The position numbers and the translations under genes are program-made. The notes beneath the pieces were generated by a model. It was given only the letters and a program-made list of their open reading frames with translations, was not told where the DNA came from and did no database searches. 64,000 nt of DNA from Caulobacter sp. CCUG 60055 (GTDB taxonomy: Bacteria; Pseudomonadota; Alphaproteobacteria; Caulobacterales; Caulobacteraceae), in assembly GCF_022750545.1 (NCBI RefSeq), contig NZ_PUIC01000014.1, forward strand, positions 1-64,000, given 5' to 3'. Positions 1-64,000 of the stretch are shown piece by piece (within the stretch, counting starts at the first letter, position 1; each line of letters opens with the position of its first letter).

Positions 1-268
1 GAGGCCGTCCACACCAACACAGCATGACGGCGGCGTAGATCAGTACGGCGGCGGCGAACCCCGTCTCGCCCAACGACGCCGGTTTGCCGAGGGCGACCAG
101 TTCGACGCCGCGCAGGAATGCCGCCAGGCCGAACAGCTCTGTCGCCCACCGCACCCCGCGCGAGGCGTTGGGCCAGCCCTGGCCCTGCCGCCCCAGCAGC
201 GTCGCGCGCAGCACAAGCGCGGCCGCCGCAACAATGCAGGCGGCCGCCATCAGGTTGGTCATGATCAT
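1..268 (-). CDS. Small membrane protein of prophage, 3' end off window (partial)
   Basis: The reading frame starts with ATG at 268 and is still open at base 1, giving at least 89 residues. Two hydrophobic stretches are visible, one at about residues 6-24 rich in Ala/Val/Leu and one near the cut end, so it is probably a small inner-membrane protein. Its start overlaps the stop of the preceding membrane-protein gene by 4 bp (ATGA), which suggests translational coupling. The position after tail genes would suit a lysis accessory protein, but I recognise no family and the C-terminus is missing. Confidence 0.6.
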   Translation of the reverse strand, partial: MIMTNLMAAACIVAAAALVLRATLLGRQGQGWPNASRGVRWATELFGLAAFLRGVELVALGKPASLGETGFAAAVLIYAAVMLCWCGRP

Positions 269-624
269 TGTAGGCCCTCCGCGACCTTGGCCCGTAGACG
301 CCCCTCCAGCCAGCGCAGGAATGACGGCCCAACGCCGGTGATCACCACGGCGACGATGACGCCGGCCAGCACGGCGTCGACCGCCACCGTCACCCCCAGG
401 AATCGCGTCACCAGCGCCGCCGCCAGCGACGCCGCCGTTTGCGACGACAGCACGCCGAACAGCGCCCCGGAGATCATCGACACCCCGATCTCGGCCGCCG
501 CCCTCAGCGCCCGCCGGCGCGTCGGCGGCGGCTCGCCGAACAGCACCGCGATCAGCGGCGCCGATCCCCACAGGCCGACCGCCAGCGCCGCGGCGGCCCC
601 CACCAGCCAGCGTCTATGATCCAT
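265..624 (-). CDS. Holin-like small membrane protein of prophage (119 aa)
   Basis: The start chosen is ATG at 624 (Met-Asp-His-Arg-Arg), because a strong GGAGGGG ribosome site lies just upstream; the longer open frame reaching 900 would run through a terminator hairpin and has no such site. The protein is mostly hydrophobic, with about three membrane segments (near residues 5-30, 45-70 and 75-98) and a basic C-terminal tail. Size, topology and position downstream of tail genes fit a phage holin or holin-like protein, but this is inference from architecture and not a family match. It is coupled by a 4-bp overlap to the next small membrane gene. Confidence 0.6.
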   Translation of the reverse strand: MDHRRWLVGAAAALAVGLWGSAPLIAVLFGEPPPTRRRALRAAAEIGVSMISGALFGVLSSQTAASLAAALVTRFLGVTVAVDAVLAGVIVAVVITGVGPSFLRWLEGRLRAKVAEGLQ

Positions 625-641
625 GTGCCCCTCCAGGCATG

Positions 642-670
642 AAAAAGCCCCGGCCGAGGCGGCGCGGGGC
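642..670 (-). terminator. Intrinsic terminator within the phage late genes
   Basis: Read on the minus strand, GCCCCG and CGGGGC form a stem around a GC-rich loop and are followed directly by five T residues. It lies after the stop of the 146-aa gene (695) and before the ribosome site of the holin-like gene, so it should attenuate late transcription before the lysis-like genes. Confidence 0.6.
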
Positions 671-694
671 GGTCGGATGCGAACGGCGTTCGCG

Positions 695-1135
695 TCAGGC
701 GCCGCCGGGTCCCACAGGCGTCGCATCGGGATCGGGCGCGGCCGGCGGCGCGAACCTGTTGTCAGCGATCGGGTCGGCGGTGACGGCTGGCCAGCTCGTC
801 CCCTCCGGGGCGGTTTCGCCCAGCTCGCGCTGGGCGGCCTGACGGATGCGCAGGCCGCGGCTCTCAACGGCCAGGCCGTGCCAACCGTTGGTAGCGCCAA
901 GCGCCGCGCATTGCCCCATGACAGTCAGAGCCGAAGCCTTAGCGTCGCCGTCGGTGATCTCGGCCCGGCGAGCGTAGATGATCTCGGCGGTGTCGCAGAT
1001 CATGACGACCGGCGACATGGCCGCCAGCGCCTCCGTCAGTGGGGCGGCGATGGTCGCCGGCAGCTTCGGCCCGTGCTGGAGCGCGAAGGTCTGCACCGCG
1101 ACACGCATTTCTGGGAATCCGGTGATCAGTTCCAT
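695..1135 (-). CDS. Prophage protein of unknown function (146 aa)
   Basis: This gene encodes a 146-residue soluble protein that starts Met-Glu-Leu-Ile-Thr. The first ~95 residues have normal mixed composition; the last ~40 are rich in Pro, Ala and Asp and look disordered. No signal peptide or membrane segment is visible and I recognise no domain. It sits between a 171-aa unknown gene (gap of 9 bp) and the terminator before the holin-like gene, all on one strand, so it is probably part of the late phage transcript. It could be a tail-associated or chaperone-type accessory protein, but nothing in the sequence proves that. Confidence 0.6.
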   Translation of the reverse strand: MELITGFPEMRVAVQTFALQHGPKLPATIAAPLTEALAAMSPVVMICDTAEIIYARRAEITDGDAKASALTVMGQCAALGATNGWHGLAVESRGLRIRQAAQRELGETAPEGTSWPAVTADPIADNRFAPPAAPDPDATPVGPGGA

Positions 1136-1144
1136 ATGGGGCTC

Positions 1145-1660
1145 CTACTGAACGGAGATGGGAAAGGGCCCGGCCGGGGCCTCCTCGGCGGCCGACAAGG
1201 GGCCCTGACCGACTAGGGCCGCGGCCGTGTGGACGGTCAGGAAGGGATCGACACCTTTGCGCGCGACGATCTCGCTGCGCGAGACGACGCCTGTCAGCGC
1301 CCTGGCCGCCGTACGGTTCTTGGCCCCCAGGATCGTGCGTTCGACCATCACGAACCGCGCCCGCTCGATCGACGAGACGAAGTCGACTGGCGAATGGCTC
1401 ATGAACACTTCCTGATAGCCGTCCGCCTGGACCTGGTAGGCTCCACGGTCGTCGGTCAGCGCCTTGCCGTCCTCACCGACCAGGGAGCCGGTGAAGCGGA
1501 ACACCTCCTGGCCGACCTGGCTGGCGTGGTCATCGTGGATGGTGCGGACCTTCACGCGATGGTCGTCGAGCTCGTAGACGCGATCCTCCGGGTTGATGTC
1601 ATGCCCAGCGGCGCGCAACGCGTCGGTGATGTCCACCGGCACGCTCTTTCCTTCGGCCAT
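1145..1660 (-). CDS. Prophage protein of unknown function (171 aa)
   Basis: This is a 171-residue acidic soluble protein, beginning Met-Ala-Glu-Gly-Lys, with no signal peptide or membrane segment. It follows the tail-fibre stop by 9 bp in the same direction and precedes the 146-aa gene, so the three are probably co-transcribed. The N-terminal half is rich in Asp, His and Val; the second half contains an Arg/Ala-rich helix. I do not recognise the family. By position it is a candidate tail-fibre assembly or late accessory protein, which is inference from gene order only. Confidence 0.6.
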   Translation of the reverse strand: MAEGKSVPVDITDALRAAGHDINPEDRVYELDDHRVKVRTIHDDHASQVGQEVFRFTGSLVGEDGKALTDDRGAYQVQADGYQEVFMSHSPVDFVSSIERARFVMVERTILGAKNRTAARALTGVVSRSEIVARKGVDPFLTVHTAAALVGQGPLSAAEEAPAGPFPISVQ

Positions 1661-1669
1661 GCGGCCCTC

Positions 1670-4012
1670 CTATGGGATTTGCGACTGGTTGTGGGTGAAC
1701 ACGAAAGCGCCGGGCTTGACGCCGGCGGCATAGCTGCGGTTGCCGACCGTGATCTGGGCGATGGGCCTGACGCCAATGGGTTCGATGGCGACGATCTCGG
1801 CCCAGCCGAACACGCCGTCGACCAGATAGGCCGCCGCCGCGCCGAGGGCGTGCTGGGCGAAGATCGCCGAGCCATCCCGCTGCTCGATCGGGGTCTTGAC
1901 CGTGCAGCCGACCTGCGCCCCATTGGCCAGGGTCAGCATCACGCAGGGCTGAGCGCCTGGCCGGTTGCTGTAGCAGACCTCCGGCTCATGGCCCGAACCG
2001 TCGCGCTTGAGCACCGTCAACGCCGTGCCGGCCTGCACAGCACCGGCGCGGATTCCGTTCGGCATGTGCGAGTCGGCCAGCACGCAGATGCCGCCGCCGC
2101 CTCCGCCACCCCCACCTACGGGAGGTGAGGGCGGAGACCAACCGCCGCTCGCCTGCTGGGTCGTCTGCACGCCGAGGGCGATATAGCGATCTGGGCTGGT
2201 CGAGTAGGGCTGCGTTCCCGACGAGATAGCAACGAAGGTCGAGGCCTGCAGGTCCCAATAGACGGAGTACGCCGTGTTCGGAGCGAGTCCATTGATCGGC
2301 GCGCTGCTGACGCTCAAGCTGTACCCAGGCAGATATAGGGTGAACGGAGCGACGTTGATCGACGTCGACGAGGGCGACGATAGCGGCGCGGTCGGATTGA
2401 TCACCCAGCCATAGCTTGTCATGCCGTTGATCGGCAGGCCATTGGCGTTGATGATGCGCCCCTTGGAGGACTGGTAGACCCCAACAGACCAGACGGACGG
2501 CGACCAGGGCGATATCTCGGTGGCGTTCGCCACCGTCTCGCAGAACTTGGGATGCGTCCACATCATCCACGAGCCGCCGGGATAGTTCGACTTGCGGATG
2601 AATGGCATCGCCATGACGGCCCCGGGCGGCGCCTGCTTGCGAACGAACGCCCGTTGGTAGTCGGCGCCCATGTCGCGGCCGTTACCCGTGTTGCCGGCGA
2701 CCGACGCTCCCACCTCGCCGTATAGCTGCGCCCAATTTTTGTCGAACCAGGCGATGCCACAGTAGCAATTCACCTGGGCCCAGCTCGTAAAATGCGCGCT
2801 AAACTCGTACCATTTGCCCGGCTGAACCGACCATTTGTTAGTAAAGCCGCCGACACCGTCCGGACGGTATAGATAGACGTCGATAATATTGAATCCCGAC
2901 CCGCCGTCGGTAGTATTGTCGAGCTGCGAAAGTGTAAATGTCGAGCGGTCTGCCAACGACCATGAGCCGCCATAGTAGTCGGAAGCGCGCTGGATTGTGT
3001 AGGAGGCGTTCGAGGGGTTCCACCCGATCTGGTAGATCAGGGCTGGGTCGAGCTGATGATCCGCGCCAAACAGCAGGTTGCCGCCGATGCCGACCGCCAG
3101 GTCCGCCGAGCCCGCCTGGTTCTTTGTCGCGAGAGCGCCTTGCCCGGCGATCGAGGCGGACTGGTTGATGCCGGTCTGGTCGGCGTAACGGTCGACCGTG
3201 CCGGGCAGATACGGAACTTTGACGCTGGTGTTCTGGCCAGGCGGCGCCTTGGCGAGCATCGGCTCAGTGACAAAGATGAACGGGTCGGCCGTCGCCGTCG
3301 GCACATTGACGTAGACCAACAGCGCCGCCCATTTCGCCCCAGCAGGCGCGGTGAAGTAGCTCCAAACCTCCGCGAAATTGGCCGGATCGCCGTTCGCGGC
3401 GTTCGGGCCGCCGGCTTCGCCTCCCGTCAGATTGGGCCAGATGAACTGGTCGCCAAGGCCGGCGCCCGATCCGTCCATCCAGCGGACGCCCAGACCGCCC
3501 CTACACCGATGGTTCGCCATCAGGCAGCGGACATAGACGAGGTCGCCGGCGACGACAGGCAACGCGTACCGCGGCTGGTTGCCGACGGGGCCCACCGCGC
3601 CCCACGAATACGGGCCCCAGAACGACTTACCCGCCGCCACGTTCCCGGTGACGTGCCGGTACATGACGTTCCGCTGGCCGCCATATCCGGGGTAGTTCAG
3701 ACCGCCCTCACCGCTGTTTCCCGTGTTGCCGTTGTCGCCGTTGGTCCAGCCGTACTGACCATTCGACCAGCCATCGTTGATCAGGGCGTTGGCCCCGACC
3801 GGGACGTTGCGGTTGTCGACCTGCGTCGTGGTCAGGGTCGAGGTGGCGAGCTGGCCCTGATTAAGAATGGCGGCGGCGGTGTTGCTCGCCGTCTTGTCCG
3901 CCCCGGCCTGGGCCGGCTTCAAATTGTTGATGTCGGTCCCGTCGTTATAGATCGCGCCGTTGGTGGCGTCGTCACTGAACGGCGAGGCGGACCCCTCGGC
4001 CGCCACCTTCAC
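1670..4012 (-). CDS. Phage tail-fibre/receptor-binding protein with C-terminal Hint-like domain; main part of a frameshifted gene
   Basis: This 780-codon frame is rich in Gly, Asn, Ser, Trp and Tyr, as expected for a beta-structured tail-tip or fibre protein. About residues 1-640 hold repeated beta-rich modules. A run of nine Gly near residues 643-651 is followed by Ile-Cys-Val-Leu-Ala-Asp-Ser, and the last ~140 residues resemble a Hint (intein/hedgehog-like) domain: an initial Cys, a LANG turn, and a terminal Thr-His-Asn. The GTG at 4012 is probably not the true start: the same frame reads sensibly upstream to about 4190 (an Asp-Trp-Arg-Arg segment) but has no start codon or ribosome site, and the 5' part of the gene lies in another frame. 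Substrate (cell-surface receptor) is inferred. Confidence 0.65.
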   Translation of the reverse strand: MKVAAEGSASPFSDDATNGAIYNDGTDINNLKPAQAGADKTASNTAAAILNQGQLATSTLTTTQVDNRNVPVGANALINDGWSNGQYGWTNGDNGNTGNSGEGGLNYPGYGGQRNVMYRHVTGNVAAGKSFWGPYSWGAVGPVGNQPRYALPVVAGDLVYVRCLMANHRCRGGLGVRWMDGSGAGLGDQFIWPNLTGGEAGGPNAANGDPANFAEVWSYFTAPAGAKWAALLVYVNVPTATADPFIFVTEPMLAKAPPGQNTSVKVPYLPGTVDRYADQTGINQSASIAGQGALATKNQAGSADLAVGIGGNLLFGADHQLDPALIYQIGWNPSNASYTIQRASDYYGGSWSLADRSTFTLSQLDNTTDGGSGFNIIDVYLYRPDGVGGFTNKWSVQPGKWYEFSAHFTSWAQVNCYCGIAWFDKNWAQLYGEVGASVAGNTGNGRDMGADYQRAFVRKQAPPGAVMAMPFIRKSNYPGGSWMMWTHPKFCETVANATEISPWSPSVWSVGVYQSSKGRIINANGLPINGMTSYGWVINPTAPLSSPSSTSINVAPFTLYLPGYSLSVSSAPINGLAPNTAYSVYWDLQASTFVAISSGTQPYSTSPDRYIALGVQTTQQASGGWSPPSPPVGGGGGGGGGICVLADSHMPNGIRAGAVQAGTALTVLKRDGSGHEPEVCYSNRPGAQPCVMLTLANGAQVGCTVKTPIEQRDGSAIFAQHALGAAAAYLVDGVFGWAEIVAIEPIGVRPIAQITVGNRSYAAGVKPGAFVFTHNQSQIP

Positions 4013-4383
4013 GCGGCGGAACGCGACGGCGGAAAGCGACGTCGCCCAGACGACGTTGCTCGTATAGAGGCGCGCGCGGCCATAGGCCGCGTTGGCCGGG
4101 GACGTGATCTGCGCTGACTGCCGGCGCCAGTCGGTGAAGCCGCCATTCGCCCAACCGGAAACGCCTGTTTCGGTTGGTTCTGCTTGGCCAGTTCATGCCG
4201 GAAGTCGATGCCGATGCGCAGCTCGTCGCCATCGCTGGCGATGGCGCGATCCGCCATCAGGATCGCCTCCGCCGCCAGCATGCGCCAGGATAGCCGCGCC
4301 GCCGTCTTCTGTTCCAGGCGAACCGTGTTCGCGGTTTTCAACCGACGCGCGTGGTCGCCGGCAGGGTGGTGTAACGCCCCCAT
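4009..4383 (-). pseudogene. 5' part of the tail-fibre gene, displaced by a -1 frameshift
   Basis: ATG at 4383 follows a purine-rich AGAGGGGG ribosome site and opens a frame of 124 codons. The first ~70 residues look coding (charged helix ending Asp-Phe-Arg-His-Glu-Leu-Ala-Lys-Gln). Downstream of about 4180 this frame becomes Arg/Pro-rich and unlike a protein, while the long tail-fibre frame becomes protein-like, so a -1 shift between about 4175 and 4192 would join the two. No classical slippery heptamer is visible there, so a mutation (or sequencing error) is more likely than programmed frameshifting. Confidence 0.5.
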
Positions 4384-4407
4384 CTGGGCCGTCCCCCTCT
4401 ACAAACT

Positions 4408-4424
4408 GACGCCTTCCGGGCGTC
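4408..4424 (-). terminator. Possible hairpin terminator upstream of the tail-fibre gene
   Basis: GACGCC and GGCGTC form a 6-bp stem with a 5-base loop. Only a weak T-rich stretch follows on the minus strand, so termination is uncertain. The 171-bp gap between the CII-like gene and the tail-fibre start contains no other gene. Confidence 0.25.
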
Positions 4425-4554
4425 GCGGGCCTTCACAGCGTCGGCCGGTTCCCTGATCCGGCCTGAACGCCGCGTCGGCGGCTCTCGATGATCCCGGCCC
4501 CGCCGGCCAGGCTGCGCGGGCGGGCGACACTCGCGCCCGGAGACCGCGCGAAAC

Positions 4555-4971
4555 TCAGGCGCCGTCGCCGTTCAGCAGCGCATCGACGCGACGAACGTCG
4601 GCTTTCAAACGCTCGGACAGACGGCAAAGCCGCTCGCGCTCGGTTGGCGTGATTACGCCGTCGGCGGCGGCCAGTCGGATTTCACGCTGTTGAGCGATAG
4701 CCGTTTCGGCCACCTCGCAGCCCAGCCCGACCAATTCGCCAGCCGGCGCCGGATCGGGGCGCAGCTCGAACAGGACGCGGCTGTAGATCGGCGCGCCGCA
4801 ATAGCGCTCCAGATCAGCGATCACGTCGGCCGGCATGAACAGATCGCCGTGGGGCGACTGGTATTCGCCCAGCTGAGTCTTGCCGACGCGGCACGCGCGG
4901 GCCGCTTCCTCCAGGCCACCGCATGCCGCGATCAGCAGACAGGCGTAGCGGGCGTGCTGGCGGCGGTTCAC
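4555..4971 (-). CDS. Phage CII-like regulatory protein (138 aa)
   Basis: This 138-residue soluble protein starts Met-Asn-Arg-Arg-Gln-His-Ala-Arg-Tyr. The N-terminal 60 residues predict a helix-turn-helix (an Ala-rich helix followed by a 'VGKTQLGEY' recognition-like segment), and the C-terminal ~45 residues form a charged helix. Size, fold and place directly after the Cro-like gene (4-bp overlap) fit phage CII or CP76-type regulators that control the early genes; the exact family assignment is tentative. It is the last early gene present: tail genes follow directly instead of replication genes. Confidence 0.55.
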   Translation of the reverse strand: MNRRQHARYACLLIAACGGLEEAARACRVGKTQLGEYQSPHGDLFMPADVIADLERYCGAPIYSRVLFELRPDPAPAGELVGLGCEVAETAIAQQREIRLAAADGVITPTERERLCRLSERLKADVRRVDALLNGDGA

Positions 4972-5288
4972 TGAGCGGCCCCCCGGGAGGTCGGGCGGAA
5001 CGCGGGGCCTTCTTTCCGGGTGCTAGCCTCTACTTGCTCGGCTACCCCTATTGAGTGGGCCGCTCCATCACGGCCGGAGAAGAAGTCCGCAGGCGCCAGG
5101 GCAATCCCTTCCGCCGCGGCCCGTTGGAGAATTTCGACTTGATGCTTTGCGGGGATGACACCTCCGGTGCCGCCGCGCTCACGCGGATGGGTCCACCGCA
5201 GGACCGAAGTACGGTTGCGATTGAGCCAGCTGGCAACGGCGGCGACGCCACCGCACCTTTCGATTATCGAGTGAGCGGGTTCGAGCAT
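4968..5288 (-). CDS. Cro-like HTH protein of the carph-isopro/YdaS type (106 aa)
   Basis: Residues 5-65 (Ile-Ile-Glu-Arg-Cys-Gly-Gly ... Ala-Pro-Ala-Asp-Phe) are the compact helix-turn-helix typical of phage Cro/YdaS proteins in alphaproteobacteria, with the 'VASWLNRNRTSVLRWT' recognition region. It is transcribed away from the S24 repressor, and the interval contains three copies of a palindrome, the normal cro/cI layout. It probably represses the repressor promoter and supports lytic growth. Its stop overlaps the next gene's start by 4 bp. The C-terminal ~35 residues look disordered. Confidence 0.75.
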   Translation of the reverse strand: MLEPAHSIIERCGGVAAVASWLNRNRTSVLRWTHPRERGGTGGVIPAKHQVEILQRAAAEGIALAPADFFSGRDGAAHSIGVAEQVEASTRKEGPAFRPTSRGAAQ

Positions 5289-5296
5289 GGCCGGAC

Positions 5297-5313
5297 TGTG
5301 CGATTATCGCACA
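5297..5313. promoter_or_regulatory. Phage operator O1, perfect 17-bp palindrome
   Basis: TGTGCGAT and ATCGCACA flank a single central T. It lies 8 bp from the start codon of the Cro-like gene, so repressor bound here would block that gene. It shares the core TGCGA-N3-TCGCA with four other sites in the prophage. Confidence 0.75.
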
Positions 5314-5341
5314 ATGATGTCAACCCAGATCGCATAGGAGA

Positions 5342-5358
5342 ATTGCGATGTTCGCAAT
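5342..5358. promoter_or_regulatory. Phage operator O2
   Basis: ATTGCGA and TCGCAAT flank a TGT centre, giving 17 bp with perfect 7-bp arms. Its centre is 45 bp from that of O1 and 35 bp from that of O3, inside the intergenic control region between the Cro-like gene and the repressor. Confidence 0.7.
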
Positions 5359-5376
5359 GGCGTCCTGACGCTCGTT

Positions 5377-5393
5377 TGCGCGATTTTCGCACA
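5377..5393. promoter_or_regulatory. Phage operator O3, abutting the repressor start codon
   Basis: TGCGCGA and TCGCACA flank TTT, an imperfect palindrome with the shared core. It ends one base before the repressor ATG at 5394, so occupancy would shut off repressor synthesis (autoregulation, or Cro-mediated repression). Confidence 0.65.
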
Positions 5394-6083
5394 ATGGATG
5401 CGTCCCTGCTTAAAACGGAACTGCAGAAGCCCGGCCGATCGCAGGCCGAGCTTGCACGGGTGTTGGGATTTCCAGACCCGAGCTATGTCAACAAGATGGC
5501 TACTGGGCGCAGAGCGATCAAAGCGCATGAAGCCGAGATCATTCGCGCCTATTTGGCCAAGACCGCCGCGAAAGGCGAGGCCAATGCCTCGGAGGCTGAA
5601 GAGCACCACATTGGCAATACGCCGGACCTTCCTCCGATTGTAGATAGATCGGGCGTCGCGCCGTTTATTGAGGTGCCCGAGTATGATCTTCGGTTGTCCG
5701 CTGGTCCGGGATCAATAATTGATCATCACGAAGCGCCCCTTAGGCGTACATGGACAATGCCAAGATGGTTGATCGTTGATCACCTCGGCCTCAATCCCGA
5801 TGACGTGGCCCTTCAGGAAGTTGTTGGCGATTCCATGTCTCCAACACTGAATACCGGAGACTACGTGCTCATAGATCGCCGGGACCGACGTATTGGCTTA
5901 CCTGGCATCTTCGCCGTTTGGGACGGCGATGCACTTGTGTGTAAGCGATTGGAGCGAATACCTGGATCGCAGCCAACGCTAGTTCGCATAAAATCCGACA
6001 ACCCGCTTCATGGCGAGTATGCGGTTCCAGCCGATCAAGTGGACGTAAAGGGGCGCTTGCGATGGGTCATGCGGCGAGCTTAG
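5394..6083 (+). CDS. CI-like phage repressor with S24 autoprotease domain (229 aa)
   Basis: The start chosen is ATG 5394, just after operator O3; the frame is open further upstream to 5055, but that stretch runs back across the operators and the divergent cro gene. Residues 1-55 form an HTH DNA-binding domain; residues ~95-229 are a LexA/CI-type S24 peptidase with the catalytic Ser147 in Gly-Asp-Ser-Met and Lys184 in Leu-Val-Cys-Lys-Arg. A Leu-Ser-Ala-Gly-Pro-Gly hinge at 101-106 resembles the autocleavage region. It should hold the lysogenic state by binding the TGCGA-N3-TCGCA sites and be inactivated by RecA-stimulated self-cleavage. GC content is clearly lower than the chromosome, consistent with transfer. 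The 3' end overlaps the next gene by 22 bp. Confidence 0.85.
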   Translation: MDASLLKTELQKPGRSQAELARVLGFPDPSYVNKMATGRRAIKAHEAEIIRAYLAKTAAKGEANASEAEEHHIGNTPDLPPIVDRSGVAPFIEVPEYDLRLSAGPGSIIDHHEAPLRRTWTMPRWLIVDHLGLNPDDVALQEVVGDSMSPTLNTGDYVLIDRRDRRIGLPGIFAVWDGDALVCKRLERIPGSQPTLVRIKSDNPLHGEYAVPADQVDVKGRLRWVMRRA

Positions 6084-7108
6084 CGCTTCTCCTTGCGCTG
6101 GCGGGCGCAAGCGCATCGAGCGCGGAAGAGGTCAAGGTAATGTCTCTGGCCGAGATTCGCGCGATGGTCACCGCCCAGACTAGTGCGAAGCCAAAAGATC
6201 CATTCACCAAATCCAGAGACGAAGATTGGGGTATAGGGCGAAGGTTCCGAGTGGTGGTGCCGTTGAAGCAAACATCGTCCGATGGCGGTCCTGTTTGGGC
6301 CTACGATCCGGACACCGAAATTCTTAGCGCCGATATCTCGGCTACAATAAGAAGCAGCGACCAAGTTGAACGATTTGGCGCGGGCCGCTATCTGATTGTG
6401 GACAGCCACGCACCTCCTAGCAAATTTCAGATCGGCCAAACAGCATTTGGGGCCGTTGCTGAATACCAATCTGAACGTACGGTTTCGCTTGGCTTATTCG
6501 AGCCAAGCGGGGGAATGCTCGCCAACACTGCCATGAGTTACTCCTCGCCCACCCCTCCAGCAGAGGCGAGAGCTCTTACCCAGAGGCTGCGAATTGTCGT
6601 AGAGGGACAGATTGTGGCTGGAACGCCCCATCGATCAGCCTTTTGCTCATCAGAGCGATACGCTGCACGATTGGATTCCCCAGTCGAGGTGATTGTCAAA
6701 CGGTGCTTCGTTGCCGTGCGGATCGACCGCGTTTCCCTGACAGATAGCCAGAAAACCCTCAGGTATTGGGAAGCCTTGGCCCTTCCGGCGCGCCAGCGAA
6801 CCGAGCCGCGCAGCGTCGAGAACGTTCGTTGGTCCGCAACGCCTTCCGCAGAGGACTTTGAACGGTACTACCCAGAACGCGCGCATAGGATGGAGCGCAA
6901 CGGACAAAGCCGTCTCCAATGCATAGTGCGCGGCGAAGGCAGGTTGGAAGGCTGCACAGTCGTATCGGAAAGCCCTCAGGGCTTTGGTTTTGGGGAGGCC
7001 GCGCTTCGCCTTTCGAGGCGGTACATGGCCGATGTGTCCGCCGGATCAGACGTCACTGAGGGCGATACCGTTACGTTTCAACTCGACTTTGCGGTGCCGG
7101 GCGCATAG
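6062..7108 (+). CDS. Exported protein with TonB-C-like C-terminal domain, repressor-coupled lysogeny gene (348 aa)
   Basis: ATG 6062 lies inside the 3' end of the repressor and follows AAGGGGCG, so it is translated from the same message. Residues 1-21 are a signal peptide (Leu/Ala-rich core, Ala-Ser-Ser-Ala before Glu-Glu). Residues ~265-345 ('YYPERAHRM...LQCIVRGEGRLEGC...SPQGFGFGEAALRL') match the TonB C-terminal-like repeat common in caulobacterial envelope proteins. Four Cys residues in the mature part may pair. The middle is not recognised. Being expressed with the repressor, it is a candidate lysogenic-conversion (moron) gene acting in the periplasm. Base composition is lower in GC than the chromosome. 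Confidence 0.65.
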   Translation: MGHAASLALLLALAGASASSAEEVKVMSLAEIRAMVTAQTSAKPKDPFTKSRDEDWGIGRRFRVVVPLKQTSSDGGPVWAYDPDTEILSADISATIRSSDQVERFGAGRYLIVDSHAPPSKFQIGQTAFGAVAEYQSERTVSLGLFEPSGGMLANTAMSYSSPTPPAEARALTQRLRIVVEGQIVAGTPHRSAFCSSERYAARLDSPVEVIVKRCFVAVRIDRVSLTDSQKTLRYWEALALPARQRTEPRSVENVRWSATPSAEDFERYYPERAHRMERNGQSRLQCIVRGEGRLEGCTVVSESPQGFGFGEAALRLSRRYMADVSAGSDVTEGDTVTFQLDFAVPGA

Positions 7109-7121
7109 CTCATGTATAACT

Positions 7122-7136
7122 ATGCGTTTTTCGCAT
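7122..7136. promoter_or_regulatory. Phage operator O4 before the integrase
   Basis: ATGCG and CGCAT flank five T residues. It matches the TGCG...CGCA core of the immunity-region operators and lies 53 bp before the integrase ATG, next to a TTGAC hexamer-like segment at about 7136-7140. Confidence 0.55.
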
Positions 7137-7147
7137 TGACGTAATTG

Positions 7148-7160
7148 TGCGATAATCGCA
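7148..7160. promoter_or_regulatory. Phage operator O5 before the integrase
   Basis: TGCGAT and ATCGCA flank one A: a perfect 13-bp palindrome carrying the TGCGA-N3-TCGCA core. It lies 25 bp (centre to centre) from O4, between a possible promoter and the integrase ribosome site (GAGGGGAGA), so repressor should silence the integrase. Confidence 0.65.
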
Positions 7161-7188
7161 TTGTCTCCCCATTCCGAGGGGAGACGCT

Positions 7189-7752
7189 ATGTCCCAAGTC
7201 ACAATCCATCAGGGTACTGAGCCCGCCTTTGAGCTGACACCGGCCGGCCTCGCCTACCTGGCCGAGCCGTCCAGGCGAACCGGGTTCGCATCCGCCATCC
7301 CAGCCGGCAAGAGCCGGGGTCGCAAGACGGCCGTCATACCGCTGCTGGCCGAGACAACGGCGCTGCTCAAGGAGATCCGCATCCAGCAGGAACGCCGGCA
7401 CGACATCCTTGCCGCCGTCGCGGAGAAGAAGGACCGCCCAGCGCCACCGCGCCCGCTGACCGTGCTCAGCAACACCCGCGGCAAGCCGTGGTCAGAGAAC
7501 GGCCTGGAACACCAGGTGATCGACACGAAGGCCAAAGCCGGCGTCGAGAAACACCTGCACGACGCCCGCGGCACCTTCGCCACGCGCCTGCGCAAGGCGG
7601 GTCTCAGCGCCTCGGAAATCGCCGACGTGCTGGCCTGGACCGAGGAACGGGTGGAGCGACTGCTCGCCGTTTACGTCGACATGAACGACGTCGTTCGGAG
7701 CATCGCGGAGCGCATCAGACAGAACGAAGCCGGGACAAAAACGCCCAACTAA
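7189..7752 (+). CDS. Tyrosine recombinase, N-terminally truncated catalytic domain (187 aa)
   Basis: The protein begins with ~28 residues unlike an integrase and then carries only the second half of a phage integrase: an Arg-Arg-Thr-Gly/Lys-Thr-Ala-Val-Ile-Pro-Leu strand, the His-Asp-Ala-Arg box (second catalytic Arg) near residue 125, and a C-terminal Trp-Thr-Glu-Glu-Arg-Val-Glu-Arg-Leu-Leu-Ala-Val-Tyr with the nucleophile Tyr near 163. The arm- and core-binding domains and the first catalytic Arg, normally ~200 residues, are missing. It lies 55 bp from tRNA-Gly, the usual place for the integrase of a tRNA-integrated phage. It is probably inactive alone. Confidence 0.75.
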   Translation: MSQVTIHQGTEPAFELTPAGLAYLAEPSRRTGFASAIPAGKSRGRKTAVIPLLAETTALLKEIRIQQERRHDILAAVAEKKDRPAPPRPLTVLSNTRGKPWSENGLEHQVIDTKAKAGVEKHLHDARGTFATRLRKAGLSASEIADVLAWTEERVERLLAVYVDMNDVVRSIAERIRQNEAGTKTPN

Positions 7753-7807
7753 CTCCCAACTCGCGAGAATTGGTCCAGCATCGGGACGGTTAGAGCATTG
7801 AATTTAT

Positions 7808-7882
7808 TGGAGCGGGCGAGGGGAATCGAACCCCTGACATTCAGCTTGGGAAGCTGACGTTCTACCTCTGAACTACGCCCGC
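7808..7882 (-). tRNA. tRNA-Gly (anticodon CCC)
   Basis: On the minus strand a complete cloverleaf reads: acceptor arm GCGGGCG pairing with CGCCCGC, D loop with GGTAGAAC, anticodon stem CAGC/GCTG around loop TTCCCAA (anticodon CCC), T arm with TTCGATT, discriminator T and an encoded CCA at 7808-7810. Its 3' end faces the prophage integrase, so the 3' part is the likely attachment site. Confidence 0.95.
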
Positions 7883-8039
7883 GCCGCGCGCGGCCGGGCC
7901 GCGTCGGAGGCGGCAAAATAGCGAAACGGGGCGGGGCGGCAAGCGGGCTTTTCCACGCCGGGTCCGACGAGGTCGCGTTGACGCGCCGCCGTCGCGCGCG
8001 CACGATCGGGTAAAACAGACGTTTGAGAGGAGGCGCGCC

Positions 8040-8642
8040 ATGGCCGACGGCGAACACGGGTCCGAACCGCGGGCGAAATTCCACGCCATGACCGAGGGCA
8101 CGGCCGAGGACTGGGCCGTGATCGGCCAGGCCATGGCCCCCTTCGTCAAGACCCTGCCCGACCGGGTTCTGGCGCACCTGAAGATGCTGGACGGCGACTG
8201 CGGCGGCTTCGCCGTCGACCGGCTCGAGCACAGCCTGCAGACCGCCACCCGCGCCTTCCGCGACGGCCGCGACGAGGAATATGTCGTCTGCGCCCTGCTG
8301 CACGACATGGGCGACATCCTGGGCCCGCGCAATCACGCCGACATCGCAGCCGCCGTGCTCAAGCCCTTCGTCTCCGAAGAGAACCACTGGATGGTCGAGC
8401 AGCACGGCGTCTTCCAGGGCTACTACTTCTTCGACTATCTGGGCCTGGACCGGAACATGCGCGAACAGTTCCGCGGCCATCCGGCCTTCGAGCGCACCGC
8501 CCAGTTCTGCCACCTGTACGACCAGTCGGCCTTCGACCCGGCCTACGAGTCGATGCCGTTGGAAGCGTTCGAGCCGATGGTGCGGCGGGTGTTCTCGACC
8601 GTGAAGCGGTCGATCTACGTCAACAATCCGCAGGCGGCCTGA
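8040..8642 (+). CDS. HD-domain protein, possible PhnZ/TmpB/MIOX-type di-iron oxygenase (200 aa)
   Basis: Residues 55-140 contain an HD fold: Leu-Glu-His-Ser near 61-64, a His-Asp pair in 'ALLHDMGD' near 90, then His in 'RNHADI', His in 'EQHGVF', and a later Asp in 'YDQSAF'. The order Glu-His...His-Asp...His...His...Asp is that of HD proteins that bind two metals. The compact single-domain form, with Gln-Thr-Ala following the first His, resembles PhnZ/TmpB-like mixed-valence di-iron oxygenases rather than (p)ppGpp hydrolases, but a phosphohydrolase role is also possible. No phosphonate genes lie nearby to support a substrate. It is monocistronic. Confidence 0.75.
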   Translation: MADGEHGSEPRAKFHAMTEGTAEDWAVIGQAMAPFVKTLPDRVLAHLKMLDGDCGGFAVDRLEHSLQTATRAFRDGRDEEYVVCALLHDMGDILGPRNHADIAAAVLKPFVSEENHWMVEQHGVFQGYYFFDYLGLDRNMREQFRGHPAFERTAQFCHLYDQSAFDPAYESMPLEAFEPMVRRVFSTVKRSIYVNNPQAA

Positions 8643-8677
8643 GGCTCCCGCCTCTCCGGCCGCCCGCTCCCCGACCC

Positions 8678-9559
8678 TCAGCGCGCCAGGAAGGCCTGGA
8701 CCGCCTTGGCGAACGCCGCCGGCTGGTCGAGCATGACGAAATGGCGGGCGCCGTCGACGCGGACCAGGGTCTTGTCGGGCAGGCCGGCGTAAGACGCCGC
8801 ATAGAGGCCGTCGACGTTCGGCTGCGGCAGGCCGAGATCGGCGTCATAGGCGTAGACCACCGTGGTCGGCGCCTTGATCGCCGGCAGGTCCGGACGCAGG
8901 TCGCCGGTCATCACGTCGTACATCGCCTGGGCCAGCACCTTGCGGTCGGAGGCTAGCGACCATTCCAGAGCCTGCTTGCGGCCGTCGGGCGACTTGACCA
9001 GCATGGTCAGCGTCCGGGTCTGACCGGCGGCGAAGGCGTCCGGCGACTGGGCCAGCATGGCGTCTCGGGCGGCGGCGGCGCGCGGGGCGATCGACTGGGC
9101 CGTCGCGGCGGGATCGATCAGCACGCTGAAGAACGGCAGGGCGTCGACGACCATCAGCCGGCCGACCGCCTCGGGGTGGGTCCTGGCCAGCAGCAGGGCC
9201 GAGTAGCCGCCCAGCGAGTGGCCGATCACCGCCGGATGGTCGAGATGGGCGGCGGCGATGTAGGCGGCCACCGCCTCGACCGCCGGGCCGACCACGGGCC
9301 CCTGGGCGGCGGCGCGGACAGGCTGGCCGGCGAAGCCGTCGAGCTGGACCAGATGCACGCGGTGGTCGGCCTCCAGCGTCTTGGCGAGGTCGGACCACAC
9401 CGCCCGCGACGAGGCCAGGCCCGGGATGAGCACCACGTCGGGGCCGCTGCCCCGCACCTCGACCGTGATCGGCGCGGCGGGGGTCGCCGCATGGCCGAAG
9501 GTCGCGCCGAAGAAGCCCAGCAGCATGCCGAGGGCGAGCACCTTGAACAGAAGACGCAT
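8678..9559 (-). CDS. Secreted alpha/beta hydrolase (293 aa)
   Basis: Residues 1-24 form a signal peptide ending Gly-His-Ala-Ala. The mature protein is an alpha/beta-hydrolase fold: an oxyanion loop 'IPGLASS' near 46, the nucleophile elbow Gly-His-Ser-Leu-Gly-Gly near 116, and a C-terminal His in 'GARHFVMLDQP' near 274, with an Asp between. It should hydrolyse esters or related bonds in the periplasm; the substrate is unknown. It reads toward the HD-domain gene and is followed upstream by a separate XRE pair, so it is probably a single-gene unit. Confidence 0.85.
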   Translation of the reverse strand: MRLLFKVLALGMLLGFFGATFGHAATPAAPITVEVRGSGPDVVLIPGLASSRAVWSDLAKTLEADHRVHLVQLDGFAGQPVRAAAQGPVVGPAVEAVAAYIAAAHLDHPAVIGHSLGGYSALLLARTHPEAVGRLMVVDALPFFSVLIDPAATAQSIAPRAAAARDAMLAQSPDAFAAGQTRTLTMLVKSPDGRKQALEWSLASDRKVLAQAMYDVMTGDLRPDLPAIKAPTTVVYAYDADLGLPQPNVDGLYAASYAGLPDKTLVRVDGARHFVMLDQPAAFAKAVQAFLAR

Positions 9560-9613
9560 GACGTTTCTCTCTTCTCTTTCGATTGTCGGGTGAAGGACGG
9601 CGGGAGGCGGGCC

Positions 9614-9808
9614 TCAGGCTTCGTCCTCGAAGATGGCTTCGATGGGCAGCCCGAACAGCCGGGCTATGCGGAAGGCGAGCGGCAGGCTGGGGTCGTACTT
9701 GCCGGTCTCCAGGGCGTTGACGGTCTGGCGCGACACCTGCAGCCGGTCGGCGAGATCGGCCTGGCTCCAGTCGCGCTCGGCCCGCAGGACCTTGAGGCGG
9801 TTCCTCAC
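9614..9808 (-). CDS. Small XRE-family transcriptional regulator (64 aa)
   Basis: GTG 9808 is chosen because GGAGGT lies 5 bases upstream and the whole protein from there is one HTH_3 domain: 'LKVLRAERDWSQADLADRLQVSRQTVNALETGKYDPSLPLAFRIARLF'. This is the YozG/PF01381 single-domain type. Its start overlaps the stop of the preceding membrane-protein gene by 4 bp, so the two are translated together. In such pairs the regulator commonly controls its own operon; the three dyads upstream of the membrane gene are the obvious targets. Confidence 0.85.
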   Translation of the reverse strand: MRNRLKVLRAERDWSQADLADRLQVSRQTVNALETGKYDPSLPLAFRIARLFGLPIEAIFEDEA

Positions 9809-10209
9809 CGGTACCTCCAGCGCACCAGGGGGCCGGCCGGCCCCAGGGCGGCGGCGAAGATGCCGAACACCAGATAGCCGGGCAGGTGCGCCACGCCGGC
9901 GTAGGTCTCCAGGAACCCCCAGACCGTGGTCGTCGCCAGGGTGAAGCCCACGGCCAGCAGCATGGCCTGGGTCATCACCGTACGCTGGAACTCGTCGGCC
10001 TCCTCGACGAGGTAGAGCCCCATGGCGGCGATGGCGCCGATCACCGGGATCGCCGGCGCGACCGCCAGGGCGTAGCGCAGCCAGCCGCTGGGCGGATGGT
10101 GGTGGAACAGCCAGTCGGCGCCGGCGAGCACCAGCACGTAGAGCGTCATCGCCGGCAGCAGCCGCGCCAGGTAGCGCTTCGCCGCACGGGTCATCTTTTG
10201 ACAGGCCAT
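9805..10209 (-). CDS. Four-helix membrane protein paired with XRE regulator (134 aa)
   Basis: ATG 10209 follows AAGGACC and gives 134 residues with four hydrophobic segments (about 20-37, 46-68, 80-100 and 108-126); the loop 'EEADEFQR' between the second and third is conserved-looking and acidic. No enzyme motif is visible. Small XRE regulators next to such integral membrane proteins are frequent, and the membrane protein may sense envelope state or simply be the regulated product. The longer open frame to 10248 would start inside the operator cluster and lacks a ribosome site. Confidence 0.75.
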   Translation of the reverse strand: MACQKMTRAAKRYLARLLPAMTLYVLVLAGADWLFHHHPPSGWLRYALAVAPAIPVIGAIAAMGLYLVEEADEFQRTVMTQAMLLAVGFTLATTTVWGFLETYAGVAHLPGYLVFGIFAAALGPAGPLVRWRYR

Positions 10210-10278
10210 GACAAAGGTCCTTGTTAATATGACAAGTATCCTTGTCATATCCGCGATCTATGTCAAGCACCCTTGTCA
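10209..10278. promoter_or_regulatory. Three phased 18-bp dyads (TGACAAG/CTTGTCA type)
   Basis: Sites lie at 10209-10226 (TGACAAA...TTGTTA), 10230-10247 (TGACAAG-N4-CTTGTCA, perfect arms) and 10261-10278 (TGTCAAG...CTTGTCA). Start-to-start spacings are 21 and 31 bp, close to two and three helical turns, so a protein could bind all three on one face. They cover the start and promoter of the membrane-protein/XRE operon. The XRE protein encoded there is the likely ligand. Confidence 0.65.
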
Positions 10279-10367
10279 ATTCGATCGGCGAAACGGCGAC
10301 GAGCCCTCTTGCGTGAGCCGCCGCCGCCGGGCCAAGTGGCGGCCTTGTTGCGTCCAGGAAGCCGCCC

Positions 10368-11327
10368 ATGCCCTTGCAGGCGTTCGTCAACACCTTCGCC
10401 GGCAATCCTCTCGATCGCGCCAGCGATCACCGCAACGACCCTGACTGGCTGGCCGCCCAACTCGCCGATCCGCGGGCCCTGGGCGTGGCCCTGTGGAACG
10501 GACGGCCGCTGATCGAGGACGCCGCGCCCGAGGACGCGGTCCCTGGCGAGACCAACGCCGGCGGCGATGTGCAGATCGCCTATCTCCAGGCGAGCATGGT
10601 CCGCCAGCTGGCCGGCTCGGACGAGCGGCTGCTGTTCCTGGGCCTTTGGAAGAACACGCCGGTGTTCGCCTGCGACCTGGAGGACGCCGCCGACCCGTCG
10701 CTGGGGGCCCTGGCCGGCATGGGCCGGTTCGAGGAGCTGCGCGCGGTCGCCCTGCGCCTGCCGCCGCCGGAAGCCGCCATCTGCGCCACCGCCAAGGGCC
10801 TGTTCGAATGGCGCCGGCGCCATCGCTTCTGCGCCGCCTGCGGCCAGGCCTCGGACGTCGCCGACGGCGGCTGGAAGCGGGTCTGCCCCTCGTGCCGCAC
10901 CGAGCATTTCCCGCGCACCGACCCGGTGGTGATCATGCTGCCGGTGTTCCAGGACCGCTGCCTGCTGGGCCGGCAGGCGGCATGGCCGCCGGGCATGTTC
11001 TCAGCCCTGGCCGGCTTCCTCGAGCCGGGCGAGAGCATCGAGGAGGCCTGCGCGCGCGAAATCCGCGAGGAGGCGGGCCTGACGGCCGATTCCGTCCGCT
11101 ACCACTCGACCCAACCCTGGCCCTATCCGTCGTCGCTGATGATCGGCCTGATCGCCGAGGTCACCGACGACCAGGCCGCGCCGGACCAGACCGAGCTGGA
11201 GGCGGTGCGCTGGTTCACGCGGGAGGAGGCCGAAGCCGTGCTGCGCGGCCGGTACGAGGGGGTGTTCGCCCCGCCGCCGCTGGCCATCGCCCATCAGCTG
11301 CTGGCGGCCTGGGTGGCGGGGTTCTAG
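10368..11327 (+). CDS. nudC: NADH pyrophosphatase NudC / RNA NAD-decapping Nudix hydrolase (319 aa)
   Basis: The protein has the NudC domain order: an N-terminal NUDIX-like domain, a zinc ribbon with Cys155/158 and Cys173/176, and a C-terminal Nudix domain with the box 'GFLEPGESIEEACAREIREEAG' split around residues 216-238, followed by the family motif Ser-Gln/Thr-Gln-Pro-Trp-Pro-Tyr-Pro-Ser-Ser. It hydrolyses NAD(H) to NMN(H) and AMP and in bacteria also removes 5' NAD caps from RNA. AGGAAG precedes the ATG. It is transcribed divergently from the XRE operon. Confidence 0.95.
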   Translation: MPLQAFVNTFAGNPLDRASDHRNDPDWLAAQLADPRALGVALWNGRPLIEDAAPEDAVPGETNAGGDVQIAYLQASMVRQLAGSDERLLFLGLWKNTPVFACDLEDAADPSLGALAGMGRFEELRAVALRLPPPEAAICATAKGLFEWRRRHRFCAACGQASDVADGGWKRVCPSCRTEHFPRTDPVVIMLPVFQDRCLLGRQAAWPPGMFSALAGFLEPGESIEEACAREIREEAGLTADSVRYHSTQPWPYPSSLMIGLIAEVTDDQAAPDQTELEAVRWFTREEAEAVLRGRYEGVFAPPPLAIAHQLLAAWVAGF

Positions 11328-11336
11328 GCCCCCGCC

Positions 11337-12188
11337 CTACCCTACGCCGTCGCGGAACGGATCGGCCGGATAGACGCCGAGGATCTCGAACTTCTCGGAG
11401 AAGAATTTCAACTCGTCGAAGGCCAGGGCCAGGCCCCTGTCCTCGGGCCGGCCGTCGACCTCGGCGTAGAACATGGTGGCGGTGAAGGCGCCGTTCTCCA
11501 TGTAGCTTTCCAGCTTGGTCATGTTGACGCCGTTGGTGGCGAAGCCGCCCATGGCCTTGTACAGCGCCGCCGGCAGGTTGCGGACGCGGAACACGAAGCT
11601 GGTCACGCAGCGGGCGGTGAACGGCGGCGGCGGCGGATCCTTGTCGGCCGTCATCACCAGGAACCGCGTGGTGTTGTGCCGCTCGTCCTCGATGTCGCGC
11701 ATCAGGATTTCGAGACCGTAGATCTCGGCGGCCAGGGCCGGCGCCACGGCGGCGCGGGTTCCGTCCGGGCTGGCGGCCAGGGCGCGGGCCGCGCCGGCGG
11801 TGTCGCCCACCGCCTCGGTGACCAGGCCGAGCTTGCGCAGCGACTTGCGGCACTGGCTGAGGGCGATGGGCATCGAGGCCACGGTCCTGACATCCTCCAG
11901 GCGGACGCCCGGATTGACCATCAGCTGGAAGCGGATCGGCTTGAAATGCTCGCCGATGATCTTCAGGCCCGAGTTCGGCAGCAGGTGGTGGACGTCGGCG
12001 ACCCGGCCGGCGATCGAGTTCTCGACCGGGATCATGCCCAGCTCGCACGCGCCCGACTTGATGGCCTCGAACGCCTCCTCGAACGTCGCGCACGGCGCGG
12101 CCTCGTAGCCCGGAAAATAGGTGCGGCAGGCTTCGTGGCTGTTGGCGCCGGGCTCGCCCTGGAAGGCGATCTTGGGGAGGATGCTCAT
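11337..12188 (-). CDS. pheA: Prephenate dehydratase (283 aa)
   Basis: Residues ~5-182 form the dehydratase domain, with the catalytic Thr-Arg-Phe (Thr174) in 'NTTRFLV' and 'PVENSIAG' near 54-61. Residues ~190-275 form an ACT regulatory domain with 'LESY' in place of the usual ESRP phenylalanine-binding motif. The enzyme converts prephenate to phenylpyruvate in phenylalanine synthesis. It is monofunctional: no chorismate mutase domain is present. It lies 15 bp after kdsB on the same strand and is probably co-transcribed. Confidence 0.95.
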   Translation of the reverse strand: MSILPKIAFQGEPGANSHEACRTYFPGYEAAPCATFEEAFEAIKSGACELGMIPVENSIAGRVADVHHLLPNSGLKIIGEHFKPIRFQLMVNPGVRLEDVRTVASMPIALSQCRKSLRKLGLVTEAVGDTAGAARALAASPDGTRAAVAPALAAEIYGLEILMRDIEDERHNTTRFLVMTADKDPPPPPFTARCVTSFVFRVRNLPAALYKAMGGFATNGVNMTKLESYMENGAFTATMFYAEVDGRPEDRGLALAFDELKFFSEKFEILGVYPADPFRDGVG

Positions 12189-12203
12189 CGGTTGCGCTTC
12201 TTG

Positions 12204-12938
12204 TTATTGGGCCGCGGCGAAGGCGCGGGCCTGGTCGAGGTCTTGCGGCGTGTCGACGGAGATCGGGGCTCGGTCGGCCACGGCCGCCCAGATCGACTGG
12301 CCGAGTTCGAGCGCGCGCAGTTGCTCCAGCTTCTCGCGCCTCTCCAGCGGCGAGGGCGAGGCGGCGTTGAACGCCTCCAGCGCGGCGCGGCGATAGCCGT
12401 AGACGCCGATGTGACGCCAGACGGGGGCGTCGCCGTAGAGGGTCGAGCGGGTGAAATAGAGCGCCCGCCCCGTGCGGCCGCCCGGCTGCAGGGCCAGCAC
12501 CGCCTTGACCACGTCGGGGTTGGCCCGGTCGGCGGCGGAGGCCTCGGGCGCGACGACGGTGGCGATGTCGCAGGACGGTTCGGCCGCCAGCAGGCCGGCG
12601 CAGGCCGCCACCACCGCCGGATCGACGAACGGCATGTCGCCCTGAAGATTGACGACGGCGTCGTGGCGTCCTTCGGGATCGAGCGCGGCCAGGGCCGCCA
12701 GGATGCGGTCCGATCCCGAGGGCAGCTCCGGATCGGTCAGGACGGCCCGGCCGCCGGCCGCCTCGACGGCCTCGACGATGGCCGCGTCGCCCGCCGCCAC
12801 GGCGACGGGACCCACGCCGGACGCCTCCGCCTGGCGCAGCACGCGGACGATCATCGGCACGCCGCCGATGTCGGCCAGCGGCTTGTCCGGCAGCCGCGTC
12901 GCCGCCATGCGGGCTGGAATGAGGACGATCGGGTTCAT
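12204..12938 (-). CDS. kdsB: 3-deoxy-manno-octulosonate cytidylyltransferase (244 aa)
   Basis: The start at ATG 12938 gives 'MNPIVLIPARMAATRLPDKPL', the nucleotide-binding signature of CMP-KDO synthetase. 'LQGDMPFVDP' near 95 and 'HIGVYGYRR' near 180 are further family motifs; 244 residues is the normal size. It activates KDO with CTP for lipopolysaccharide inner-core synthesis in the cytoplasm. It is divergent from the cytochrome c gene, with a shared 184-bp intergenic region, and leads into pheA. The longer open frame to 13235 overlaps the cytochrome gene and is rejected. Confidence 0.95.
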   Translation of the reverse strand: MNPIVLIPARMAATRLPDKPLADIGGVPMIVRVLRQAEASGVGPVAVAAGDAAIVEAVEAAGGRAVLTDPELPSGSDRILAALAALDPEGRHDAVVNLQGDMPFVDPAVVAACAGLLAAEPSCDIATVVAPEASAADRANPDVVKAVLALQPGGRTGRALYFTRSTLYGDAPVWRHIGVYGYRRAALEAFNAASPSPLERREKLEQLRALELGQSIWAAVADRAPISVDTPQDLDQARAFAAAQ

Positions 12939-13122
12939 CGCATCCTTACGTGGCGGGCTCGCCGCGACGGCGGGTTCCCCCGCCTTGCTCCGGCGCCAAT
13001 TGGCCGGTTGCGCGAGCGCCGGTAGCGTGTAAGAGACGCGAGCGCAAGGATCGAGGCGCGGATTCCCCTGGGGCGTGGATTCCGGGGCGCGGCGCGCGGC
13101 GTTAGAGGGCTGACGAACACAT

Positions 13123-13860
13123 ATGAGCGACCTGGGCTTCAACAAGATCGCGGGCGCCGTGCTGGCGACCGGACTGGCTATCGTCGGCCTCACCGAACTG
13201 TCGAGCATCGTCTTCAAGTCTGAACCGCCCGCCAAGCCGGGCTATGCCGTCGAGATCGCCGCCGAGGAATCGGCCGGCGGCGCGGCCGTCGAGCTGCCGA
13301 TCGACTGGGGCACGGAACTGCCCAAGGCCGACGTCGCGGCCGGCGAGGCGGTGGCCAAGAAGTGCCAGTCCTGCCACGACTTCGCCAGCGGCGGTCCGAA
13401 CATGACCGGCCCGAACCTGTTCGGCGTGCTGGGCCGCAAGCCCGCCAGCCACGGCGGCTTCGCCTATTCGGCGGGCATGTCGGACTTCGCCGGCAAGCAT
13501 CCGCAGTGGGACTACGAGACCATCAACACCTTCGTGACCGCGCCGCAGAAGGACGTGGCCGGCACCAAGATGACCTTCGTCGGGCTGAAGAAGCGGGAAG
13601 ACCGCATCAACCTGATCGCCTACCTGCACACCCTGGGCTCGACCCTGTCGATCCCGGCCCCGAACCCGGCCGCCGCCGCCGCGCCCGCCCCGGCCGCCGG
13701 CGACAAGGCCGCTCCGGCTGACGCCAAGGCCGCCGACGGCAAGGCCGAGGCCAAGCCTGCGGACGCCAAGGCCGCCGGCGAAGCCAAGGCTGGCGAAACC
13801 AAGACCGCCGAGGCCAAGCCGGCCGACGCCAAGACCGCGGCGCCCGCCGCGAAGAAGTAG
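13123..13860 (+). CDS. cycM: Membrane-anchored class I cytochrome c, CycM/c552 type, with Ala/Lys-rich tail (245 aa)
   Basis: Residues 8-30 are an uncleaved membrane anchor. The haem c site Cys-Gln-Ser-Cys-His is at 81-85, and Met150 in 'GTKMTF' is the likely sixth ligand. This is the layout of CycM-type cytochromes that pass electrons from the bc1 complex to aa3 oxidase on the periplasmic side. After residue ~175 comes a 70-residue low-complexity tail of Ala, Lys, Pro, Asp and Glu (repeated 'PADAK' units) that is not part of the cytochrome fold. A strong terminator follows. Confidence 0.9.
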   Translation: MSDLGFNKIAGAVLATGLAIVGLTELSSIVFKSEPPAKPGYAVEIAAEESAGGAAVELPIDWGTELPKADVAAGEAVAKKCQSCHDFASGGPNMTGPNLFGVLGRKPASHGGFAYSAGMSDFAGKHPQWDYETINTFVTAPQKDVAGTKMTFVGLKKREDRINLIAYLHTLGSTLSIPAPNPAAAAAPAPAAGDKAAPADAKAADGKAEAKPADAKAAGEAKAGETKTAEAKPADAKTAAPAAKK

Positions 13861-13902
13861 GCTTCGTCCTCCGGGGAGCCTTCCCCGGACCATCGAACGC
13901 GC

Positions 13903-13937
13903 GGCCGCGCCTCCTGGATCGGGGGCGCGGCCGTTTT
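13903..13937 (+). terminator. Intrinsic terminator after the cytochrome c gene
   Basis: GGCCGCGCC and GGCGCGGCC form a perfect 9-bp stem with a 12-base loop, followed by GTTTTC. It lies between two convergent genes. Confidence 0.8.
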
Positions 13938-13956
13938 CGTTCGGGCCCCGCCTCGA

Positions 13957-14796
13957 TCAGGGACGCGCGAACGCGGTCGGCTCGCCGCCGCCCGCCGCCG
14001 CGATGCGCGACCTCGCCTCGGCCAGCGGCTCGACGGCCACGGCCATGTGGTGGGCGTTGGCGTGGATGATGCGCTCGGCGTCGACCAGCATCGCCACGTG
14101 GCCGCGCCAGAAGACCAGATCGCCGCGGCGGAGCGCCTCGACCGACGTCGGCGCGGCGAAGGCCGCCTGCTGCATGTCGGCGTCGCGCGGGCAGGACCGG
14201 CCGCAGGCCAGCAGCGCCTGCTGCACCAGGCCCGAACAGTCGAGGCCCCGGCTGTCCCTGCCGCCCCACAGGTAGGGCGCGCCGAGGTGCTGTTCGGCGA
14301 CGGCGGCCGCATCGTCCGCATAGAGCCCGATCGGCGACAGGTGCGCCTCGACGAACCAACCGCCGTCCACGTCGCGGACGAAGCGTCCCTCGCGCGCCTC
14401 GACGCTCACCAGGGCGTTGATCGAATAGGGCCCCCGCGCCGGCGACTTGATGTCGGGCGCCGCGAAGGCGTAGGTGCGCAACGCATGCACCCAATGGGTC
14501 GGCGCCGCCTCGGCCGCCGCCAGGGCCTCGCGCGGGACCCAGCCGACATAGCCGTCGCGCCGGGCCTGGCCCCAGGCCCAGCCGCCGGCCTCGTCCAGCA
14601 CGTCGAAACGCTCGCCGAACAGCAGCTGGTCCTGTTGCTCGGCGGCGCGGTCGGCGATCTTGCGGACGGCGACGGCGGGCGCGGCGCAGCGCATGGGGAC
14701 CGGCGCGGCGTAGCGCGGCGCGGCGACCCGTCCCTCCAGGTCGGCGGCGGCGAGGTCGGCGCGGACGGCGGTGACGCGCGGCTCGAACCCGCTCAC
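13957..14796 (-). CDS. NlpC/P60 cysteine peptidase with SH3-like domains (279 aa)
   Basis: GTG 14796 overlaps the aminopeptidase stop by 4 bp (GTGA), which sets the start. Residues ~50-150 hold SH3-like segments ('YVGWVPREAL'). Residues ~165-270 are the NlpC/P60 domain: catalytic Cys in 'LDCSGLVQ' near 190, His in 'FWRGHVAMLVD' near 232, and a third polar residue His in 'IHANAH'. Such enzymes cleave D-Glu-DAP peptide bonds in cell-wall turnover. No signal peptide is seen, so it probably acts on recycled muropeptides in the cytoplasm, consistent with coupling to an aminopeptidase. Confidence 0.9.
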   Translation of the reverse strand: MSGFEPRVTAVRADLAAADLEGRVAAPRYAAPVPMRCAAPAVAVRKIADRAAEQQDQLLFGERFDVLDEAGGWAWGQARRDGYVGWVPREALAAAEAAPTHWVHALRTYAFAAPDIKSPARGPYSINALVSVEAREGRFVRDVDGGWFVEAHLSPIGLYADDAAAVAEQHLGAPYLWGGRDSRGLDCSGLVQQALLACGRSCPRDADMQQAAFAAPTSVEALRRGDLVFWRGHVAMLVDAERIIHANAHHMAVAVEPLAEARSRIAAAGGGEPTAFARP

Positions 14797-16190
14797 GAAT
14801 AGCGCCCCTTGAGCATGGCGTAGAGGGCGCGGACGGCCTGGGCCTCGCCGCCGACGGGGAAGCCCGGCCGCCCCCTGGGGTTCCAGGCGAAGATGTCGAA
14901 ATGCGCCCAGGCCCCGGCCGGGGCGAAGCGTTGCAGGAACAGCGCCGCCGTCACCGAGCCGGCCTGGGCCCAGGCGTCGGGGTCGTTCTTGAGGTCGGCG
15001 ATGTCGCTGTCGAGGGCGTCGGCGTAGCCCGCCCAAAGCGGCATCCGCCAGAGCGGGTCGAAGGTCGCGTCGGCGGCGGCGGCCACGTCGCGGGCCAGGG
15101 CCTCGTCGGCGGTGTAGAACGGGATCACCTGCGGGCCGAGCGCCACCCGCGCCGCGCCGGTGAGGGTGGCGAGGTCGAGGGTCAGGTCGGGCGACAGCTC
15201 GGCCGCCCGCGCCAGGGCGTCGGCGAGGATCAGCCGCCCCTCGGCGTCGGTGTTGCCGACCTCGATGCTCAGCCCCTTGCGCGAGGCCAGCACGTCGCCG
15301 GGACGCATGGCGTCGCCGCCGATGGCGTTCTCGACGGCCGGGACCAGCACCGCCAGCCGCACGGGCAGGCCGGCGGCCATGATCATCCGCCCCAGGGCCA
15401 GGGCGTGGGCCGCCCCGCCCATGTCCTTCTTCATCAGGCGCATGCCGGCCGAGGGCTTGATGTCGAGGCCGCCGGTGTCGAACACCACGCCCTTGCCGAC
15501 GATGGCGACCAGCGGACGGTCCTCGGCGGCCAGGTTCCAGCCGATTTCGATGAAGCGCGGCGCGCGGCGGGGATCGGCGGCGCGGCCGACGGCGTGGACG
15601 GCGGGATAGCCGGCCTCCAGCAGGGCGTCGCCGGTGGTGACCGTCACCGCCGCGCCGTACTGCTCGGCGATCTCGCGGGCGATGGTCTCGATCTGCAGCG
15701 GCCCCATGTCGTTGGCCGGGGTGTTGACCATGTCGCGCGCCAGGGCGCAGGCGTGGACCACCGCGTTCAGTTCGGCCAGGTCGGCGCCCTCGTCGACGAC
15801 GAGGCGCGGCCGGGGGGCGGCGTGCTTTTGCTTGTAGCGGTCGAAGGCGTAGGAGCCGAGGCCCCAGGCCAGGGCGCAGAGACCCGCGTCCAGCCCGGCC
15901 GGAACCGAGGCCAGATGGTAGTCGCCGGCCGGCAGCCGCCCCGGCAGGGCCCGCAGGGCCATGGGATCGGCGGCCTCGCCCGCGCCCAGGCCGAACAGCG
16001 CCGCCGCCGCCCCGCCGCCCTCGGCCGGCAGCACCAGCACCTGCCCCGCCCGCGCCTTGAACTCGGCCAGGTCGGCCAGGACGCGGTCCGCGGCGGGGCG
16101 GGCGGCGAGGAAGGCTTCGAAGCCGTCCTCGCGCAGGAGATGGACGCCGACGCTCGCCCCTGGGGCGGCGGAGATCAGGACGTCGGACAT
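14793..16190 (-). CDS. M17 leucyl aminopeptidase family protein (465 aa)
   Basis: The C-terminal ~300 residues carry the M17 metal site: 'GKGVVFDTGGLDIK' near 245, 'MKKDMGGAA' near 268, and 'NTDAEGRL' near 330. Two metals activate water to release N-terminal residues from peptides. The start at ATG 16190 gives a full-length enzyme; longer frames upstream run through the divergent TPR gene. The stop overlaps the NlpC/P60 gene start, so the two are coupled, suggesting joint breakdown of cell-wall or other peptides. Confidence 0.95.
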   Translation of the reverse strand: MSDVLISAAPGASVGVHLLREDGFEAFLAARPAADRVLADLAEFKARAGQVLVLPAEGGGAAAALFGLGAGEAADPMALRALPGRLPAGDYHLASVPAGLDAGLCALAWGLGSYAFDRYKQKHAAPRPRLVVDEGADLAELNAVVHACALARDMVNTPANDMGPLQIETIAREIAEQYGAAVTVTTGDALLEAGYPAVHAVGRAADPRRAPRFIEIGWNLAAEDRPLVAIVGKGVVFDTGGLDIKPSAGMRLMKKDMGGAAHALALGRMIMAAGLPVRLAVLVPAVENAIGGDAMRPGDVLASRKGLSIEVGNTDAEGRLILADALARAAELSPDLTLDLATLTGAARVALGPQVIPFYTADEALARDVAAAADATFDPLWRMPLWAGYADALDSDIADLKNDPDAWAQAGSVTAALFLQRFAPAGAWAHFDIFAWNPRGRPGFPVGGEAQAVRALYAMLKGRYS

Positions 16191-16283
16191 GGGGCCCTCG
16201 CGAAGGGGATGATTATGCTTAACGCTTCGTTGAGACCGGCGCGCCATGCTCGGGGGCGTCGATCCTTCCGGAGCCTTGGTCTC

Positions 16284-17105
16284 ATGTGTCGCAAGCTCGC
16301 GTTCGCCGCAACCGCCCTTGCGGCCTGTCTGGCCCTGGCGACGGCGCAAACGGCGGCGGCGGCCGCTCCCAAGGACGCCAAAGAGGCCGTCAAGGAAGGC
16401 CCGCGCCGGGCCACGGCCGAGCAACGGCTCCAGGCCGACCGCCTGGACCCGCTGGCCCAGGCGGCGTTCTGGGCGCGCGAGGCCGACGCCGACCCGACCG
16501 ACGTCGAGGCGGGGATCAAGCTGTCGGCGGCCCTGCGGGCGCTGGGACAGTTCGCCCAGGCCGCCCAGGCGGCTCAGAAAGTCTCGGTCCAGGCCCCGCG
16601 CAATCTCGACGCCCTGCTTGAGACCGCCAGGGCCTTTGTCGGCCAGGGCCAGGGCTTCTACGCCATCCAGCCGGCCAAGCAGGCGCAGGAGCTGGCGCCG
16701 CGCGACTGGCGGCCGCTGTCGCTGCTCGGCGTCGCCTACGCCCAGACCGACCGCGACGACGAGGCGGTGGCCGCCTGGCGCCAGGCCCTGGCCCTGTCGC
16801 CCGACAACCCGGCGGTGCTGTCGAACATGGCGCTGTACTACGCCTACCATCAGGACCCGGCCCAGGCCGAGGGCCTGCTGCGCAAGGCCGCCGCCCGCCC
16901 CGACGCCACCATCCAGGTGCGCCAGAACCTGTCGCTGGTGCTCGGCCTGCAAGGCAAGTTCCCCGAGGCCGAGAAGCTGATGCGCCAGGACCTGCCCCCC
17001 GAGGTCGCCGAGAACAACCTGGCCTATCTGCGGGCCGTGGCGGCCGGCGCCGGCGGCGCCAATCCCGAGCGCACCTGGAACGCCCTGCGCGGCCCCGGCG
17101 GCTGA
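16284..17105 (+). CDS. Exported tetratricopeptide-repeat protein, TadD-like (273 aa)
   Basis: ATG 16284 is chosen because it begins a clear signal peptide (Cys-Arg-Lys then a hydrophobic Ala/Leu stretch and 'TAAAAA'); ATGs at 16209 and 16215 would add a basic leader. After the signal, residues ~75-245 contain about four TPR units ('AQAAQAAQKV', 'LLGVAYAQTDRDDEAVAAWRQALALSPDNPAVLSNMALYY'). TPR arrays mediate protein interactions; similar proteins act in Tad/Cpa pilus assembly, but no pilus genes are nearby, so that role is a guess. Confidence 0.75.
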   Translation: MCRKLAFAATALAACLALATAQTAAAAAPKDAKEAVKEGPRRATAEQRLQADRLDPLAQAAFWAREADADPTDVEAGIKLSAALRALGQFAQAAQAAQKVSVQAPRNLDALLETARAFVGQGQGFYAIQPAKQAQELAPRDWRPLSLLGVAYAQTDRDDEAVAAWRQALALSPDNPAVLSNMALYYAYHQDPAQAEGLLRKAAARPDATIQVRQNLSLVLGLQGKFPEAEKLMRQDLPPEVAENNLAYLRAVAAGAGGANPERTWNALRGPGG

Positions 17106-17213
17106 AGCCCCGGGCGGGACGACGACGTCTCCTGGCGAAAGTTTTTGCCTCTGGTCTCGTTTGGTCCGGGGCCCTAAGGTCCGCCCCCGTCATTTAGGGG
17201 ACAGGAAATCGCC

Positions 17214-18875
<1,662 letters not shown>

Positions 18876-18882
18876 GCGGCCT

Positions 18883-18920
18883 CATCCCGGCCGGGGCGCT
18901 TGCGCGCGCCGGCCGGGATG
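18883..18920. repeat. Large inverted repeat (12-bp perfect arms) in intergenic DNA
   Basis: CATCCCGGCCGG and CCGGCCGGGATG flank a 14-base GC loop. No T run follows, so it is a weak terminator at best. The arm sequence resembles intergenic palindromes commonly dispersed in caulobacterial genomes. Confidence 0.6.
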
Positions 18921-18957
18921 ACGACATCACCGACGCAATCCCAGCCAGCAGCGCCCC

Positions 18958-20334
18958 ATGACCGTCAGCGTCTTCGACCTCTTCAAGCTGGGCGTCGGCC
19001 CGTCCAGTTCGCACACCATGGGTCCGATGACGGCGGCGGCGCGGTTCGCGGGCCAGCTGCGCGCGGCGGGGCTGATCGCACGCACGGCGCGGGTCGAGAC
19101 CAAGCTCTACGCCTCCCTGGCCCTGACCGGACGCGGCCACCACACCGACCGCGCGGTGATCCTCGGCCTGATGGGCTACGAGCCGGCCAGCCTCGATCCC
19201 GACGCCGGCGACGCGGCCCTGGCGGCGGCGCAGGAGAGCGGCCGGCTGGCGCTGGGCGGAACCGACGACATCGCCTTCCACGCGGCGACCGACATCGTCT
19301 GGGCCGGCCGCGAGCGCCTGCCCCAGCATCCCAACGCCCTGACCTTCAAGGCGCTAGACGCCGATGGGGCCGTGCTGCTGGAGCGGACCTGGTTCTCGAC
19401 CGGCGGCGGCTTCGTGCGCGACGAGGACGAGATCGGCCGCAACGATCCCGACGAGGCCGGCGCGGCCATCCCGCACCCGTTCGAATCGGGCGACGACCTG
19501 CTGGCGCGGGCCGAGGCCGACGGCCTGACCATCGCCGGCCTGATGATGAACAACGAGCTGGCCCGCCGCAGCCGCGACGAGGTGCTGGCCGGGCTCGACC
19601 GCATCCACGCCGCCATGGACGCCTGCATCGAGCGCGGCATGCGCCAGGACGGCTGCCTGCCCGGCGCGCTCAAGGTCAAGCGCCGCGCCAAGCAGCTGCA
19701 CGCCGCCATCATGAGCCGCATGGAGCGCCAGATCAGCGACCCCCTGGCGGCGATGGACTGGGTGAACCTGTGGGCCATGGCGGTCAACGAGGAGAACGCC
19801 TCGGGCGGCCGGGTGGTCACCTCGCCCACCAACGGCGCGGCCGGCGTGCTGCCGGCGGTGCTGCGCTATTACGACCGCTTCCACAACGGCACCGCCGAGG
19901 GCCGGCGCACCTTCCTGCTGACCGCCGCCGCCATCGGTGCGCTCTACAAGCGCAACGCCTCGATCAGCGGCGCCGAGGTCGGCTGCCAGGGCGAGGTCGG
20001 CGTGGCCTGCTCGATGTCCGCCGGCGGCCTCGCCGCCGCCCTGGGCGGAACCAACGCCCAGATCGAGAACGCCGCCGAGATCGGCATGGAGCACAATCTC
20101 GGCCTGACCTGCGACCCCATCGGCGGCCTGGTGCAGATTCCGTGCATCGAGCGCAACGCCATGGGCGCGATCAAGGCCATCGACGCCGCCCGCCTGGCCC
20201 TGCTCGGCGACGGCCAGCATTCGGTGAGCCTGGACAAGGTCATCGCCACCATGAAGCGCACCGGCGAGGACATGAGCGAGATCTACAAGGAGACCTCGCT
20301 GGGCGGCCTGGCCGTCAACGTCGTCGAATGCTGA
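18958..20334 (+). CDS. sdaA: L-serine ammonia-lyase, single-chain iron-sulfur type (458 aa)
   Basis: The N-terminus '[19 protein letters not shown]' is the signature of the serine dehydratase beta domain, and the C-terminal half carries the 4Fe-4S ligands, including Cys in '[12 protein letters not shown]' near 342-350 and in '[12 protein letters not shown]' near 383-394. It deaminates L-serine to pyruvate and ammonia. Both domains are in one chain, as in Gram-negatives. The ATG at 18958 immediately precedes the conserved motif, so the start is secure. It stands alone, between an M28 peptidase and a serine hydrolase gene. Confidence 0.97.
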
Positions 20335-20359
20335 TTTCGTCCTGGCGCGGCGCCTCCTG

Positions 20360-20378
20360 AGCCCCGGCCGGGGCTTTC
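20360..20378 (+). terminator. Short hairpin after sdaA
   Basis: AGCCCC and GGGGCT form a stem with a GGCC loop, followed by TTTC. The T tract is short, so termination is plausible but weak. Confidence 0.4.
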
Positions 20379-20533
20379 ATGAGCCATCGGTAACTTGACC
20401 CGGCGCCCGCCGACGCCCGAGATCGCCTCCAGACGGGCCGCAGGGCCCAAGAAGCGCCGGACGGGCGCGTAGGGTTCGCCCGTCGGACGTGTCCCAGGTT
20501 TTCAAGATCGGGCCCCAGGCGATGGAGCGGTTC

Positions 20534-21613
20534 ATGACGCGTTGGCGCTGGGCGTTCTGCGCCCTGGTTTTCCTGGCCCCGCCGGCCATGGCGGCGGATC
20601 GCGCCGCGACGCTGCGGGCGTCGCTGGACAAGGCCGTCCCGGCCGCCCTGGCCAAGACCGGCGTCCCCAGCGTCTCGATCGCCGACGTCGAGGGCGGCCG
20701 CGTGGTGCTGACCGCCGCCTATGGCGAGCAGAGCCGCGGCGTCCCGGCCAGTCCGGCCACCCTCTACAACCTCGCCTCCCTGACCAAGCCGATCACCGCC
20801 GAGACCGTGCTGCGGCTGGCGGGCGAGGGCGCGCTGTCGCTGGACGAGCCGATGGCGCCGGTCTGGACCGATCCCGACATCGCCAAGGACGAGCGACGCG
20901 CCCTGCTCACCCCGCGCCTGTCGCTCAGCCACCAGACCGGCTTTCCCAACTGGCGGCGGCAGACCGGCGGGGTGCTGACCTTCAAGTTCACCCCCGGCCA
21001 GGGCGTCGGCTATTCCGGCGAGGGCTACGAATATCTGCGCGCCTTCGTCGAGAAGAAGACCGGGACGGGCCTGGAGGCCTGGGCCCAGACCCTGGTCTTC
21101 AAGCCCGTGGGCATGAGCGCGACAGCCTATACCCGCAAGCCGTGGTTCGAGGGCCGCATCGCCACGCCGACCGCCAAGGACGGGACGGCCCTGCCGCCGG
21201 AGATCGCCGACACGGCCCTGGCCTCCGACCTCGTCTACGCCACCGCCGGCGACTACGCCAAGTTCCTGGTCTCGGTGATGGATCACCGGGGCCTGGCCGA
21301 CGGCCTGGACCGCGACCGCCGGACCATCCAGGCCAGCACCCGCGCCAAGAGTTGCGCCAAGAGCCCGACCTGCCCCGACGACGTCGGCTTCGGCCTGGGC
21401 TGGGAGGTGTTCCGCTTCAAGGACAAGGTCGCGCTGCTGCACACCGGCCGCGACAAGGGAGTGGCCACCTTCGCCTACCTCGTTCCCTCGACCCGGCAGG
21501 GGGCGGTGATCCTGACCAACGGCGACGGCGGCCTGGACCTCGTCCTGCCGGTTCTGGAGGCGCTGGGAGCCGACGCCGAGTTCGTCGTCGCCCTCAGGGC
21601 GCTGGAGGACTGA
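20534..21613 (+). CDS. Exported serine hydrolase of the beta-lactamase/class C family (359 aa)
   Basis: ATG 20534 is preferred over 20522 and 20489 because GGAG lies 6 bases before it and it starts directly at the signal peptide (Thr-Arg-Trp-Arg-Trp ... Ala-Met-Ala-Ala). The S-x-x-K motif is Ser-Leu-Thr-Lys near residue 82, a Tyr-Ser-Gly triad stands where class C enzymes have Tyr-x-Asn (~157), and His-Thr-Gly near 304 replaces Lys-Thr-Gly. These fit an esterase or D,D-peptidase of the periplasm rather than a true beta-lactamase. No regulator is adjacent. Confidence 0.85.
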   Translation: MTRWRWAFCALVFLAPPAMAADRAATLRASLDKAVPAALAKTGVPSVSIADVEGGRVVLTAAYGEQSRGVPASPATLYNLASLTKPITAETVLRLAGEGALSLDEPMAPVWTDPDIAKDERRALLTPRLSLSHQTGFPNWRRQTGGVLTFKFTPGQGVGYSGEGYEYLRAFVEKKTGTGLEAWAQTLVFKPVGMSATAYTRKPWFEGRIATPTAKDGTALPPEIADTALASDLVYATAGDYAKFLVSVMDHRGLADGLDRDRRTIQASTRAKSCAKSPTCPDDVGFGLGWEVFRFKDKVALLHTGRDKGVATFAYLVPSTRQGAVILTNGDGGLDLVLPVLEALGADAEFVVALRALED

Positions 21614-21689
21614 GGCTCGGCCCGCGCTGGATCGTCTTTGGCAAGAGACGGTGAACGCGCCGGCTCCCGCCGATCAACAGGAGATCGCC

Positions 21690-22517
21690 TTGCGTCCAGC
21701 CCAAGCGGTGCTCGTCCTGACCCTTTGCGCGGGTCTCGGCGCCGGCGCGCCAGCCGCCGACGTCACGACGCGCCCGTACGCCGCCCGGCCCCTGCCCAAG
21801 CCCGAAACGGTGTCGGCCTGGGCCAACGCCTTCAAGGCCGAGACCTTCACGGCCCCCGACGGCGCGCGGCTGCCCTACCGCATCTACCGGCCGAAGGCGG
21901 CCGCCCGGCCGCACTCCTTGCCGCTGGTCGTCGTCCTGCACGGCTCGGGCGCGATCGGCGCCGACAACGTCAAGCAGATGGGGCCGTTCGCCACGGCCTG
22001 GGCCCAGCCGGCCATCGCCGACCACGAGCGCGCCGTGGTGGTGGTTCCCCAGGCGCCGGCCCGCACGGTCGACTATTCGCCCGGCGAGGACGGCATGCCC
22101 GCCGCCCGCCCGGGCCCGGCCCTGCCGGCGATCCTGGCCCTGGTCGACGCCATGGCCCGCGACCCCGCCGTCGATCCGTCGCGCGTCTACCTGACCGGTT
22201 TTTCGATGGGCGCCTCTACGGCGCTGACGGTCCTGACCCTGCAGCCCGGCCGCTTCGCCGCCGCGGCTGTGTTCGCCCCGGTGCCGCCGCCGCGCAAGGC
22301 CGCCGCCCGCGTGGCGCGCATTCCCATGCTGCTGGTGCATGGCGACATCGATTCCAAGACCCGCATCGAACCGGACCGGGCCTGGGCCAAGGCCCTGAAC
22401 GCCGCCGGCGGCCGTCCGCGCTTCATCGCCTACGAGGGCATGGGCCACCGCGTGCCCGACGACATGCTGACCGACAGCGGCTGGCGGACCTGGCTGCTGG
22501 CGCAGAAGGGCCGCTGA
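21690..22517 (+). CDS. Exported alpha/beta hydrolase, phospholipase/carboxylesterase-like (275 aa)
   Basis: TTG 21690 is favoured because AGGAGA lies 7-8 bases upstream and it begins directly at a signal peptide (Leu-Arg-Pro ... Gly-Ala-Pro-Ala-Ala-Asp); GTG 21651 is an alternative giving 288 residues. The fold shows an oxyanion His-Gly-Ser-Gly near 83, nucleophile Ser in Gly-Phe-Ser-Met-Gly near 175, Asp in 'HGDIDSKT' near 225 and His in 'GMGHRVPDD' near 255. It resembles dienelactone-hydrolase or PHB-depolymerase-like esterases ('VLHGSG', 'RVYLTGFSMG'). The substrate is unknown. Confidence 0.8.
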   Translation: MRPAQAVLVLTLCAGLGAGAPAADVTTRPYAARPLPKPETVSAWANAFKAETFTAPDGARLPYRIYRPKAAARPHSLPLVVVLHGSGAIGADNVKQMGPFATAWAQPAIADHERAVVVVPQAPARTVDYSPGEDGMPAARPGPALPAILALVDAMARDPAVDPSRVYLTGFSMGASTALTVLTLQPGRFAAAAVFAPVPPPRKAAARVARIPMLLVHGDIDSKTRIEPDRAWAKALNAAGGRPRFIAYEGMGHRVPDDMLTDSGWRTWLLAQKGR

Positions 22518-22597
22518 CCCGCCTTCCGCCGACCCCGCCTTCCCCCGGGGCGCGCGACTGACTACCTTCGGTCCGCAACGACAGGGAGCAGACGGTC

Positions 22598-23407
22598 ATG
22601 GCCCAGGCGGGCGGCGACATTCGCATCGGCATCGGCGGCTGGACCTTCGAGCCCTGGCGCGGGACCTTCTACCCGGACGACCTCAAGCAGAAGGATGAGC
22701 TGTCCTACGCCAGCCGCCACCTGACCTCGATCGAGATCAACGGCAGCTACTACAGCAGCTTCAAACCCGAGACCTGGAAGAAGTGGCATGACGAGACGCC
22801 CGAGGGCTTCGTCTTCGCGGTGAAGGCCTCGCGCTTCTGCACCAACCGCCGGGTGCTGGGCGAGGCGGGCGAATCCGTCGCCAGGTTCCTTAGCCAGGGC
22901 CTCGTCGAGCTCGGCCCCAAGCTCGGCCCGATCCTCTGGCAGTTCGCCCCGACCAAGAAGTTCGACGCCGAGGACTTTGGCGCCTTCCTGGCCCTGCTGC
23001 CGGCCCAGGTCGACGGCGTGGCGCTGCGCCACACGGTCGAGGTGCGGCACGACAGCTTCTGCACGCCCGAGTTCCCGGCCCTGCTGCGCCGGCACGGCGT
23101 CGCGCCGGTCTACGCCAAGCATTTCCAGTATCCCGAGATCGCCGACGTCGCCGCCGACTTCGTCTACGCCCGTCTGCAGACCGGCTCCGACGACGTGCCG
23201 ACCGCCTATCCGCCGGCCGAGCTCGACGCCTGGGCCGGGCGGCTGAAGACCTGGGCGGCGGGCGGCGAGCCGGCCGACCTGCCCCGCGCCGATCCCGGCC
23301 ATGCGCCCGAGGCCAAGCCCCGCGACGTGTTCGCCTACATCATCCACGAAGGGAAGGTCCGCGCCCCGGCGGGGGCCATGGCCCTGATCGAGAAGGTCAA
23401 GGACTGA
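22598..23407 (+). CDS. DUF72 (YecE-like) TIM-barrel protein (269 aa)
   Basis: The N-terminal 'IGIGGWTFEPWRGTFYP' and 'SIEINGSYYSSFKPETWKKWHDETPEGFVFAVKASRF' are hallmark segments of the DUF72 family, a TIM-barrel of unknown biochemical role. 'GPILWQFAPTKKFD' and 'VEVRHDSF' follow in the usual order. The C-terminal third is slightly divergent, with Ala/Pro-rich loops. AGGGAGCAGACGGTC precedes the ATG. It is probably transcribed alone. Confidence 0.9.
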   Translation: MAQAGGDIRIGIGGWTFEPWRGTFYPDDLKQKDELSYASRHLTSIEINGSYYSSFKPETWKKWHDETPEGFVFAVKASRFCTNRRVLGEAGESVARFLSQGLVELGPKLGPILWQFAPTKKFDAEDFGAFLALLPAQVDGVALRHTVEVRHDSFCTPEFPALLRRHGVAPVYAKHFQYPEIADVAADFVYARLQTGSDDVPTAYPPAELDAWAGRLKTWAAGGEPADLPRADPGHAPEAKPRDVFAYIIHEGKVRAPAGAMALIEKVKD

Positions 23408-23564
23408 GACGCCGTCCCTGCGCGCAGCGTCGTTCCCGGCCACGGGCCCGGGCGGGCCGGCGGGGGAGGCGGGACGACGAAGAAGGGGGCGGACGGCGAG
23501 CCCCCTTGACCGCCGCAGCGTAACGCCGCCCCCATTCGAGAACTGCGATATGGGAGCGTGCGCC

Positions 23565-24464
23565 ATGACCCTCGACGACCTGATGTTCAAGCCCGGCCTG
23601 CTGGACGGCCAGCGCATCCTGATCACCGGCGGCGGCACCGGCCTGGGCAAGGTGATGGCCGAGGCCTGCCTGATGCTGGGGGCCGAGGTCTACATCCTCG
23701 GCCGGCGCGGCGGGGTGCTGGAGGAGACGGCGGCCGAACTGATGAAGGCGCACGGCGGCAAGGTCGGCGCGGTTCCATGCGACATCCGCGCGCCCGAGGC
23801 GATCGCCGAGGCTTTGGACGCGATCTGGGCCGACGGCGGCGCCCTGACCGGCCTGGTCAACAACGCCGCCGGCAACTTCATCAGCCGCACCGAGGACCTG
23901 TCGCCGCGCGGCTTCGACGCCATCGCCAACATCGTCTTCCGCGGCTCGTTCCTGATGACCCTCGACTGCGGCAAGCGCTGGATCGCCGAGGGCCGTAAGG
24001 CCTCGGTGGTGTCGATCCTGACCACCTGGGTGTGGAACGGCTCGCCCTTCGTGGTGCCCTCGGCGATGTCCAAGGCCGGCCTCAACGCCATGACCCAGTC
24101 GCTGGCGGTGGAATGGGGCGGCAAGGGCGTACGCCTCAACGCCATCGCGCCCGGCCCCTTCCCGACCGAGGGCATGAGCGCGCGGCTCAATCCCGACCGC
24201 AAGGGCGAGGCCTATTCCGACATGAGCGCCAATCCTCTGGGCCGGGTGGGCCGCATGCCCGAGCTGGCCAACCTGGCGGTCTACCTGCTCAGCCCCGGCG
24301 CGGAGTACGTCAACGGCCAGACCATCGCCATCGACGGCGGCGCCTATCAGGCCACCGGCGGCAATTTCTCGGCCCTGCGCGCCTGGGGCGACGAGGAATG
24401 GGAGCGCGCCCGAGCCGCCATCCGCGGAACCAACGACAAGGACCGCGCCCAGCGGACGGTCTAA
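23565..24464 (+). CDS. Short-chain dehydrogenase, 2,4-dienoyl-CoA reductase type (299 aa)
   Basis: The NADP site is Thr-Gly-Gly-Gly-Thr-Gly-Leu-Gly near residue 24; 'NNAAGNF' near 105 is the usual Asn-containing strand. The active site has Ser-Ala-Met-Ser-Lys ('VVPSAMSKAGLNAMTQSLAVEWG') and not the common Tyr-x-x-x-Lys. That Ser-x-x-x-Lys arrangement is typical of mitochondrial/peroxisomal-type 2,4-dienoyl-CoA reductases, so a role in oxidation of unsaturated fatty acids is likely. ATG 23565 is preferred to 23550 because GGGAG lies between them. It overlaps the convergent DUF1801 gene by 4 bp. Confidence 0.88.
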   Translation: MTLDDLMFKPGLLDGQRILITGGGTGLGKVMAEACLMLGAEVYILGRRGGVLEETAAELMKAHGGKVGAVPCDIRAPEAIAEALDAIWADGGALTGLVNNAAGNFISRTEDLSPRGFDAIANIVFRGSFLMTLDCGKRWIAEGRKASVVSILTTWVWNGSPFVVPSAMSKAGLNAMTQSLAVEWGGKGVRLNAIAPGPFPTEGMSARLNPDRKGEAYSDMSANPLGRVGRMPELANLAVYLLSPGAEYVNGQTIAIDGGAYQATGGNFSALRAWGDEEWERARAAIRGTNDKDRAQRTV

Positions 24465-24874
24465 GGCGCCGCCGGGCCGATCGGCCGCTGAAGACGCAGG
24501 CGGACGTCCCGGTAGGCCGCCGCGATCAGCCCGCCGAGCGCGGCGGGGTCGGGCGGCTGGCCCCATCGCAGCTTGACGTGGCGCATGCGCTTGCCGGCGC
24601 CCTGCAGCAGCCCGACCGGGTCGTCGAGGGCCGCGCCATGGAAGAAACCGATGTCGGCGTGGCCGGCGAAGGCGTCGACATAGGCGAAGGCGGCGTCCTC
24701 CACGCAGGCCGTCGGCCGTCCGTCGTGGATCAGTTCGCGCACGTCGGCGCCGCAATCGCGCAACGCCTCGAACCACGGCCGGACCATGGCCCGCAGCGGA
24801 TCGCCTTGGGCGAACCAGGCCTCGACGGCGGGATCGCGCCGGACGGCGCCCGACAGTCGGAAGACGCTCTCCAT
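24461..24874 (-). CDS. DUF1801-like protein (137 aa)
   Basis: The 137-residue soluble protein has the pattern of the DUF1801 / YdhG-like fold: 'RELIHDGRPTACVEDAAFAYVDAFAGHADIGFFHGAALDDPVGLLQGAGKRMRHVKL', where the 'GFFHGA' and 'GKRMRHV' segments are characteristic. The biochemical function is not established; some relatives bind iron-like ligands. It converges on the dehydrogenase gene with a 4-bp overlap. Confidence 0.75.
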   Translation of the reverse strand: MESVFRLSGAVRRDPAVEAWFAQGDPLRAMVRPWFEALRDCGADVRELIHDGRPTACVEDAAFAYVDAFAGHADIGFFHGAALDDPVGLLQGAGKRMRHVKLRWGQPPDPAALGGLIAAAYRDVRLRLQRPIGPAAP

Positions 24875-24953
24875 CGGCGCAGCTTGGCAGGCCGGCGCGG
24901 AATGTCGAGCGCCGGCCTAGTTATGGTTAGCGCGCTGTTAACAGCCGCGTCGG

Positions 24954-25340
24954 ATGCTTCGCCGCATGCGCCGCCTCGTCCGTCTCGCCGTCGTCCTGCT
25001 CAGCCTCGGCCTGGCCGCGGCGCCGGCGCTGGCGCTCGCCCAGCAGGCGTCGTTCAAGCACAGGGCGATCCCCGGCGCCGGCAGGCCCAAGGCCAACCTC
25101 AAGGGCGTCCTGGCCGCCGACGCCAAACAGACCGCCTCGCGCAGGCCGCCGGCGGTCACGTCGGCGGCGGCGGCGGCCGGACCCGGCGGCCTCAAGCCGA
25201 TGTCGCCCCAGCCGGCCAGGCCCGCCCCCGCCCAATGCCGCCAGACCTGCGCCCAGACCTACTATTTCTGCCGGGCCTCGCCCTATGACAGCGACTGCGC
25301 CGGAACCTGGGGACAGTGCGCCGCCGCCTGCAATCGTTAG
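24954..25340 (+). CDS. Small exported cysteine-containing protein (128 aa)
   Basis: A basic start (Arg-Arg-Met-Arg-Arg) leads into a hydrophobic signal peptide ending near Ala-Leu-Ala-Gln. The middle is Ala/Pro/Lys-rich and probably disordered; the last ~35 residues carry six Cys ('CRQTCAQTYYFC', 'DCAGTWGQCAAAC'), a pattern that suggests disulfides in the periplasm. ATG 24966 is an alternative start. I recognise no family. Confidence 0.65.
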   Translation: MLRRMRRLVRLAVVLLSLGLAAAPALALAQQASFKHRAIPGAGRPKANLKGVLAADAKQTASRRPPAVTSAAAAAGPGGLKPMSPQPARPAPAQCRQTCAQTYYFCRASPYDSDCAGTWGQCAAACNR

Positions 25341-25404
25341 GTTTGACGGCCGGCGCCGCCCTGATAGGCTCACCTGAACAACGATAAGTTCAGGGAGAGC
25401 GGCG

Positions 25405-26793
25405 ATGTCCAGGAACGACGCGCCCAGGGCCTGCATCATCGGCGCCGGCTGCTCGGGCTTCACCACCGCCAAGCGGCTCAAGGACTTCGGCGTTCCCTAC
25501 GACTGCTTCGAGATGTCCGACGAGATCGGCGGCAACTGGTACTACAAGAACCCCAACGGCCTGTCGGCCTGCTACGAGAGCCTGCACATCGACACCTCGA
25601 AATGGCGGCTGGCCTTCGAGGACTTTCCCGTGCCGGAGGGCTGGCCCGACTTCCCCCACCACGCCCAGCTGTTCCAGTACTTCAAGGACTATGTCGACCA
25701 TTTCGGCCTGCGGCCGACCATCACCTTCGGCACCCGCGTCGAGAAGGCCGAGCGCACCGACGACGGCCTGTGGCGGGTGAGCCTGTCGACCGGCGAGCGC
25801 CGCCTCTACGACGTGCTGTTCGTCTGCAACGGCCACCACTGGGACACCCGCACGCCCGACTATCCGGGGACCTTCGACGGCGCGGCCTTCCACAGCCACG
25901 CCTATTGCGACCCGTTCGACCCGGTCGACATGCGCGGCAAGAACATCGTCGTCGTCGGCATGGGCAATTCGGCGATGGACATCGCCTCGGAGCTGGCCCA
26001 GCGGCCGATCGCCGCCAACCTGTGGGTGGCCGCCCGGCGCGGGGTCTGGGTGCTGCCCAAGTACCTGAACGGCAAGCCGGCCGACAAGGCGGCCCTGCCG
26101 ACCTGGATGCCGCGCAAGCTCGGCCTGTCGATCGCCCGCTCGATGATCAAGCGGGCCATCGGGACCATGGAGGACTACGGCCTGCCCAGGCCCGACCACG
26201 AGCCGCTGGAGGCCCACCCCTCGGTCTCGGGCGAGTTCCTGACCCGGGCCGGCTGCGGCGACATCAAGTTCAAGCCGAATATCAAGGCGTTGGAAGGCCG
26301 GCGCGTGCGCTTCGAGGACGACAGCGTCGAGGAGGTCGACGCGATCATCTACGCCACCGGCTACAAGATCAGCTTCCCGTTCTTCGACGACCCCGACCTG
26401 TCGCCGGACGCCGAGCACCGCTTTCCCCTGTTCAAGCGGATGATGAAGCCCGAGGTCCCCAACCTGTTCTTCATGGGCCTGGCCCAGCCCCTGCCGACCC
26501 TGGTCAACTTCGCCGAACAGCAGGCCAAGCTGGCGGCGGCCTATCTGACCGGCCGCTACCGGCCGCCCTCGCCGGCCGAGATGGCCAGGATCACCCGCCG
26601 CGACGAGGCCTTCCACCTCGGCCCCTATTACAAGGCGGCCCGCCACACCATCCAGGTCGACTTCGCCCACTATTGCGCCGACCTGGCCAAGGAGATCGCC
26701 CTGGGCGCCCGGCGCGCCGCCAAGGCCGGGAACGCCTTGCCGGTTCCCGCCCTGGCCGATCGTCGGGCGGTGGCCTCGCTGGCGGCGGAATAG
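25405..26793 (+). CDS. Flavin-containing monooxygenase (FMO/Baeyer-Villiger-like, 462 aa)
   Basis: The N-terminal FAD site is Gly-Ala-Gly-Cys-Ser-Gly near 14-19; the NADPH site 'VVGMGNSAMDIA' is near 184, and 'YATGY' near 316 closes the fold in the usual FMO place. 'GNWYYKNPNG' matches the FMO substrate/FAD segment. The enzyme should oxygenate a soft nucleophile or ketone using NADPH and oxygen in the cytoplasm. A GGGAGAG ribosome site precedes ATG 25405. A clear terminator follows, so it is probably monocistronic. Confidence 0.93.
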   Translation: MSRNDAPRACIIGAGCSGFTTAKRLKDFGVPYDCFEMSDEIGGNWYYKNPNGLSACYESLHIDTSKWRLAFEDFPVPEGWPDFPHHAQLFQYFKDYVDHFGLRPTITFGTRVEKAERTDDGLWRVSLSTGERRLYDVLFVCNGHHWDTRTPDYPGTFDGAAFHSHAYCDPFDPVDMRGKNIVVVGMGNSAMDIASELAQRPIAANLWVAARRGVWVLPKYLNGKPADKAALPTWMPRKLGLSIARSMIKRAIGTMEDYGLPRPDHEPLEAHPSVSGEFLTRAGCGDIKFKPNIKALEGRRVRFEDDSVEEVDAIIYATGYKISFPFFDDPDLSPDAEHRFPLFKRMMKPEVPNLFFMGLAQPLPTLVNFAEQQAKLAAAYLTGRYRPPSPAEMARITRRDEAFHLGPYYKAARHTIQVDFAHYCADLAKEIALGARRAAKAGNALPVPALADRRAVASLAAE

Positions 26794-26828
26794 CCGCGAC
26801 CGCCCGCATCATTGCCGAAGTTTAAGGC

Positions 26829-26866
26829 GCCGGCCCTTGACGCAGAGGGCCGGCCGCGACGTTTTG
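26829..26866 (+). terminator. Intrinsic terminator after the monooxygenase gene
   Basis: GCCGGCCC and GGGCCGGC form a perfect 8-bp stem with a 10-base loop; a TTTT run follows after a short spacer (about 26862). Confidence 0.65.
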
Positions 26867-26905
26867 GCTTCGGGACGGTGCAACCGAGAAGGATAGATCA
26901 GAGCA

Positions 26906-27613
26906 ATGAGACTGAAAGCCCTGGCCGGCGCCGTCGGCCTGTTGGCCGCGGCGCTGTCGGCGACATCCGCCATGGCCCAGCCGCGTCCCAGCATCACCCT
27001 CTATGAAGGCCCCGGCTACAGCGGTCGCTCGATCACGCTCTACGCCGACGAATCCAACCTCAACGGCTCGGGCTTCAACGACCGGGCGATGAGCGTGCGG
27101 GTGCGCGGCGGCGTCTGGAAGCTGTGCGAGGACCGCGACTATCGCAGCCGCTGCGAGATCATCGACCGCGACACGCCCGACCTCGGCGTCTACCAGTTCA
27201 ACCGCAAGGTCTCGTCGATCGGGCTGGAAGGCTACGACTCCGGGCGGCGCCCGCCTTATCCGCCGCCGTACCCGCCGCCCTATCCGGACCGCGACCGGGA
27301 CCGGGACTGGGATCGCGGCGACCGCGGGCGCGATTGGGGACGCGACTGGGACCGCGGCCGCGGCGGGCCCCGGCTGGTGCTGTTCGAGCTGCCCAACTTC
27401 CGGGGCCGCCGGATCGAGATCTACGACAGCAACTCCAACCTGGAGAACGTCGGCTTCAACGACCGGGCGATGAGCGCCCAGGCCTACGGCCGCTGGGTGG
27501 TCTGCGAGGACAGCGACTTCCGCAGCCGCTGCGAGCGCATCCGCGGCGACATCCCCGACCTCGACGCCTACCAGATGAACCGCCGAATCTCCTCGGCGCG
27601 CCGCGACTACTGA
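26906..27613 (+). CDS. Secreted beta/gamma-crystallin protein with two domains (235 aa)
   Basis: Residues 1-24 are a signal peptide (Ser-Ala-Met-Ala-Gln). Two homologous ~85-residue domains (about 28-108 and 150-233) share 'F-N-D-R-A-M-S', the position of the N/D-N/D-x-x-S/T-S calcium motif, and 'CED..(Y/F)RSRCE'. Between them is a 40-residue linker of Pro-Tyr then Arg/Asp repeats (Pro-Pro-Tyr, Arg-Asp-Trp). The two Cys per domain can pair. Bacterial beta/gamma crystallins bind Ca2+ and are often stress or envelope proteins; the role here is not shown. AAGGATAGATCAGAGCA lies upstream. Confidence 0.9.
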   Translation: MRLKALAGAVGLLAAALSATSAMAQPRPSITLYEGPGYSGRSITLYADESNLNGSGFNDRAMSVRVRGGVWKLCEDRDYRSRCEIIDRDTPDLGVYQFNRKVSSIGLEGYDSGRRPPYPPPYPPPYPDRDRDRDWDRGDRGRDWGRDWDRGRGGPRLVLFELPNFRGRRIEIYDSNSNLENVGFNDRAMSAQAYGRWVVCEDSDFRSRCERIRGDIPDLDAYQMNRRISSARRDY

Positions 27614-27756
27614 CCGCATGGCGACAGCGGCCGCCTCCGGATCGTGCGCCCGCCGCACGCGTCCGGGGACGGCGCAGCATTTTCCTTGCCGCCGCCGGCA
27701 GAATGGGTCTTCTCTGTGACGGAGCGTCATCTTCGACGCTGGATCGGGAACCCCGC

Positions 27757-28392
27757 TTGTCAGAGGTCGCCTACCTGTCCGTCCCCGCCGCCGGGGGCAA
27801 GCGCGAGCAGACCAAGCTCGCCAACCGCCAGATGATCCTCGACGCCGCCCGCGCCGTGTTCGCCGAGCTGGGCTACGAGACCGCCACGGTCCGCGACATC
27901 ATCCGCCGCACCGGCCTGTCGGTCGGGGCGTTCTACAACTACTACCGCTCCAAGGAAGAAGTGTACGAGGCGCTGTCGGACGACGGCGCGCGGCGCTTCC
28001 GGCCCATCCTGCAGGCGCAGTACGACGCCGCCGACGGCGACTTCGAGACCTATATCCGCGGCGCCATCCGCGCCTACTACGTCTTTCTGGTCGACGAGCA
28101 CGAGGCCTGGCAGACCACGCGGCCGGTCGAGGAGCGCCAGCCGCACATGCAGGTCGAAACCCCGGAAATGCGGGCGGTGTTCGAGCAGGTGCGCAACTCG
28201 ATCGAACTGATCCGCCGCAAGGACCAACAATCGCACGTCGACGCCGAATACCTGGCCGCCGCCTGCATCGCCATCGCCCGCGAGGTCGGCCATCACATGC
28301 TGATGCGCCGCCCGCTGGACACCGAGGGCGCCGCCGAGTTCGCCGTGCAGATGATCATGGGCGGCCTGCCGGCCCTGCCCCGCATCGGATAG
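27757..28392 (+). CDS. TetR-family transcriptional regulator (211 aa)
   Basis: Residues ~20-70 are a TetR DNA-binding domain ('MILDAARAVFAELGYETATVRDIIRRTGLSVGAFYNYYRSKEEVYEAL'). The C-terminal ~130 residues form an unrecognised ligand domain. The start is not secure: TTG 27757 gives Leu-Ser-Glu-Val-Ala-Tyr and a normal-length N-terminus; ATG 27703 would add 18 residues without a clear ribosome site. The next gene (an HSL-type hydrolase, 100 bp away) in the same direction may be its target, together with the quinone oxidoreductase. Confidence 0.82.
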   Translation: MSEVAYLSVPAAGGKREQTKLANRQMILDAARAVFAELGYETATVRDIIRRTGLSVGAFYNYYRSKEEVYEALSDDGARRFRPILQAQYDAADGDFETYIRGAIRAYYVFLVDEHEAWQTTRPVEERQPHMQVETPEMRAVFEQVRNSIELIRRKDQQSHVDAEYLAAACIAIAREVGHHMLMRRPLDTEGAAEFAVQMIMGGLPALPRIG

Positions 28393-28492
28393 CGTCACAG
28401 CACGCGTCCCAACGCGCCCCCGGGCGGGCCACGCCTTGCCAGCCGCGCCGGCCCGCTCCACCATGAGCCCGAAGTCGTCGGAGCGTCGGGGC

Positions 28493-29539
28493 ATGGCCGA
28501 TCCTGCAGTTCAGAAGTTCGTCCTCAAGGGTCTGCTCTCGCTGCCCACGCCGCTGCTGCGCGTGCTGTCCGGCGGCGGGGTGGTCTATCAGGGCGGCCGC
28601 ACGCTCGATCCCCGCTTCCAGTTCATGGCCGCCGGCGCCAAGCGCATGCCCGCCCTCGCCGGCATGACCCCGGACGAGGCCCGCGCGGCCAGCGCCCAGG
28701 GGCTGGCCATGACCGCCGGCAAGCTGGAGCCCGAGGTCCGCACCGAGAACCTGTCCATCGACGGCCCGCGCGGCCCGATCCGCCTGCGCGCCTATCGCCC
28801 GGCCGAACAGAACTCGGCCGCGCCGCTGCTGGTCTACGCCCACTTCGGCGGCGGGGTGATCGGCGACCTGGAGACCTGCGACGCCTTCTGCTCGATCCTG
28901 GCCAAGGACGCCCGCTGCGCCGTGCTGTCGGTGGACTATCGCCTGGCGCCGGAGCACCGCTTCCCCGCCGGGCTGGAGGACGTGCTGGCCGCCTATCGCT
29001 GGGGCCGCGACAACGCCGCGCGGTTCGGCGCCCCGGCCGGGACGGCGGCGATCGGCGGCGATTCGATGGGCGGCAACTTCGCGGCGGTGATCGCCCAGGA
29101 GCTGAGGCGGGCCGGCGAGGCCCAGCCCGCCCTGCAATTGCTGATCTATCCGGCCGTCGACGTGGCCAGCGAAACCCAGTCGATGACCACCTACGCCGAC
29201 GCCTATCCGCTGTCGCGCGCGACCATGGACTGGTTCATGGGCCACTACATGCCCACCGACGCCAGCCCGACCGACGTGCGCCTGTCGCCGATCAAGGAGA
29301 CCGACCTGTCCGGCCTGGCGCCGGCCGTGGTCGTCACCGCCGGGTTCGATCCGCTGGTCGACCAGGGCGAGGCCTACGCCAAGCGCCTGCGCGACGCCGG
29401 CGCCCCCGTGGCCTATCGCTGCTACGACAGCCTGGCGCACGGCTTCACCGCCTTCACCGGCGCGGTCCCCTGCGCCGACGTCGCCTGCCGCGAGATCGCC
29501 GGCCTGGTGCGGGAGGGCCTGGCCGGGCGGCTGCGCTAG
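28493..29539 (+). CDS. HSL-family alpha/beta hydrolase (348 aa)
   Basis: The oxyanion region is His-Phe-Gly-Gly-Gly near 121 (usual form His-Gly-Gly-Gly), the nucleophile Ser lies in Gly-Asp-Ser-Met-Gly-Gly near 194, Asp in 'FDPLVDQGEAYAKRL' near 286 and His in 'SLAHGFTAF' near 316. This is the hormone-sensitive lipase group (acyl-ester or lipid esterases). No signal peptide is present, so the enzyme is cytoplasmic. ATG 28493 is preferred because GGAGCG precedes it; ATG 28436 would add a Ser/Arg-rich stretch. Confidence 0.9.
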   Translation: MADPAVQKFVLKGLLSLPTPLLRVLSGGGVVYQGGRTLDPRFQFMAAGAKRMPALAGMTPDEARAASAQGLAMTAGKLEPEVRTENLSIDGPRGPIRLRAYRPAEQNSAAPLLVYAHFGGGVIGDLETCDAFCSILAKDARCAVLSVDYRLAPEHRFPAGLEDVLAAYRWGRDNAARFGAPAGTAAIGGDSMGGNFAAVIAQELRRAGEAQPALQLLIYPAVDVASETQSMTTYADAYPLSRATMDWFMGHYMPTDASPTDVRLSPIKETDLSGLAPAVVVTAGFDPLVDQGEAYAKRLRDAGAPVAYRCYDSLAHGFTAFTGAVPCADVACREIAGLVREGLAGRLR

Positions 29540-29573
29540 TGGCGGCCGCGCGGCGCGGAGGAGGCCGGTCTTG

Positions 29574-30554
29574 ATGCGCGCGCTCGTCGTCGAGGCGCTG
29601 GCGGCCGATTTCGCCTGCTGCGCGGTGCGCGAGGTCCCGCGCCCGACGCCCGGCGAGGGACAGGCGCTGGTCCGCGTGCGGGCTGCCTCGGTCAACTTCC
29701 CCGACCTCCTGATGACGCGCGGCGAATACCAGTTCAAGCCGCCGCCGCCGTTCGTTCCCGGGCTCGATCTGGCGGGCGAGGTGGTCGAGGCCGGGCCGGG
29801 GGCGGGCTTGGCCCCGGGCGAGGCGGTGGTCGGCGGGGCACGGCTTGGGGCGTTCGCCGAATACGCCGTGCGCGACGCCGCCGCGCTGCGGCCCAAGCCG
29901 GCCCGTCTGAGCTTCGGCCAGGCGGCCGCCTATGGCGCGGCCTATCTGACCGCCTATGTCGCCCTGGTGCGGCGGGCCCAGGTCCGCCCTGGAGAGTGGG
30001 TGCTGGTGCATGGCGCGGCGGGAGGCGTGGGCCTGGCCGCCGTCGATCTCGCCAAGGCGCTGGGCTGCCGGGTCATCGCCGCCTCGGCCTCGGACGAGAA
30101 ACTGGCGACCGTCGCCGCCGAATACGCCACCGACGCCGTGGTCAACGTCTCTGCCGGGTTCCGCGACCAGGTCAAGGCGATCACAGGCGGGCGCGGGGCC
30201 GACGTGATCTACGACCCGGTCGGCGGCGACGTCTTCGACGAGAGCGTGCGCTGCATCGCCTTCGACGGCCGCCTGCTGGTGATCGGCTTCACCTCCGGCC
30301 GCATCCCGACCGTCTCGGTCAACATGCCGCTGATCAAGGGCTTCTCGGTCATGGGCGTGCGGGCCGGCGAGTATGGCCGCCAGTTTCCGGAACGGGGGGC
30401 CGAGAACCTCGCGGCGGTGTGGGCGCTGGCCGACCAGGGCCGCATCCGCCCCCGCGTCCACGCCGAGCTGCCGCTGGACCGCTGGCGCGAGGCCTTCGAT
30501 CTGCTGGCCGACCGCCAGGTGGTGGGAAAGGCGGTGATACGGCCGGATCTTTGA
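29574..30554 (+). CDS. NADPH:quinone oxidoreductase, zinc-independent MDR family (326 aa)
   Basis: The protein has the MDR fold: an N-terminal GroES-like domain ('VPRPTPGEGQALVRVRAASVNFPDLL') and a nucleotide domain with 'GAAGGVGLAAVDLAKALG' near 147. Zinc-binding Cys residues of alcohol dehydrogenases are absent, as in quinone oxidoreductases. It should reduce quinones or enones with NADPH. GGAGGAGG lies 9 bases before ATG 29574; TTG 29571 is an adjacent alternative. It follows the hydrolase by 34 bp in the same direction. Confidence 0.9.
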   Translation: MRALVVEALAADFACCAVREVPRPTPGEGQALVRVRAASVNFPDLLMTRGEYQFKPPPPFVPGLDLAGEVVEAGPGAGLAPGEAVVGGARLGAFAEYAVRDAAALRPKPARLSFGQAAAYGAAYLTAYVALVRRAQVRPGEWVLVHGAAGGVGLAAVDLAKALGCRVIAASASDEKLATVAAEYATDAVVNVSAGFRDQVKAITGGRGADVIYDPVGGDVFDESVRCIAFDGRLLVIGFTSGRIPTVSVNMPLIKGFSVMGVRAGEYGRQFPERGAENLAAVWALADQGRIRPRVHAELPLDRWREAFDLLADRQVVGKAVIRPDL

Positions 30555-30565
30555 ACGCCGGCGGT

Positions 30566-30594
30566 TGACTCCTCCGCGTCGATCCCGTATCCAC
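30566..30594 (+). promoter_or_regulatory. Sigma-70-like promoter before rpmH
   Basis: TTGACT (30566-30571) and TATCCA (30589-30594) are separated by 17 bp, about 60 bp before the L34 start codon. It should drive the rpmH-rnpA-yidC-engB run. Confidence 0.5.
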
Positions 30595-30656
30595 CGCGCC
30601 TCGTTTCCCGGCGCGATCTTCGCCGCCGGAGCCTTTGATATTATGGAGCCACGCCT

Positions 30657-30791
30657 GTGAAGCGGACCTATCAGCCGTCCCGACTCGTGCGCAAGCGCCG
30701 TCACGGCTACCGCGCGCGCATGGCCACCAAGAACGGCCAGAAGATCGTCGCCCGCCGCCGCGCCAAGGGCCGCAAGCGGCTGACGGCCTAA
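30657..30791 (+). CDS. rpmH: 50S ribosomal protein L34 (44 aa)
   Basis: GTG 30657 opens the 44-residue L34: '[18 protein letters not shown]' then Ala-Thr-Lys-Asn-Gly and the Arg/Lys-rich C-terminus ending Arg-Lys-Arg-Leu-Thr-Ala. The protein is a small basic component of the large subunit. TAA at 30789-30791 is followed in the same reading frame by rnpA. Alternative starts are excluded by the conserved first residues. Confidence 0.97.
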
Positions 30792-30812
30792 TCCGTTCGA
30801 AGGGTTTCGGCC

Positions 30813-31163
30813 CTGACCGAAGCCGATCTGAAAATCGAACGCCTAAGAAAGCGGCCCGAGTTCCTCGCGGCCGCTAAAGGCGCGTCCCAGGCCAAGGGCG
30901 CGGTGGTCGTCCAGGCCCTGCGCCGCGCCGACGGCGACGCCCTGGTCCGGGTCGGCTTCACCGCCACGCGCAAGATCGGCGGGGCCGTGGTGCGGAATCG
31001 GGCGAAAAGACGCCTCCGGGAGGCCGCGCGCGCCATCCTGCCCCTTCATGCGCGGCCCGGCTTCGACTATGTGTTCATCGCTCGGGGCGGTACGGCGCAG
31101 CGTCCTTGGGCGCGTTTGCTTGACGATGTGAAAAGCGCGCTGTTAAGCCTCGCCGCGACCTGA
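30813..31163 (+). CDS. rnpA: Ribonuclease P protein component with no ATG/GTG/TTG start (about 116 aa)
   Basis: The protein contains 'LRKRPEFL' and '[26 protein letters not shown]', the RNR signature of RnpA, the protein partner of RNase P that matures tRNA 5' ends. Upstream of the conserved '[11 protein letters not shown]' the frame is open to the rpmH TAA (30789) but has no ATG, GTG or TTG; the first such codon, GTG 30903, lies after essential residues. CTG 30813 (Leu-Thr-Glu-Ala-Asp-Leu-Lys), with AGGG about 9 bases upstream, is the most likely start; ATC 30834 is possible. rnpA is in the same frame as rpmH, separated by one stop. Confidence 0.88.
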
Positions 31164-31216
31164 AAACCCGCCCCCGGCCGCGCGCCCGACGGCCTCACAC
31201 CGGTTCAAGCCTTTCC

Positions 31217-33070
31217 ATGAAAAACGACAACAACCGCAACACGATCGTGTTCATCGTCTGTGCGGCGGTTCTGCTCATCGTCTATCAGGTGTTCGTCCTC
31301 GGCCCGGCGGCCAAGAAGCGCGACATCCAGGCCAAGGCCGCGGCGGCGGCGGCGCAGGTCCAGGCGGCGAACACGCCGCTGCTGCCCAACGGCCAGCCGG
31401 CCAGCGCCTATGTTCCGCGCGACCAGGCCCTGGCCGCCGCGCCGCGCGTGCGGATCGACACCCCGGCCCTGACCGGCTCGGTGTCGCTGAAGGGCGGTCG
31501 CATCGACGACCTGTTCCTGAAGAACTATCGCGAGACCATCCAGAAGGGCTCGCCCCTGGTCGAGCTGTTCCGGCCGCAGGGAACCCAGAACGCCTATTTC
31601 GCCGAGCTGGGCTGGGTCGGCGCCAACATCCCGGGCCTGCCGGGCGGCGACACCACGTGGTCCGCGCCCGCCGGCGCGGCCCTGGCCCCCGGCAAGCCGG
31701 TGACCCTGACCTATGACAACGGCGCGGGCCTGAAGTTCGTCCGCACCATCGCGGTCGACGACCGCTACATGTTCACCGTCGCCGACACGGTGACCAATTC
31801 CGGCGCCGCCCCGGTGCAGATCGCGCCCTACGGCTCGGTCCAGCGCCAGGGCCTGTCGGAAGAGCAGAGCCACGCCGCCAACGTGCACGAAGGCGCGATC
31901 GGCGTGGTGGTCGACGGCTCTAAGACCGAGCTCCAGCACGTCAAATACAAGGACTGGAAGAAGAAGGGCGAGATCGACTTCAAGTCCTCCGGCGGCTGGT
32001 TCGGCGTCACCGACAAGTACTGGATGGCCTCGCTGATCCCTGCCCAGCACGAGGCGGTCAGCGGCAAGTTCCGCGTGGTGCCCGCCGGCCAGACCGACAT
32101 CTACGAGACCAACTATGTCGGGCCGACCCGCGCCCTGGCCCCCGGCCAGTCGATCACCGAGACCACCCGCGTGTTCGCCGGCGCCAAGACCGTGCCGATG
32201 CTGCAGGACTATCAGTACTCGGGCGCGCCGGCGAAGTTCGGCAGCTTCCGCAAGGCCGTCGGCCCGAACGACATCCCCCGCTTCGACGAGGCCGTCGACT
32301 GGGGCCGCCTGTGGTTCTTCACCCGGCCGATCTTCACCATCCTCGAATTCTTCTTCCAGCACGTCGGCAATTTCGGCGTGGCCATCCTGCTGCTGACGGT
32401 GGTGGTCAAGCTCCTGTTCTTCCCGCTGGCGAACAAGAGCTACGAGTCGCTGACCAAGATGAAAAAGATCCAGCCCAAGCTGGAGGAGATCAAAAAGAAG
32501 TTCGAGAAGGATCCCGCCAAGCTCCAGCAGGAGACCATGGGTCTCTATCAGCGGGAGAAGATCAACCCGTTCATGGGCTGCCTGCCCATGCTGGTGCAGA
32601 TCCCCGTGTTCCTGGCCCTCTACAAGGTGCTGTCGGTCACCATCGAGATGCGCCACGCGCCGTTCTTCGGCTTCATCCGCGACCTGTCGGCCCGTGACCC
32701 GTCGACCATCTGGAACCTGTTCGGCCTGATCCCCTACGATCCGGCCCACCTGGCCCTGATCGGCGGCTTCCTCAACGGCCCGCTGCACATCGGCGCCCTG
32801 GCCCTGGCCTACGGCGTGACCATGTGGCTGAACCAGGCGATGAGCCCGCAGATGGGCGATCCCATCCAGCAGCGGATGATGCAGTTCTTCCCGCTGGTGT
32901 TCACCTTCATCATGGCCCAGTTCGCGGTCGGCCTGCTGGTCTACTGGGCCTGGCAGAACATCCTGACCATTCTCCAGCAGTACGTGATCATGCGCCGGTT
33001 CAAGGTCGACAACCCGATCGACGACATCATCGCGCGCCTGACCGGCAAGGCGAAGGCGACCACCGGGTGA
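31217..33070 (+). CDS. yidC: Membrane protein insertase YidC (617 aa)
   Basis: Residues 9-28 are the first membrane segment, followed by a large periplasmic beta domain (~55-345) and the conserved five-helix insertase core, including '[28 protein letters not shown]' near 406-433 and '[22 protein letters not shown]' near 452-473. It inserts proteins into the inner membrane alone or with SecYEG. Its stop TGA overlaps the engB start GTG by 4 bp. No yidD gene lies between rnpA and yidC (53-bp gap). Confidence 0.98.
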
Positions 33071-33744
33071 GCGAAGGAACCTCCGCCCCCGCTCCCGACG
33101 ACGCCGTCTTCACGCCCGAGGAGATCGAGGACGCCCGCGTGCTGTTCGCGCGGTCGGCGACCTTCGTCATGGGCGCGGTGAAGATCGACGGCCTGCCGTC
33201 GGCCGACCTGCCCGAGGTGGCCTTCGCCGGCCGCTCCAACGTCGGCAAGTCGAGCCTGATCAACGGCCTGGTCGGCCACAAGCACCTGGCGCGGGCCTCG
33301 AACGAGCCGGGGCGCACGCGCGAGGTCAATTTCTTCCTGCTGGACGAGCGCTTGCGGCTGGTCGACCTGCCCGGCTACGGCTTCGCCCGCGCCGGCAAGG
33401 ACGTGACCAAGAAGTTCCAGAACCTGGGCCGCGACTATCTGCGCGGCCGGCCGAACCTGAAGCGGGTCTATCTGCTGATCGACGCCCGTCACGGGCTCAA
33501 GGCCGTGGACGCCGAGGCCCTCGACGCCCTCGACGTGGCGGCGGTGTCCTACCAGATCGTGCTGACCAAGGCCGACAAGCTGCGCTCGACCGCCGAGCTG
33601 GACAAGGTCGTCGCCGCCACCCTGAAGGCCGTGTCCAAGCGGCCCGCCGCCTTCCCGCGCGTGCTGGCCACCTCGTCCGAGAAGGGGACCGGCCTGCCCG
33701 AGCTTCGCGCCGAAATCGCCGCCGCTTGCGCTATCGAGCTCTAG
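33067..33744 (+). CDS. engB: Ribosome-biogenesis GTP-binding protein EngB/YsxC (225 aa)
   Basis: GTG 33067 gives the full N-terminus and the GTGA overlap with yidC. G-motifs are complete: G1 'GRSNVGKSS' near 57, G2-region Thr in 'GRTREVNFF', G3 'DLPGYG' near 102, G4 'TKAD' near 174, and G5 'TSSEKGTG' near 205. It is an essential GTPase in 50S subunit assembly. A long open frame in yidC that continues into this gene with a different start is not used because the ATG there lies deep inside yidC. Confidence 0.97.
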
Positions 33745-33747
33745 CCA

Positions 33748-33951
33748 ATGGCGAAGCCATGGCGCGTCAGGATCAAGGACCGCGTTCGCCAACTCGAAGC
33801 CCTTGGTGGAGGCGTCATTAATGGGCTCGGTCCTGGGGCCCCAGGCTATGGAAGGCGGTTGAAGGAACTCGCCGCGCAGCTCTCGGAAGACGAGTTCCGC
33901 TCTCTTGTCGCCCCCCACGAGACCGTTCCGAACGAACGAACGCCGGGGTGA
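33748..33951 (+). CDS. Small basic hypothetical protein between engB and argB (67 aa)
   Basis: ATG 33748 lies 3 bp after engB. The 67 residues are basic at the N-terminus ('[21 protein letters not shown]') and end in a short helix '[19 protein letters not shown]'. Codon third positions are less GC-biased than in the neighbours, so it may be a real but poorly expressed gene or chance reading. No family is recognised. The argB start is 56 bp after its stop. Confidence 0.4.
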
Positions 33952-34006
33952 CAAGCCGCCCCCCCTGTTCTATCGAAGCCGCGCCTTTTCGTACGCGGAC
34001 CCCGCC

Positions 34007-34921
34007 ATGACCGACACCACCGAAGAGCCCGGCTGGGCCACCGCGAAGACCCTGGCCGAGGCTCTGCCGTACATCCAGATCTACGATCGCGAGACGGTGG
34101 TGATCAAATACGGCGGCCACGCCATGGGCGAGGAGGCGGTGGCCAAGCTGTTCGCCGCCGACGCCGTGCTGCTCAAGCTCCTGGGCCTGCACCCGGTGGT
34201 GGTCCACGGCGGCGGCCCGCAGATCAGCCGCATGCTGGAGAAGGCCGGCGTCAAGTCGACCTTCGTCGACGGCCTGCGGGTGACCGACGCCGCCACCATG
34301 GAGGTCGCCGAGATGGTGCTGTCGGGCGCCATCAACAAGGAGATCGCCAACTGGATCACCCTCGCCGGGGCCGAGGCCGACGTGCGGGGCGTGGGCCTGT
34401 CGGGCAAGGACGCGCGGATGATCACGGTCGAGAAGACCAACAAAACCCGCCGCGATCCGGATTCCAACATCGAGCACGCCGTCGACCTGGGCTTCGTCGG
34501 CGAGCCGCGGGCGGTCGACCCCAAGATCGTCGAGGCGCTGATCTACGCCGAACAGGACTATGTGCCGGTGATCGCGCCGATCGGCGTCTCGGCCGAGGGC
34601 GAGACCTACAACATCAACGCCGACACCGTGGCCGGGGCCATCGCCGGCGCGCTGCAGGCCAAGCGCATGCTGCTGCTGACCGACGTCGCCGGCGTGCTCG
34701 ACAAGGACGGCGAGCTGATCCGCCAGATGACCGTGGCCGAGGCCCGCGCGGCCATCGAGACCGGCGTCGCCACCGGCGGCATGATCCCCAAGCTGGAGAC
34801 CGCGATCTCGGCGGTGGAGCAGGGCGTCGAGGCCGTGGTCATCCTCGACGGCCGGCGTCCGCACGCCATGCTGACCGAGCTGTTCACCGAGCACGGCGCC
34901 GGGACCTTGATCCGGGCATGA
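34007..34921 (+). CDS. argB: Acetylglutamate kinase (304 aa)
   Basis: '[11 protein letters not shown]' near 29, '[12 protein letters not shown]' near 63 and '[14 protein letters not shown]' near 205 are the kinase's phosphate- and substrate-binding segments. The extra N-terminal helix ('[19 protein letters not shown]') is typical of the arginine-inhibited hexameric form. It phosphorylates N-acetylglutamate in arginine synthesis. ATG 34007 is chosen; the open frame upstream to 33905 overlaps the small ORF. Its stop overlaps the next gene by 4 bp (ATGA). argF and argD are 20 kb away. Confidence 0.97.
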
Positions 34922-35583
34922 GCGCCGACCTTCGCCACATCGACACCTGGATCTTCGATCTCGACAACACCCTCTATCCGCTGGAGACGGGGTTCATGCG
35001 CCTGATCGAGGAGCGCATGACCGACTATTTCGAGCGGTTCAGCGGCCTGCCGCGCGACGAGGCCAGGGCGCTGCAGAAGCGCTACTACAAGGCCTACGGC
35101 ACCTCGCTGGCCGGACTGATCGCCGAGCACGACATCGACGCCCACGCCTTCCTGGCCGAGGTGCACGACGTGCCGCTGGACAGCCTGTCGCCCGATCCGG
35201 CCCTGCGGGGGGCCCTGGCCCGCCTGCCCGGCCGGCGGCTGGTGTTCACCAACGGCTCCAGCGCCCACGCCCGCCGGGTGCTGGCCCATCTGGCGCTCGA
35301 CGACCTGTTCGAGGGCGTCTTCGCCATCGAGGCGGCCGACCTGCTGCCCAAGCCGGCCGAAGCGACCTTCGCCCGCATGATCGCCGCCTTCCATGTCGAC
35401 CCCGCCGCCGCCGCCTTCTTCGAGGACAGCGAGCGCAATCTCGAACCCGCCGCGCGGCTGGGCATGACCACCGTGCTGGTCGGCGACCACGCCGCCGCCT
35501 CGACCGCCCCCTTCGTCCATCATCGCACCGCCGCCCTGGCGCCGTTCCTCGACGGCGTGCAGGTCCAGGAGATCGCCGCATGA
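34918..35583 (+). CDS. HAD-family hydrolase, pyrimidine 5'-nucleotidase type (221 aa)
   Basis: Motif I is Phe-Asp-Leu-Asp-Asn-Thr-Leu-Tyr-Pro near 13, motif II 'VFTNGSS' near 105, motif III Lys in '[10 protein letters not shown]' near 143 and motif IV '[17 protein letters not shown]' near 165. 'DLDNTLYP' is typical of the Sdt1/PhoN-like pyrimidine 5'-nucleotidase subgroup. It overlaps argB and dapD by 4 bp each, so the three are translationally coupled; such a gene between argB and dapD is common in alphaproteobacteria. The true substrate is unknown. Confidence 0.92.
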
Positions 35584-36437
35584 CCGCCGCCCGCCTCGCC
35601 GACCTCGAAACCGCCGTCGAACAGGCCTGGGAAGCCCGGACCGCCATCGGCGAGACCACCACCGGCTTCTTCCGCGAGGCGGTCGAGGAGGCCCTGGCCC
35701 TGCTCGACGCCGGGGCGACGCGCGTCGCCGAGAAGGTCGACGGCGAATGGATCGTCCGCCAGTGGCTGAAGAAGGCCGTGCTGCTGTCTTTCCGCCTGCA
35801 GGGCAACGCGCTGCTGGTCAACGGCGGCCCTGGGCTGAACCATCCCAGCGGCCTGGGCCCGTGGTGGGACAAGGTGCCGACCAAGTTCACCGACTGGACC
35901 GCCGAGCGGTTCGCCCAGGCCGGCTTCCGCGCCGTCCCCGGGGCGATGGTGCGGCGGGGCGCCCACATCGGCCGCAGCGTGGTGCTGATGCCGTCGTTCG
36001 TGAACATCGGCGCCTTCGTCGACGAGGGGACCATGGTCGACACCTGGGCGACCGTCGGCTCCTGCGCCCAGATCGGCAAGAACGTGCACATCTCCGGCGG
36101 CGCCGGCATCGGCGGCGTGCTGGAGCCGCTGCAGGCCAATCCGACCATCATCGAGGACGGCTGCTTCATCGGCGCCCGCTCGGAAGTGGCCGAAGGCGTC
36201 ATCGTCGGCGAAGGCGCGGTGCTGTCGATGGGCGTCTATCTGGGCCAGTCGACCAAGATCGTCGACCGCAAGACCGGCGAGATCCACCGGGGCAAGGTGC
36301 CGCCCTACGCCGTGGTGGTGCCGGGCGCCCTGCCCGCCCCCAACGGCGGGCCGAGCCTCTATTGCGCGGTGATCGTCAAGACCGTCGACGCCCAGACCCG
36401 CGCCAAGACCGGCGTCAACGAGCTGCTGCGCGACTGA
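35580..36437 (+). CDS. dapD: Tetrahydrodipicolinate N-succinyltransferase (285 aa)
   Basis: The C-terminal half is a left-handed beta-helix of hexapeptide repeats ('[53 protein letters not shown]' in pieces); the N-terminal ~100 residues form the helical domain with '[16 protein letters not shown]'. It succinylates THDPA in the lysine/DAP pathway. ATG 35580 overlaps the HAD stop by 4 bp. The partner dapE lies 2.3 kb downstream but in a separate unit. A strong terminator follows. Confidence 0.98.
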
Positions 36438-36477
36438 TCAACCCGAGGGTCAGCGAAACTTCACCATCGCCTATGAC

Positions 36478-36505
36478 GGGCGGCCGCCGAGCGGCCGCCC
36501 TTTTT
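36478..36505 (+). terminator. Strong intrinsic terminator after dapD
   Basis: GGGCGGCCGC and GCGGCCGCCC form a perfect 10-bp stem with a 3-base loop CGA and are followed directly by TTTTTA. It closes the rpmH-to-dapD transcription run. Confidence 0.92.
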
Positions 36506-36801
36506 ATTTGCCGACAAATACTTAGATGCTGAATCGATATTCACCATAATAAAACGTCGCCTTACCCACAGAAAACATACATTATTTCCAGTATGTTCAC
36601 CATGATATCGGAACGACTCTAGTAAGAGGGCGTTTGCGAGTCGATAAGGCAGCGCCTATGACAGCTCAAGCTGAGCAGAAACGCCCTTCAGATCGGACAA
36701 AATCGTTCGATAATTCCAGTACGGTCGGCACGAAGACATCGTTTTCGCCCGTTAACCTTGCCGCCGGCCCCGTCGACGGCGCGATCAATGGGAATTACGC
36801 C
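36506..36801. promoter_or_regulatory. AT-rich intergenic region upstream of the winged-helix gene
   Basis: Roughly 296 bp of markedly lower GC than the surroundings. It holds A/T runs near 36505-36600 (e.g. around 36540-36560) but no ribosome site before the ATG codons at 36658 and earlier. The frame is open here, yet codon use is not protein-like before 36802. It is best read as promoter and 5' leader. Confidence 0.5.
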
Positions 36802-37272
36802 ATGTCGGCCTTGGCGATCGCCCCCTCCGCCCCCGAACAGCCCCCCGCCGCCGACGCCTGGGCCCAGGACTATCTCGGCCAGGACGTCTCGCGGTTCTTC
36901 TACAAATGGGGCGGCCACTTCTCGTCGGTGCTGATCAAGCTGCGCCGCCGCTTCGACGGCGATCTCGACCAGTTCCTGATCTACACGATCTTCATGCTCA
37001 CTGAGCTGTCGCGCGAGCGCGCCGCCGCGGAGGCGCGGGCCAAGGGCGCCGAGCGCGTGGTCTCGCGGCCCAAGGGCCTCAACACCCTCAGCCTGGCCGA
37101 GATCACCCAGATCCCGCGCGAGACCGTGCGGCGCAAGCTGCAGGCCCTGATCGCCGCCGGCCGCGTGACGCGTGGCGAGGACGGCCTCTATTATCCAGGT
37201 CCCGCCGCCGACCTCGACCGGTTCTTCTACGACCTCAGCCCGCTGTTCTGGGACGGCGTCAAACCGGACTGA
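36802..37272 (+). CDS. Winged-helix/Crp-like HTH protein of unknown family (156 aa)
   Basis: Residues ~95-150 ('LNTLSLAEITQIPRETVRRKLQALIAAGRVTRGEDGLYYPG') look like a winged-helix DNA-binding domain of the Crp/IclR kind: two helices, a recognition helix with Arg-Glu-Thr-Val-Arg-Arg-Lys and a Gly-rich wing. The first ~25 residues are Pro/Ala-rich; an aromatic segment 'FFYKWGGHFSSVL' follows and the C-terminus 'FFYDLSPLFWDG' repeats that style. ATG 36802 with GGGA upstream is chosen over ATG 36658 and TTG 36634. It is probably a regulator of unknown target. Confidence 0.7.
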   Translation: MSALAIAPSAPEQPPAADAWAQDYLGQDVSRFFYKWGGHFSSVLIKLRRRFDGDLDQFLIYTIFMLTELSRERAAAEARAKGAERVVSRPKGLNTLSLAEITQIPRETVRRKLQALIAAGRVTRGEDGLYYPGPAADLDRFFYDLSPLFWDGVKPD

Positions 37273-37407
37273 AGGCCATCGGCGGGCGCCGCCGCCCCGG
37301 AAAGGGGGAATTGCGGCCCCGTCTCGAAAATCGCTAACCTCGCGGACCTGGCGTAGGGGTCGCTCCTCAAGGCGGCGCCCATGCCCTTGACTGCGCAGGT
37401 GAGGCGG

Positions 37408-37890
37408 ATGAAACGCTATCTTCTCGTCGTGGCGTTTCTGGCGGCCGCTGCCGGCGGCGCCCGCGCTGCGCCGCCGCCTCCGCCGCCTGGATACGTATAT
37501 TCGGCTTCGCGCGTTCTCGCCGGGGCTATGGTGCCGACGGAAATCGCCGCCCTTGCGCCGCGCTTTTCCAAGGATGTCAAAGTCTACGAGAACGGCGATC
37601 TGGTTGCGGATGGCGAAGCCGCCTGGCTTTCTCTGGCCCGGCGGAAACTGGCCGCGCCCCAGCGGCGCGTGATCGGCCTGGCGCAGTCATCCGGCGGCTA
37701 CAGCAAGGACGGGGGCGAGCTTCTCGTCGTCGACGTGGTCGATTCCGTGGACCGCGCCGCCCTGCCTCCCGGCTCAATCGCCGACCCAAGGCTGACCACC
37801 CGGTCCTTTCTCTATCAGTTTGGCACCGACGGACTGATCCACGTCGTGCGCATAGCCAGCGCGGGCGGCTTCTGGGAGCCGATCAAGTGA
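37408..37890 (+). CDS. Exported protein of unknown function (160 aa)
   Basis: ATG 37408 follows AGGTGAGG and starts a signal peptide (Lys-Arg-Tyr then Leu-Leu-Val-Val ... Ala-Ala-Ala-Gly-Gly-Ala-Arg-Ala). A six-Pro run follows, then a ~110-residue domain ('PRFSKDVKVYENGDLVADGEAAWLSLARRKL') that resembles the SnoaL/NTF2-like fold in pattern, but this is a weak resemblance. It stands alone between the HTH gene and a convergent unknown gene. Confidence 0.7.
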   Translation: MKRYLLVVAFLAAAAGGARAAPPPPPPGYVYSASRVLAGAMVPTEIAALAPRFSKDVKVYENGDLVADGEAAWLSLARRKLAAPQRRVIGLAQSSGGYSKDGGELLVVDVVDSVDRAALPPGSIADPRLTTRSFLYQFGTDGLIHVVRIASAGGFWEPIK

Positions 37891-37942
37891 CGGCCGCAAC
37901 GGATCGACAGCCAAACGTCGCCGCCGCCTAAGCCGACCTTCG

Positions 37943-38551
37943 TCACTCCCCGTCCATCCACAGCCACAGCTCGCGCAGGGCCAGGGCGCGCAGCGCCGCG
38001 TCGGCCGACCGCACCGGGGCCAGCCCGACCAGCCGCCGGGCGTCGTTGACGTCGATCAGCCCGCCCGGCGGCACGCGCAGGCCGCGCCGCCGGGCGACCT
38101 TGAGAAAGCGGGTGCGGGCGCAGTCGAACTTGCCGATGCCCTCGCGCACCGAGGCCGGCAGCAGGCCGCCGTGCAGGCGGCGGCCGAAGGCCACCACCCA
38201 GGCGTCGCGACAGGGGCGCAAGGCCGCCTCCAGCTCGGCCCATTCCAGCGCGTCGACGCTGCGCGGCCCGCCCTCCTCGCCCGTCCAGGGGCCGCCGACC
38301 GGGCTGGGCGCGCGGGCGAAGGCGCTGACTGCGACATTGCCGTCGTCGTCGGCCAGGGAGAACTGCAGGAGATGCCGCTCGCCGTCGGCGGCCACCGAGC
38401 GCACATGCAGGTAGTAGCGCCCCTGCACCGTCTCGGCCGGACGCGGCGCGGCCGGCTCGAAACGGACGCCGCCGGCGCCCGAACCCCGACCGCCGCGACC
38501 GAACCAGACCAGTCGCGCCGGTTCGCGAAGGAAGGTTTCGATCAACGACAT
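37943..38551 (-). CDS. Conserved-looking unknown protein, 5' to dapE (202 aa)
   Basis: ATG 38551 (Met-Ser-Leu-Ile-Glu-Thr-Phe) gives a 202-residue soluble protein. 'GRYYLHVRSVAADGERHLLQFSLADDDGNVAVSAF' resembles an N-terminal beta-rich segment and 'FGRRLHGGLLP' a conserved turn; the C-terminal half is helical with 'RFLKVARRRGLRVPPGG'. I do not recognise the family and do not assign a reaction. It is divergent from dapE (156-bp gap); the frame extends upstream to 38623 but without a ribosome site. Confidence 0.7.
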   Translation of the reverse strand: MSLIETFLREPARLVWFGRGGRGSGAGGVRFEPAAPRPAETVQGRYYLHVRSVAADGERHLLQFSLADDDGNVAVSAFARAPSPVGGPWTGEEGGPRSVDALEWAELEAALRPCRDAWVVAFGRRLHGGLLPASVREGIGKFDCARTRFLKVARRRGLRVPPGGLIDVNDARRLVGLAPVRSADAALRALALRELWLWMDGE

Positions 38552-38706
38552 CGCGGCCTCCGGAACACTGACCGGGCCACGATCCGGCGCTTCCCTGCGC
38601 CGCTCAATGCGACAGGCGCCCAATATGGGGGATGCGCCAAGGACGGGTTCGGCTATCGGCCGGCGAATCGGTTTCGTCGTCGGGCGGACATGCTAGAGGT
38701 GCGCCG

Positions 38707-39882
38707 ATGACCGCCGCAGACCGCACCGATCCCCTGGCCCTGGCCCAGGCCCTGATCCGCCGCCCGTCCGTCACCCCCGCCGACCACGGGGCCATGGACG
38801 TGCTGCAGGCCGCCCTCGCCGACCTGGGCTTCGCCTGCCGGCGGATGACCTTCGAGGGAATCGAGAACCTCTACGCCCGGCGCGGCGCGGCCGGACCCAA
38901 CCTCTGCTTCGCCGGCCACACCGACGTGGTGCCGGTCGGCGACGAAGCCGCCTGGCGCGAGAAGCCGTTCGCGGCGGCCATACGCGACGGCGTGCTCTAC
39001 GGCCGCGGCGCGGTCGACATGAAGGGCGCCATCGCCGCCTTCGTCGCCGCTGCGGCCCGCGCCCTGGCCAAGGGCGAGCCGGCCGGCTCGCTGTCCTTGC
39101 TGATCACCGGCGACGAGGAAGGCGCCGCCCACGACGGCACCCGCCGCGTGGTCGAGACCCTCCAGGCCGAGGGCGAGACCATCGACCACTGCGTGCTGGG
39201 CGAGCCGACCTCGGCCGCGCGCATCGGCGACCAGCTGAAGATCGGCCGGCGCGGCAGCCTCAACGCCTGGATCACCGTCGAGGGCGTCCAGGGCCACGTC
39301 GCCTATCCGCACCAAGCGGCCAATCCGATCCCGGTGCTGGTGCGCCTGCTGGCGCGGCTGCAGGCGCGCATCCTCGACGAGGGCTATCCCCGCTTTCCCG
39401 CCTCCAACCTGGAAGTCACCACCATCGACGTCGGCAATCCGGCCACCAATGTCATTCCGGCCCGGGCGACGGCGCGGCTGAACATCCGCTTCAACCCGGC
39501 CCACGACGGCGAGGCCCTGGTCGCCTGGCTGAGCGACGAATGCCGCCAGGCCGAGGCCCAGTTCGCCGGCAAGGTGACCCTCGATCCGCGCCTCACCGGG
39601 AACGCCTTCATCACCGAGCCCGGCCCGTTCGTCGACGTCTGCGCAGGCGCGGTGCAGGACGTGACCGGCAAGGCGCCGGAGCTTTCCACCACCGGCGGCA
39701 TCTCCGACGCCCGCTTCATCCGCGCCCTGTGCCCGGTGGTCGAACTGGGTCTGGTCGGCGCCACCATGCATGCGGTCGACGAATGCACGCCGGTCGCCCA
39801 GGTCGAGGAGCTGACCGCGATCTATGAGCGCCTGATCGCCCGCTACTTCGCCGGGGCCTCGGCCGCCAGCGCCGAGCGGTAG
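38707..39882 (+). CDS. dapE: Succinyl-diaminopimelate desuccinylase (391 aa)
   Basis: All metal ligands of DapE are present: His in '[12 protein letters not shown]' near 73, Asp in 'GRGAVDMKG' near 106, Glu-Glu in 'ITGDEEGAA' near 140, Glu in '[19 protein letters not shown]' near 168 and His near the C-terminus ('ATMHAVDE'). It removes succinate from N-succinyl-LL-DAP in lysine/peptidoglycan synthesis. ATG 38707 sits at the family's normal start. Its 3' end overlaps the convergent TetR gene by 40 bp. Confidence 0.97.
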
Positions 39883-40448
39883 GCGCGCAGCAGCCGCACC
39901 AGACCGTCCTCCAGGCCCGGATCGTCGAGAAAGGGCGAGCCCTCCAGCACGGCGGCGCGCACCACGCCCATCAGGGCGCGGCTGAGGATGAAGCGGTGCA
40001 GGGCGTCGACCTCGCCGCCGGCGCCGAAGGCCACGGCCGACGCGGCGTCCAGCTCCCGGCCCAGGTCGACGGCGTCGCGACGCGCCAAGACCGCCTTGAG
40101 CACCGCCCGCCGGGCCGTCCGCCGGCCGGCGAACGCGGCCAGAAGCGGCCGGACCGCCAGGCGATAGGGATCGGCGCCGTGCGGCGCCGAGGCCGCCTGC
40201 TCGCCGCCGCGCCGAATGTCGATGTTGGCCCGCTCCGAAAGCGCCAGCAGGATGGCGTCCTTGCCGTCGAAGTACTGGTAGAGCGTGCCGATGCTGACCC
40301 CGGCCCGCCGGGCCACATGGTTGGTGGTGAAACCGGCCTCGCCGTCCTGCTCCAGAATCTGAACAGCCGCCTCCAGGATGGCGTCGACCGTGCGACGCGA
40401 CCGCTCCTGCACCGGCTTACGCGCCTTGATCCCAGCCGGTTTCGCCAA
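39843..40448 (-). CDS. TetR/AcrR-family regulator divergent from a thioesterase (201 aa)
   Basis: Residues ~18-65 are a TetR HTH ('[47 protein letters not shown]'). The rest is an Ala/Arg-rich ligand domain. It is divergent from the thioesterase gene, and the 84-bp gap holds a GAGTA...TACTC dyad, so the pair is a likely repressor-target unit. The 3' end overlaps dapE by 40 bp in convergent orientation. Confidence 0.9.
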
Positions 40449-40473
40449 GCGCCCGCGCCCTTCGTCGAAATGC

Positions 40474-40499
40474 GAGTATCCAAAACCCGAGCTTTACTC
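40474..40499. promoter_or_regulatory. Possible TetR operator: GAGTA-N16-TACTC
   Basis: A 26-bp dyad with 5-bp arms lies in the divergent region between the TetR gene and the thioesterase, about 34 bp before the thioesterase ATG. The short arms make it a weak prediction. Confidence 0.4.
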
Positions 40500-40532
40500 A
40501 GAATTAGCGCGCCACCAAGGAGGAAGCGCGAC

Positions 40533-40967
40533 ATGACCTGGGCGACCGAGCGGCTCGAAGCCCTGAAGGCGGGAACCGCGACCCCGCCGCCCGTCGTCGA
40601 GACCCTGAAGTTGGGCCTGATCGACGACTGGGGCCCGGGCTGGGTCCGCAAGCGGTGGGAGCCCTCGCCGCAGGTGCTGAACGGCGACGGCTCGATGTTC
40701 GGCGGCTACACGGCCGCCCTGGCCGACCAGGCCCTGAGCCTGGCCGCCATCAGCGTGCTCGACGACGCCAGCGCCCTGCGCACCATCAATCTGCAGGTGC
40801 AGTTCTTCAAGCTGGCCGGCGCCCATCCGCTGCTGATCGAGGCGCGAGTGACGGCGCGCTCGCGCACCATCATCCATGTCGAGGCCGAGTTCCGCCGCGA
40901 GGACGGCGAACTGATCGCCAAGGCCGCCGCCCAGCAGGTGGTGACGCCGTTCCCGAAAGCGGCCTGA
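40533..40967 (+). CDS. PaaI-like acyl-CoA thioesterase (hotdog fold, 144 aa)
   Basis: The 144-residue protein has the hotdog pattern: 'NGDGSMFGGYTAALADQALSLAAISVLDDASALRTINLQVQFFKLAGAHPLLIEARVTARSRTIIHVEAEFRREDGELIAKA' in pieces, with the conserved Gly-Gly-Tyr segment and the long strand 'LQVQFFK'. AAGGAGG lies just upstream of ATG 40533. It should hydrolyse acyl-CoA; the natural acyl group is unknown. The neighbouring TetR gene may respond to the same molecule. Confidence 0.88.
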   Translation: MTWATERLEALKAGTATPPPVVETLKLGLIDDWGPGWVRKRWEPSPQVLNGDGSMFGGYTAALADQALSLAAISVLDDASALRTINLQVQFFKLAGAHPLLIEARVTARSRTIIHVEAEFRREDGELIAKAAAQQVVTPFPKAA

Positions 40968-40978
40968 CCCTTGGCCTG

Positions 40979-41716
40979 CTAGTAGCCGACGCCCACCAGG
41001 CACAGGCCGTCGGCGGGGGCCACCGGCCCGCAGGCGCGGCGGTCGCGGGCCTCCAGCGCCGCCTTGAAGTCGGCCGCCGTCCAGCGGCCGACGCCGACCT
41101 CGGCCAGGGTGCCGGTCATCGAACGGACCTGCCGGTGCAGGAACGAGCGCGAGGCGAACTCCAGCCGCACCTCCTCGTCCTCGCGCCAGACCCGGGCGAC
41201 GTCGAGGGTCTTCATCGGCGACTTGGCCTGGCACTGCATGTCGCGGAAGGTGGTGAAGTCGTGATGGCCGACCAGGACCTGGGCGGCGACGTGCATGGCG
41301 TGCTCGTCGAGCGGCTTCTTGACGTGCCAGACCCGGCCGCGGTCCAGCGCCGGCGGCGCGCGGCGGTTGAGGATGCGGTAGATGTAGCGCCGCTCCTTGG
41401 CCGAGAAGCGGGCGTGCCAGCCATCCTCGGCCACCGCCGCGTCGATCACGGCGATCGGTTCGGGAACGAGGTGGGCGTTGAGGGCGTCGCGCACCACCTC
41501 GGGCCGCCAGTCCTTCTCCAGGTCGACATGCACCACCTGACCCGAGGCGTGGACGCCGGTGTCGGTGCGGCCGGCGGCCTGCAGGCGCAAGGTCTCGCCG
41601 CTGAAAGCCAGCACGGCGCGCTCGATCGAGCCCTGCACCGAGGGCAGGCCGTCCTGGGCCTGGAACCCGCGAAAGGGCCGGCCGTCATATTCGATGATCA
41701 GGCGGTAGCGGGGCAT
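40979..41716 (-). CDS. truA: tRNA pseudouridine synthase TruA (245 aa)
   Basis: The catalytic Asp lies in '[15 protein letters not shown]' near 54; 'RYIYRI' near 110 and 'FLHRQVRSM' near 200 are also family motifs. It converts U38-40 in the anticodon stem of tRNAs. Its ATG (41716-41714) overlaps the fmt stop TGA by one base (TGATG), so it is translationally coupled to fmt. Confidence 0.97.
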
Positions 41717-42651
41717 CAGCCGAACCGCGTCCCCGCCGGAACCGGAAAGCCGCGCAGGAAGGCCTCGGCGTCCTGGGCGCCGCGCCCCTCGCGCTGGGCC
41801 CGCAGCAGGCGCACCGCGCCCTCGCCGGTGGCGATCAGCAGGTCGTCGCCCAGCGCCTCGCCCGGCGCGCCCTCGCCGTCCTCGACCCGCGACAGCAGCG
41901 CCTTGACCCGCACTGGGCCCTTGCCCTCTTCCCGGGCCGGCGCCTCGAACCAGGCGCCGGGGAACGGCGACAGGCCGCGGATCTGGCGGTCGACCTCGAC
42001 CGCCGGCCGGCTCCAGTCGATGCGCGCCTCGGCCGGCTTGATCTTCTTGGCGTAGGTGACGCCCTCGTCCGCCTGGGGCGTCTCGCGCGCGCCGCCGCGT
42101 TCGATGGCGGCCAGGGCGCGCGGCAAGAGGTGGGCGCCGACGGCGGCGAGGCGGTCGTGCAGGCTGCCGGCGGTCTCCAGAGCGTCAATGCGCACGGTCT
42201 CGGACAGGATGATCGCCCCCTCGTCGAGGCCCTCGCTCATGCGCATGACCTGGACGCCGGTGACGGGATCGCCGGCCATCACCGCCCGCTGGATCGGCGC
42301 GGCGCCGCGCCAGCGCGGCAGCAGCGAGGCATGCAGGTTGAAGCAGCCCAGACGCGGCGCGTCGAGCACGTCCTTGACCAGGATCTGGCCGAAGGCGACC
42401 ACCACGGCGGCGTCGAGGTCGAGGGCGCGGAAGGCCTCGATCTCGGCCGGGTCCTTCATCGAGGCCGGCGTGCGCACCGAAAGGCCCAGCCCCTCGGCGA
42501 AGGCGTGCACCGGCGAGGGCTTCAGTTCCTGGCCGCGACCGCGCGGGGCCGGCGGCTGCGAATAGACGCAGGCGACCTCGTGCCCGGCGGCGACCAGTTC
42601 GGCCAGGGATTGGACGGCGAAATCGGGCGTTCCAAGAAAGGCGATGCGCAT
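41716..42651 (-). CDS. fmt: Methionyl-tRNA formyltransferase (311 aa)
   Basis: 'FLGTPDFAV' opens the formyltransferase domain, and '[23 protein letters not shown]' near 110-130 holds the catalytic His-x-Ser-Leu-Leu-Pro-x-x-Arg-Gly; '[15 protein letters not shown]' follows. The C-terminal domain (~205-311) binds tRNA. It formylates Met-tRNAi. The gene is upstream of truA on the minus strand; def is also on the minus strand, but a lipoprotein gene on the opposite strand lies between fmt and def. Confidence 0.98.
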
Positions 42652-42742
42652 GGCGGCGGTTTAGCCGTCCGCGCGGTCGGGGGGAAGCGCGTGGAACCAG
42701 CCGGCCCGTCTCCGTGTTCCGTCGGGCGAAACGGAGAACCCC

Positions 42743-43093
42743 ATGCGCAAGACCATCGTCCTCGCCCTCGTCGCCGCCGGCCTGTCGACGGCCGCCTGCA
42801 GCAAGTCCGACCAGAAGCAGGTGGCCCAGGACGTCAAGGCCGCCGGCCAGGACCTCGGCGAGGCGGCGAAGAACACGGTCGACAACGCCAAGAACAGCGA
42901 CGCCCTGTCCGGCGCCAAGGACCAGACCCAGGCCGCCGCCCAGGACGCCAAGGATGCGGTCCAGGAAGGCGCGGCCAAGGCCAAGGCCGGCGCGCGCGAA
43001 GCCGGCCGCCAGATCGGCGACGCGGCCAAGGACGCCGCCGCCGACGCGCGTCAGAGCGCGCGCGACCTGAAGGAGAAGACCGAAAAGAACTAG
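42743..43093 (+). CDS. Small lipoprotein with LEA/apolipoprotein-like repeats (116 aa)
   Basis: A lipobox Leu-Ser-Thr-Ala-Ala-Cys near residue 19 marks a lipoprotein. The mature part is a long amphipathic helix rich in Ala, Lys, Asp and Gln, with ~11-residue periodicity ('AAQDAKDAVQEGAAKAKAGAREAGRQIGDAAKDAAADARQSARD'), like LEA group 3 or YtxH-style proteins. It may protect the envelope under stress. It reads on the plus strand between fmt and def, both on the minus strand. Confidence 0.8.
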   Translation: MRKTIVLALVAAGLSTAACSKSDQKQVAQDVKAAGQDLGEAAKNTVDNAKNSDALSGAKDQTQAAAQDAKDAVQEGAAKAKAGAREAGRQIGDAAKDAAADARQSARDLKEKTEKN

Positions 43094-43113
43094 CCGGCCG
43101 GGGCCGGCGGCCG

Positions 43114-43632
43114 TCAGGCGGCGCTGCGCACCAGCTTCTTGACCTTCTGGACGGCGCGGTCGCGCTTCAGGCGCGACAGGTAGTCGATGAACAGCACGCC
43201 TTCGAGATGGTCCATCTCGTGCTGGATGCACACGGCGAAGAGGCCCTCGGCCTCTTCCTCGACCTGTTCGCCCTGATAGTTCAGGTAGCGGACGCGGACG
43301 CGGGCCGGACGGTCGACCTCGTCGTAGATCTCGGGGATCGACAGGCAGCCCTCCTCATAGGGAAGGGTGTCTTCGGAACGCCAGAGGATCTCGGGATTGA
43401 CGAAGTAGCGCGGCTGCTTGTCCTCGCCCTCGCGGGCAAGGTCCATGACGATCACGCGCTTGGCCACGCCGACCTGGATCGCCGCCAGGCCGATGCCGGG
43501 GGCGTCGTACATGGTCTCCAACATGTCGTCCATCAGGGCGCGCAGGTCGTCGTCGACGCGCGCCACCGGTTCGGAGACTTGCTTGAGGATCGCGGCATGG
43601 TCCGCGACGGTGAGGATTTCACGAATGGCCAT
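43114..43632 (-). CDS. def: Peptide deformylase (172 aa)
   Basis: All three metal-site motifs are present: '[10 protein letters not shown]' near 48, 'EEGCLSIPE' near 93, and '[17 protein letters not shown]' near 138. The enzyme removes the N-formyl group from nascent proteins. The start at ATG 43632 gives the family's normal Met-Ala-Ile-Arg-Glu. It is downstream of rmuC by 14 bp on the same strand. Confidence 0.98.
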
Positions 43633-43646
43633 GATGCGCAGGTAGT

Positions 43647-44945
43647 TTAGCCAATCCCGACCGTCAAGGTGGGTTTCTCGTCGGCGCGCGGCTCGGCCGC
43701 CAGTTTGACCAGCGGCCGGGTGTGGGCGTCGAGCACGGGGGCCTCGGCGATCGGCTTGTCGGCCTGGGCGGCGGACAGGGCCTCGAAACGGCGGGCCTGG
43801 GTCAGGACGTTGCGCTCCAGCGAACCGGCGAAGTCGTTGTAGCGCTCGACCGCCCTGTCGAGCGCCCCGCCCAGCTCGAAGGCGTAGCGGGCGATGACCC
43901 CGACCCGCTTGTGCAGTTCACGGCCGGCCTCGACGATCTCGCGGGCGTTGGCGGCCTGGTCCTCGGCCCGCCAGCCATAGGCGACGGCGCGCAGCAGCGG
44001 GAACATCGCCGTCGGCGTGACGATGGCCACCCGCCGCTCCCAGGCCTCGGCGACCAGCGTGGGATGGCGCTCGACCACGCTGGCGAAGGCGCTCTCCAGC
44101 GGCACGAACATCACCACGATGTCGGGCGAGCGGCTGACCGGCGGCTTGTCGAACTGCGCCCAATAGGCCCTGGACGACAATTGCTGGACGTGGCGGCGCA
44201 TGGCCTCGACATGGGCCTTGACCGCCGCTTCGCGGGCCAGGTCGTCGGTCGCCTCCAGCGAGGCGAGATAGTCGTTCAGCGACACCTTGGAATCGACGAC
44301 GAACATCCCGCCGCCGGGCAGGCGCACCACCACGTCGGGCCGGCGGGCGCCGTCCTCGCCCGCGGCGTGGACCTGTTCCTCGAAATCGACCCCGGCGCGC
44401 AGCCCGGCCATCTCGAGCACGTTGCGCAGCATCTGCTCGCCCCAGCGCCCCTGCACGCCCGGCGCGCGGCGCAAGGCCGCCGACAGCTTCTTGGCCTCGT
44501 CCTGGGTGGCGATGGAGGCCTGCATCAGGGCCTCGATCTGGGCCTTGAGCCCGCCCTGCTCCGCCGCCCGCTGCTGCTCGACCAGACTGACCTGGGCGGC
44601 GAACTTCTCGAGGGTCTCGGCCACCGGCTTGAGCTGGGCCTCCAGCTTGGCCTGGTTGAGGCGGTCCTGGGCCTGGAAGCTTTCGGTGGCCCGCTTGACC
44701 AGCTGGTCGGCGACGGCCTGGGCCTGCTCGACGGCGTGGGCGCGCAGGCGCTCGCCATTGGCGGCGTTCTCGCCCTCGGCGTGGCGGGCCCGGGCCTCGG
44801 CCTCGACCAGACGGTCGTTCAGCTCCCACAGCCGGGCGTCGGCGGCGTCGGCTCTGCGGCGCTCCATCAGCGCCCAGGCCAGCATGGCGGCGGCGGCCAG
44901 GCCGCAGACCAGGGCGACGAGCAGGAAAGGATCGGAACCGTTCAT
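43647..44945 (-). CDS. rmuC: DNA recombination protein RmuC (432 aa)
   Basis: Residues ~7-26 are a membrane anchor, ~40-165 a coiled coil, and ~170-390 the RmuC core with '[17 protein letters not shown]', '[24 protein letters not shown]' and '[12 protein letters not shown]'. The fold has restriction-endonuclease-like elements and limits inversions between short inverted repeats in E. coli. It shares an operon-like arrangement with def and lies divergently from nothing; the next upstream gene on the same strand is recR (60-bp gap). Confidence 0.93.
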
Positions 44946-45005
44946 GCTCCGTTCCGTACCAGGAGTCGGCTTCGGCGAAAAGTTATGGTCGAGCCAGGGC
45001 TTGCC

Positions 45006-45620
45006 TCAGGCCGGGCGGCGGGCGCGCAGCGCCTGGGCGATGGTGCCGTCGTCGAGCCAGTCGAGTTCGCCCCCGACCGGCACGCCCCGCGCCAGCATGG
45101 TCACGGCGACGCCCGAGGCGGCGAGGCGTTCGGCGATGTAGTGGGCGGTGGTCTGGCCGTCGACCGTGGCCGGCAGGGCCAGGATCACCTCGCGCACCGG
45201 CTCGGCGGCGGCCTTGTCCTCGGCGCGGTGGATCAGCTCGCCGATGCGCAGGGCGTCGGGCCCGCGCCCGTCCAGGGCCGACAGCAGCCCGCCCAGCACG
45301 TGGTAGCGCCCCCGGAAGGCCCCGCCCCGCTCCATGGCCCACAAGGCGCCGACCTCCTCGACCACGCAGATCAGGCCGCCGTCGCGCGAGCGGTCGGAAC
45401 AGACCGCGCAAGGGTCGGTGGTGTCGAGCGCGCCGCAGACCCGGCACGCCCTCACCCGCTCGGCCGCCTCGCCCATGGCCTGGGCCAGCGGCAAGAGCAG
45501 CTGGTCCCGCCGCTTCAGCAGGGCCAGAGCCGCGCGACGCCCCGAGCGCGGGCCCATGCCCGGCAGCTTGGCCAGCAGCGCGATCAGGCGCTCGATCTCG
45601 GGTCCGGCGGAGGCGGGCAA
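45006..45620 (-). CDS. recR: Recombination protein RecR (204 aa)
   Basis: The N-terminal HhH segment ('[26 protein letters not shown]') leads to a zinc finger with Cys in '[16 protein letters not shown]' near 57-72, and then a Toprim domain ('[20 protein letters not shown]'). With RecO it loads RecA at gaps. It lies 7 bp after ybaB on the same strand, in the classical dnaX-ybaB-recR order. Confidence 0.98.
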
Positions 45621-45627
45621 GGCGTGG

Positions 45628-45948
45628 CTAGAACTTGGGGAAGCCGGGCATGCCGGCCAGCGGGCCGGCGACCTGCTTCATCGCCTCGGCCTGGGCGGCG
45701 TCGAGCTTCTTCTTGGCGTCGGCGTGGGCGGCGACGATCAGGTCGGCCAGCACCTCGCCCTCGCCGGGCTTGAGCAGCTCCTCGTCGACGACCACGCCCT
45801 TGAGCTCGCCCGAGCCTTGCAGGGTCAGCTTGACCATGCCGCCGCCCGAGCTGCCCTCCACGGCGGTCTCGGCCAGCCGCGCCTGGGCGTCCTGCAGCTT
45901 CTGCTGCATGGCCTGGGCCTGTTTCATCAGGGCGTCGAGGTCTTTCAT
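45628..45948 (-). CDS. YbaB/EbfC family nucleoid-associated protein (106 aa)
   Basis: A 106-residue protein beginning '[27 protein letters not shown]' then '[25 protein letters not shown]', the YbaB pattern. It binds DNA as a dimer and is often encoded between dnaX and recR. Its start is 149 bp after the dnaX stop; a palindromic repeat occupies that gap. Confidence 0.96.
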
Positions 45949-45969
45949 GTCGGACTCCGTCTTATCTGG

Positions 45970-46098
45970 TCCTCTCCCGCAATGCGGGGAAGGGGGACCA
46001 CGCGCAGCGTGGTGGAGGGGGAGGGACTGGGCTCGGAGCTGGCGGACGCCCCCTCCACCGCTTCGCGGTCCCCCTCCCCCATTGCAATGGGGGAGGAC
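45970..46098. repeat. Compound palindromic repeat between dnaX and ybaB
   Basis: Tandem hairpins occur: a C/G-rich arm near 45972-46015 with GACCACGC...GCGTGGTG, and at 46050-46098 CACCGC/GCGGT, then a perfect 20-bp palindrome at 46075-46094 with core CCCCCATTGCAATGGGGG. Almost the same palindrome, with core CCCCCATCGCGATGGGGG, recurs at 48257-48276. The two arms of the element are rough complements (GGAGGGGG and CCCCCTCC). It looks like a dispersed REP-type element. Confidence 0.75.
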
Positions 46099-47949
46099 TT
46101 AGTCGTCATCGTCTTCACCAGCATCCGCGACGCCTTCGCCGGCCGCGGGCGCGACCGGGGCGACCAGGGTGCGCACGCCGACGATCTCGGCGCCGGGGAA
46201 AGCCTGCATCACCGCCTGCACGAAGGGATCGGCCTCGATCTGACGGCGGGTCTCCTGCTTCTCGCGCTTCTCGCGCTCCCAGGCGCTTTCGGCGCCGCCG
46301 CCGCCCTGGGCCGCCACTAGCCATTGCTGCCCGGTCCATTCCTTCAGCCGCGCCACCAGGCGCTGGGCGAGGTTGACCGGCGCGCCGGGGGCCGGCTCGT
46401 ATTCGATGAGGCCGGGGCGGACGCTGATCGGCCGCACGAACCGCTCGACGTCGAGCCGCAGGCCGATGTCGCGCCGCTCGGCGATGAGGCGCATGACGTC
46501 GTCGAAGGTCTGCAAGGTCGGTTGCGGAGCCGCCGCCGCGGCCTGGGGCGCAAGCACGCGGGCCGCGGCGCTGACGCCGCCGCCTCCCCCGCCGCCCGGC
46601 GCGGACGCGCCGCCCGATCCGCCGCCTGGGCCTGCGCCGACCGGCTCGCCCGATTGCAACTTCTTCAGCGCCTCCTCCGGCCCCGGCAGGTCGGCGGCGT
46701 AGCACAGGCGGATGATGGCCATCTCCACCGCCGCCATCGGGTCGGGCGCGCGGCGGGTCTCGTCATGGGCCTTGAGCAGCATCTGCCAGACCCGCGCCAG
46801 CGTGCCGGCCGACACCGCCGCGCCCAGGGCGGCCAGCCTGGCCGACTGGTCCTTGGGCAGGGTCAGGGCGTCGGGCCCCAGGGCCTTGGCCACCGAAGCG
46901 CCGTGGCAATGGTCAAGCAGGTCGAGCATCACCTGCACCGGGTCGGCGCCGAAGCCGTAGAGGGCGCGGAAGGTCTCCAGCGCCGCCGGCGTCTCGCCGC
47001 GCATGGTCTGCTCGAACAGGGCGATGGTCTGGGCGCGGTCGGCCAGGCCGAGCATGTCGCGCACCACGCCTTGCGTCACCGCCTGGCCGCGCTCGGCCTG
47101 GACGATGGCCTGGTCGAGCAGGGACAGGCTGTCGCGCACGGAACCTTCGGCGGCGCGGGCGATCAGGGCCAGGCCGTCGGTCTCGACCAGGGCGTGCTCG
47201 ACCTTGCAGATGCGCTCCAGGTGCCCCATCAGCACGTCCGGCTCGACCCGGCGCAGGTCGAAGCGCTGGCAGCGCGACAGGATGGTCACCGGCACCTTGC
47301 GGATCTCGGTGGTGGCGAAGATGAACTTGGCGTGCGGCGGCGGCTCTTCCAGCGTCTTCAGCAGGGCGTTGAACGCCGCCGTCGACAGCATGTGCACTTC
47401 GTCGATGACATAGACCTTGTAGCGCGCCTCGACCGGGGCGTAGCGCACGCTGTCCAAGAGCTCGCGCATCTCGTCGACCTTGGTGCGCGAGGCGGCGTCC
47501 ATCTCCAGCACGTCCATGTGCCGGCCTTCGATGATGGCGCGGCAGTGCCGGCCCTCGGACGACAGGTCGACCGTGGGGCCGTGGACCGTGTCGCTCTCGT
47601 AGTTCAGCGCGCGGGCCAGCAGGCGGGCGGTGGTGGTCTTGCCGACCCCCCGCACGCCCGTGAGCATGAAGGCGTGGGCGATCCGCCCCGTGGCGAAGGC
47701 GTTCTTCAGCGTGCGGACCATGGCCTCCTGGCCGATCAGGTCCTCGAAGGTGCGCGGGCGGTACTTGCGCGCCAGCACCTGATAGGCGGCGCCGTCGGCG
47801 GCGGGAGCGGTTTCGGGCAGGGACGGGGCTGACGGCGCCGGCGGCGCGCCGCCGAACATGTCGGACGTGTTCTCGTCGCGTTCGACCACATCCTGCGGAT
47901 CGACGTCGAACGGAGGATCGGTGTCGAACGGAGGGTCGGTGTCCATCAT
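46099..47949 (-). CDS. dnaX: DNA polymerase III clamp-loader subunit DnaX (tau/gamma, 616 aa)
   Basis: The AAA+ core carries Walker A 'GVRGVGKTTTARLLARALNYESD' in pieces near 79-87, Walker B 'VIDEVHMLS' near 155 and the sensor Arg finger region 'SRCQRFDLRR'. The Zn-ribbon Cys set of E. coli is reduced to one Cys ('EGRHCRAI'). A Gly-rich run at about residues 433-462 separates the ATPase part from the C-terminal tau domain. ATG 47949 is preferred; TTG 47997 would add 16 residues. A short tandem duplication at the N-terminus gives Asp-Thr-Asp-Pro-Pro-Phe twice. It loads the beta clamp. Confidence 0.96.
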   Translation of the reverse strand: MMDTDPPFDTDPPFDVDPQDVVERDENTSDMFGGAPPAPSAPSLPETAPAADGAAYQVLARKYRPRTFEDLIGQEAMVRTLKNAFATGRIAHAFMLTGVRGVGKTTTARLLARALNYESDTVHGPTVDLSSEGRHCRAIIEGRHMDVLEMDAASRTKVDEMRELLDSVRYAPVEARYKVYVIDEVHMLSTAAFNALLKTLEEPPPHAKFIFATTEIRKVPVTILSRCQRFDLRRVEPDVLMGHLERICKVEHALVETDGLALIARAAEGSVRDSLSLLDQAIVQAERGQAVTQGVVRDMLGLADRAQTIALFEQTMRGETPAALETFRALYGFGADPVQVMLDLLDHCHGASVAKALGPDALTLPKDQSARLAALGAAVSAGTLARVWQMLLKAHDETRRAPDPMAAVEMAIIRLCYAADLPGPEEALKKLQSGEPVGAGPGGGSGGASAPGGGGGGGVSAAARVLAPQAAAAAPQPTLQTFDDVMRLIAERRDIGLRLDVERFVRPISVRPGLIEYEPAPGAPVNLAQRLVARLKEWTGQQWLVAAQGGGGAESAWEREKREKQETRRQIEADPFVQAVMQAFPGAEIVGVRTLVAPVAPAAGEGVADAGEDDDD

Positions 47950-48108
47950 GCCGGTGTTCAAATCCGCCGCTCGCTCCCCGCGCGGGCGGAGCTCCAAGGT
48001 CTCTTATCGTAGAGCGGGGCGCGACTCGAAAAAAGCCTGCTCGCCCGCTTTCACGGGGCCCTCGCCCGAAAAGGGGGGGCCGCAAACGGGGCTACGAAAT
48101 GGGGAGAA

Positions 48109-48193
48109 GGTGGAGACCGGCGACGACCCGGAGCGAAACTCGTTGTGGCTGCTGCCTTCCGGCCCTGACCAGATTGGCGAGGACTCCGCCCAT
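48109..48193 (-). ncRNA. ffs: Signal recognition particle RNA (bacterial small type, 4.5S-like)
   Basis: On the minus strand the segment includes the universally conserved SRP domain IV loop: GGTCAGGGCCGGAAGGCAGC, where GGAAGGCAGC... is the symmetric/tetraloop region, flanked by complementary GGAG...CTCC arms. The RNA pairs with Ffh. Ends are estimated from base pairing to within about 10 bases. It lies just upstream of dnaX on the same strand, a place also seen in other alphaproteobacteria. Confidence 0.85.
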
Positions 48194-48256
48194 CACCGAT
48201 CTCCGAGGCCTATATCGCGGTTCGGGACGCCGGATGCAAGGGCGCAGGCCAAGCCC

Positions 48257-48276
48257 TCCCCCATCGCGATGGGGGA
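48257..48276. repeat. 20-bp perfect palindrome, copy of the dispersed repeat
   Basis: CCCCCATC and GATGGGGG (core GATCGC-like centre CGCG) form a perfect palindrome next to the SRP RNA promoter region. Same family as 46075-46094. Confidence 0.7.
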
Positions 48277-48287
48277 CGACCGAAACG

Positions 48288-49334
48288 TCACCAGGGCTGG
48301 AAGTGCTTGGACAGCTTCAGGCCCTGGCGCTGATAGTGCGAGCCGTTTTGGCCGTAGAGGCGCACCGGCCGGGCGGTCAGCGGTTCATAGACCAGGCGCG
48401 CGACGGTCTGGCCGTCCTCGAGCAGGAACGGGGTTTCGTGGCTGCGCACCTCGAGCACGCCCTTCGAGCCGCCGCCGTGCGCCTCCTCGGTGCCGAAGCC
48501 CGGATCGAAGAAGCCGGCGTAGTGGACGCGGAACTCGCCCACCGACGGGTCGATCGGGGTCATCTCGGCCGCCTGCATCACCGGGATCTCGACGTCCTCC
48601 TTGGAGGCCAGGATGTAGAACTCGCCCGGATCGAGCAGCAGCTCGCCGCGGCGCGGCTCCAGCGGCTGCCAGAAGTCGCGCGGGTCATGGCCCTCGATGT
48701 GGTCGAGATCGACCACCGGCGCATGGCGGCGGGCGCGGAAGCCGGCGACGTCGCCGGTCAGGTCGACGCCGACGCTGCGCACGCCCAGGACCGGCGAGGC
48801 GCCGCTCTTGAACCGCATCTGGTTGAGGCGGGTGCCGGGCCGCACCAGCACCGAGAAGGTCTGCGGCGCGATCTCCATGTAGAGCGGGCCGTCATAGCCC
48901 TCGGCCACGTCGTCGAAGGCGGCGCTGCGGTCGGTCAGGCAGCGCACGAACACGTCGACCCGGCCGGTCGAGCTTTTCGGATTGGCGCGGCCGCTGACGC
49001 CCCGGGGCAGCTTCAGCCGCTCCTGCAGTTCGGCGATGTAGACGCAGCCGCGCTCCAGCACCGCCCCGCCCTTGGCAAGGTCGATCTCGTGCATGGCCAC
49101 GTCGGCGATGCGCTCGCGCACCGTGCGGCCGAGGCCCGGCAGGAACGAGGCGCGCACCCGCCACACCCGCGCGCCCAGCCGCAGGTCGAGGCTGGCCGGC
49201 TGCACCTGGTCGACGTCGAACGGCGTCGACGCGGTCACGGCGCCCTGCGCGATCAGCCCTTCGATGGCCTGGCAGGGCAGGATGCCCAGGGGCGCGGCGT
49301 CGGGAGCGGCGTCGGCGGATCGAGCGGGAGTCAT
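48288..49334 (-). CDS. dcd: 2'-deoxycytidine 5'-triphosphate deaminase, two-domain alphaproteobacterial type (348 aa)
   Basis: The protein contains two dUTPase-like folds. The first shows 'PASLDLRLGARVWRVRASFLPGL' near 47, 'RGVSGRANPKSSTGRVDVFVR' near 110 and 'YDGPLYMEIAPQTFSVLVRPGTRLNQMR' near 145. The second repeats the plan: 'LLLDPGEFYILASKEDVEIPVMQAAEMTPIDPSVGEFRVHYAGFFDPGFG' near 233. It is the DCD family with duplicated domains seen in Rhizobiales and Caulobacterales; it forms dUTP from dCTP. ATG 49334 is chosen; the frame extends upstream to 49697 without an obvious ribosome site. Confidence 0.9.
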   Translation of the reverse strand: MTPARSADAAPDAAPLGILPCQAIEGLIAQGAVTASTPFDVDQVQPASLDLRLGARVWRVRASFLPGLGRTVRERIADVAMHEIDLAKGGAVLERGCVYIAELQERLKLPRGVSGRANPKSSTGRVDVFVRCLTDRSAAFDDVAEGYDGPLYMEIAPQTFSVLVRPGTRLNQMRFKSGASPVLGVRSVGVDLTGDVAGFRARRHAPVVDLDHIEGHDPRDFWQPLEPRRGELLLDPGEFYILASKEDVEIPVMQAAEMTPIDPSVGEFRVHYAGFFDPGFGTEEAHGGGSKGVLEVRSHETPFLLEDGQTVARLVYEPLTARPVRLYGQNGSHYQRQGLKLSKHFQPW

Positions 49335-49662
49335 CGTCAAATCGGCGTCCAATGGGGGCGGCCTCATACGGAGGCCGCGCTGGGAATGGGGCGCGCCGAC
49401 GAGCCGATGGCGGAGGAAAGGCGGCGGCTGGCCACAAAGACCCCTTACGGGTTCGCGAAAGGGCCGCGAACACTGCCCAAGGCGCGGCTTTCTGACAAGG
49501 GGGCTCAAATTGGGCGTGTACGCGCTTGACCCGCGGGCCGCGCCTCCTTTTGATGCCGGCCCCTGCTGCGGGACGGGACGCGGTCGCGCGCCCTCCCCGC
49601 CAAGCCGGTGAAGCGTCGCGGGTGAAATGGGTTCGCCGCGGCGGCGCGTCTGGAGTTGCGTG
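49335..49662. other. Gap upstream of metZ: no recognised gene or riboswitch
   Basis: This ~330-bp stretch holds a TTGACC at 49526 with a poor -10 17 bases downstream (TTTGAT), which could be a promoter. No GATTT...GCTAAA pattern of SAM-II riboswitches was found, and no other metabolite switch was recognised. The long antisense frames through it look like shadows. Confidence 0.4.
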
Positions 49663-50847
49663 ATGTCCGAAGATCCGACCCGCTGGGAGCCCGCCACCCG
49701 CCTGATCCGCGGCGGGCTGATGCGCAGCGAGCACGGGGAGACGGCCGAGGCGCTGTTCCTGACCCAGAGCTTCGTCTACGACTCGGCCGAGGGGGCCGAC
49801 GCGCGGTTCGCCGGCGACCAGCCGGGCTTCGTCTATTCCCGCTACGCCAACCCCACCGTCAAGATGTTCGAGGACCGGCTGGCCCTGCTGGAAGGCGCCG
49901 AGGCCTGCCGGGGCCTGTCGTCGGGCATGGCCGCCGTGCACATGGCGCTGATGGGCCTGCTGCGGGCGGGCGACCACGTCGTCGCCGGCCGCGCCCTGTT
50001 CGGCTCCAGCCGCTGGATGCTCAACGAATGGCTGCCGCGCTTCGGCGTCGAGGCGACCACGGTTCCCGGACCGGACGTGGCGGCCTGGAAGGCGGCCGTG
50101 CGGCCGAACACCAAGGTGTTTCTGGTCGAGACCCCGGCCAACCCGCTGCTGGAGATGACCGACATCGCCGCCGTCAGCGCCATCGCCAAGGAGATCGGCG
50201 CCAAGGTGGTGGTGGACAACGTCTTCGCCACGCCGATCTTCCAGAAGCCGCTGGAGCTGGGCGCCGACGTCGTCGTCTATTCGGCGACCAAGCACATCGA
50301 CGGCCAGGGCCGGGTGCTGGGCGGGGCGATCCTGTCGACCCAGGCCGAGATCGACGCCAGCTATCGCGACCCGTTCCGCCACACCGGCCCGGCCCTGTCG
50401 CCGTTCAACGCCTGGGTGCTGCTCAAGGGCCTGGAGACGCTGGACCTGCGGGTGCGCCGCCAGACCGAGACCGCCGCCGCCCTGGCCGACCTGATCGCCG
50501 ACCACAAGAAGGTGACGCGCGCCTTCTATCCGTTCCGCGCCGACCACCCGCAGCACGACGTCGCCAGGAAACAGATGAGCGGCGGCGGCAGCCTGATCGC
50601 CTTCGACCTCGGCAGCCGCGAGGCGGCGTTCCGCTTCCTCAACGCCCTGGAGATCGTCGACATCTCCAACAACCTCGGCGACGCCAAGAGCATGGCCACC
50701 CATCCGCCGACCACCACCCACCGCTCGGTGCCCGAGGACCAGCAGCGCGAGATCGGGCTGACCCCCGGCGCGGTGCGCATCTCGGTCGGGCTGGAGGGCC
50801 TGGGCGACCTGTCGCGCGACATCGCCCGCGCCCTCGACGCGGCCTAG
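49663..50847 (+). CDS. metZ: O-succinylhomoserine sulfhydrylase (394 aa)
   Basis: A Cys/Met-metabolism PLP enzyme: 'FVYSRYANPTVKMFEDRLALLEGAE' near 55, 'LSSGMAAVHMALMGLLRAGDHVV' near 85, 'VDNVFATPIFQKPLELGAD' near 184 and the PLP Lys in 'YSATKHIDGQGRVLGG' near 208. 'SGGGSLIAFDL' and 'THPPTTTHRSVPE' are typical of sulfhydrylases using succinyl-homoserine. ATG 49663 follows TGGAG. It makes homocysteine for methionine. It is followed by apaG 13 bp later. Confidence 0.95.
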   Translation: MSEDPTRWEPATRLIRGGLMRSEHGETAEALFLTQSFVYDSAEGADARFAGDQPGFVYSRYANPTVKMFEDRLALLEGAEACRGLSSGMAAVHMALMGLLRAGDHVVAGRALFGSSRWMLNEWLPRFGVEATTVPGPDVAAWKAAVRPNTKVFLVETPANPLLEMTDIAAVSAIAKEIGAKVVVDNVFATPIFQKPLELGADVVVYSATKHIDGQGRVLGGAILSTQAEIDASYRDPFRHTGPALSPFNAWVLLKGLETLDLRVRRQTETAAALADLIADHKKVTRAFYPFRADHPQHDVARKQMSGGGSLIAFDLGSREAAFRFLNALEIVDISNNLGDAKSMATHPPTTTHRSVPEDQQREIGLTPGAVRISVGLEGLGDLSRDIARALDAA

Positions 50848-50860
50848 GATGGAGACGCGC

Positions 50861-51292
50861 ATGAGACGCATCCCTCGTCGCACCCGCAAGGAAAACCCCG
50901 TCTACGAAGCCAAGACGCGGGATGTCCTCGTGCGGGTGGTCGCCAACTACGTGGCCGACCAGTCCGAGCCCGACGAGGGCCGCTTCATGTGGGCCTACAT
51001 GGTCGAGATCGAGAACCACGGCTGCGAGACCATCCAGCTGATCTCGCGGCGGTGGACCATCGTCGACGCCCTCAACCGGGCGCAGGAGGTGTCTGGGGCC
51101 GGCGTCGTCGGCGAGCAGCCGGAGCTGAAGCCGCGCGAGGCCTTCCGCTACACCTCGGGCTGCCCCCTGCCGACCTCGTCGGGCACCATGCGCGGCGTCT
51201 ACCAGATGCTGACCGAGGAGGGCGACCTGTTCGAGGCCGAGATCCCGGAGTTCTCGCTGCACCTGCCCGGCGCGCCGCGCCGCCTCAACTAG
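50861..51292 (+). CDS. apaG: ApaG/DUF525 protein (143 aa)
   Basis: The 143-residue protein has the fibronectin-III-like ApaG pattern: 'YVADQSEPDEGRFMWAYMVEIENHGCETIQLISRRWTIVDALNRAQEVSGAGVVGEQPELKPREAFRYTSGCPLPTSSGTMRGVYQM' in pieces. ATG 50861 is set by GGAGACGC 6 bases before; ATG 50849 is inside that site. ApaG proteins affect phosphate-sugar or diadenosine metabolism in some species; the mechanism is not settled. It is linked to metZ, often so in alphaproteobacteria. Confidence 0.93.
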   Translation: MRRIPRRTRKENPVYEAKTRDVLVRVVANYVADQSEPDEGRFMWAYMVEIENHGCETIQLISRRWTIVDALNRAQEVSGAGVVGEQPELKPREAFRYTSGCPLPTSSGTMRGVYQMLTEEGDLFEAEIPEFSLHLPGAPRRLN

Positions 51293-51296
51293 GTCG

Positions 51297-51704
51297 TCAG
51301 GCCGCGCGCCAGGGCGCCAGGGCGCGCAGACGCGGATCGCGCAGCCACAGGCCGCCCCACATGAACGCGCCCAGATAGACCCCGAACAGGATGTGGCTGA
51401 ACAGCGGATCGTCGATCCGCACGTGGGCGGCGGTGGCCCCGCCCAAGACGCCGGTCATCAGCACCGCGCCCAGCACGGCCGTGCGCGGGAACAGGTAGAG
51501 CGCCACGAAGACCAGCTCCATGGCGCCGATCCAGAACCCCTCGCCCCGGGTCCAGCCCAGGACCGCCATGGTCTGGTCCACCACCGGCAGGCGGATCAGC
51601 TTGATGACCACGTCGAACAGCATGAACAGGCTGAACAGGCCGCTGAGGACCCGTCCGGTCCAGAGGGCGGCGGAGCGGGCGGGCGTGGAAGCGGCGGCGG
51701 TCAT
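51297..51704 (-). CDS. DoxX-like membrane protein (135 aa)
   Basis: ATG 51704 has GGAG upstream. Four hydrophobic segments are seen (about 15-35, 50-70, 75-95, 105-125) with 'LFMLFDVVIKLI' and 'GWTRGEGFWIGAMELVFVALYLFPRTAVLGAVLMTGVLGGATAAHVRI', as in DoxX/DUF4260-like proteins. Function is unknown; some relatives are quinone- or thiosulfate-linked. It is the last gene of the minus-strand argD-argF-mgtE-hslO series, separated by ~96 bp from hslO. Confidence 0.8.
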   Translation of the reverse strand: MTAAASTPARSAALWTGRVLSGLFSLFMLFDVVIKLIRLPVVDQTMAVLGWTRGEGFWIGAMELVFVALYLFPRTAVLGAVLMTGVLGGATAAHVRIDDPLFSHILFGVYLGAFMWGGLWLRDPRLRALAPWRAA

Positions 51705-51800
51705 GGCGGGGTCTCCTGGGCGATGCGTCGGCGTCGATCCCAGGACGATCATCACGGCCGCGTCCCGACACGCGGCCGCCGTTTTCTTGCCGGCGCGGCG

Positions 51801-52706
51801 TCAGTCCACCGCTTCGGGCGACAGGTCGTAGACCCGCGAGCAGTACTCGCAGGTGACGCGGATGCGGCCGTCGGCCTCGACCATGCCCTCGCGCTCCTCG
51901 GCCGGGAACGACTTGAGCACCGAGACGATGCGCTCGTGCGAGCAGCGGCAGAAGGCGCGCAGCGGCTTGGCCTCGAACACCCTGACGCCGTCCTCGTGGA
52001 ACAGCCGCCACAGCAGGGTCTCCGCCGAGATGGTCGGGTCGATCAGCTCGTCCTCGCCGAGGGTCTGGAACAGGGCCTGGGCGGTCTCCCAGGCGTCCTC
52101 GGTCTCGCCCCGCGCGGCGTCGCCGGCGATGTTCTGCAAGATCACCCCGCCCGCGCGCCAGCTCGGCGCGGCGTCGGTCTGCACCTGGCCCACGGCCAGG
52201 CGCACCCGCGTCGGCGTCTGTTCCGACTGGGCGAAATACTGCTCGGCGCACAGGGCCAGGGTCTCGCCCTCGATAGCGGTGACGCCCTGGTAGCGGTCCA
52301 TGTCCGGACCCTGGTCGACGGTCATGATGAACACGCCGTCGCCCAGCAGGGTGCGCGCGCCGGGCCGGGCGAAGCCCTTGGAGACCTCGGCCACCCGATC
52401 GGCGTCGTAGCGGCAGTAGCCGCGCAGCGCGCCCTCGGTGTCGTAGTCGACCACCACGAAGGCCACCGGGCCGTCGCCCTGGGCCTGGACGATCAGACGC
52501 CCCTCGAACTTGAGGCTGGCGCCGACCAGGGCGGCCAGGGCGCAGGCTTCGCCCAGCAGGTTGGCCACCGGCTCGGGATAGTCGTGGCGGGTCAGGATCT
52601 CGTCCACGGCCGCGCCCAGCCGCACGACGCGGCCCCGGACGGGCTGGTTCTCGATCTGGAAGGCGGCGACGAAATCGTCGGCGGACGGGGCGGCGAGGTC
52701 GGTCAC
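51801..52706 (-). CDS. hslO: Redox-regulated chaperone Hsp33 (301 aa)
   Basis: The C-terminal zinc centre is Cys-x-Cys ('FCRCSHERI' near 252) and Cys-x-x-Cys ('VTCEYCSRVYD' near 287), the redox switch that activates the holdase under oxidative unfolding. The N-terminal ~220 residues are the substrate domain ('LGEACALAALVGASLKFEGRLIVQAQGDGPVAFVVVDYDTEGALRGYCR'). It lies downstream of mgtE; hslO next to argF/argD is a known alphaproteobacterial neighbourhood, here with mgtE inserted. Confidence 0.97.
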   Translation of the reverse strand: MTDLAAPSADDFVAAFQIENQPVRGRVVRLGAAVDEILTRHDYPEPVANLLGEACALAALVGASLKFEGRLIVQAQGDGPVAFVVVDYDTEGALRGYCRYDADRVAEVSKGFARPGARTLLGDGVFIMTVDQGPDMDRYQGVTAIEGETLALCAEQYFAQSEQTPTRVRLAVGQVQTDAAPSWRAGGVILQNIAGDAARGETEDAWETAQALFQTLGEDELIDPTISAETLLWRLFHEDGVRVFEAKPLRAFCRCSHERIVSVLKSFPAEEREGMVEADGRIRVTCEYCSRVYDLSPEAVD

Positions 52707-52817
52707 GATGATGCTCTATGGGCGGCCGGTCGACGGCGTCGGCCGGCCCGCTCGGACGAGGGAATGGGCGGGAGGCCGCAATATAGGCGCCCCGCCGCGT
52801 CAATGCGAGACGCCGCC

Positions 52818-54194
52818 CTAGAGCAGCGTGCCGCGCAGGAAGATCAAGGCCACGCTGAAATAGATGACGAGGCCGGTGACGTCGACCAGCGTGGCCACGA
52901 ACGGCGCCGAGGCGCTGGCCGGGTCGAAGCCCAGGCGCTTGAGCAGGAAGGGCAGCATCGAGCCGCTGAGCGAGCCGAAGGTGACGATGCCGATCAGCCC
53001 GACCCCGACCGTCGCCGCGATCAGCATCCAGTGCGGGCCGTAGTCGTAGATGCCGATCAGTTGCCAGGCGGCGATGCGGGCCACGCCCAGCGCGCCGAGG
53101 ATCGAGCCGAGCATGATCCCGGTCGGCAGCTCGCGCAGCGCCACCCGCCACCAGTCGCGCAAGCGAACCTCGCGCAGGGCGATGGCGCGGATCAGCAGCG
53201 AGGTCGCCTGCGATCCGGAATTGCCGCCCGAGCTCATGATCAGCGGGATGAACAGGGTCAGGACGATGGCCTTCTCCAGCTCGTCGGCGAAATGCTGCAT
53301 GGCGCTGGCGGTCAGCATCTCGGAGATGAACAGCGCGCACAGCCAGCCGGCCCGTTTGCGGATCATGTCCAGGAAGCCGATCTGCATGTAGGGCTCGTCC
53401 AGCGCCTCCATGCCGCCCAGCTTCTGGACGTCCTCGGTGCCCTCCTCGACGATGGCGTCGATGACGTCGTCGACGGTGACGATGCCCAGCACCCGGTCGG
53501 CGGCGTCGACCACCGGCACGGCCAGCAGGTCGTACTTGGTGAACAGGCGGGCGACCTCTTCCTGGTCCATCAGGCCCGAGACCGTCACCGGCTTGCGCGG
53601 CGGCGCGGCGGTCAGGATCGAGGCGTCGGGCTCGCCGGTGATCAGCCGCCGCAGGGTGACGGTCTGCACCAGGGCGCTGGTGGCCGGGTCGAGCACGTAG
53701 ATGGCGTAGACCGTCTCGCGCGTGCGTTCGACATGGCGGATGTGGTCGAGGGTCTGGGCCACCGTCCAGCCGGCGGGAACGCTGACGAACTCGGTGGTCA
53801 TCAGCGCGCCGGCCGTGCGCGGCGGATAGGCCAGCAGTTGCTGGACCTCGCTCTTGGTGACCAGATCCAGCCGCTGCATCAGCTGCGAGCGGACAGGCTC
53901 CTCCAGGTCGCGGAACACCTCGGCCGTGCGGTCGGCCGACATGCCGGCCAGGAGATGGGCCGCCCGGTCGGCCGGCAGCGCCGCCACCAGCTCGGCGGCG
54001 GCGTCCAGCTCCGGCTGGTCCAGCACCTCGACGGCGCGCTCGTCCGGCAGGCGCGACAGCACGTCGACGGCGGTGCGCAGCGAGACCGCGTTCAGCCGCT
54101 CGACGATGTCGGCGACGTGCTCTTCGTTCAGCAGGGCCGGGGACAGCACGGTCGCGCCGTGGTCGTCCTTGGGCGATCGATGGATGCCGTCCAT
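52818..54194 (-). CDS. mgtE: Magnesium transporter MgtE (458 aa)
   Basis: Residues ~25-130 are the MgtE_N helical domain, ~140-260 two CBS domains ('[29 protein letters not shown]', '[29 protein letters not shown]'), and ~285-458 the five-helix pore with '[24 protein letters not shown]', the signature. It is a Mg2+-gated inner-membrane channel. Its presence between argF and hslO is unusual but plausible; spacings (75 and 112 bp) allow its own transcription. Confidence 0.97.
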
Positions 54195-54268
54195 GTCGTC
54201 ACCTCCCAGCCAAGGCCGTCTTCGACGTCCCCGGCGGCGGCGTCAAGGCCGCCGGGTCCGGCCGGCGC

Positions 54269-55204
54269 TCACCCCAGGCGGCCGAAGCACCAGGCCATGA
54301 TCGCCTTCTGGGCGTGGATGCGGTTCTCGGCCTCGTCCCAGACCAGCGACTGCGGCCCGTCCATCACCGCGTCGGTGACCTCCTCGCCGCGGTGGGCGGG
54401 CAGGCAGTGGAGGAACACCGCGTCCTTGGCGGCCAGGGCCATCAGCGCCTCGTCGACCTGATAGGGCTCCAGCGTCGCCAGGCGCTCGTCGTGGTCGACG
54501 TCGCCCATCGACACCCAGGTGTCGGTGACCACGCAGTCGGCCCCCTCCACCGCGGCGCGCGGATCGTCGGTCATCTCGACCTTGGCGCCCTGTTCGGCCG
54601 CGCGGGCCAGGTCGACCAGGTCGGGATGGTAGACCGCCGGGCAGGCGATGTTCAGCTTGAAGCCGAGCAGGGTGGCGGCGTGGATGAAGCTGGCGCAGAC
54701 GTTGTTGCCGTCGCCCACCCAGGCGATGGTCCGCCCCGCCACCAGCCCGCGATGCTCCTCGAAGGTCTGCAGGTCGGCCATGATCTGGCAGGGGTGGCTC
54801 TTGTCGGTCAGGCCGTTGATCACCGGCACGCTGGAATACTGCGCGAAGCGCTCCACGTCCTCGTGATGGTTGGCGCGGATCATCACCGCGTCGACCATGC
54901 GCGACAGCACCCGGGCCGTATCCTCGATCGGCTCGCCGCGGCCGAGCTGCATGTCCGAGGCGGTGGCGATGATCGACGCCCCGCCGAGCTGGCGGATGCC
55001 GGCGTCGAACGAGAAACGGGTGCGGGTCGAGTTCTTCTGGAAGATCATGGCCAGGGTCTTGCCCTTGGCCGGCGCGTCGGCGTCGACCTCGGCCTGGCCC
55101 CGGCCGGCGCGGGCGGCCTTGCGGGCCTTGGCGTCGTCGAGGATGGCGCGCAGGGTCGGCGCGTCCAGCCGCCAGATGTCGAGGAAGTGTCTGGGTTGGG
55201 TCAT
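54269..55204 (-). CDS. argF: Ornithine carbamoyltransferase (311 aa)
   Basis: '[13 protein letters not shown]' near 56 is the carbamoyl-phosphate site Ser-Thr-Arg-Thr-Arg, and '[13 protein letters not shown]' near 267 the ornithine site with Cys. It makes citrulline in arginine synthesis. It follows argD by 109 bp on the same strand; argB and the coupled genes are 20 kb away. Confidence 0.97.
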
Positions 55205-55313
55205 CAGGATGGTTCCCCTGGACCGTTCATCCCGCCGGGGCGGGGCCCAGGACGGCCGGACGCCAGCGCCCGGCCCCAGGCTCCCGCCTACGCGGAAACG
55301 AGCGGAAGATGGA

Positions 55314-56531
55314 TCAGGCCGCGGCCGCCTTGCGGGCGGCTTCGCAGGCCAGTTCGAACTTGGCGATGGCTTCCTGAGCCTCGTCGAGGGTCAGGTTCAA
55401 CGGCGGCAGCAGGCGCACGCAGTTGTCGCCGCCGCCGGCGACCAGCAGCTTCTGGTCTCGGGCCAGGGCCATGAACTCGCGGTTGTTGGGGATCAGCTTG
55501 ACGCCGATCAGCAGGCCCTTGCCGCGGACGTCGGCGACGATGTCCGGGAAACGGTCCTTGAGGCCGTTGAGCTGCTGGGTGAAGTAGCCGGCGACGGTCT
55601 TCACGTTGTCGAGCAGCTCGGGCGTGTTGATCTCGCCGAAGGCGGCGAGGCCGACGGCCATGGCCAGAGGGTTGCCGCCGAAGGTCGAGCCGTGGGCCCC
55701 GACCGTCATGCCCTTGGCCGCCTCGGCCGTGGCCAGGCAGGCGCCGATCGGGAAGCCGCCGCCCAGGGCCTTGGCCACCGCCATGATGTCGGGCGCGACG
55801 CCGTCGGCCCACTCATAGGCGAACAGCTTGCCGGTGCGGCCCATGCCGCATTGCACTTCGTCGAAGATCAGCAGCACGCCGGCCTCGGTGCACAGACGGC
55901 GCAGCTCGACCAGCTGGGCCTCGGACAGCGCCCGCGCCCCGCCCTCGCCCTGGACCGGCTCGACGATCACGCCGGCGCAGGTCGGCGACTTGACCGCCTC
56001 GGCCAGGGCTTCGAAGTCGCCGAACTTGAGCTGGACGTAGCCGGGCAGGCGCGGGCCGAAGCCTTCCAGATAGGCGGCGTTGCCCGAGGCGTTGACCGCG
56101 GCGTAGGAGCGGCCGTGGAACGAGCCGTCGAAGCCGACGATGTCGATGCGCTCCGGCTGGCCGTTGGCCGCGTGATACTTGCGCGCCGTCTTCAGGGCGC
56201 ACTCGATGGCCTCGGTGCCGGAATTGCCGAAGAACACCACGTCGGCGAAGGTCGCCGCGCACAGCTTGTCGGCCAGGGCTTCCTGCTGCGGGATGCGGAA
56301 GATGTTGGAGACGTGCCAGAGCTTTTCGCCCTGGTCCTTCAGCGCCTTGACCAGCGCCGGGTGGGCGTGGCCCAGCCCGTCGGTCGAGATGCCCGCCACG
56401 CAGTCGAGATAGGCCTCGCCGTCGGTGGAGAACAGTCGCGCGCCCTCGCCTCGCTCGAACGCCAGCGGGGCGCGGTTGTAGACGCCCATGATGTGCTGTT
56501 GCGACGCGGACGGGGACTGCTGGTTCGCCAT
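55314..56531 (-). CDS. argD: Acetylornithine aminotransferase (405 aa)
   Basis: Class III aminotransferase motifs: '[21 protein letters not shown]' near 99, '[22 protein letters not shown]' near 216 and PLP Lys in '[16 protein letters not shown]' near 248. It forms N-acetylornithine (and may also act on succinyl-DAP). ATG 56531 follows GGGAGG. The longer open frame to 57002 overlaps the divergent lipoprotein and is rejected. Confidence 0.96.
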
Positions 56532-56717
56532 GACGGCCTCCCAAAAGCGTAAGTCCCCGAGGCGCGCTGGAGCGGGCTGTTCGGGGACGGGAAGGCCTGG
56601 GTTTCTCGGGCTTTGCGGGCGTTCTGTCAATCGTAACGGCGTTACAGAAAGCCCCTCGGGTTGATCGCCGCGCCTCGCGGGGCCAGGATCGCTCCGCAAC
56701 GTTGCCAGGAGGACACG

Positions 56718-57137
56718 ATGAAACTTCCCCGCGTGCTCGTTCCCGTCGCCGCCCTGACCGCCCTCGCCGCCTGCGAGACGGCCGCCCCGCCGCCGGCCAA
56801 GACCGCCGCCGTCACCGGCAGCGTCACCTATCGCGAGCGCATCCTTCTGGCTCCGCCGGCGCGGGTGACCGTGACCCTGTCTGACGTGTCGCTGATGGAC
56901 GCCCCGTCCAAGACCATCGCGACCCAGACCATCGACGGCGTCCAGTCCGGCCCAGTGAACTTCCGGCTGGACTACGACCCGGCCAGGATCGTCCCGAACC
57001 ACGACTACGCCGTGTCGGCCCGCTTCGAGGTCGGGGGCAAGCTGCGGTTCATCACCGACACCCGCTATTCGGTGATCACGCGCGGCGCGCCGACGCGGGT
57101 GGACATGGTCGCCGTGGCGGTGACGCCGTCGCCGTGA
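56718..57137 (+). CDS. YbaY/YscW-like lipoprotein (139 aa)
   Basis: A lipobox Leu-Ala-Ala-Cys near residue 19 gives a diacylglyceryl-Cys lipoprotein. The mature ~115 residues resemble the YbaY / type III secretion YscW fold: 'VTGSVTYRERILLAPPARVTVTLSDVSLMD' and 'VNFRLDYDPARIVPNHDYAVSARFEVGGKLRFITDT'. AGGAGGACACG precedes ATG 56718. Exact role unknown; it may be an outer-membrane-associated accessory protein. It converges with the ABC permease gene. Confidence 0.85.
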   Translation: MKLPRVLVPVAALTALAACETAAPPPAKTAAVTGSVTYRERILLAPPARVTVTLSDVSLMDAPSKTIATQTIDGVQSGPVNFRLDYDPARIVPNHDYAVSARFEVGGKLRFITDTRYSVITRGAPTRVDMVAVAVTPSP

Positions 57138-57153
57138 GGATCGCGCCCCGCCG

Positions 57154-57987
57154 TCAGCTCTTCAGCCGGTAACCGATCCGGAACAGCCGCCAGCACGTCA
57201 GGGCCAGGATGACCGCCAGGCCGCCGGTCATCGCCACGCCGATGGCCAGGGAGCCGTCGGCCAGGCCGATGAAGCCGTAGCGGAACCCGTCGATCAGATA
57301 GAAGAACGGGTTGAAGTGGGTGATGGCGCGGAACGGCTCGGGCAGCTTGTCGACCAGATAGAAGGTGCCCGACAGGAAGGTCATCGGCATGACGATGAAG
57401 TTGGTCACCGCCGCCAGGTGGTCGAACTTCTCGGACCACAGGCCGGCCATGATCCCCACGAGGCCGAGCAGCAGCGAGGCGATGAAGCCGAAATAGATCA
57501 CCGCCCAGGGATGGGCGACGTGGAACTGGGCGAACGGCCACACTGCGACCGCCGTCACCGCCCCGACGAACACCCCGCGCGTGGCCGCGCCGAGGGCGAA
57601 GGCGGTCACCTGCTCGACCGGGGCCAGCGGGGGCGTCAGGAAGTCGGGGGTCAGGCCCATGATCTTGGCCTGGATCAGCGACGAGGACGAGTTGGCGAAG
57701 GCGTTGTTGAGGATGGCCATCATGATCAGGCCGGGCGCGACGAACTGCGCGAAGGGCGCGCCCTCCACGGGCGGACGCGATCCCTTCATGGCCACGACGA
57801 AGACCAGCATGTAGAGAAGCGTCGTCACCACCGGGGCGGCGACGGTCTGCATGCCGACCTTCCAGAAGCGGCGCACTTCCTTGACGTAGAGCGTGCGCAG
57901 GCCCGTCCAGTTGACGCCGTGATAGTCGCGGGGCGCGGGCGGGATGACGGCGGACGGAAGCGCGTCCTGGGCGGGCATGTCCTTCAT
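57154..57987 (-). CDS. ABC-2 type permease without a nearby ATPase (277 aa)
   Basis: Six membrane segments are visible after a ~45-residue cytoplasmic N-terminus ('TLYVKEVRRFWKVGMQTVAAPVVTTLLYMLVFVVAM', 'GPRPPVEG...', and the ABC-2 signature 'PMTFLSGTFYLVDKLPEPFRAITHFNPFFYLIDGFRYGFIG'). It is the membrane part of an exporter such as those for drugs, lipids or sugars. No ATPase gene is in the window, so the partner is encoded elsewhere. ATG 57987 is chosen; ATG 57978 is an alternative. Confidence 0.88.
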   Translation of the reverse strand: MKDMPAQDALPSAVIPPAPRDYHGVNWTGLRTLYVKEVRRFWKVGMQTVAAPVVTTLLYMLVFVVAMKGSRPPVEGAPFAQFVAPGLIMMAILNNAFANSSSSLIQAKIMGLTPDFLTPPLAPVEQVTAFALGAATRGVFVGAVTAVAVWPFAQFHVAHPWAVIYFGFIASLLLGLVGIMAGLWSEKFDHLAAVTNFIVMPMTFLSGTFYLVDKLPEPFRAITHFNPFFYLIDGFRYGFIGLADGSLAIGVAMTGGLAVILALTCWRLFRIGYRLKS

Positions 57988-58114
57988 GCGCCGTGATGTG
58001 CGCCGTCGCAGGCCCGGCCGCAAGCCCCCGCGCCCTCCGGGGCGACACCTTTCCCGCGCCGCGCACGGCGCGGGGCCGACATCGTCTCCGGCCGATTAAT
58101 CAAGATGTTGATCC

Positions 58115-58123
58115 TGTGGATGG
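58115..58123 (-). promoter_or_regulatory. DnaA-box-like site upstream of gcrA
   Basis: TGTGGATGG is close to the complement of the DnaA box TTATCCACA (7 of 9). DnaA activates gcrA in Caulobacter crescentus, so the site is worth testing, but one site is weak evidence. Confidence 0.35.
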
Positions 58124-58147
58124 ATCGAACGGCGCCTATTGTGTCTC

Positions 58148-58162
58148 TTAAGGGAAGGTTTA
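58148..58162 (+). promoter_or_regulatory. CtrA-box-like site upstream of gcrA (TTAA-N7-TTTA)
   Basis: TTAA at 58148-58151 and TTTA at 58159-58162 are 7 bases apart; the CtrA consensus is TTAA-N7-TTAA, so this matches with one change. CtrA represses gcrA in C. crescentus. It is about 110 bp before the start codon. Confidence 0.5.
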
Positions 58163-58271
58163 CGATTAGTGGTAGGTCGCACGGCCCCACGGACGGCGCG
58201 ACACAAGATGTAGGAAGGCCGTTCGGACCGACGGGTCCGAGCCGCCCGCCTATCGGGCCGGAGAGTTGACG

Positions 58272-58787
58272 ATGAGCTGGACAGACGAACGCGTTTCGAC
58301 CCTGAAGAAGCTGTGGCTGGACGGCCTGTCCGCCAGCCAGATCGCCAAGCAATTGGGCGGGGTGACCCGCAACGCCGTGATCGGCAAGGTTCACCGCCTA
58401 GGCCTGTCGGGCCGCGCCGCGCCGTCGCAACCGACGCGCCCAGTGTTCAAGGCCCCGCGACCGGCGCGCCCGCCGGTCGCCGCCGCCCCGGCGCGTCCGC
58501 GCCCGGTGGCCGAGCCGGCCGCCATCGCGCCGGCTCCGGCGCCGCGCCCGGCCTTCTACGCCGAGGAGCCCGGTTCGGCGACGGTGCTGACCCTCGGGGC
58601 GCACATGTGCAAGTGGCCGATCGGCGACCCCTCCAGCGACGGCTTCACCTTCTGCGGACGGCGCACCGGCGCCGAGGGCCCCTACTGCGTCGAGCACGCC
58701 CGGGTGGCCTATCAGCCGCAACAGAAGAAGGCCGGGACGCGCGGCGGCGCCTCCGACCTGGCCCGCTCGCTGCGGCGCTACATCTAG
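58272..58787 (+). CDS. gcrA: Cell-cycle regulator GcrA (171 aa)
   Basis: Residues 1-48 ('MSWTDERVSTLKKLWLDGLSASQIAKQLGGVTRNAVIGKVHRLGLSGR' in pieces) are the GcrA DNA-binding domain that recognises GANTC-methylated promoters. A Pro/Ala-rich linker (~50-105) follows, then the sigma-70-binding C-terminal domain (~110-171) with 'HMCKWPIGDPSSDGFTFCGRRTGAEGPYC' in pieces. It binds RNA polymerase through sigma-70. The gene is followed by a strong terminator and by phoB in convergent orientation. Confidence 0.98.
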   Translation: MSWTDERVSTLKKLWLDGLSASQIAKQLGGVTRNAVIGKVHRLGLSGRAAPSQPTRPVFKAPRPARPPVAAAPARPRPVAEPAAIAPAPAPRPAFYAEEPGSATVLTLGAHMCKWPIGDPSSDGFTFCGRRTGAEGPYCVEHARVAYQPQQKKAGTRGGASDLARSLRRYI

Positions 58788-58823
58788 ATTTCAGCCGACC
58801 GGTTCAACGGGGAGCGTAGAGGA

Positions 58824-58858
58824 GGCGATCGGCCCACGGCCGGTCGCCTTCTTCTTTT
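58824..58858 (+). terminator. Strong intrinsic terminator after gcrA
   Basis: GGCGATCGGCC and GGCCGGTCGCC form an 11-bp stem (one T-G wobble) with a 3-base loop, followed by TTCTTCTTTT. It is between convergent gcrA and phoB. Confidence 0.85.
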
Positions 58859-58928
58859 GGGGCGTCGGTCAGGGCGCCGCGGGCGGCCGGAACCGCGGGG
58901 CCCCGGGCGCGGCCGCCCTCTCGGAGCC

Positions 58929-59618
58929 TCAGCCCTCGACGTCCAGGGAATAGCCGGCCGAGCGCACGGTGCGGATGGGGTCGTCGTCCACCGCCTGGTT
59001 AAGCGCCTTGCGCAGGCGGCCGATATGCACGTCGACGGTGCGCGCCTCGACATAGACGTCCGAGCCCCAGACGGCGTCGAGCAGCTGTTCGCGGCTGAAC
59101 ACTCGGCCGGGATGCTGCATCAGGTAGTCCAGCAGGCGGAACTCGGTCGGCCCGAGGTGGATCTCCTTGCCGGCCCGCTTCACCCGGTGGGCGACGCGGT
59201 CGATGACGATGTCGCCGTGGCGGATGCGGTCGTCGGCGAGGCCCGGGCGGATGCGGCGCAGCACCGCCCGGATGCGGGCGGTCAGCTCGGTCATCGAGAA
59301 CGGCTTGACGATGTAGTCGTCGGCGCCGGTGTCGAGGCCGCGGATGCGGTCGCTTTCTTCACCGCGGGCGGTGAGCATGATGATCGGGATGTTGCGCGTC
59401 TCGGCGCGGTTGCGCAGCCGGCGGCAGACCTCGATGCCCGACACCTTGGGCAGCATCCAGTCCAGCACGATCAGGTCGGGCATCTGCTCGTCGACCTGCA
59501 TCAGCGCCTCCTCGCCGTCCGAGGCGAGCGAGACGCGGTAGCCTTCCTTGTCAAGATTGTAGTGCAGCAAGGTCGCCAGGGCGTCCTCGTCCTCGACCAC
59601 AAGCACGTACGGGGTCAC
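58929..59618 (-). CDS. phoB: Phosphate response regulator PhoB (229 aa)
   Basis: The receiver domain has acidic Glu9/Asp10, phosphoacceptor Asp53 in 'VLDWMLPK', Thr in 'MLTARG' and Lys in 'DYIVKPFS'; the C-terminal ~95 residues are an OmpR/PhoB winged helix ('GPTEFRLLDYLMQHPGRVFSREQLLDAVWG', 'RTVDVHIGRLRKAL'). It activates Pho-box promoters. It lies 38 bp after phoU on the same strand and should be in the phoU-phoB transcript. Confidence 0.98.
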   Translation of the reverse strand: MTPYVLVVEDEDALATLLHYNLDKEGYRVSLASDGEEALMQVDEQMPDLIVLDWMLPKVSGIEVCRRLRNRAETRNIPIIMLTARGEESDRIRGLDTGADDYIVKPFSMTELTARIRAVLRRIRPGLADDRIRHGDIVIDRVAHRVKRAGKEIHLGPTEFRLLDYLMQHPGRVFSREQLLDAVWGSDVYVEARTVDVHIGRLRKALNQAVDDDPIRTVRSAGYSLDVEG

Positions 59619-59655
59619 AGAGGCCCTCCAGGTCTCGGGAAATCAGGCCCGCGCG

Positions 59656-60372
59656 TCAGTTCGGCGTGGCCAGGGCGTCCCACTTCGGACGCTCGGAAGA
59701 GATCAGGTCGCCGCCGGTGATCTCGAAATGGACGATCTCGGCGATGTTGGTGGCGTGGTCGCCGATCCGCTCCAGGTTCTTGGCGGCGAACAGCAGGTGC
59801 GTGCACGGCCCGATGGTGCGCGGATCGCCCATCATGTAGGTCAGCAGCTCGCGGAACAGGCTGTTGTAGTGCTCGTCGACCTCCTGGTCGCGCTGCCACA
59901 CGGCCACGGCCCGGTCGAGGTCGCCGGTGGTGTAGGCGTCGAGGACGTCCTTGAGGCGGGCGGCCACCAGCCGGCCCATCCGCTCGATGGAGCGGGTCAG
60001 GGCGATCATCGGCTCGGCGTCGGCGGTGATCAGGGCCCGCTTGGCGATGTTCTTGGCCAGGTCGCCGCAACGTTCGAGATTGGACGAGATCTTCATCGCC
60101 GCCACGGTGCGGCGCAGGTCGTGCGCCATCGGCTGGCGCAGGGCGATCAGGCGGATGACCTTCTTCTCGATCTCGGCGTCCAGCGCGTCGAGGCGGACGT
60201 CGCGGTCGATGACCGACTGGGCCAGGGGCACGTCGCGGCGGACGATGGCGTCGATGGCGTCGGAGACCTGGGCCTCGGCCAGACCGCCCATGCGCGCCAC
60301 TTCGGCGGTCAGGTGGTTCAGTTCGTCCTCGAAGGACTTCACCGTGTGCTCGGTCATATCAGCGGACCCCAT
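59656..60372 (-). CDS. phoU: Phosphate signalling protein PhoU (238 aa)
   Basis: Two PhoU helical bundles are seen with the twin motifs 'MKISSNLERCGDLAKNIAKR' near 101-120 and 'LFAAKNLERIGDHATNIAE' near 205-223, which bind metal clusters. PhoU inhibits PhoR signalling through the Pst transporter. ATG 60372 has AGGAG upstream; ATG 60357 is an alternative without one; the ATG frame to 60426 has no ribosome site. phoU directly follows phoR (gap 128 bp) with no pstCAB. Confidence 0.96.
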   Translation of the reverse strand: MGSADMTEHTVKSFEDELNHLTAEVARMGGLAEAQVSDAIDAIVRRDVPLAQSVIDRDVRLDALDAEIEKKVIRLIALRQPMAHDLRRTVAAMKISSNLERCGDLAKNIAKRALITADAEPMIALTRSIERMGRLVAARLKDVLDAYTTGDLDRAVAVWQRDQEVDEHYNSLFRELLTYMMGDPRTIGPCTHLLFAAKNLERIGDHATNIAEIVHFEITGGDLISSERPKWDALATPN

Positions 60373-60490
60373 GGTTGAAGCTCCTCCCTGCCGCTCGCCG
60401 GCCTCGCGCGCAGCGGGGAAGTCCAACGACGATCAGGGCGCCGAAGCCCCCTATATCGACTGCGCTTGTGCCCGTCGAACGCTGCTTCCC

Positions 60491-60509
60491 TACGACAGTT
60501 TTACGACAC
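60491..60509 (-). promoter_or_regulatory. Pho box: direct repeat TGTCGTA-N4-TGTCGTA
   Basis: On the minus strand two TGTCGTA repeats are spaced 11 bp start to start (GTGTCGTAAAACTGTCGTA), closely matching the PhoB consensus CTGTCAT-N4-CTGTCAT. It overlaps the phoR stop codon and lies about 119 bp upstream of phoU. A GATATAG near 60452-60458 could be the -10, though 33 bp away. Confidence 0.75.
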
Positions 60510-61973
60510 TTTTGTTGCGCCGACACCCGCCACGCCGCCGGGCGGAGGGGCGGTTTCGACGCCAGCGGCGGGGCGCGCCGGCTCGGCCTCAGCGCAGGCG
60601 GTGGGGAAGTAGGCGATGAAGCTGGCGCCGTTGCCTTCCAGGCTTTCGACCGCCAGGCCGCCGCGATGGCGGTTCATGATGTGCTTGACGATGGCCAGGC
60701 CGAGACCGGTGCCCAGCCGCTCGCCGCTCTTCTGGCCCTCGACCCGGTAGAACCGCTCGGTCAGGCGCGGCAGATGCTCGCGGGCGATGCCCGGCCCCCG
60801 GTCGGTGACCCGCACCGCCACATAGCGTTGGTGCGGCGCCTCGTCCGGCATGACCAGCGACAGGCGCGAGGCCTGGGCGGCGCGCAGGGCGATGGCCGTC
60901 TCGACGCTCTGCCCCGCCGAGACCTCGACCTCGACGATGGCGTCAGCCGGCGAGTATTTGACGGCGTTGTCGGCGAGGTTCTGGATCACCTGCACCATCT
61001 GGTCGCGGTCGCCGGCGGCGATGGCCACCCCGCGCGAGGGCGCGCGCACCTCCAGCGCCACCCGCTTCTGGCGCGCCAGGGGCTGGAGGGCGTCGATGAC
61101 GTCGGTGGCCGCCAGGGCCATGTCGACCCGGCCGTGCGGGACGATGTGCTCGTTCAGCTCGATGCGCGACAGGCTCATCAGGTCGTCGATAAGGCGCGAC
61201 ATCCGCTCGGCCTGGGCCGACATGATGGCCAGGAAGCGGTCGCGGGCGACGGCGTCGTCCTTGGCGTGGCCGCGCAGGGTCTCGATGAAGCCGGCCAGGG
61301 AGGCCAGCGGCGTGCGCAGCTCGTGGCTGGCGTTGGCCAGGAAGTCGGCCCGCGTACGCTCGCTGCGGCGCGCGTCGGTCTCGTCGCGCAGCAGCAGCAG
61401 CGCCAGCCGCGAGCCGTCGGCCGCCGGCTGCAACGGGCGGGTCAGCGCCTTCCACACCCGCTCCTGGGCGCCGGCCGTCTCATAGGCCGCCTCGCCCGGC
61501 ACGCCGCCGAACAGGCTCTCGTCGACCGCCTCCAGCACCTCGGGATTGCGGATGGCGGTGACCAGCAGGGCGCGGTCGCCGGAGATGCGGAACAGCTCGC
61601 GGGCGGCGGCGTTGGCCAGCACGAACCGCCGGCCGGCCAGGTCGTCGGCCTCCTGCGCCGCGATGACCATCAGGGGCTCGGGCAGGCTCTCCAGGACGGC
61701 GCCGAAGGCGGGCGTGCGGTCGAAGCTCGGCGTTTCGGGGGACGGCTCGGCCGGGCGGGTCTCGGCGTCCTCGCGCAGGCTGCGGGCGGTCAGCGCCGCC
61801 GCCAGCATGGCCACGGCCGCCGCCGCCGCCACGGCGGCGCCGGGCTTGGTCTCGCCGACGACGCCCAGGGCCAGCAGCAGCGCCGAGGCCGCCGCGCCGG
61901 TGAGGGCGACGCGCCAGGGCGTGCGTGCGCGCCTGGACGGCGCCACCGGCGACGGCGACTGAAGCAGCGGCAT
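60501..61973 (-). CDS. phoR: Phosphate sensor histidine kinase PhoR (490 aa)
   Basis: Two N-terminal membrane segments (about 23-40 and 46-64), a PAS region (~90-205), the H-box His217 in 'FLANASHELRTPL', and the ATPase with N 'NLADNAVKYSP', G1 'VTDRGPGIA' and G2 'GTGLGLAIVKHI'. It phosphorylates PhoB in low phosphate. There is no large periplasmic domain, so signalling is through PhoU/Pst. ATG 61973 is the first Met; the gene is divergent from the porin. Confidence 0.97.
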   Translation of the reverse strand: MPLLQSPSPVAPSRRARTPWRVALTGAAASALLLALGVVGETKPGAAVAAAAAVAMLAAALTARSLREDAETRPAEPSPETPSFDRTPAFGAVLESLPEPLMVIAAQEADDLAGRRFVLANAAARELFRISGDRALLVTAIRNPEVLEAVDESLFGGVPGEAAYETAGAQERVWKALTRPLQPAADGSRLALLLLRDETDARRSERTRADFLANASHELRTPLASLAGFIETLRGHAKDDAVARDRFLAIMSAQAERMSRLIDDLMSLSRIELNEHIVPHGRVDMALAATDVIDALQPLARQKRVALEVRAPSRGVAIAAGDRDQMVQVIQNLADNAVKYSPADAIVEVEVSAGQSVETAIALRAAQASRLSLVMPDEAPHQRYVAVRVTDRGPGIAREHLPRLTERFYRVEGQKSGERLGTGLGLAIVKHIMNRHRGGLAVESLEGNGASFIAYFPTACAEAEPARPAAGVETAPPPGGVAGVGATKVS

Positions 61974-62221
61974 GGAAGGACCCGACTCTCCGAATCAGCT
62001 GGGAATGAAGCGCCCGATCATCAGACCACGCACTTATGGCGCCGACGTGTGGCGCCCCGGTGACGAGATCGCCAGTCCCAACCGCGCCGAAGAACATTGT
62101 GCTGTGAGTTTCTCTAAAGCCTCAGAAATACAATCTCTATGGTTCTAATCGATTTTGTCGACTTCACTGACGCTGTCGCCCGACGGACCGCCGCCGGCGC
62201 GACGCCAGGGGGGAGACTTCA
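61974..62221. promoter_or_regulatory. Divergent region between phoR and the porin
   Basis: The 248-bp region has an AT-rich stretch near 62100-62160 (ends in TTTTGTCGACTT) that could hold the porin promoter. GANTC sites occur at 61981 and 61993 (CcrM targets). I found no Pho box here. GGGGGGAGACTTCA lies just before the TTG of the porin. Confidence 0.4.
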
Positions 62222-63778
62222 TTGACCAAGGCCGAGACACACCGAACTCTATTCGCCGGCGCCCTGTCGGCGCTCTTGCTGTCCACGGTCTCGACCGCGG
62301 CCCTGGCCGAAGCCGCGCCGGGCCGCGACGCTCCGATCAGGACCGCGCCGGCCACGCCCGCCGCCGGCCCGGCCGACGAGCGCGACGCCCGCATCGCCGC
62401 CCTCAACGCCCAGGTCGAGGCGCTGCGGGCGCAGATCGCGACCCTGGCCGAGCAGATCGGCGACCTCAAGGTCTCGACCGCCGCCAACATCAAGGACGTG
62501 CGCGCCGCCCAGGCCGTCACCACCGTCAGCATCGCCGCGGGCAAGCCGACCATCGCCTCGGGCGACGGCGCCTTCTCGGCCACCCTGCACGGCGTCATGC
62601 AGCTCGACGCCGCCAACTACTACCAGGACGACCACCCGCCGCCGAGCGTGACGGCGCGCGACCTCAACAGCGGCACCAACTTCCGCCGCGCCCGCATCGG
62701 CATAGACGGCAAGGTGTTCGGCGACTGGGACTACAACCTGCTGTTCGATTTCGGCGGGTCGGGCGCCGAGGACGCCGGCCGCATCCACGAGCTGTGGGTG
62801 CAGTATTCCGGCTTCAAGCCGCTGAAGGTCCGCGTCGGGGCGTTTCCGCCGTCCCTGGGCCTGGAGGACGCGGCCTCGACCAACGGCCAGCTGTTCCTCG
62901 AGCGGCCGTCCATCGCCGAGATCGCCCGGGTGCTGGCCGGCGGCGACACCCGGGTCGGCGCCCAGCTGTTCGGCTATGGCGACCGCTGGTTCGCCGCCGC
63001 CGCAGTGACCGGCAACACCATCTCGACCCTGAACACCCAGGCCACCAGCTTCACCGCGCCCACCTTCGACGAGCAGCTCGGCTTCACCGCCCGCGTCGCC
63101 GGCACGCCGCTGCGGGGCTACGACTGGCTGGTGCACGTCGGCGTCAACGCCAGCTACGTGGCCACGCCGGCCGACCTGGGATCGGCCGCGGCGGTGCGCT
63201 ACGCCCTGCAGCTGCGCGACCGGCCCGAGCTGCGCGTCGACGGGACGCGGCTGATCGACACCGGTCAGATCGACACCAAGAGCGCCCGTCACTGGGGCCT
63301 GGAGCTGGCCGCCCAGAAACAGAATTTCTACGCCGAGGCCGAATACTTCGACATCGCGTTGGACCGGCGCAACGCCGCCGCCGGCGTCAGCAACCCGCAG
63401 TTCAGCGGCTGGTACGTCGAGGGCGGCTGGGTGCTGACCGGCGAGGCGCGCAAGTACAACACCGCCACCGCCGCCTTCGACGCGCCCTCGGTGACCAACG
63501 TCTTCGATCCCAGGAAGCGCCATTGGGGGGCCGTCGAACTGGCCGCCCGCTATTCGACCGCCGACCTCAACTATCATGGCGACGCCGCCCTGGCGGCCGA
63601 CCGCGTGCGCGGCGGTCAGCAGGACATCTGGTCGGTCGGCGTGAACTGGTTCCCCAACTCGGCCGTTAAGTTCATGCTGGAATACCTGGACGTCAGCATC
63701 GACCGGAAGAACAGCGCCGGTCTGACGTTGGGCCAGGATTACCAAGCGATCGCGGCGCGTTCCCAAGTGGCTTTCTGA
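62222..63778 (+). CDS. OprO/OprP-like anion porin (518 aa)
   Basis: TTG 62222 after GGGGAGA begins a signal peptide (Thr-Lys-Ala-Glu-Thr ... Ala-Ala-Leu-Ala-Glu). Residues ~55-90 are a coiled coil ('ALNAQVEALRAQIATLAEQIGDLK') typical of this family; the rest is a 16-strand-like beta-barrel ('FDFGGSG', 'RVGAFPPSLGLEDAAST', final Phe of outer-membrane proteins 'SQVAF'). The family includes phosphate- and polyphosphate-selective trimers. The next gene, 29 bp on, encodes a sulfate-binding protein, so the channel may serve sulfate or sulfonate here. Confidence 0.88.
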   Translation: MTKAETHRTLFAGALSALLLSTVSTAALAEAAPGRDAPIRTAPATPAAGPADERDARIAALNAQVEALRAQIATLAEQIGDLKVSTAANIKDVRAAQAVTTVSIAAGKPTIASGDGAFSATLHGVMQLDAANYYQDDHPPPSVTARDLNSGTNFRRARIGIDGKVFGDWDYNLLFDFGGSGAEDAGRIHELWVQYSGFKPLKVRVGAFPPSLGLEDAASTNGQLFLERPSIAEIARVLAGGDTRVGAQLFGYGDRWFAAAAVTGNTISTLNTQATSFTAPTFDEQLGFTARVAGTPLRGYDWLVHVGVNASYVATPADLGSAAAVRYALQLRDRPELRVDGTRLIDTGQIDTKSARHWGLELAAQKQNFYAEAEYFDIALDRRNAAAGVSNPQFSGWYVEGGWVLTGEARKYNTATAAFDAPSVTNVFDPRKRHWGAVELAARYSTADLNYHGDAALAADRVRGGQQDIWSVGVNWFPNSAVKFMLEYLDVSIDRKNSAGLTLGQDYQAIAARSQVAF

Positions 63779-63807
63779 TCCGGCCCGCTCATCCAGGACC
63801 CTTTCCC

Positions 63808-64000
63808 ATGACACAAGATGCCAACCTTCATTCCCGCCGCCGCCTGCTCGGCATCGCCGCCGCCGGCGCCGGCGCGGCGGCCGTCCCGACCCTGATCGGC
63901 GGGCGGGCCCTGGCCCAGGCGCCCAAGGCCGTGACCCTGCTCAACGTCAGCTACGACCCGACGCGCGAGCTCTACAAGGACATCAACGCCGCCTACGCCA
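63808..64000 (+). CDS. Sulfate/thiosulfate ABC transporter substrate-binding protein, 3' part off window
   Basis: The frame starts at ATG 63808 and is open at the right edge. 'SRRRLLGIAAAGAGAAAVPTLIGGRALAQ' is a twin-arginine-style signal with cleavage Ala-Leu-Ala-Gln, and the mature start 'VTLLNVSYDPTRELYKDINAAYA' is the sulfate-binding-protein (Sbp/CysP) signature. It binds sulfate or thiosulfate in the periplasm for the CysTWA permease. It is 29 bp after the porin and probably in one operon. Confidence 0.88.
   Translation, partial: MTQDANLHSRRRLLGIAAAGAGAAAVPTLIGGRALAQAPKAVTLLNVSYDPTRELYKDINAAYA

Follow-up and report, generated by a model that had tools for sequence, protein, structure and literature searches.

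Results

Five putative operators at two control regions

The five palindromes of the TGCGA-N3-TCGCA type present in the 64-kb window (the whole stretch of DNA analyzed, 64,000 nucleotides) represent, with a probability of roughly 86%, operator sites in a lambda-type immunity region that belongs to a decayed prophage at a tRNA-Gly(CCC) gene, a reading built, at the level of sequence, on the positions of the sites, the TTGAC-operator promoters shared by both control regions, the gene order and the conservation across phages. Three of the sites (OR) lie between the genes for an S24 repressor and a Cro-like protein, and the remaining two (OL) are found 1.8 kb away (Table 1). All five turned up where the first-pass annotation had them, three plus two at two control regions, and O3 and O1 indeed abut the repressor and cro starts, with gaps of 2 and 10 bases, respectively (the start of O1 is 23 bp ahead of the cro-like start codon, which is at 5288 on the minus strand); the sites are not, however, identical as had been claimed, three being exact and two carrying one mismatch.

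Table 1. Features of the putative immunity region and the surrounding prophage remnant (positions in the window)
Feature	Position	Strand	Remarks
O1 (OR1), TGCGATTATCGCA	5299-5311		Exact TGCGA-N3-TCGCA; in predicted PR just 3' of TTGACA
O2 (OR2), TGCGATGTTCGCA	5344-5356		Exact TGCGA-N3-TCGCA
O3 (OR3), CGCGATTTTCGCA	5379-5391		One mismatch; 2 bases ahead of repressor ATG (5394)
O4 (OL2), TGCGTTTTTCGCA	7123-7135		One mismatch; 5' of predicted PL -35
O5 (OL1), TGCGATAATCGCA	7148-7160		Exact; in predicted PL, 6 bases 3' of TTGACG
Probable PR -35 box, TTGACA	5318..5323	-	Toward cro-like gene; conserved in relatives; putative promoter activity
Probable PL -35 box, TTGACG	7136..7141	+	Sequence pattern; putative promoter activity
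Probable late prophage genes, two ORFs (tail-fibre-like and neighbour)	1145..4012	-	No family match; putative assignment
CII-like activator, 138 aa	4555..4971	-	phrog_101, E 3.8e-9; directly after cro-like gene
Cro-like small DNA-binding protein, 106 aa	4968..5288	-	Relatives annotated Cro-like in Pben1 and phiLM21
CI-like repressor, 229 aa	5394..6083	+	N-terminal HTH and S24/LexA-like C-terminal half
Accessory secreted protein, TonB_C domain	6062..7108	+	Overlaps repressor stop; position of lambda rexAB
Truncated tyrosine integrase, 187 aa	7189..7752	+	Residues 33-187 aligned with residues 219-373 in an integrase of 384 aa
att core, 50 bp	7806..7855		3' half of tRNA-Gly(CCC), 7808-7882 (-)

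In both PR and PL, an operator is found just 3' of a TTGAC box, so that the operators overlap the predicted promoters, which have the sequence TTGAC-N-T-N-ATTGTGCGATAATCGCA in common and possess weak -10 elements. When the local background was modelled by an order-1 Markov simulation (2.2 kb, 2000 runs), the mean number of sites with at most one mismatch was 0.15 and the maximum 3, versus the five observed, which amounts to an about thirty-fold excess. Only two further sites of this kind (22613 and 27134) are present in the window, where no other copy had been noticed at the first pass. Sites with two mismatches are not enriched window-wide (33 observed versus 54 expected), which makes the signal specific to the two control regions. 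Pattern searches across the genome (4.09 Mb) returned six exact sites, three of them here, versus two for a reversed control pattern. A host regulon was considered for the three exact sites elsewhere and found no support, as these fall in a transposase-like gene, in coding sequence and in an intergenic stretch before a permease-like frame; the last one (L061:4313-4325; C7:43312), lying outside the prophage, is possibly a chance occurrence. No operator with at most one mismatch was seen at the other end of the prophage.

Proteins encoded around the operators

The presence of an S24 repressor and a divergent cro-like gene, as first annotated, holds: the S24 domain of the former (PF00717) scored 43.2 bits against a cut-off of 23.3, its family match was phrog_4 (E 3.8e-24), and HTH_3 was hit below the cut-off. 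An Ala103-Gly104 pair of the cleavage type and the candidate catalytic dyad residues Ser147 and Lys184 are invariant in five aligned relatives, and the dyad spacing of 37 residues is likewise the one seen in LexA. The AlphaFold model of the repressor was poor (mean pLDDT of 52), and since confidence in it is low, the fold matches of the modelled C-terminal half to LexA and lambda CI serve only to back up the Pfam call. No sequence in the PDB matched the S24 half when the repressor served as the query, and a scan of genome contigs with it gave two distant Methylobacterium matches and no others. When the HTH alone was used as the query, just 42-45% matches in two genomes (L082 and L083) and none in viral contigs were retrieved; L082 has no operator of the TGCGA-N3-TCGCA type, and two one-mismatch sites are present close to the HTH gene of L083. 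This HTH is only distantly similar to those of the relatives sharing the operator.

For the Cro-like protein, all scores against curated known-domain models fell under the cut-offs, including that for the carph-isopro domain (NF046037; 28.1 bits, curated cut-off of 38). The TonB_C protein has a host-like C-terminal domain that is common in the host family, an N-terminal part for which no relatives were found, and no viral relative; its gene, in the rexAB position, is a candidate lysogenic conversion gene.

The same operator sequence in other phages

The pattern TTGAC-N7-TGCGATAATCGCA matches twice here (PR and PL) and in none of the 384 other genomes of the class, from which TTGAC-N5..7-TGCGATWATCGCA is absent as well. 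The latter pattern was nevertheless found in 45 IMG/VR stretches (42 contigs), versus 12 for a scrambled-palindrome control, and a Cro-like homologue was encoded in 23 of those 45 versus 0 of the 12. Operator and layout recur together in at least 20 other virus records, with a distance of 23-25 bp from the start of the OR1 operator to the cro start codon in 17 of the 19 distinct OR1 sequences, and many of these relatives also have additional OR sites around -58 and -84, as well as a paired OL 0.6-3 kb away, the sites of which are usually 33-35 bp apart. The spacings are 45 and 35 bp in OR and 25 bp in OL here, versus the 34/26 and 33-35 bp usual for the family. A same-strand integrase is found downstream of PL, at 1.8-10.5 kb, in 12 of the 14 related phage records (one of which, L125, is possibly identical to Pben1), and repressor control of int would therefore be ordinary lambda logic. 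As the same site and layout are present in other virus records, the switch belongs to a known type; its recognition sequence appears undescribed in the searchable literature, which misses most subscription journals. To that extent the first-pass view of an undescribed site stands, although the site is not unique to this prophage, being common to many phages, Pben1 among them.

Comparison with lambda, Pben1, phiLM21 and 16-3

Found here are a divergent repressor/cro pair with several operators, a second cluster at PL, operators on predicted promoters and a CII-type gene, whereas early genes plus a full integrase in the PL operon are seen in the relatives only. The region shares with lambda the gene order OL-rex-cI-OR-cro-cII, the divergent PRM/PR with three operators, a LexA-fold repressor and a second cluster at PL beyond the repressor and the accessory gene, int being reached from PL in the relatives. 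It differs in operator sequence, in having two OL sites rather than three and in the deletion of the PL operon, and kinship to lambda Cro and CI is not detectable in sequence beyond the HTH and the S24 fold. The two operator sets of lambda are ~2.3 kb apart (PMC5880393), compared to the 1.8 kb separating those described here.

Paracoccus phage vB_PbeS_Pben1 (MK291441) has the same operator in exactly two OL and three OR sites, a Cro-like homologue (50% over 70 aa) and an integrase that ends the leftward operon, beside att, but differs in its short repressor devoid of an S24 domain. Pben1 is mitomycin-inducible, and in the same paper, the text of which makes no mention of an operator or palindrome, only the CI-like protein of Pyei1 is said to have S24 (PMC6536676).

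Sinorhizobium phage phiLM21 (KJ743987) likewise encodes a homologous Cro-like protein (44%) with an adjoining repressor and has, in matching places, sites built on the core GCGATAATCGC (such as TGGTGCGATAATCGCTACA) that differ in the outer bases (TAGCGA...TCGCTA); its TGTAGCGATAATCGCTACA-like sites are located at the presumed PL and PR (L145:9900-10000 and 11180-11270, respectively). The operators of Rhizobium phage 16-3 are of the form ACAA-N4/6-TTGT. The C repressor of 16-3, with oL1, oL2, oR1 and oR2, is among the alphaproteobacterial phage repressors that have been studied, and neither lambda-like nor 16-3-like operators were reported as found in phiLM21-like prophages (PMC12429752).

A split and decayed prophage

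The element is a prophage remnant inserted at tRNA-Gly(CCC), and its att copies are found on two contigs: an exact duplicate of the att core is present at C9:193670-193719, 2.9 kb from the end of contig C9, which indicates that the prophage is split across an assembly gap. This end of C9 contains a lysozyme-like frame, and other frames there read as spanin-like and toxin-antitoxin-like. Decay is evident from the integrase, of which only the C-terminal ~155 residues are left, the first ~218 being gone together with the TGLR segment containing the catalytic Arg I. The claim that a single operator set is placed so as to control repressor, lytic switch and int promoter holds, while the "integrase" is not complete. 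Given the lack of Arg I, the second cluster is best seen as the start of a PL operon deleted down to the stub, and as PL leads only to this stub, integration or excision by the protein is very unlikely. The first 32 codons of the stub (7189-7284) are unrelated to integrase and may have been the beginning of the first PL gene, joined to int through the deletion.

The tail-like ORFs directly follow the early genes, which suggests an internal deletion, and no replication or head genes were found nearby. Terminase models matched only on C16 and, weakly, C13, and the remnant, which spans the assembly gap between C9 and C14, is therefore probably without head genes. Among the matches listed for a blastn search of the region against named phages, only the tRNA-Gly was seen. 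Another fragment on C9, which shares 92% identity with the 3' region of tRNA-Gly (L060:6840-6899; C9:186839-186898), has a second lysozyme-like frame nearby (L060:5822-6256), possibly from another decayed element at a related site.

Modular repressors

Repressors adjoining the TGCGATWATCGCA-type operator have a similar HTH half and differing C-terminal halves, which may be missing (proteins of about 103-132 aa), an S24 domain above the cut-off or an S24 domain below it. Conversely, phages with repressors ~50% identical to the 229-aa one, chiefly in the S24 half, carry other HTHs and have their own three-palindrome operators upstream of the repressor (CCGAT-N3-ATCGG and TCGGA-N4-TCCGA; L025-L041). 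This correlation supports the pairing of the HTH with the operator.

Discussion

Under the lambda-type reading, O1-O3 would act as OR between PR, serving the cro-like and then the CII-like gene, and PRM, serving the repressor, and O4-O5 would act as OL at PL, whose operon usually leads to integrase in intact relatives. Repressor dimers bound to OR1/OR2 and OL would shut PR and PL, and OR3, which is placed to occlude PRM, would, when filled, limit the synthesis of the repressor itself. The Cro-like protein would presumably compete for the same operators, and RecA-stimulated cleavage at Ala103-Gly104 would free all of them, thereby opening the switch.

A dedicated repressor-integrase circuit, in which the second cluster had evolved to control a working integrase and so to couple immunity to integration, could be imagined from the location of O4/O5 directly before an int-like frame with a good ribosome-binding sequence; this is, however, improbable, as that frame lacks the first ~218 integrase residues, Arg I included, and the same promoter in the relatives heads an operon with the integrase kilobases downstream. 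Since integrase normally belongs to the PL operon, its repression would be a part of PL control and not a separate circuit. Even less credit is due to the view that the palindromes are bound chiefly by the Cro-like protein or a host regulator and not by the S24 repressor: across phages, no partner of the motif is as constant as the Cro-like protein, and repressor C-terminal halves vary, but the repressors at this operator share a recognizable HTH half too, the layout follows the repressor, and a related S24 half joined to another HTH comes with a different palindrome at the same place. Chance palindromes in DNA of such composition deserve practically no credence; TGCGA and TCGCA halves are common in a GC-rich genome and two-mismatch sites show no enrichment, but the local excess, a position kept within 2 bp across phages and the absence of the promoter-operator from the other genomes of the class speak against chance, and conservation across separate phage records refutes it.

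It is conceivable, though on balance doubtful, that the sites are fossils and the switch is inoperative in the host, which would be compatible with the favored account of the origin of the region. The truncated integrase, the early genes fused to tail-like ones, the att copies on two contigs and the replication and head genes not found near the remnant all fit such a state; on the other hand, at the sequence level the frames for the repressor, the Cro-like protein and the CII-like protein are intact, as are the two predicted promoters and every operator, and an immunity function could be selected for even after phage growth has been lost.

Taken as operators of a lambda-type region, the sites assign a so far uncharacterized prophage switch to the class of genetic switches that is understood best, provide two published phages, Pben1 and phiLM21, with predicted operators and could be used for finding and grouping phages. 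Because repressors with and without S24 seem to share one operator and Pben1 is inducible by mitomycin, damage induction without a self-cleaving domain becomes testable. More tentatively, and with the odds somewhat against it, TGCGATWATCGCA might mark one large undescribed immunity family, apparently of Alphaproteobacteria phages, in which operator, Cro-like protein and HTH are constant and the C-terminal induction module is swapped. If true, phages answering different induction signals would exclude each other, and the decayed prophage described here could still render its host immune to all members of the group.
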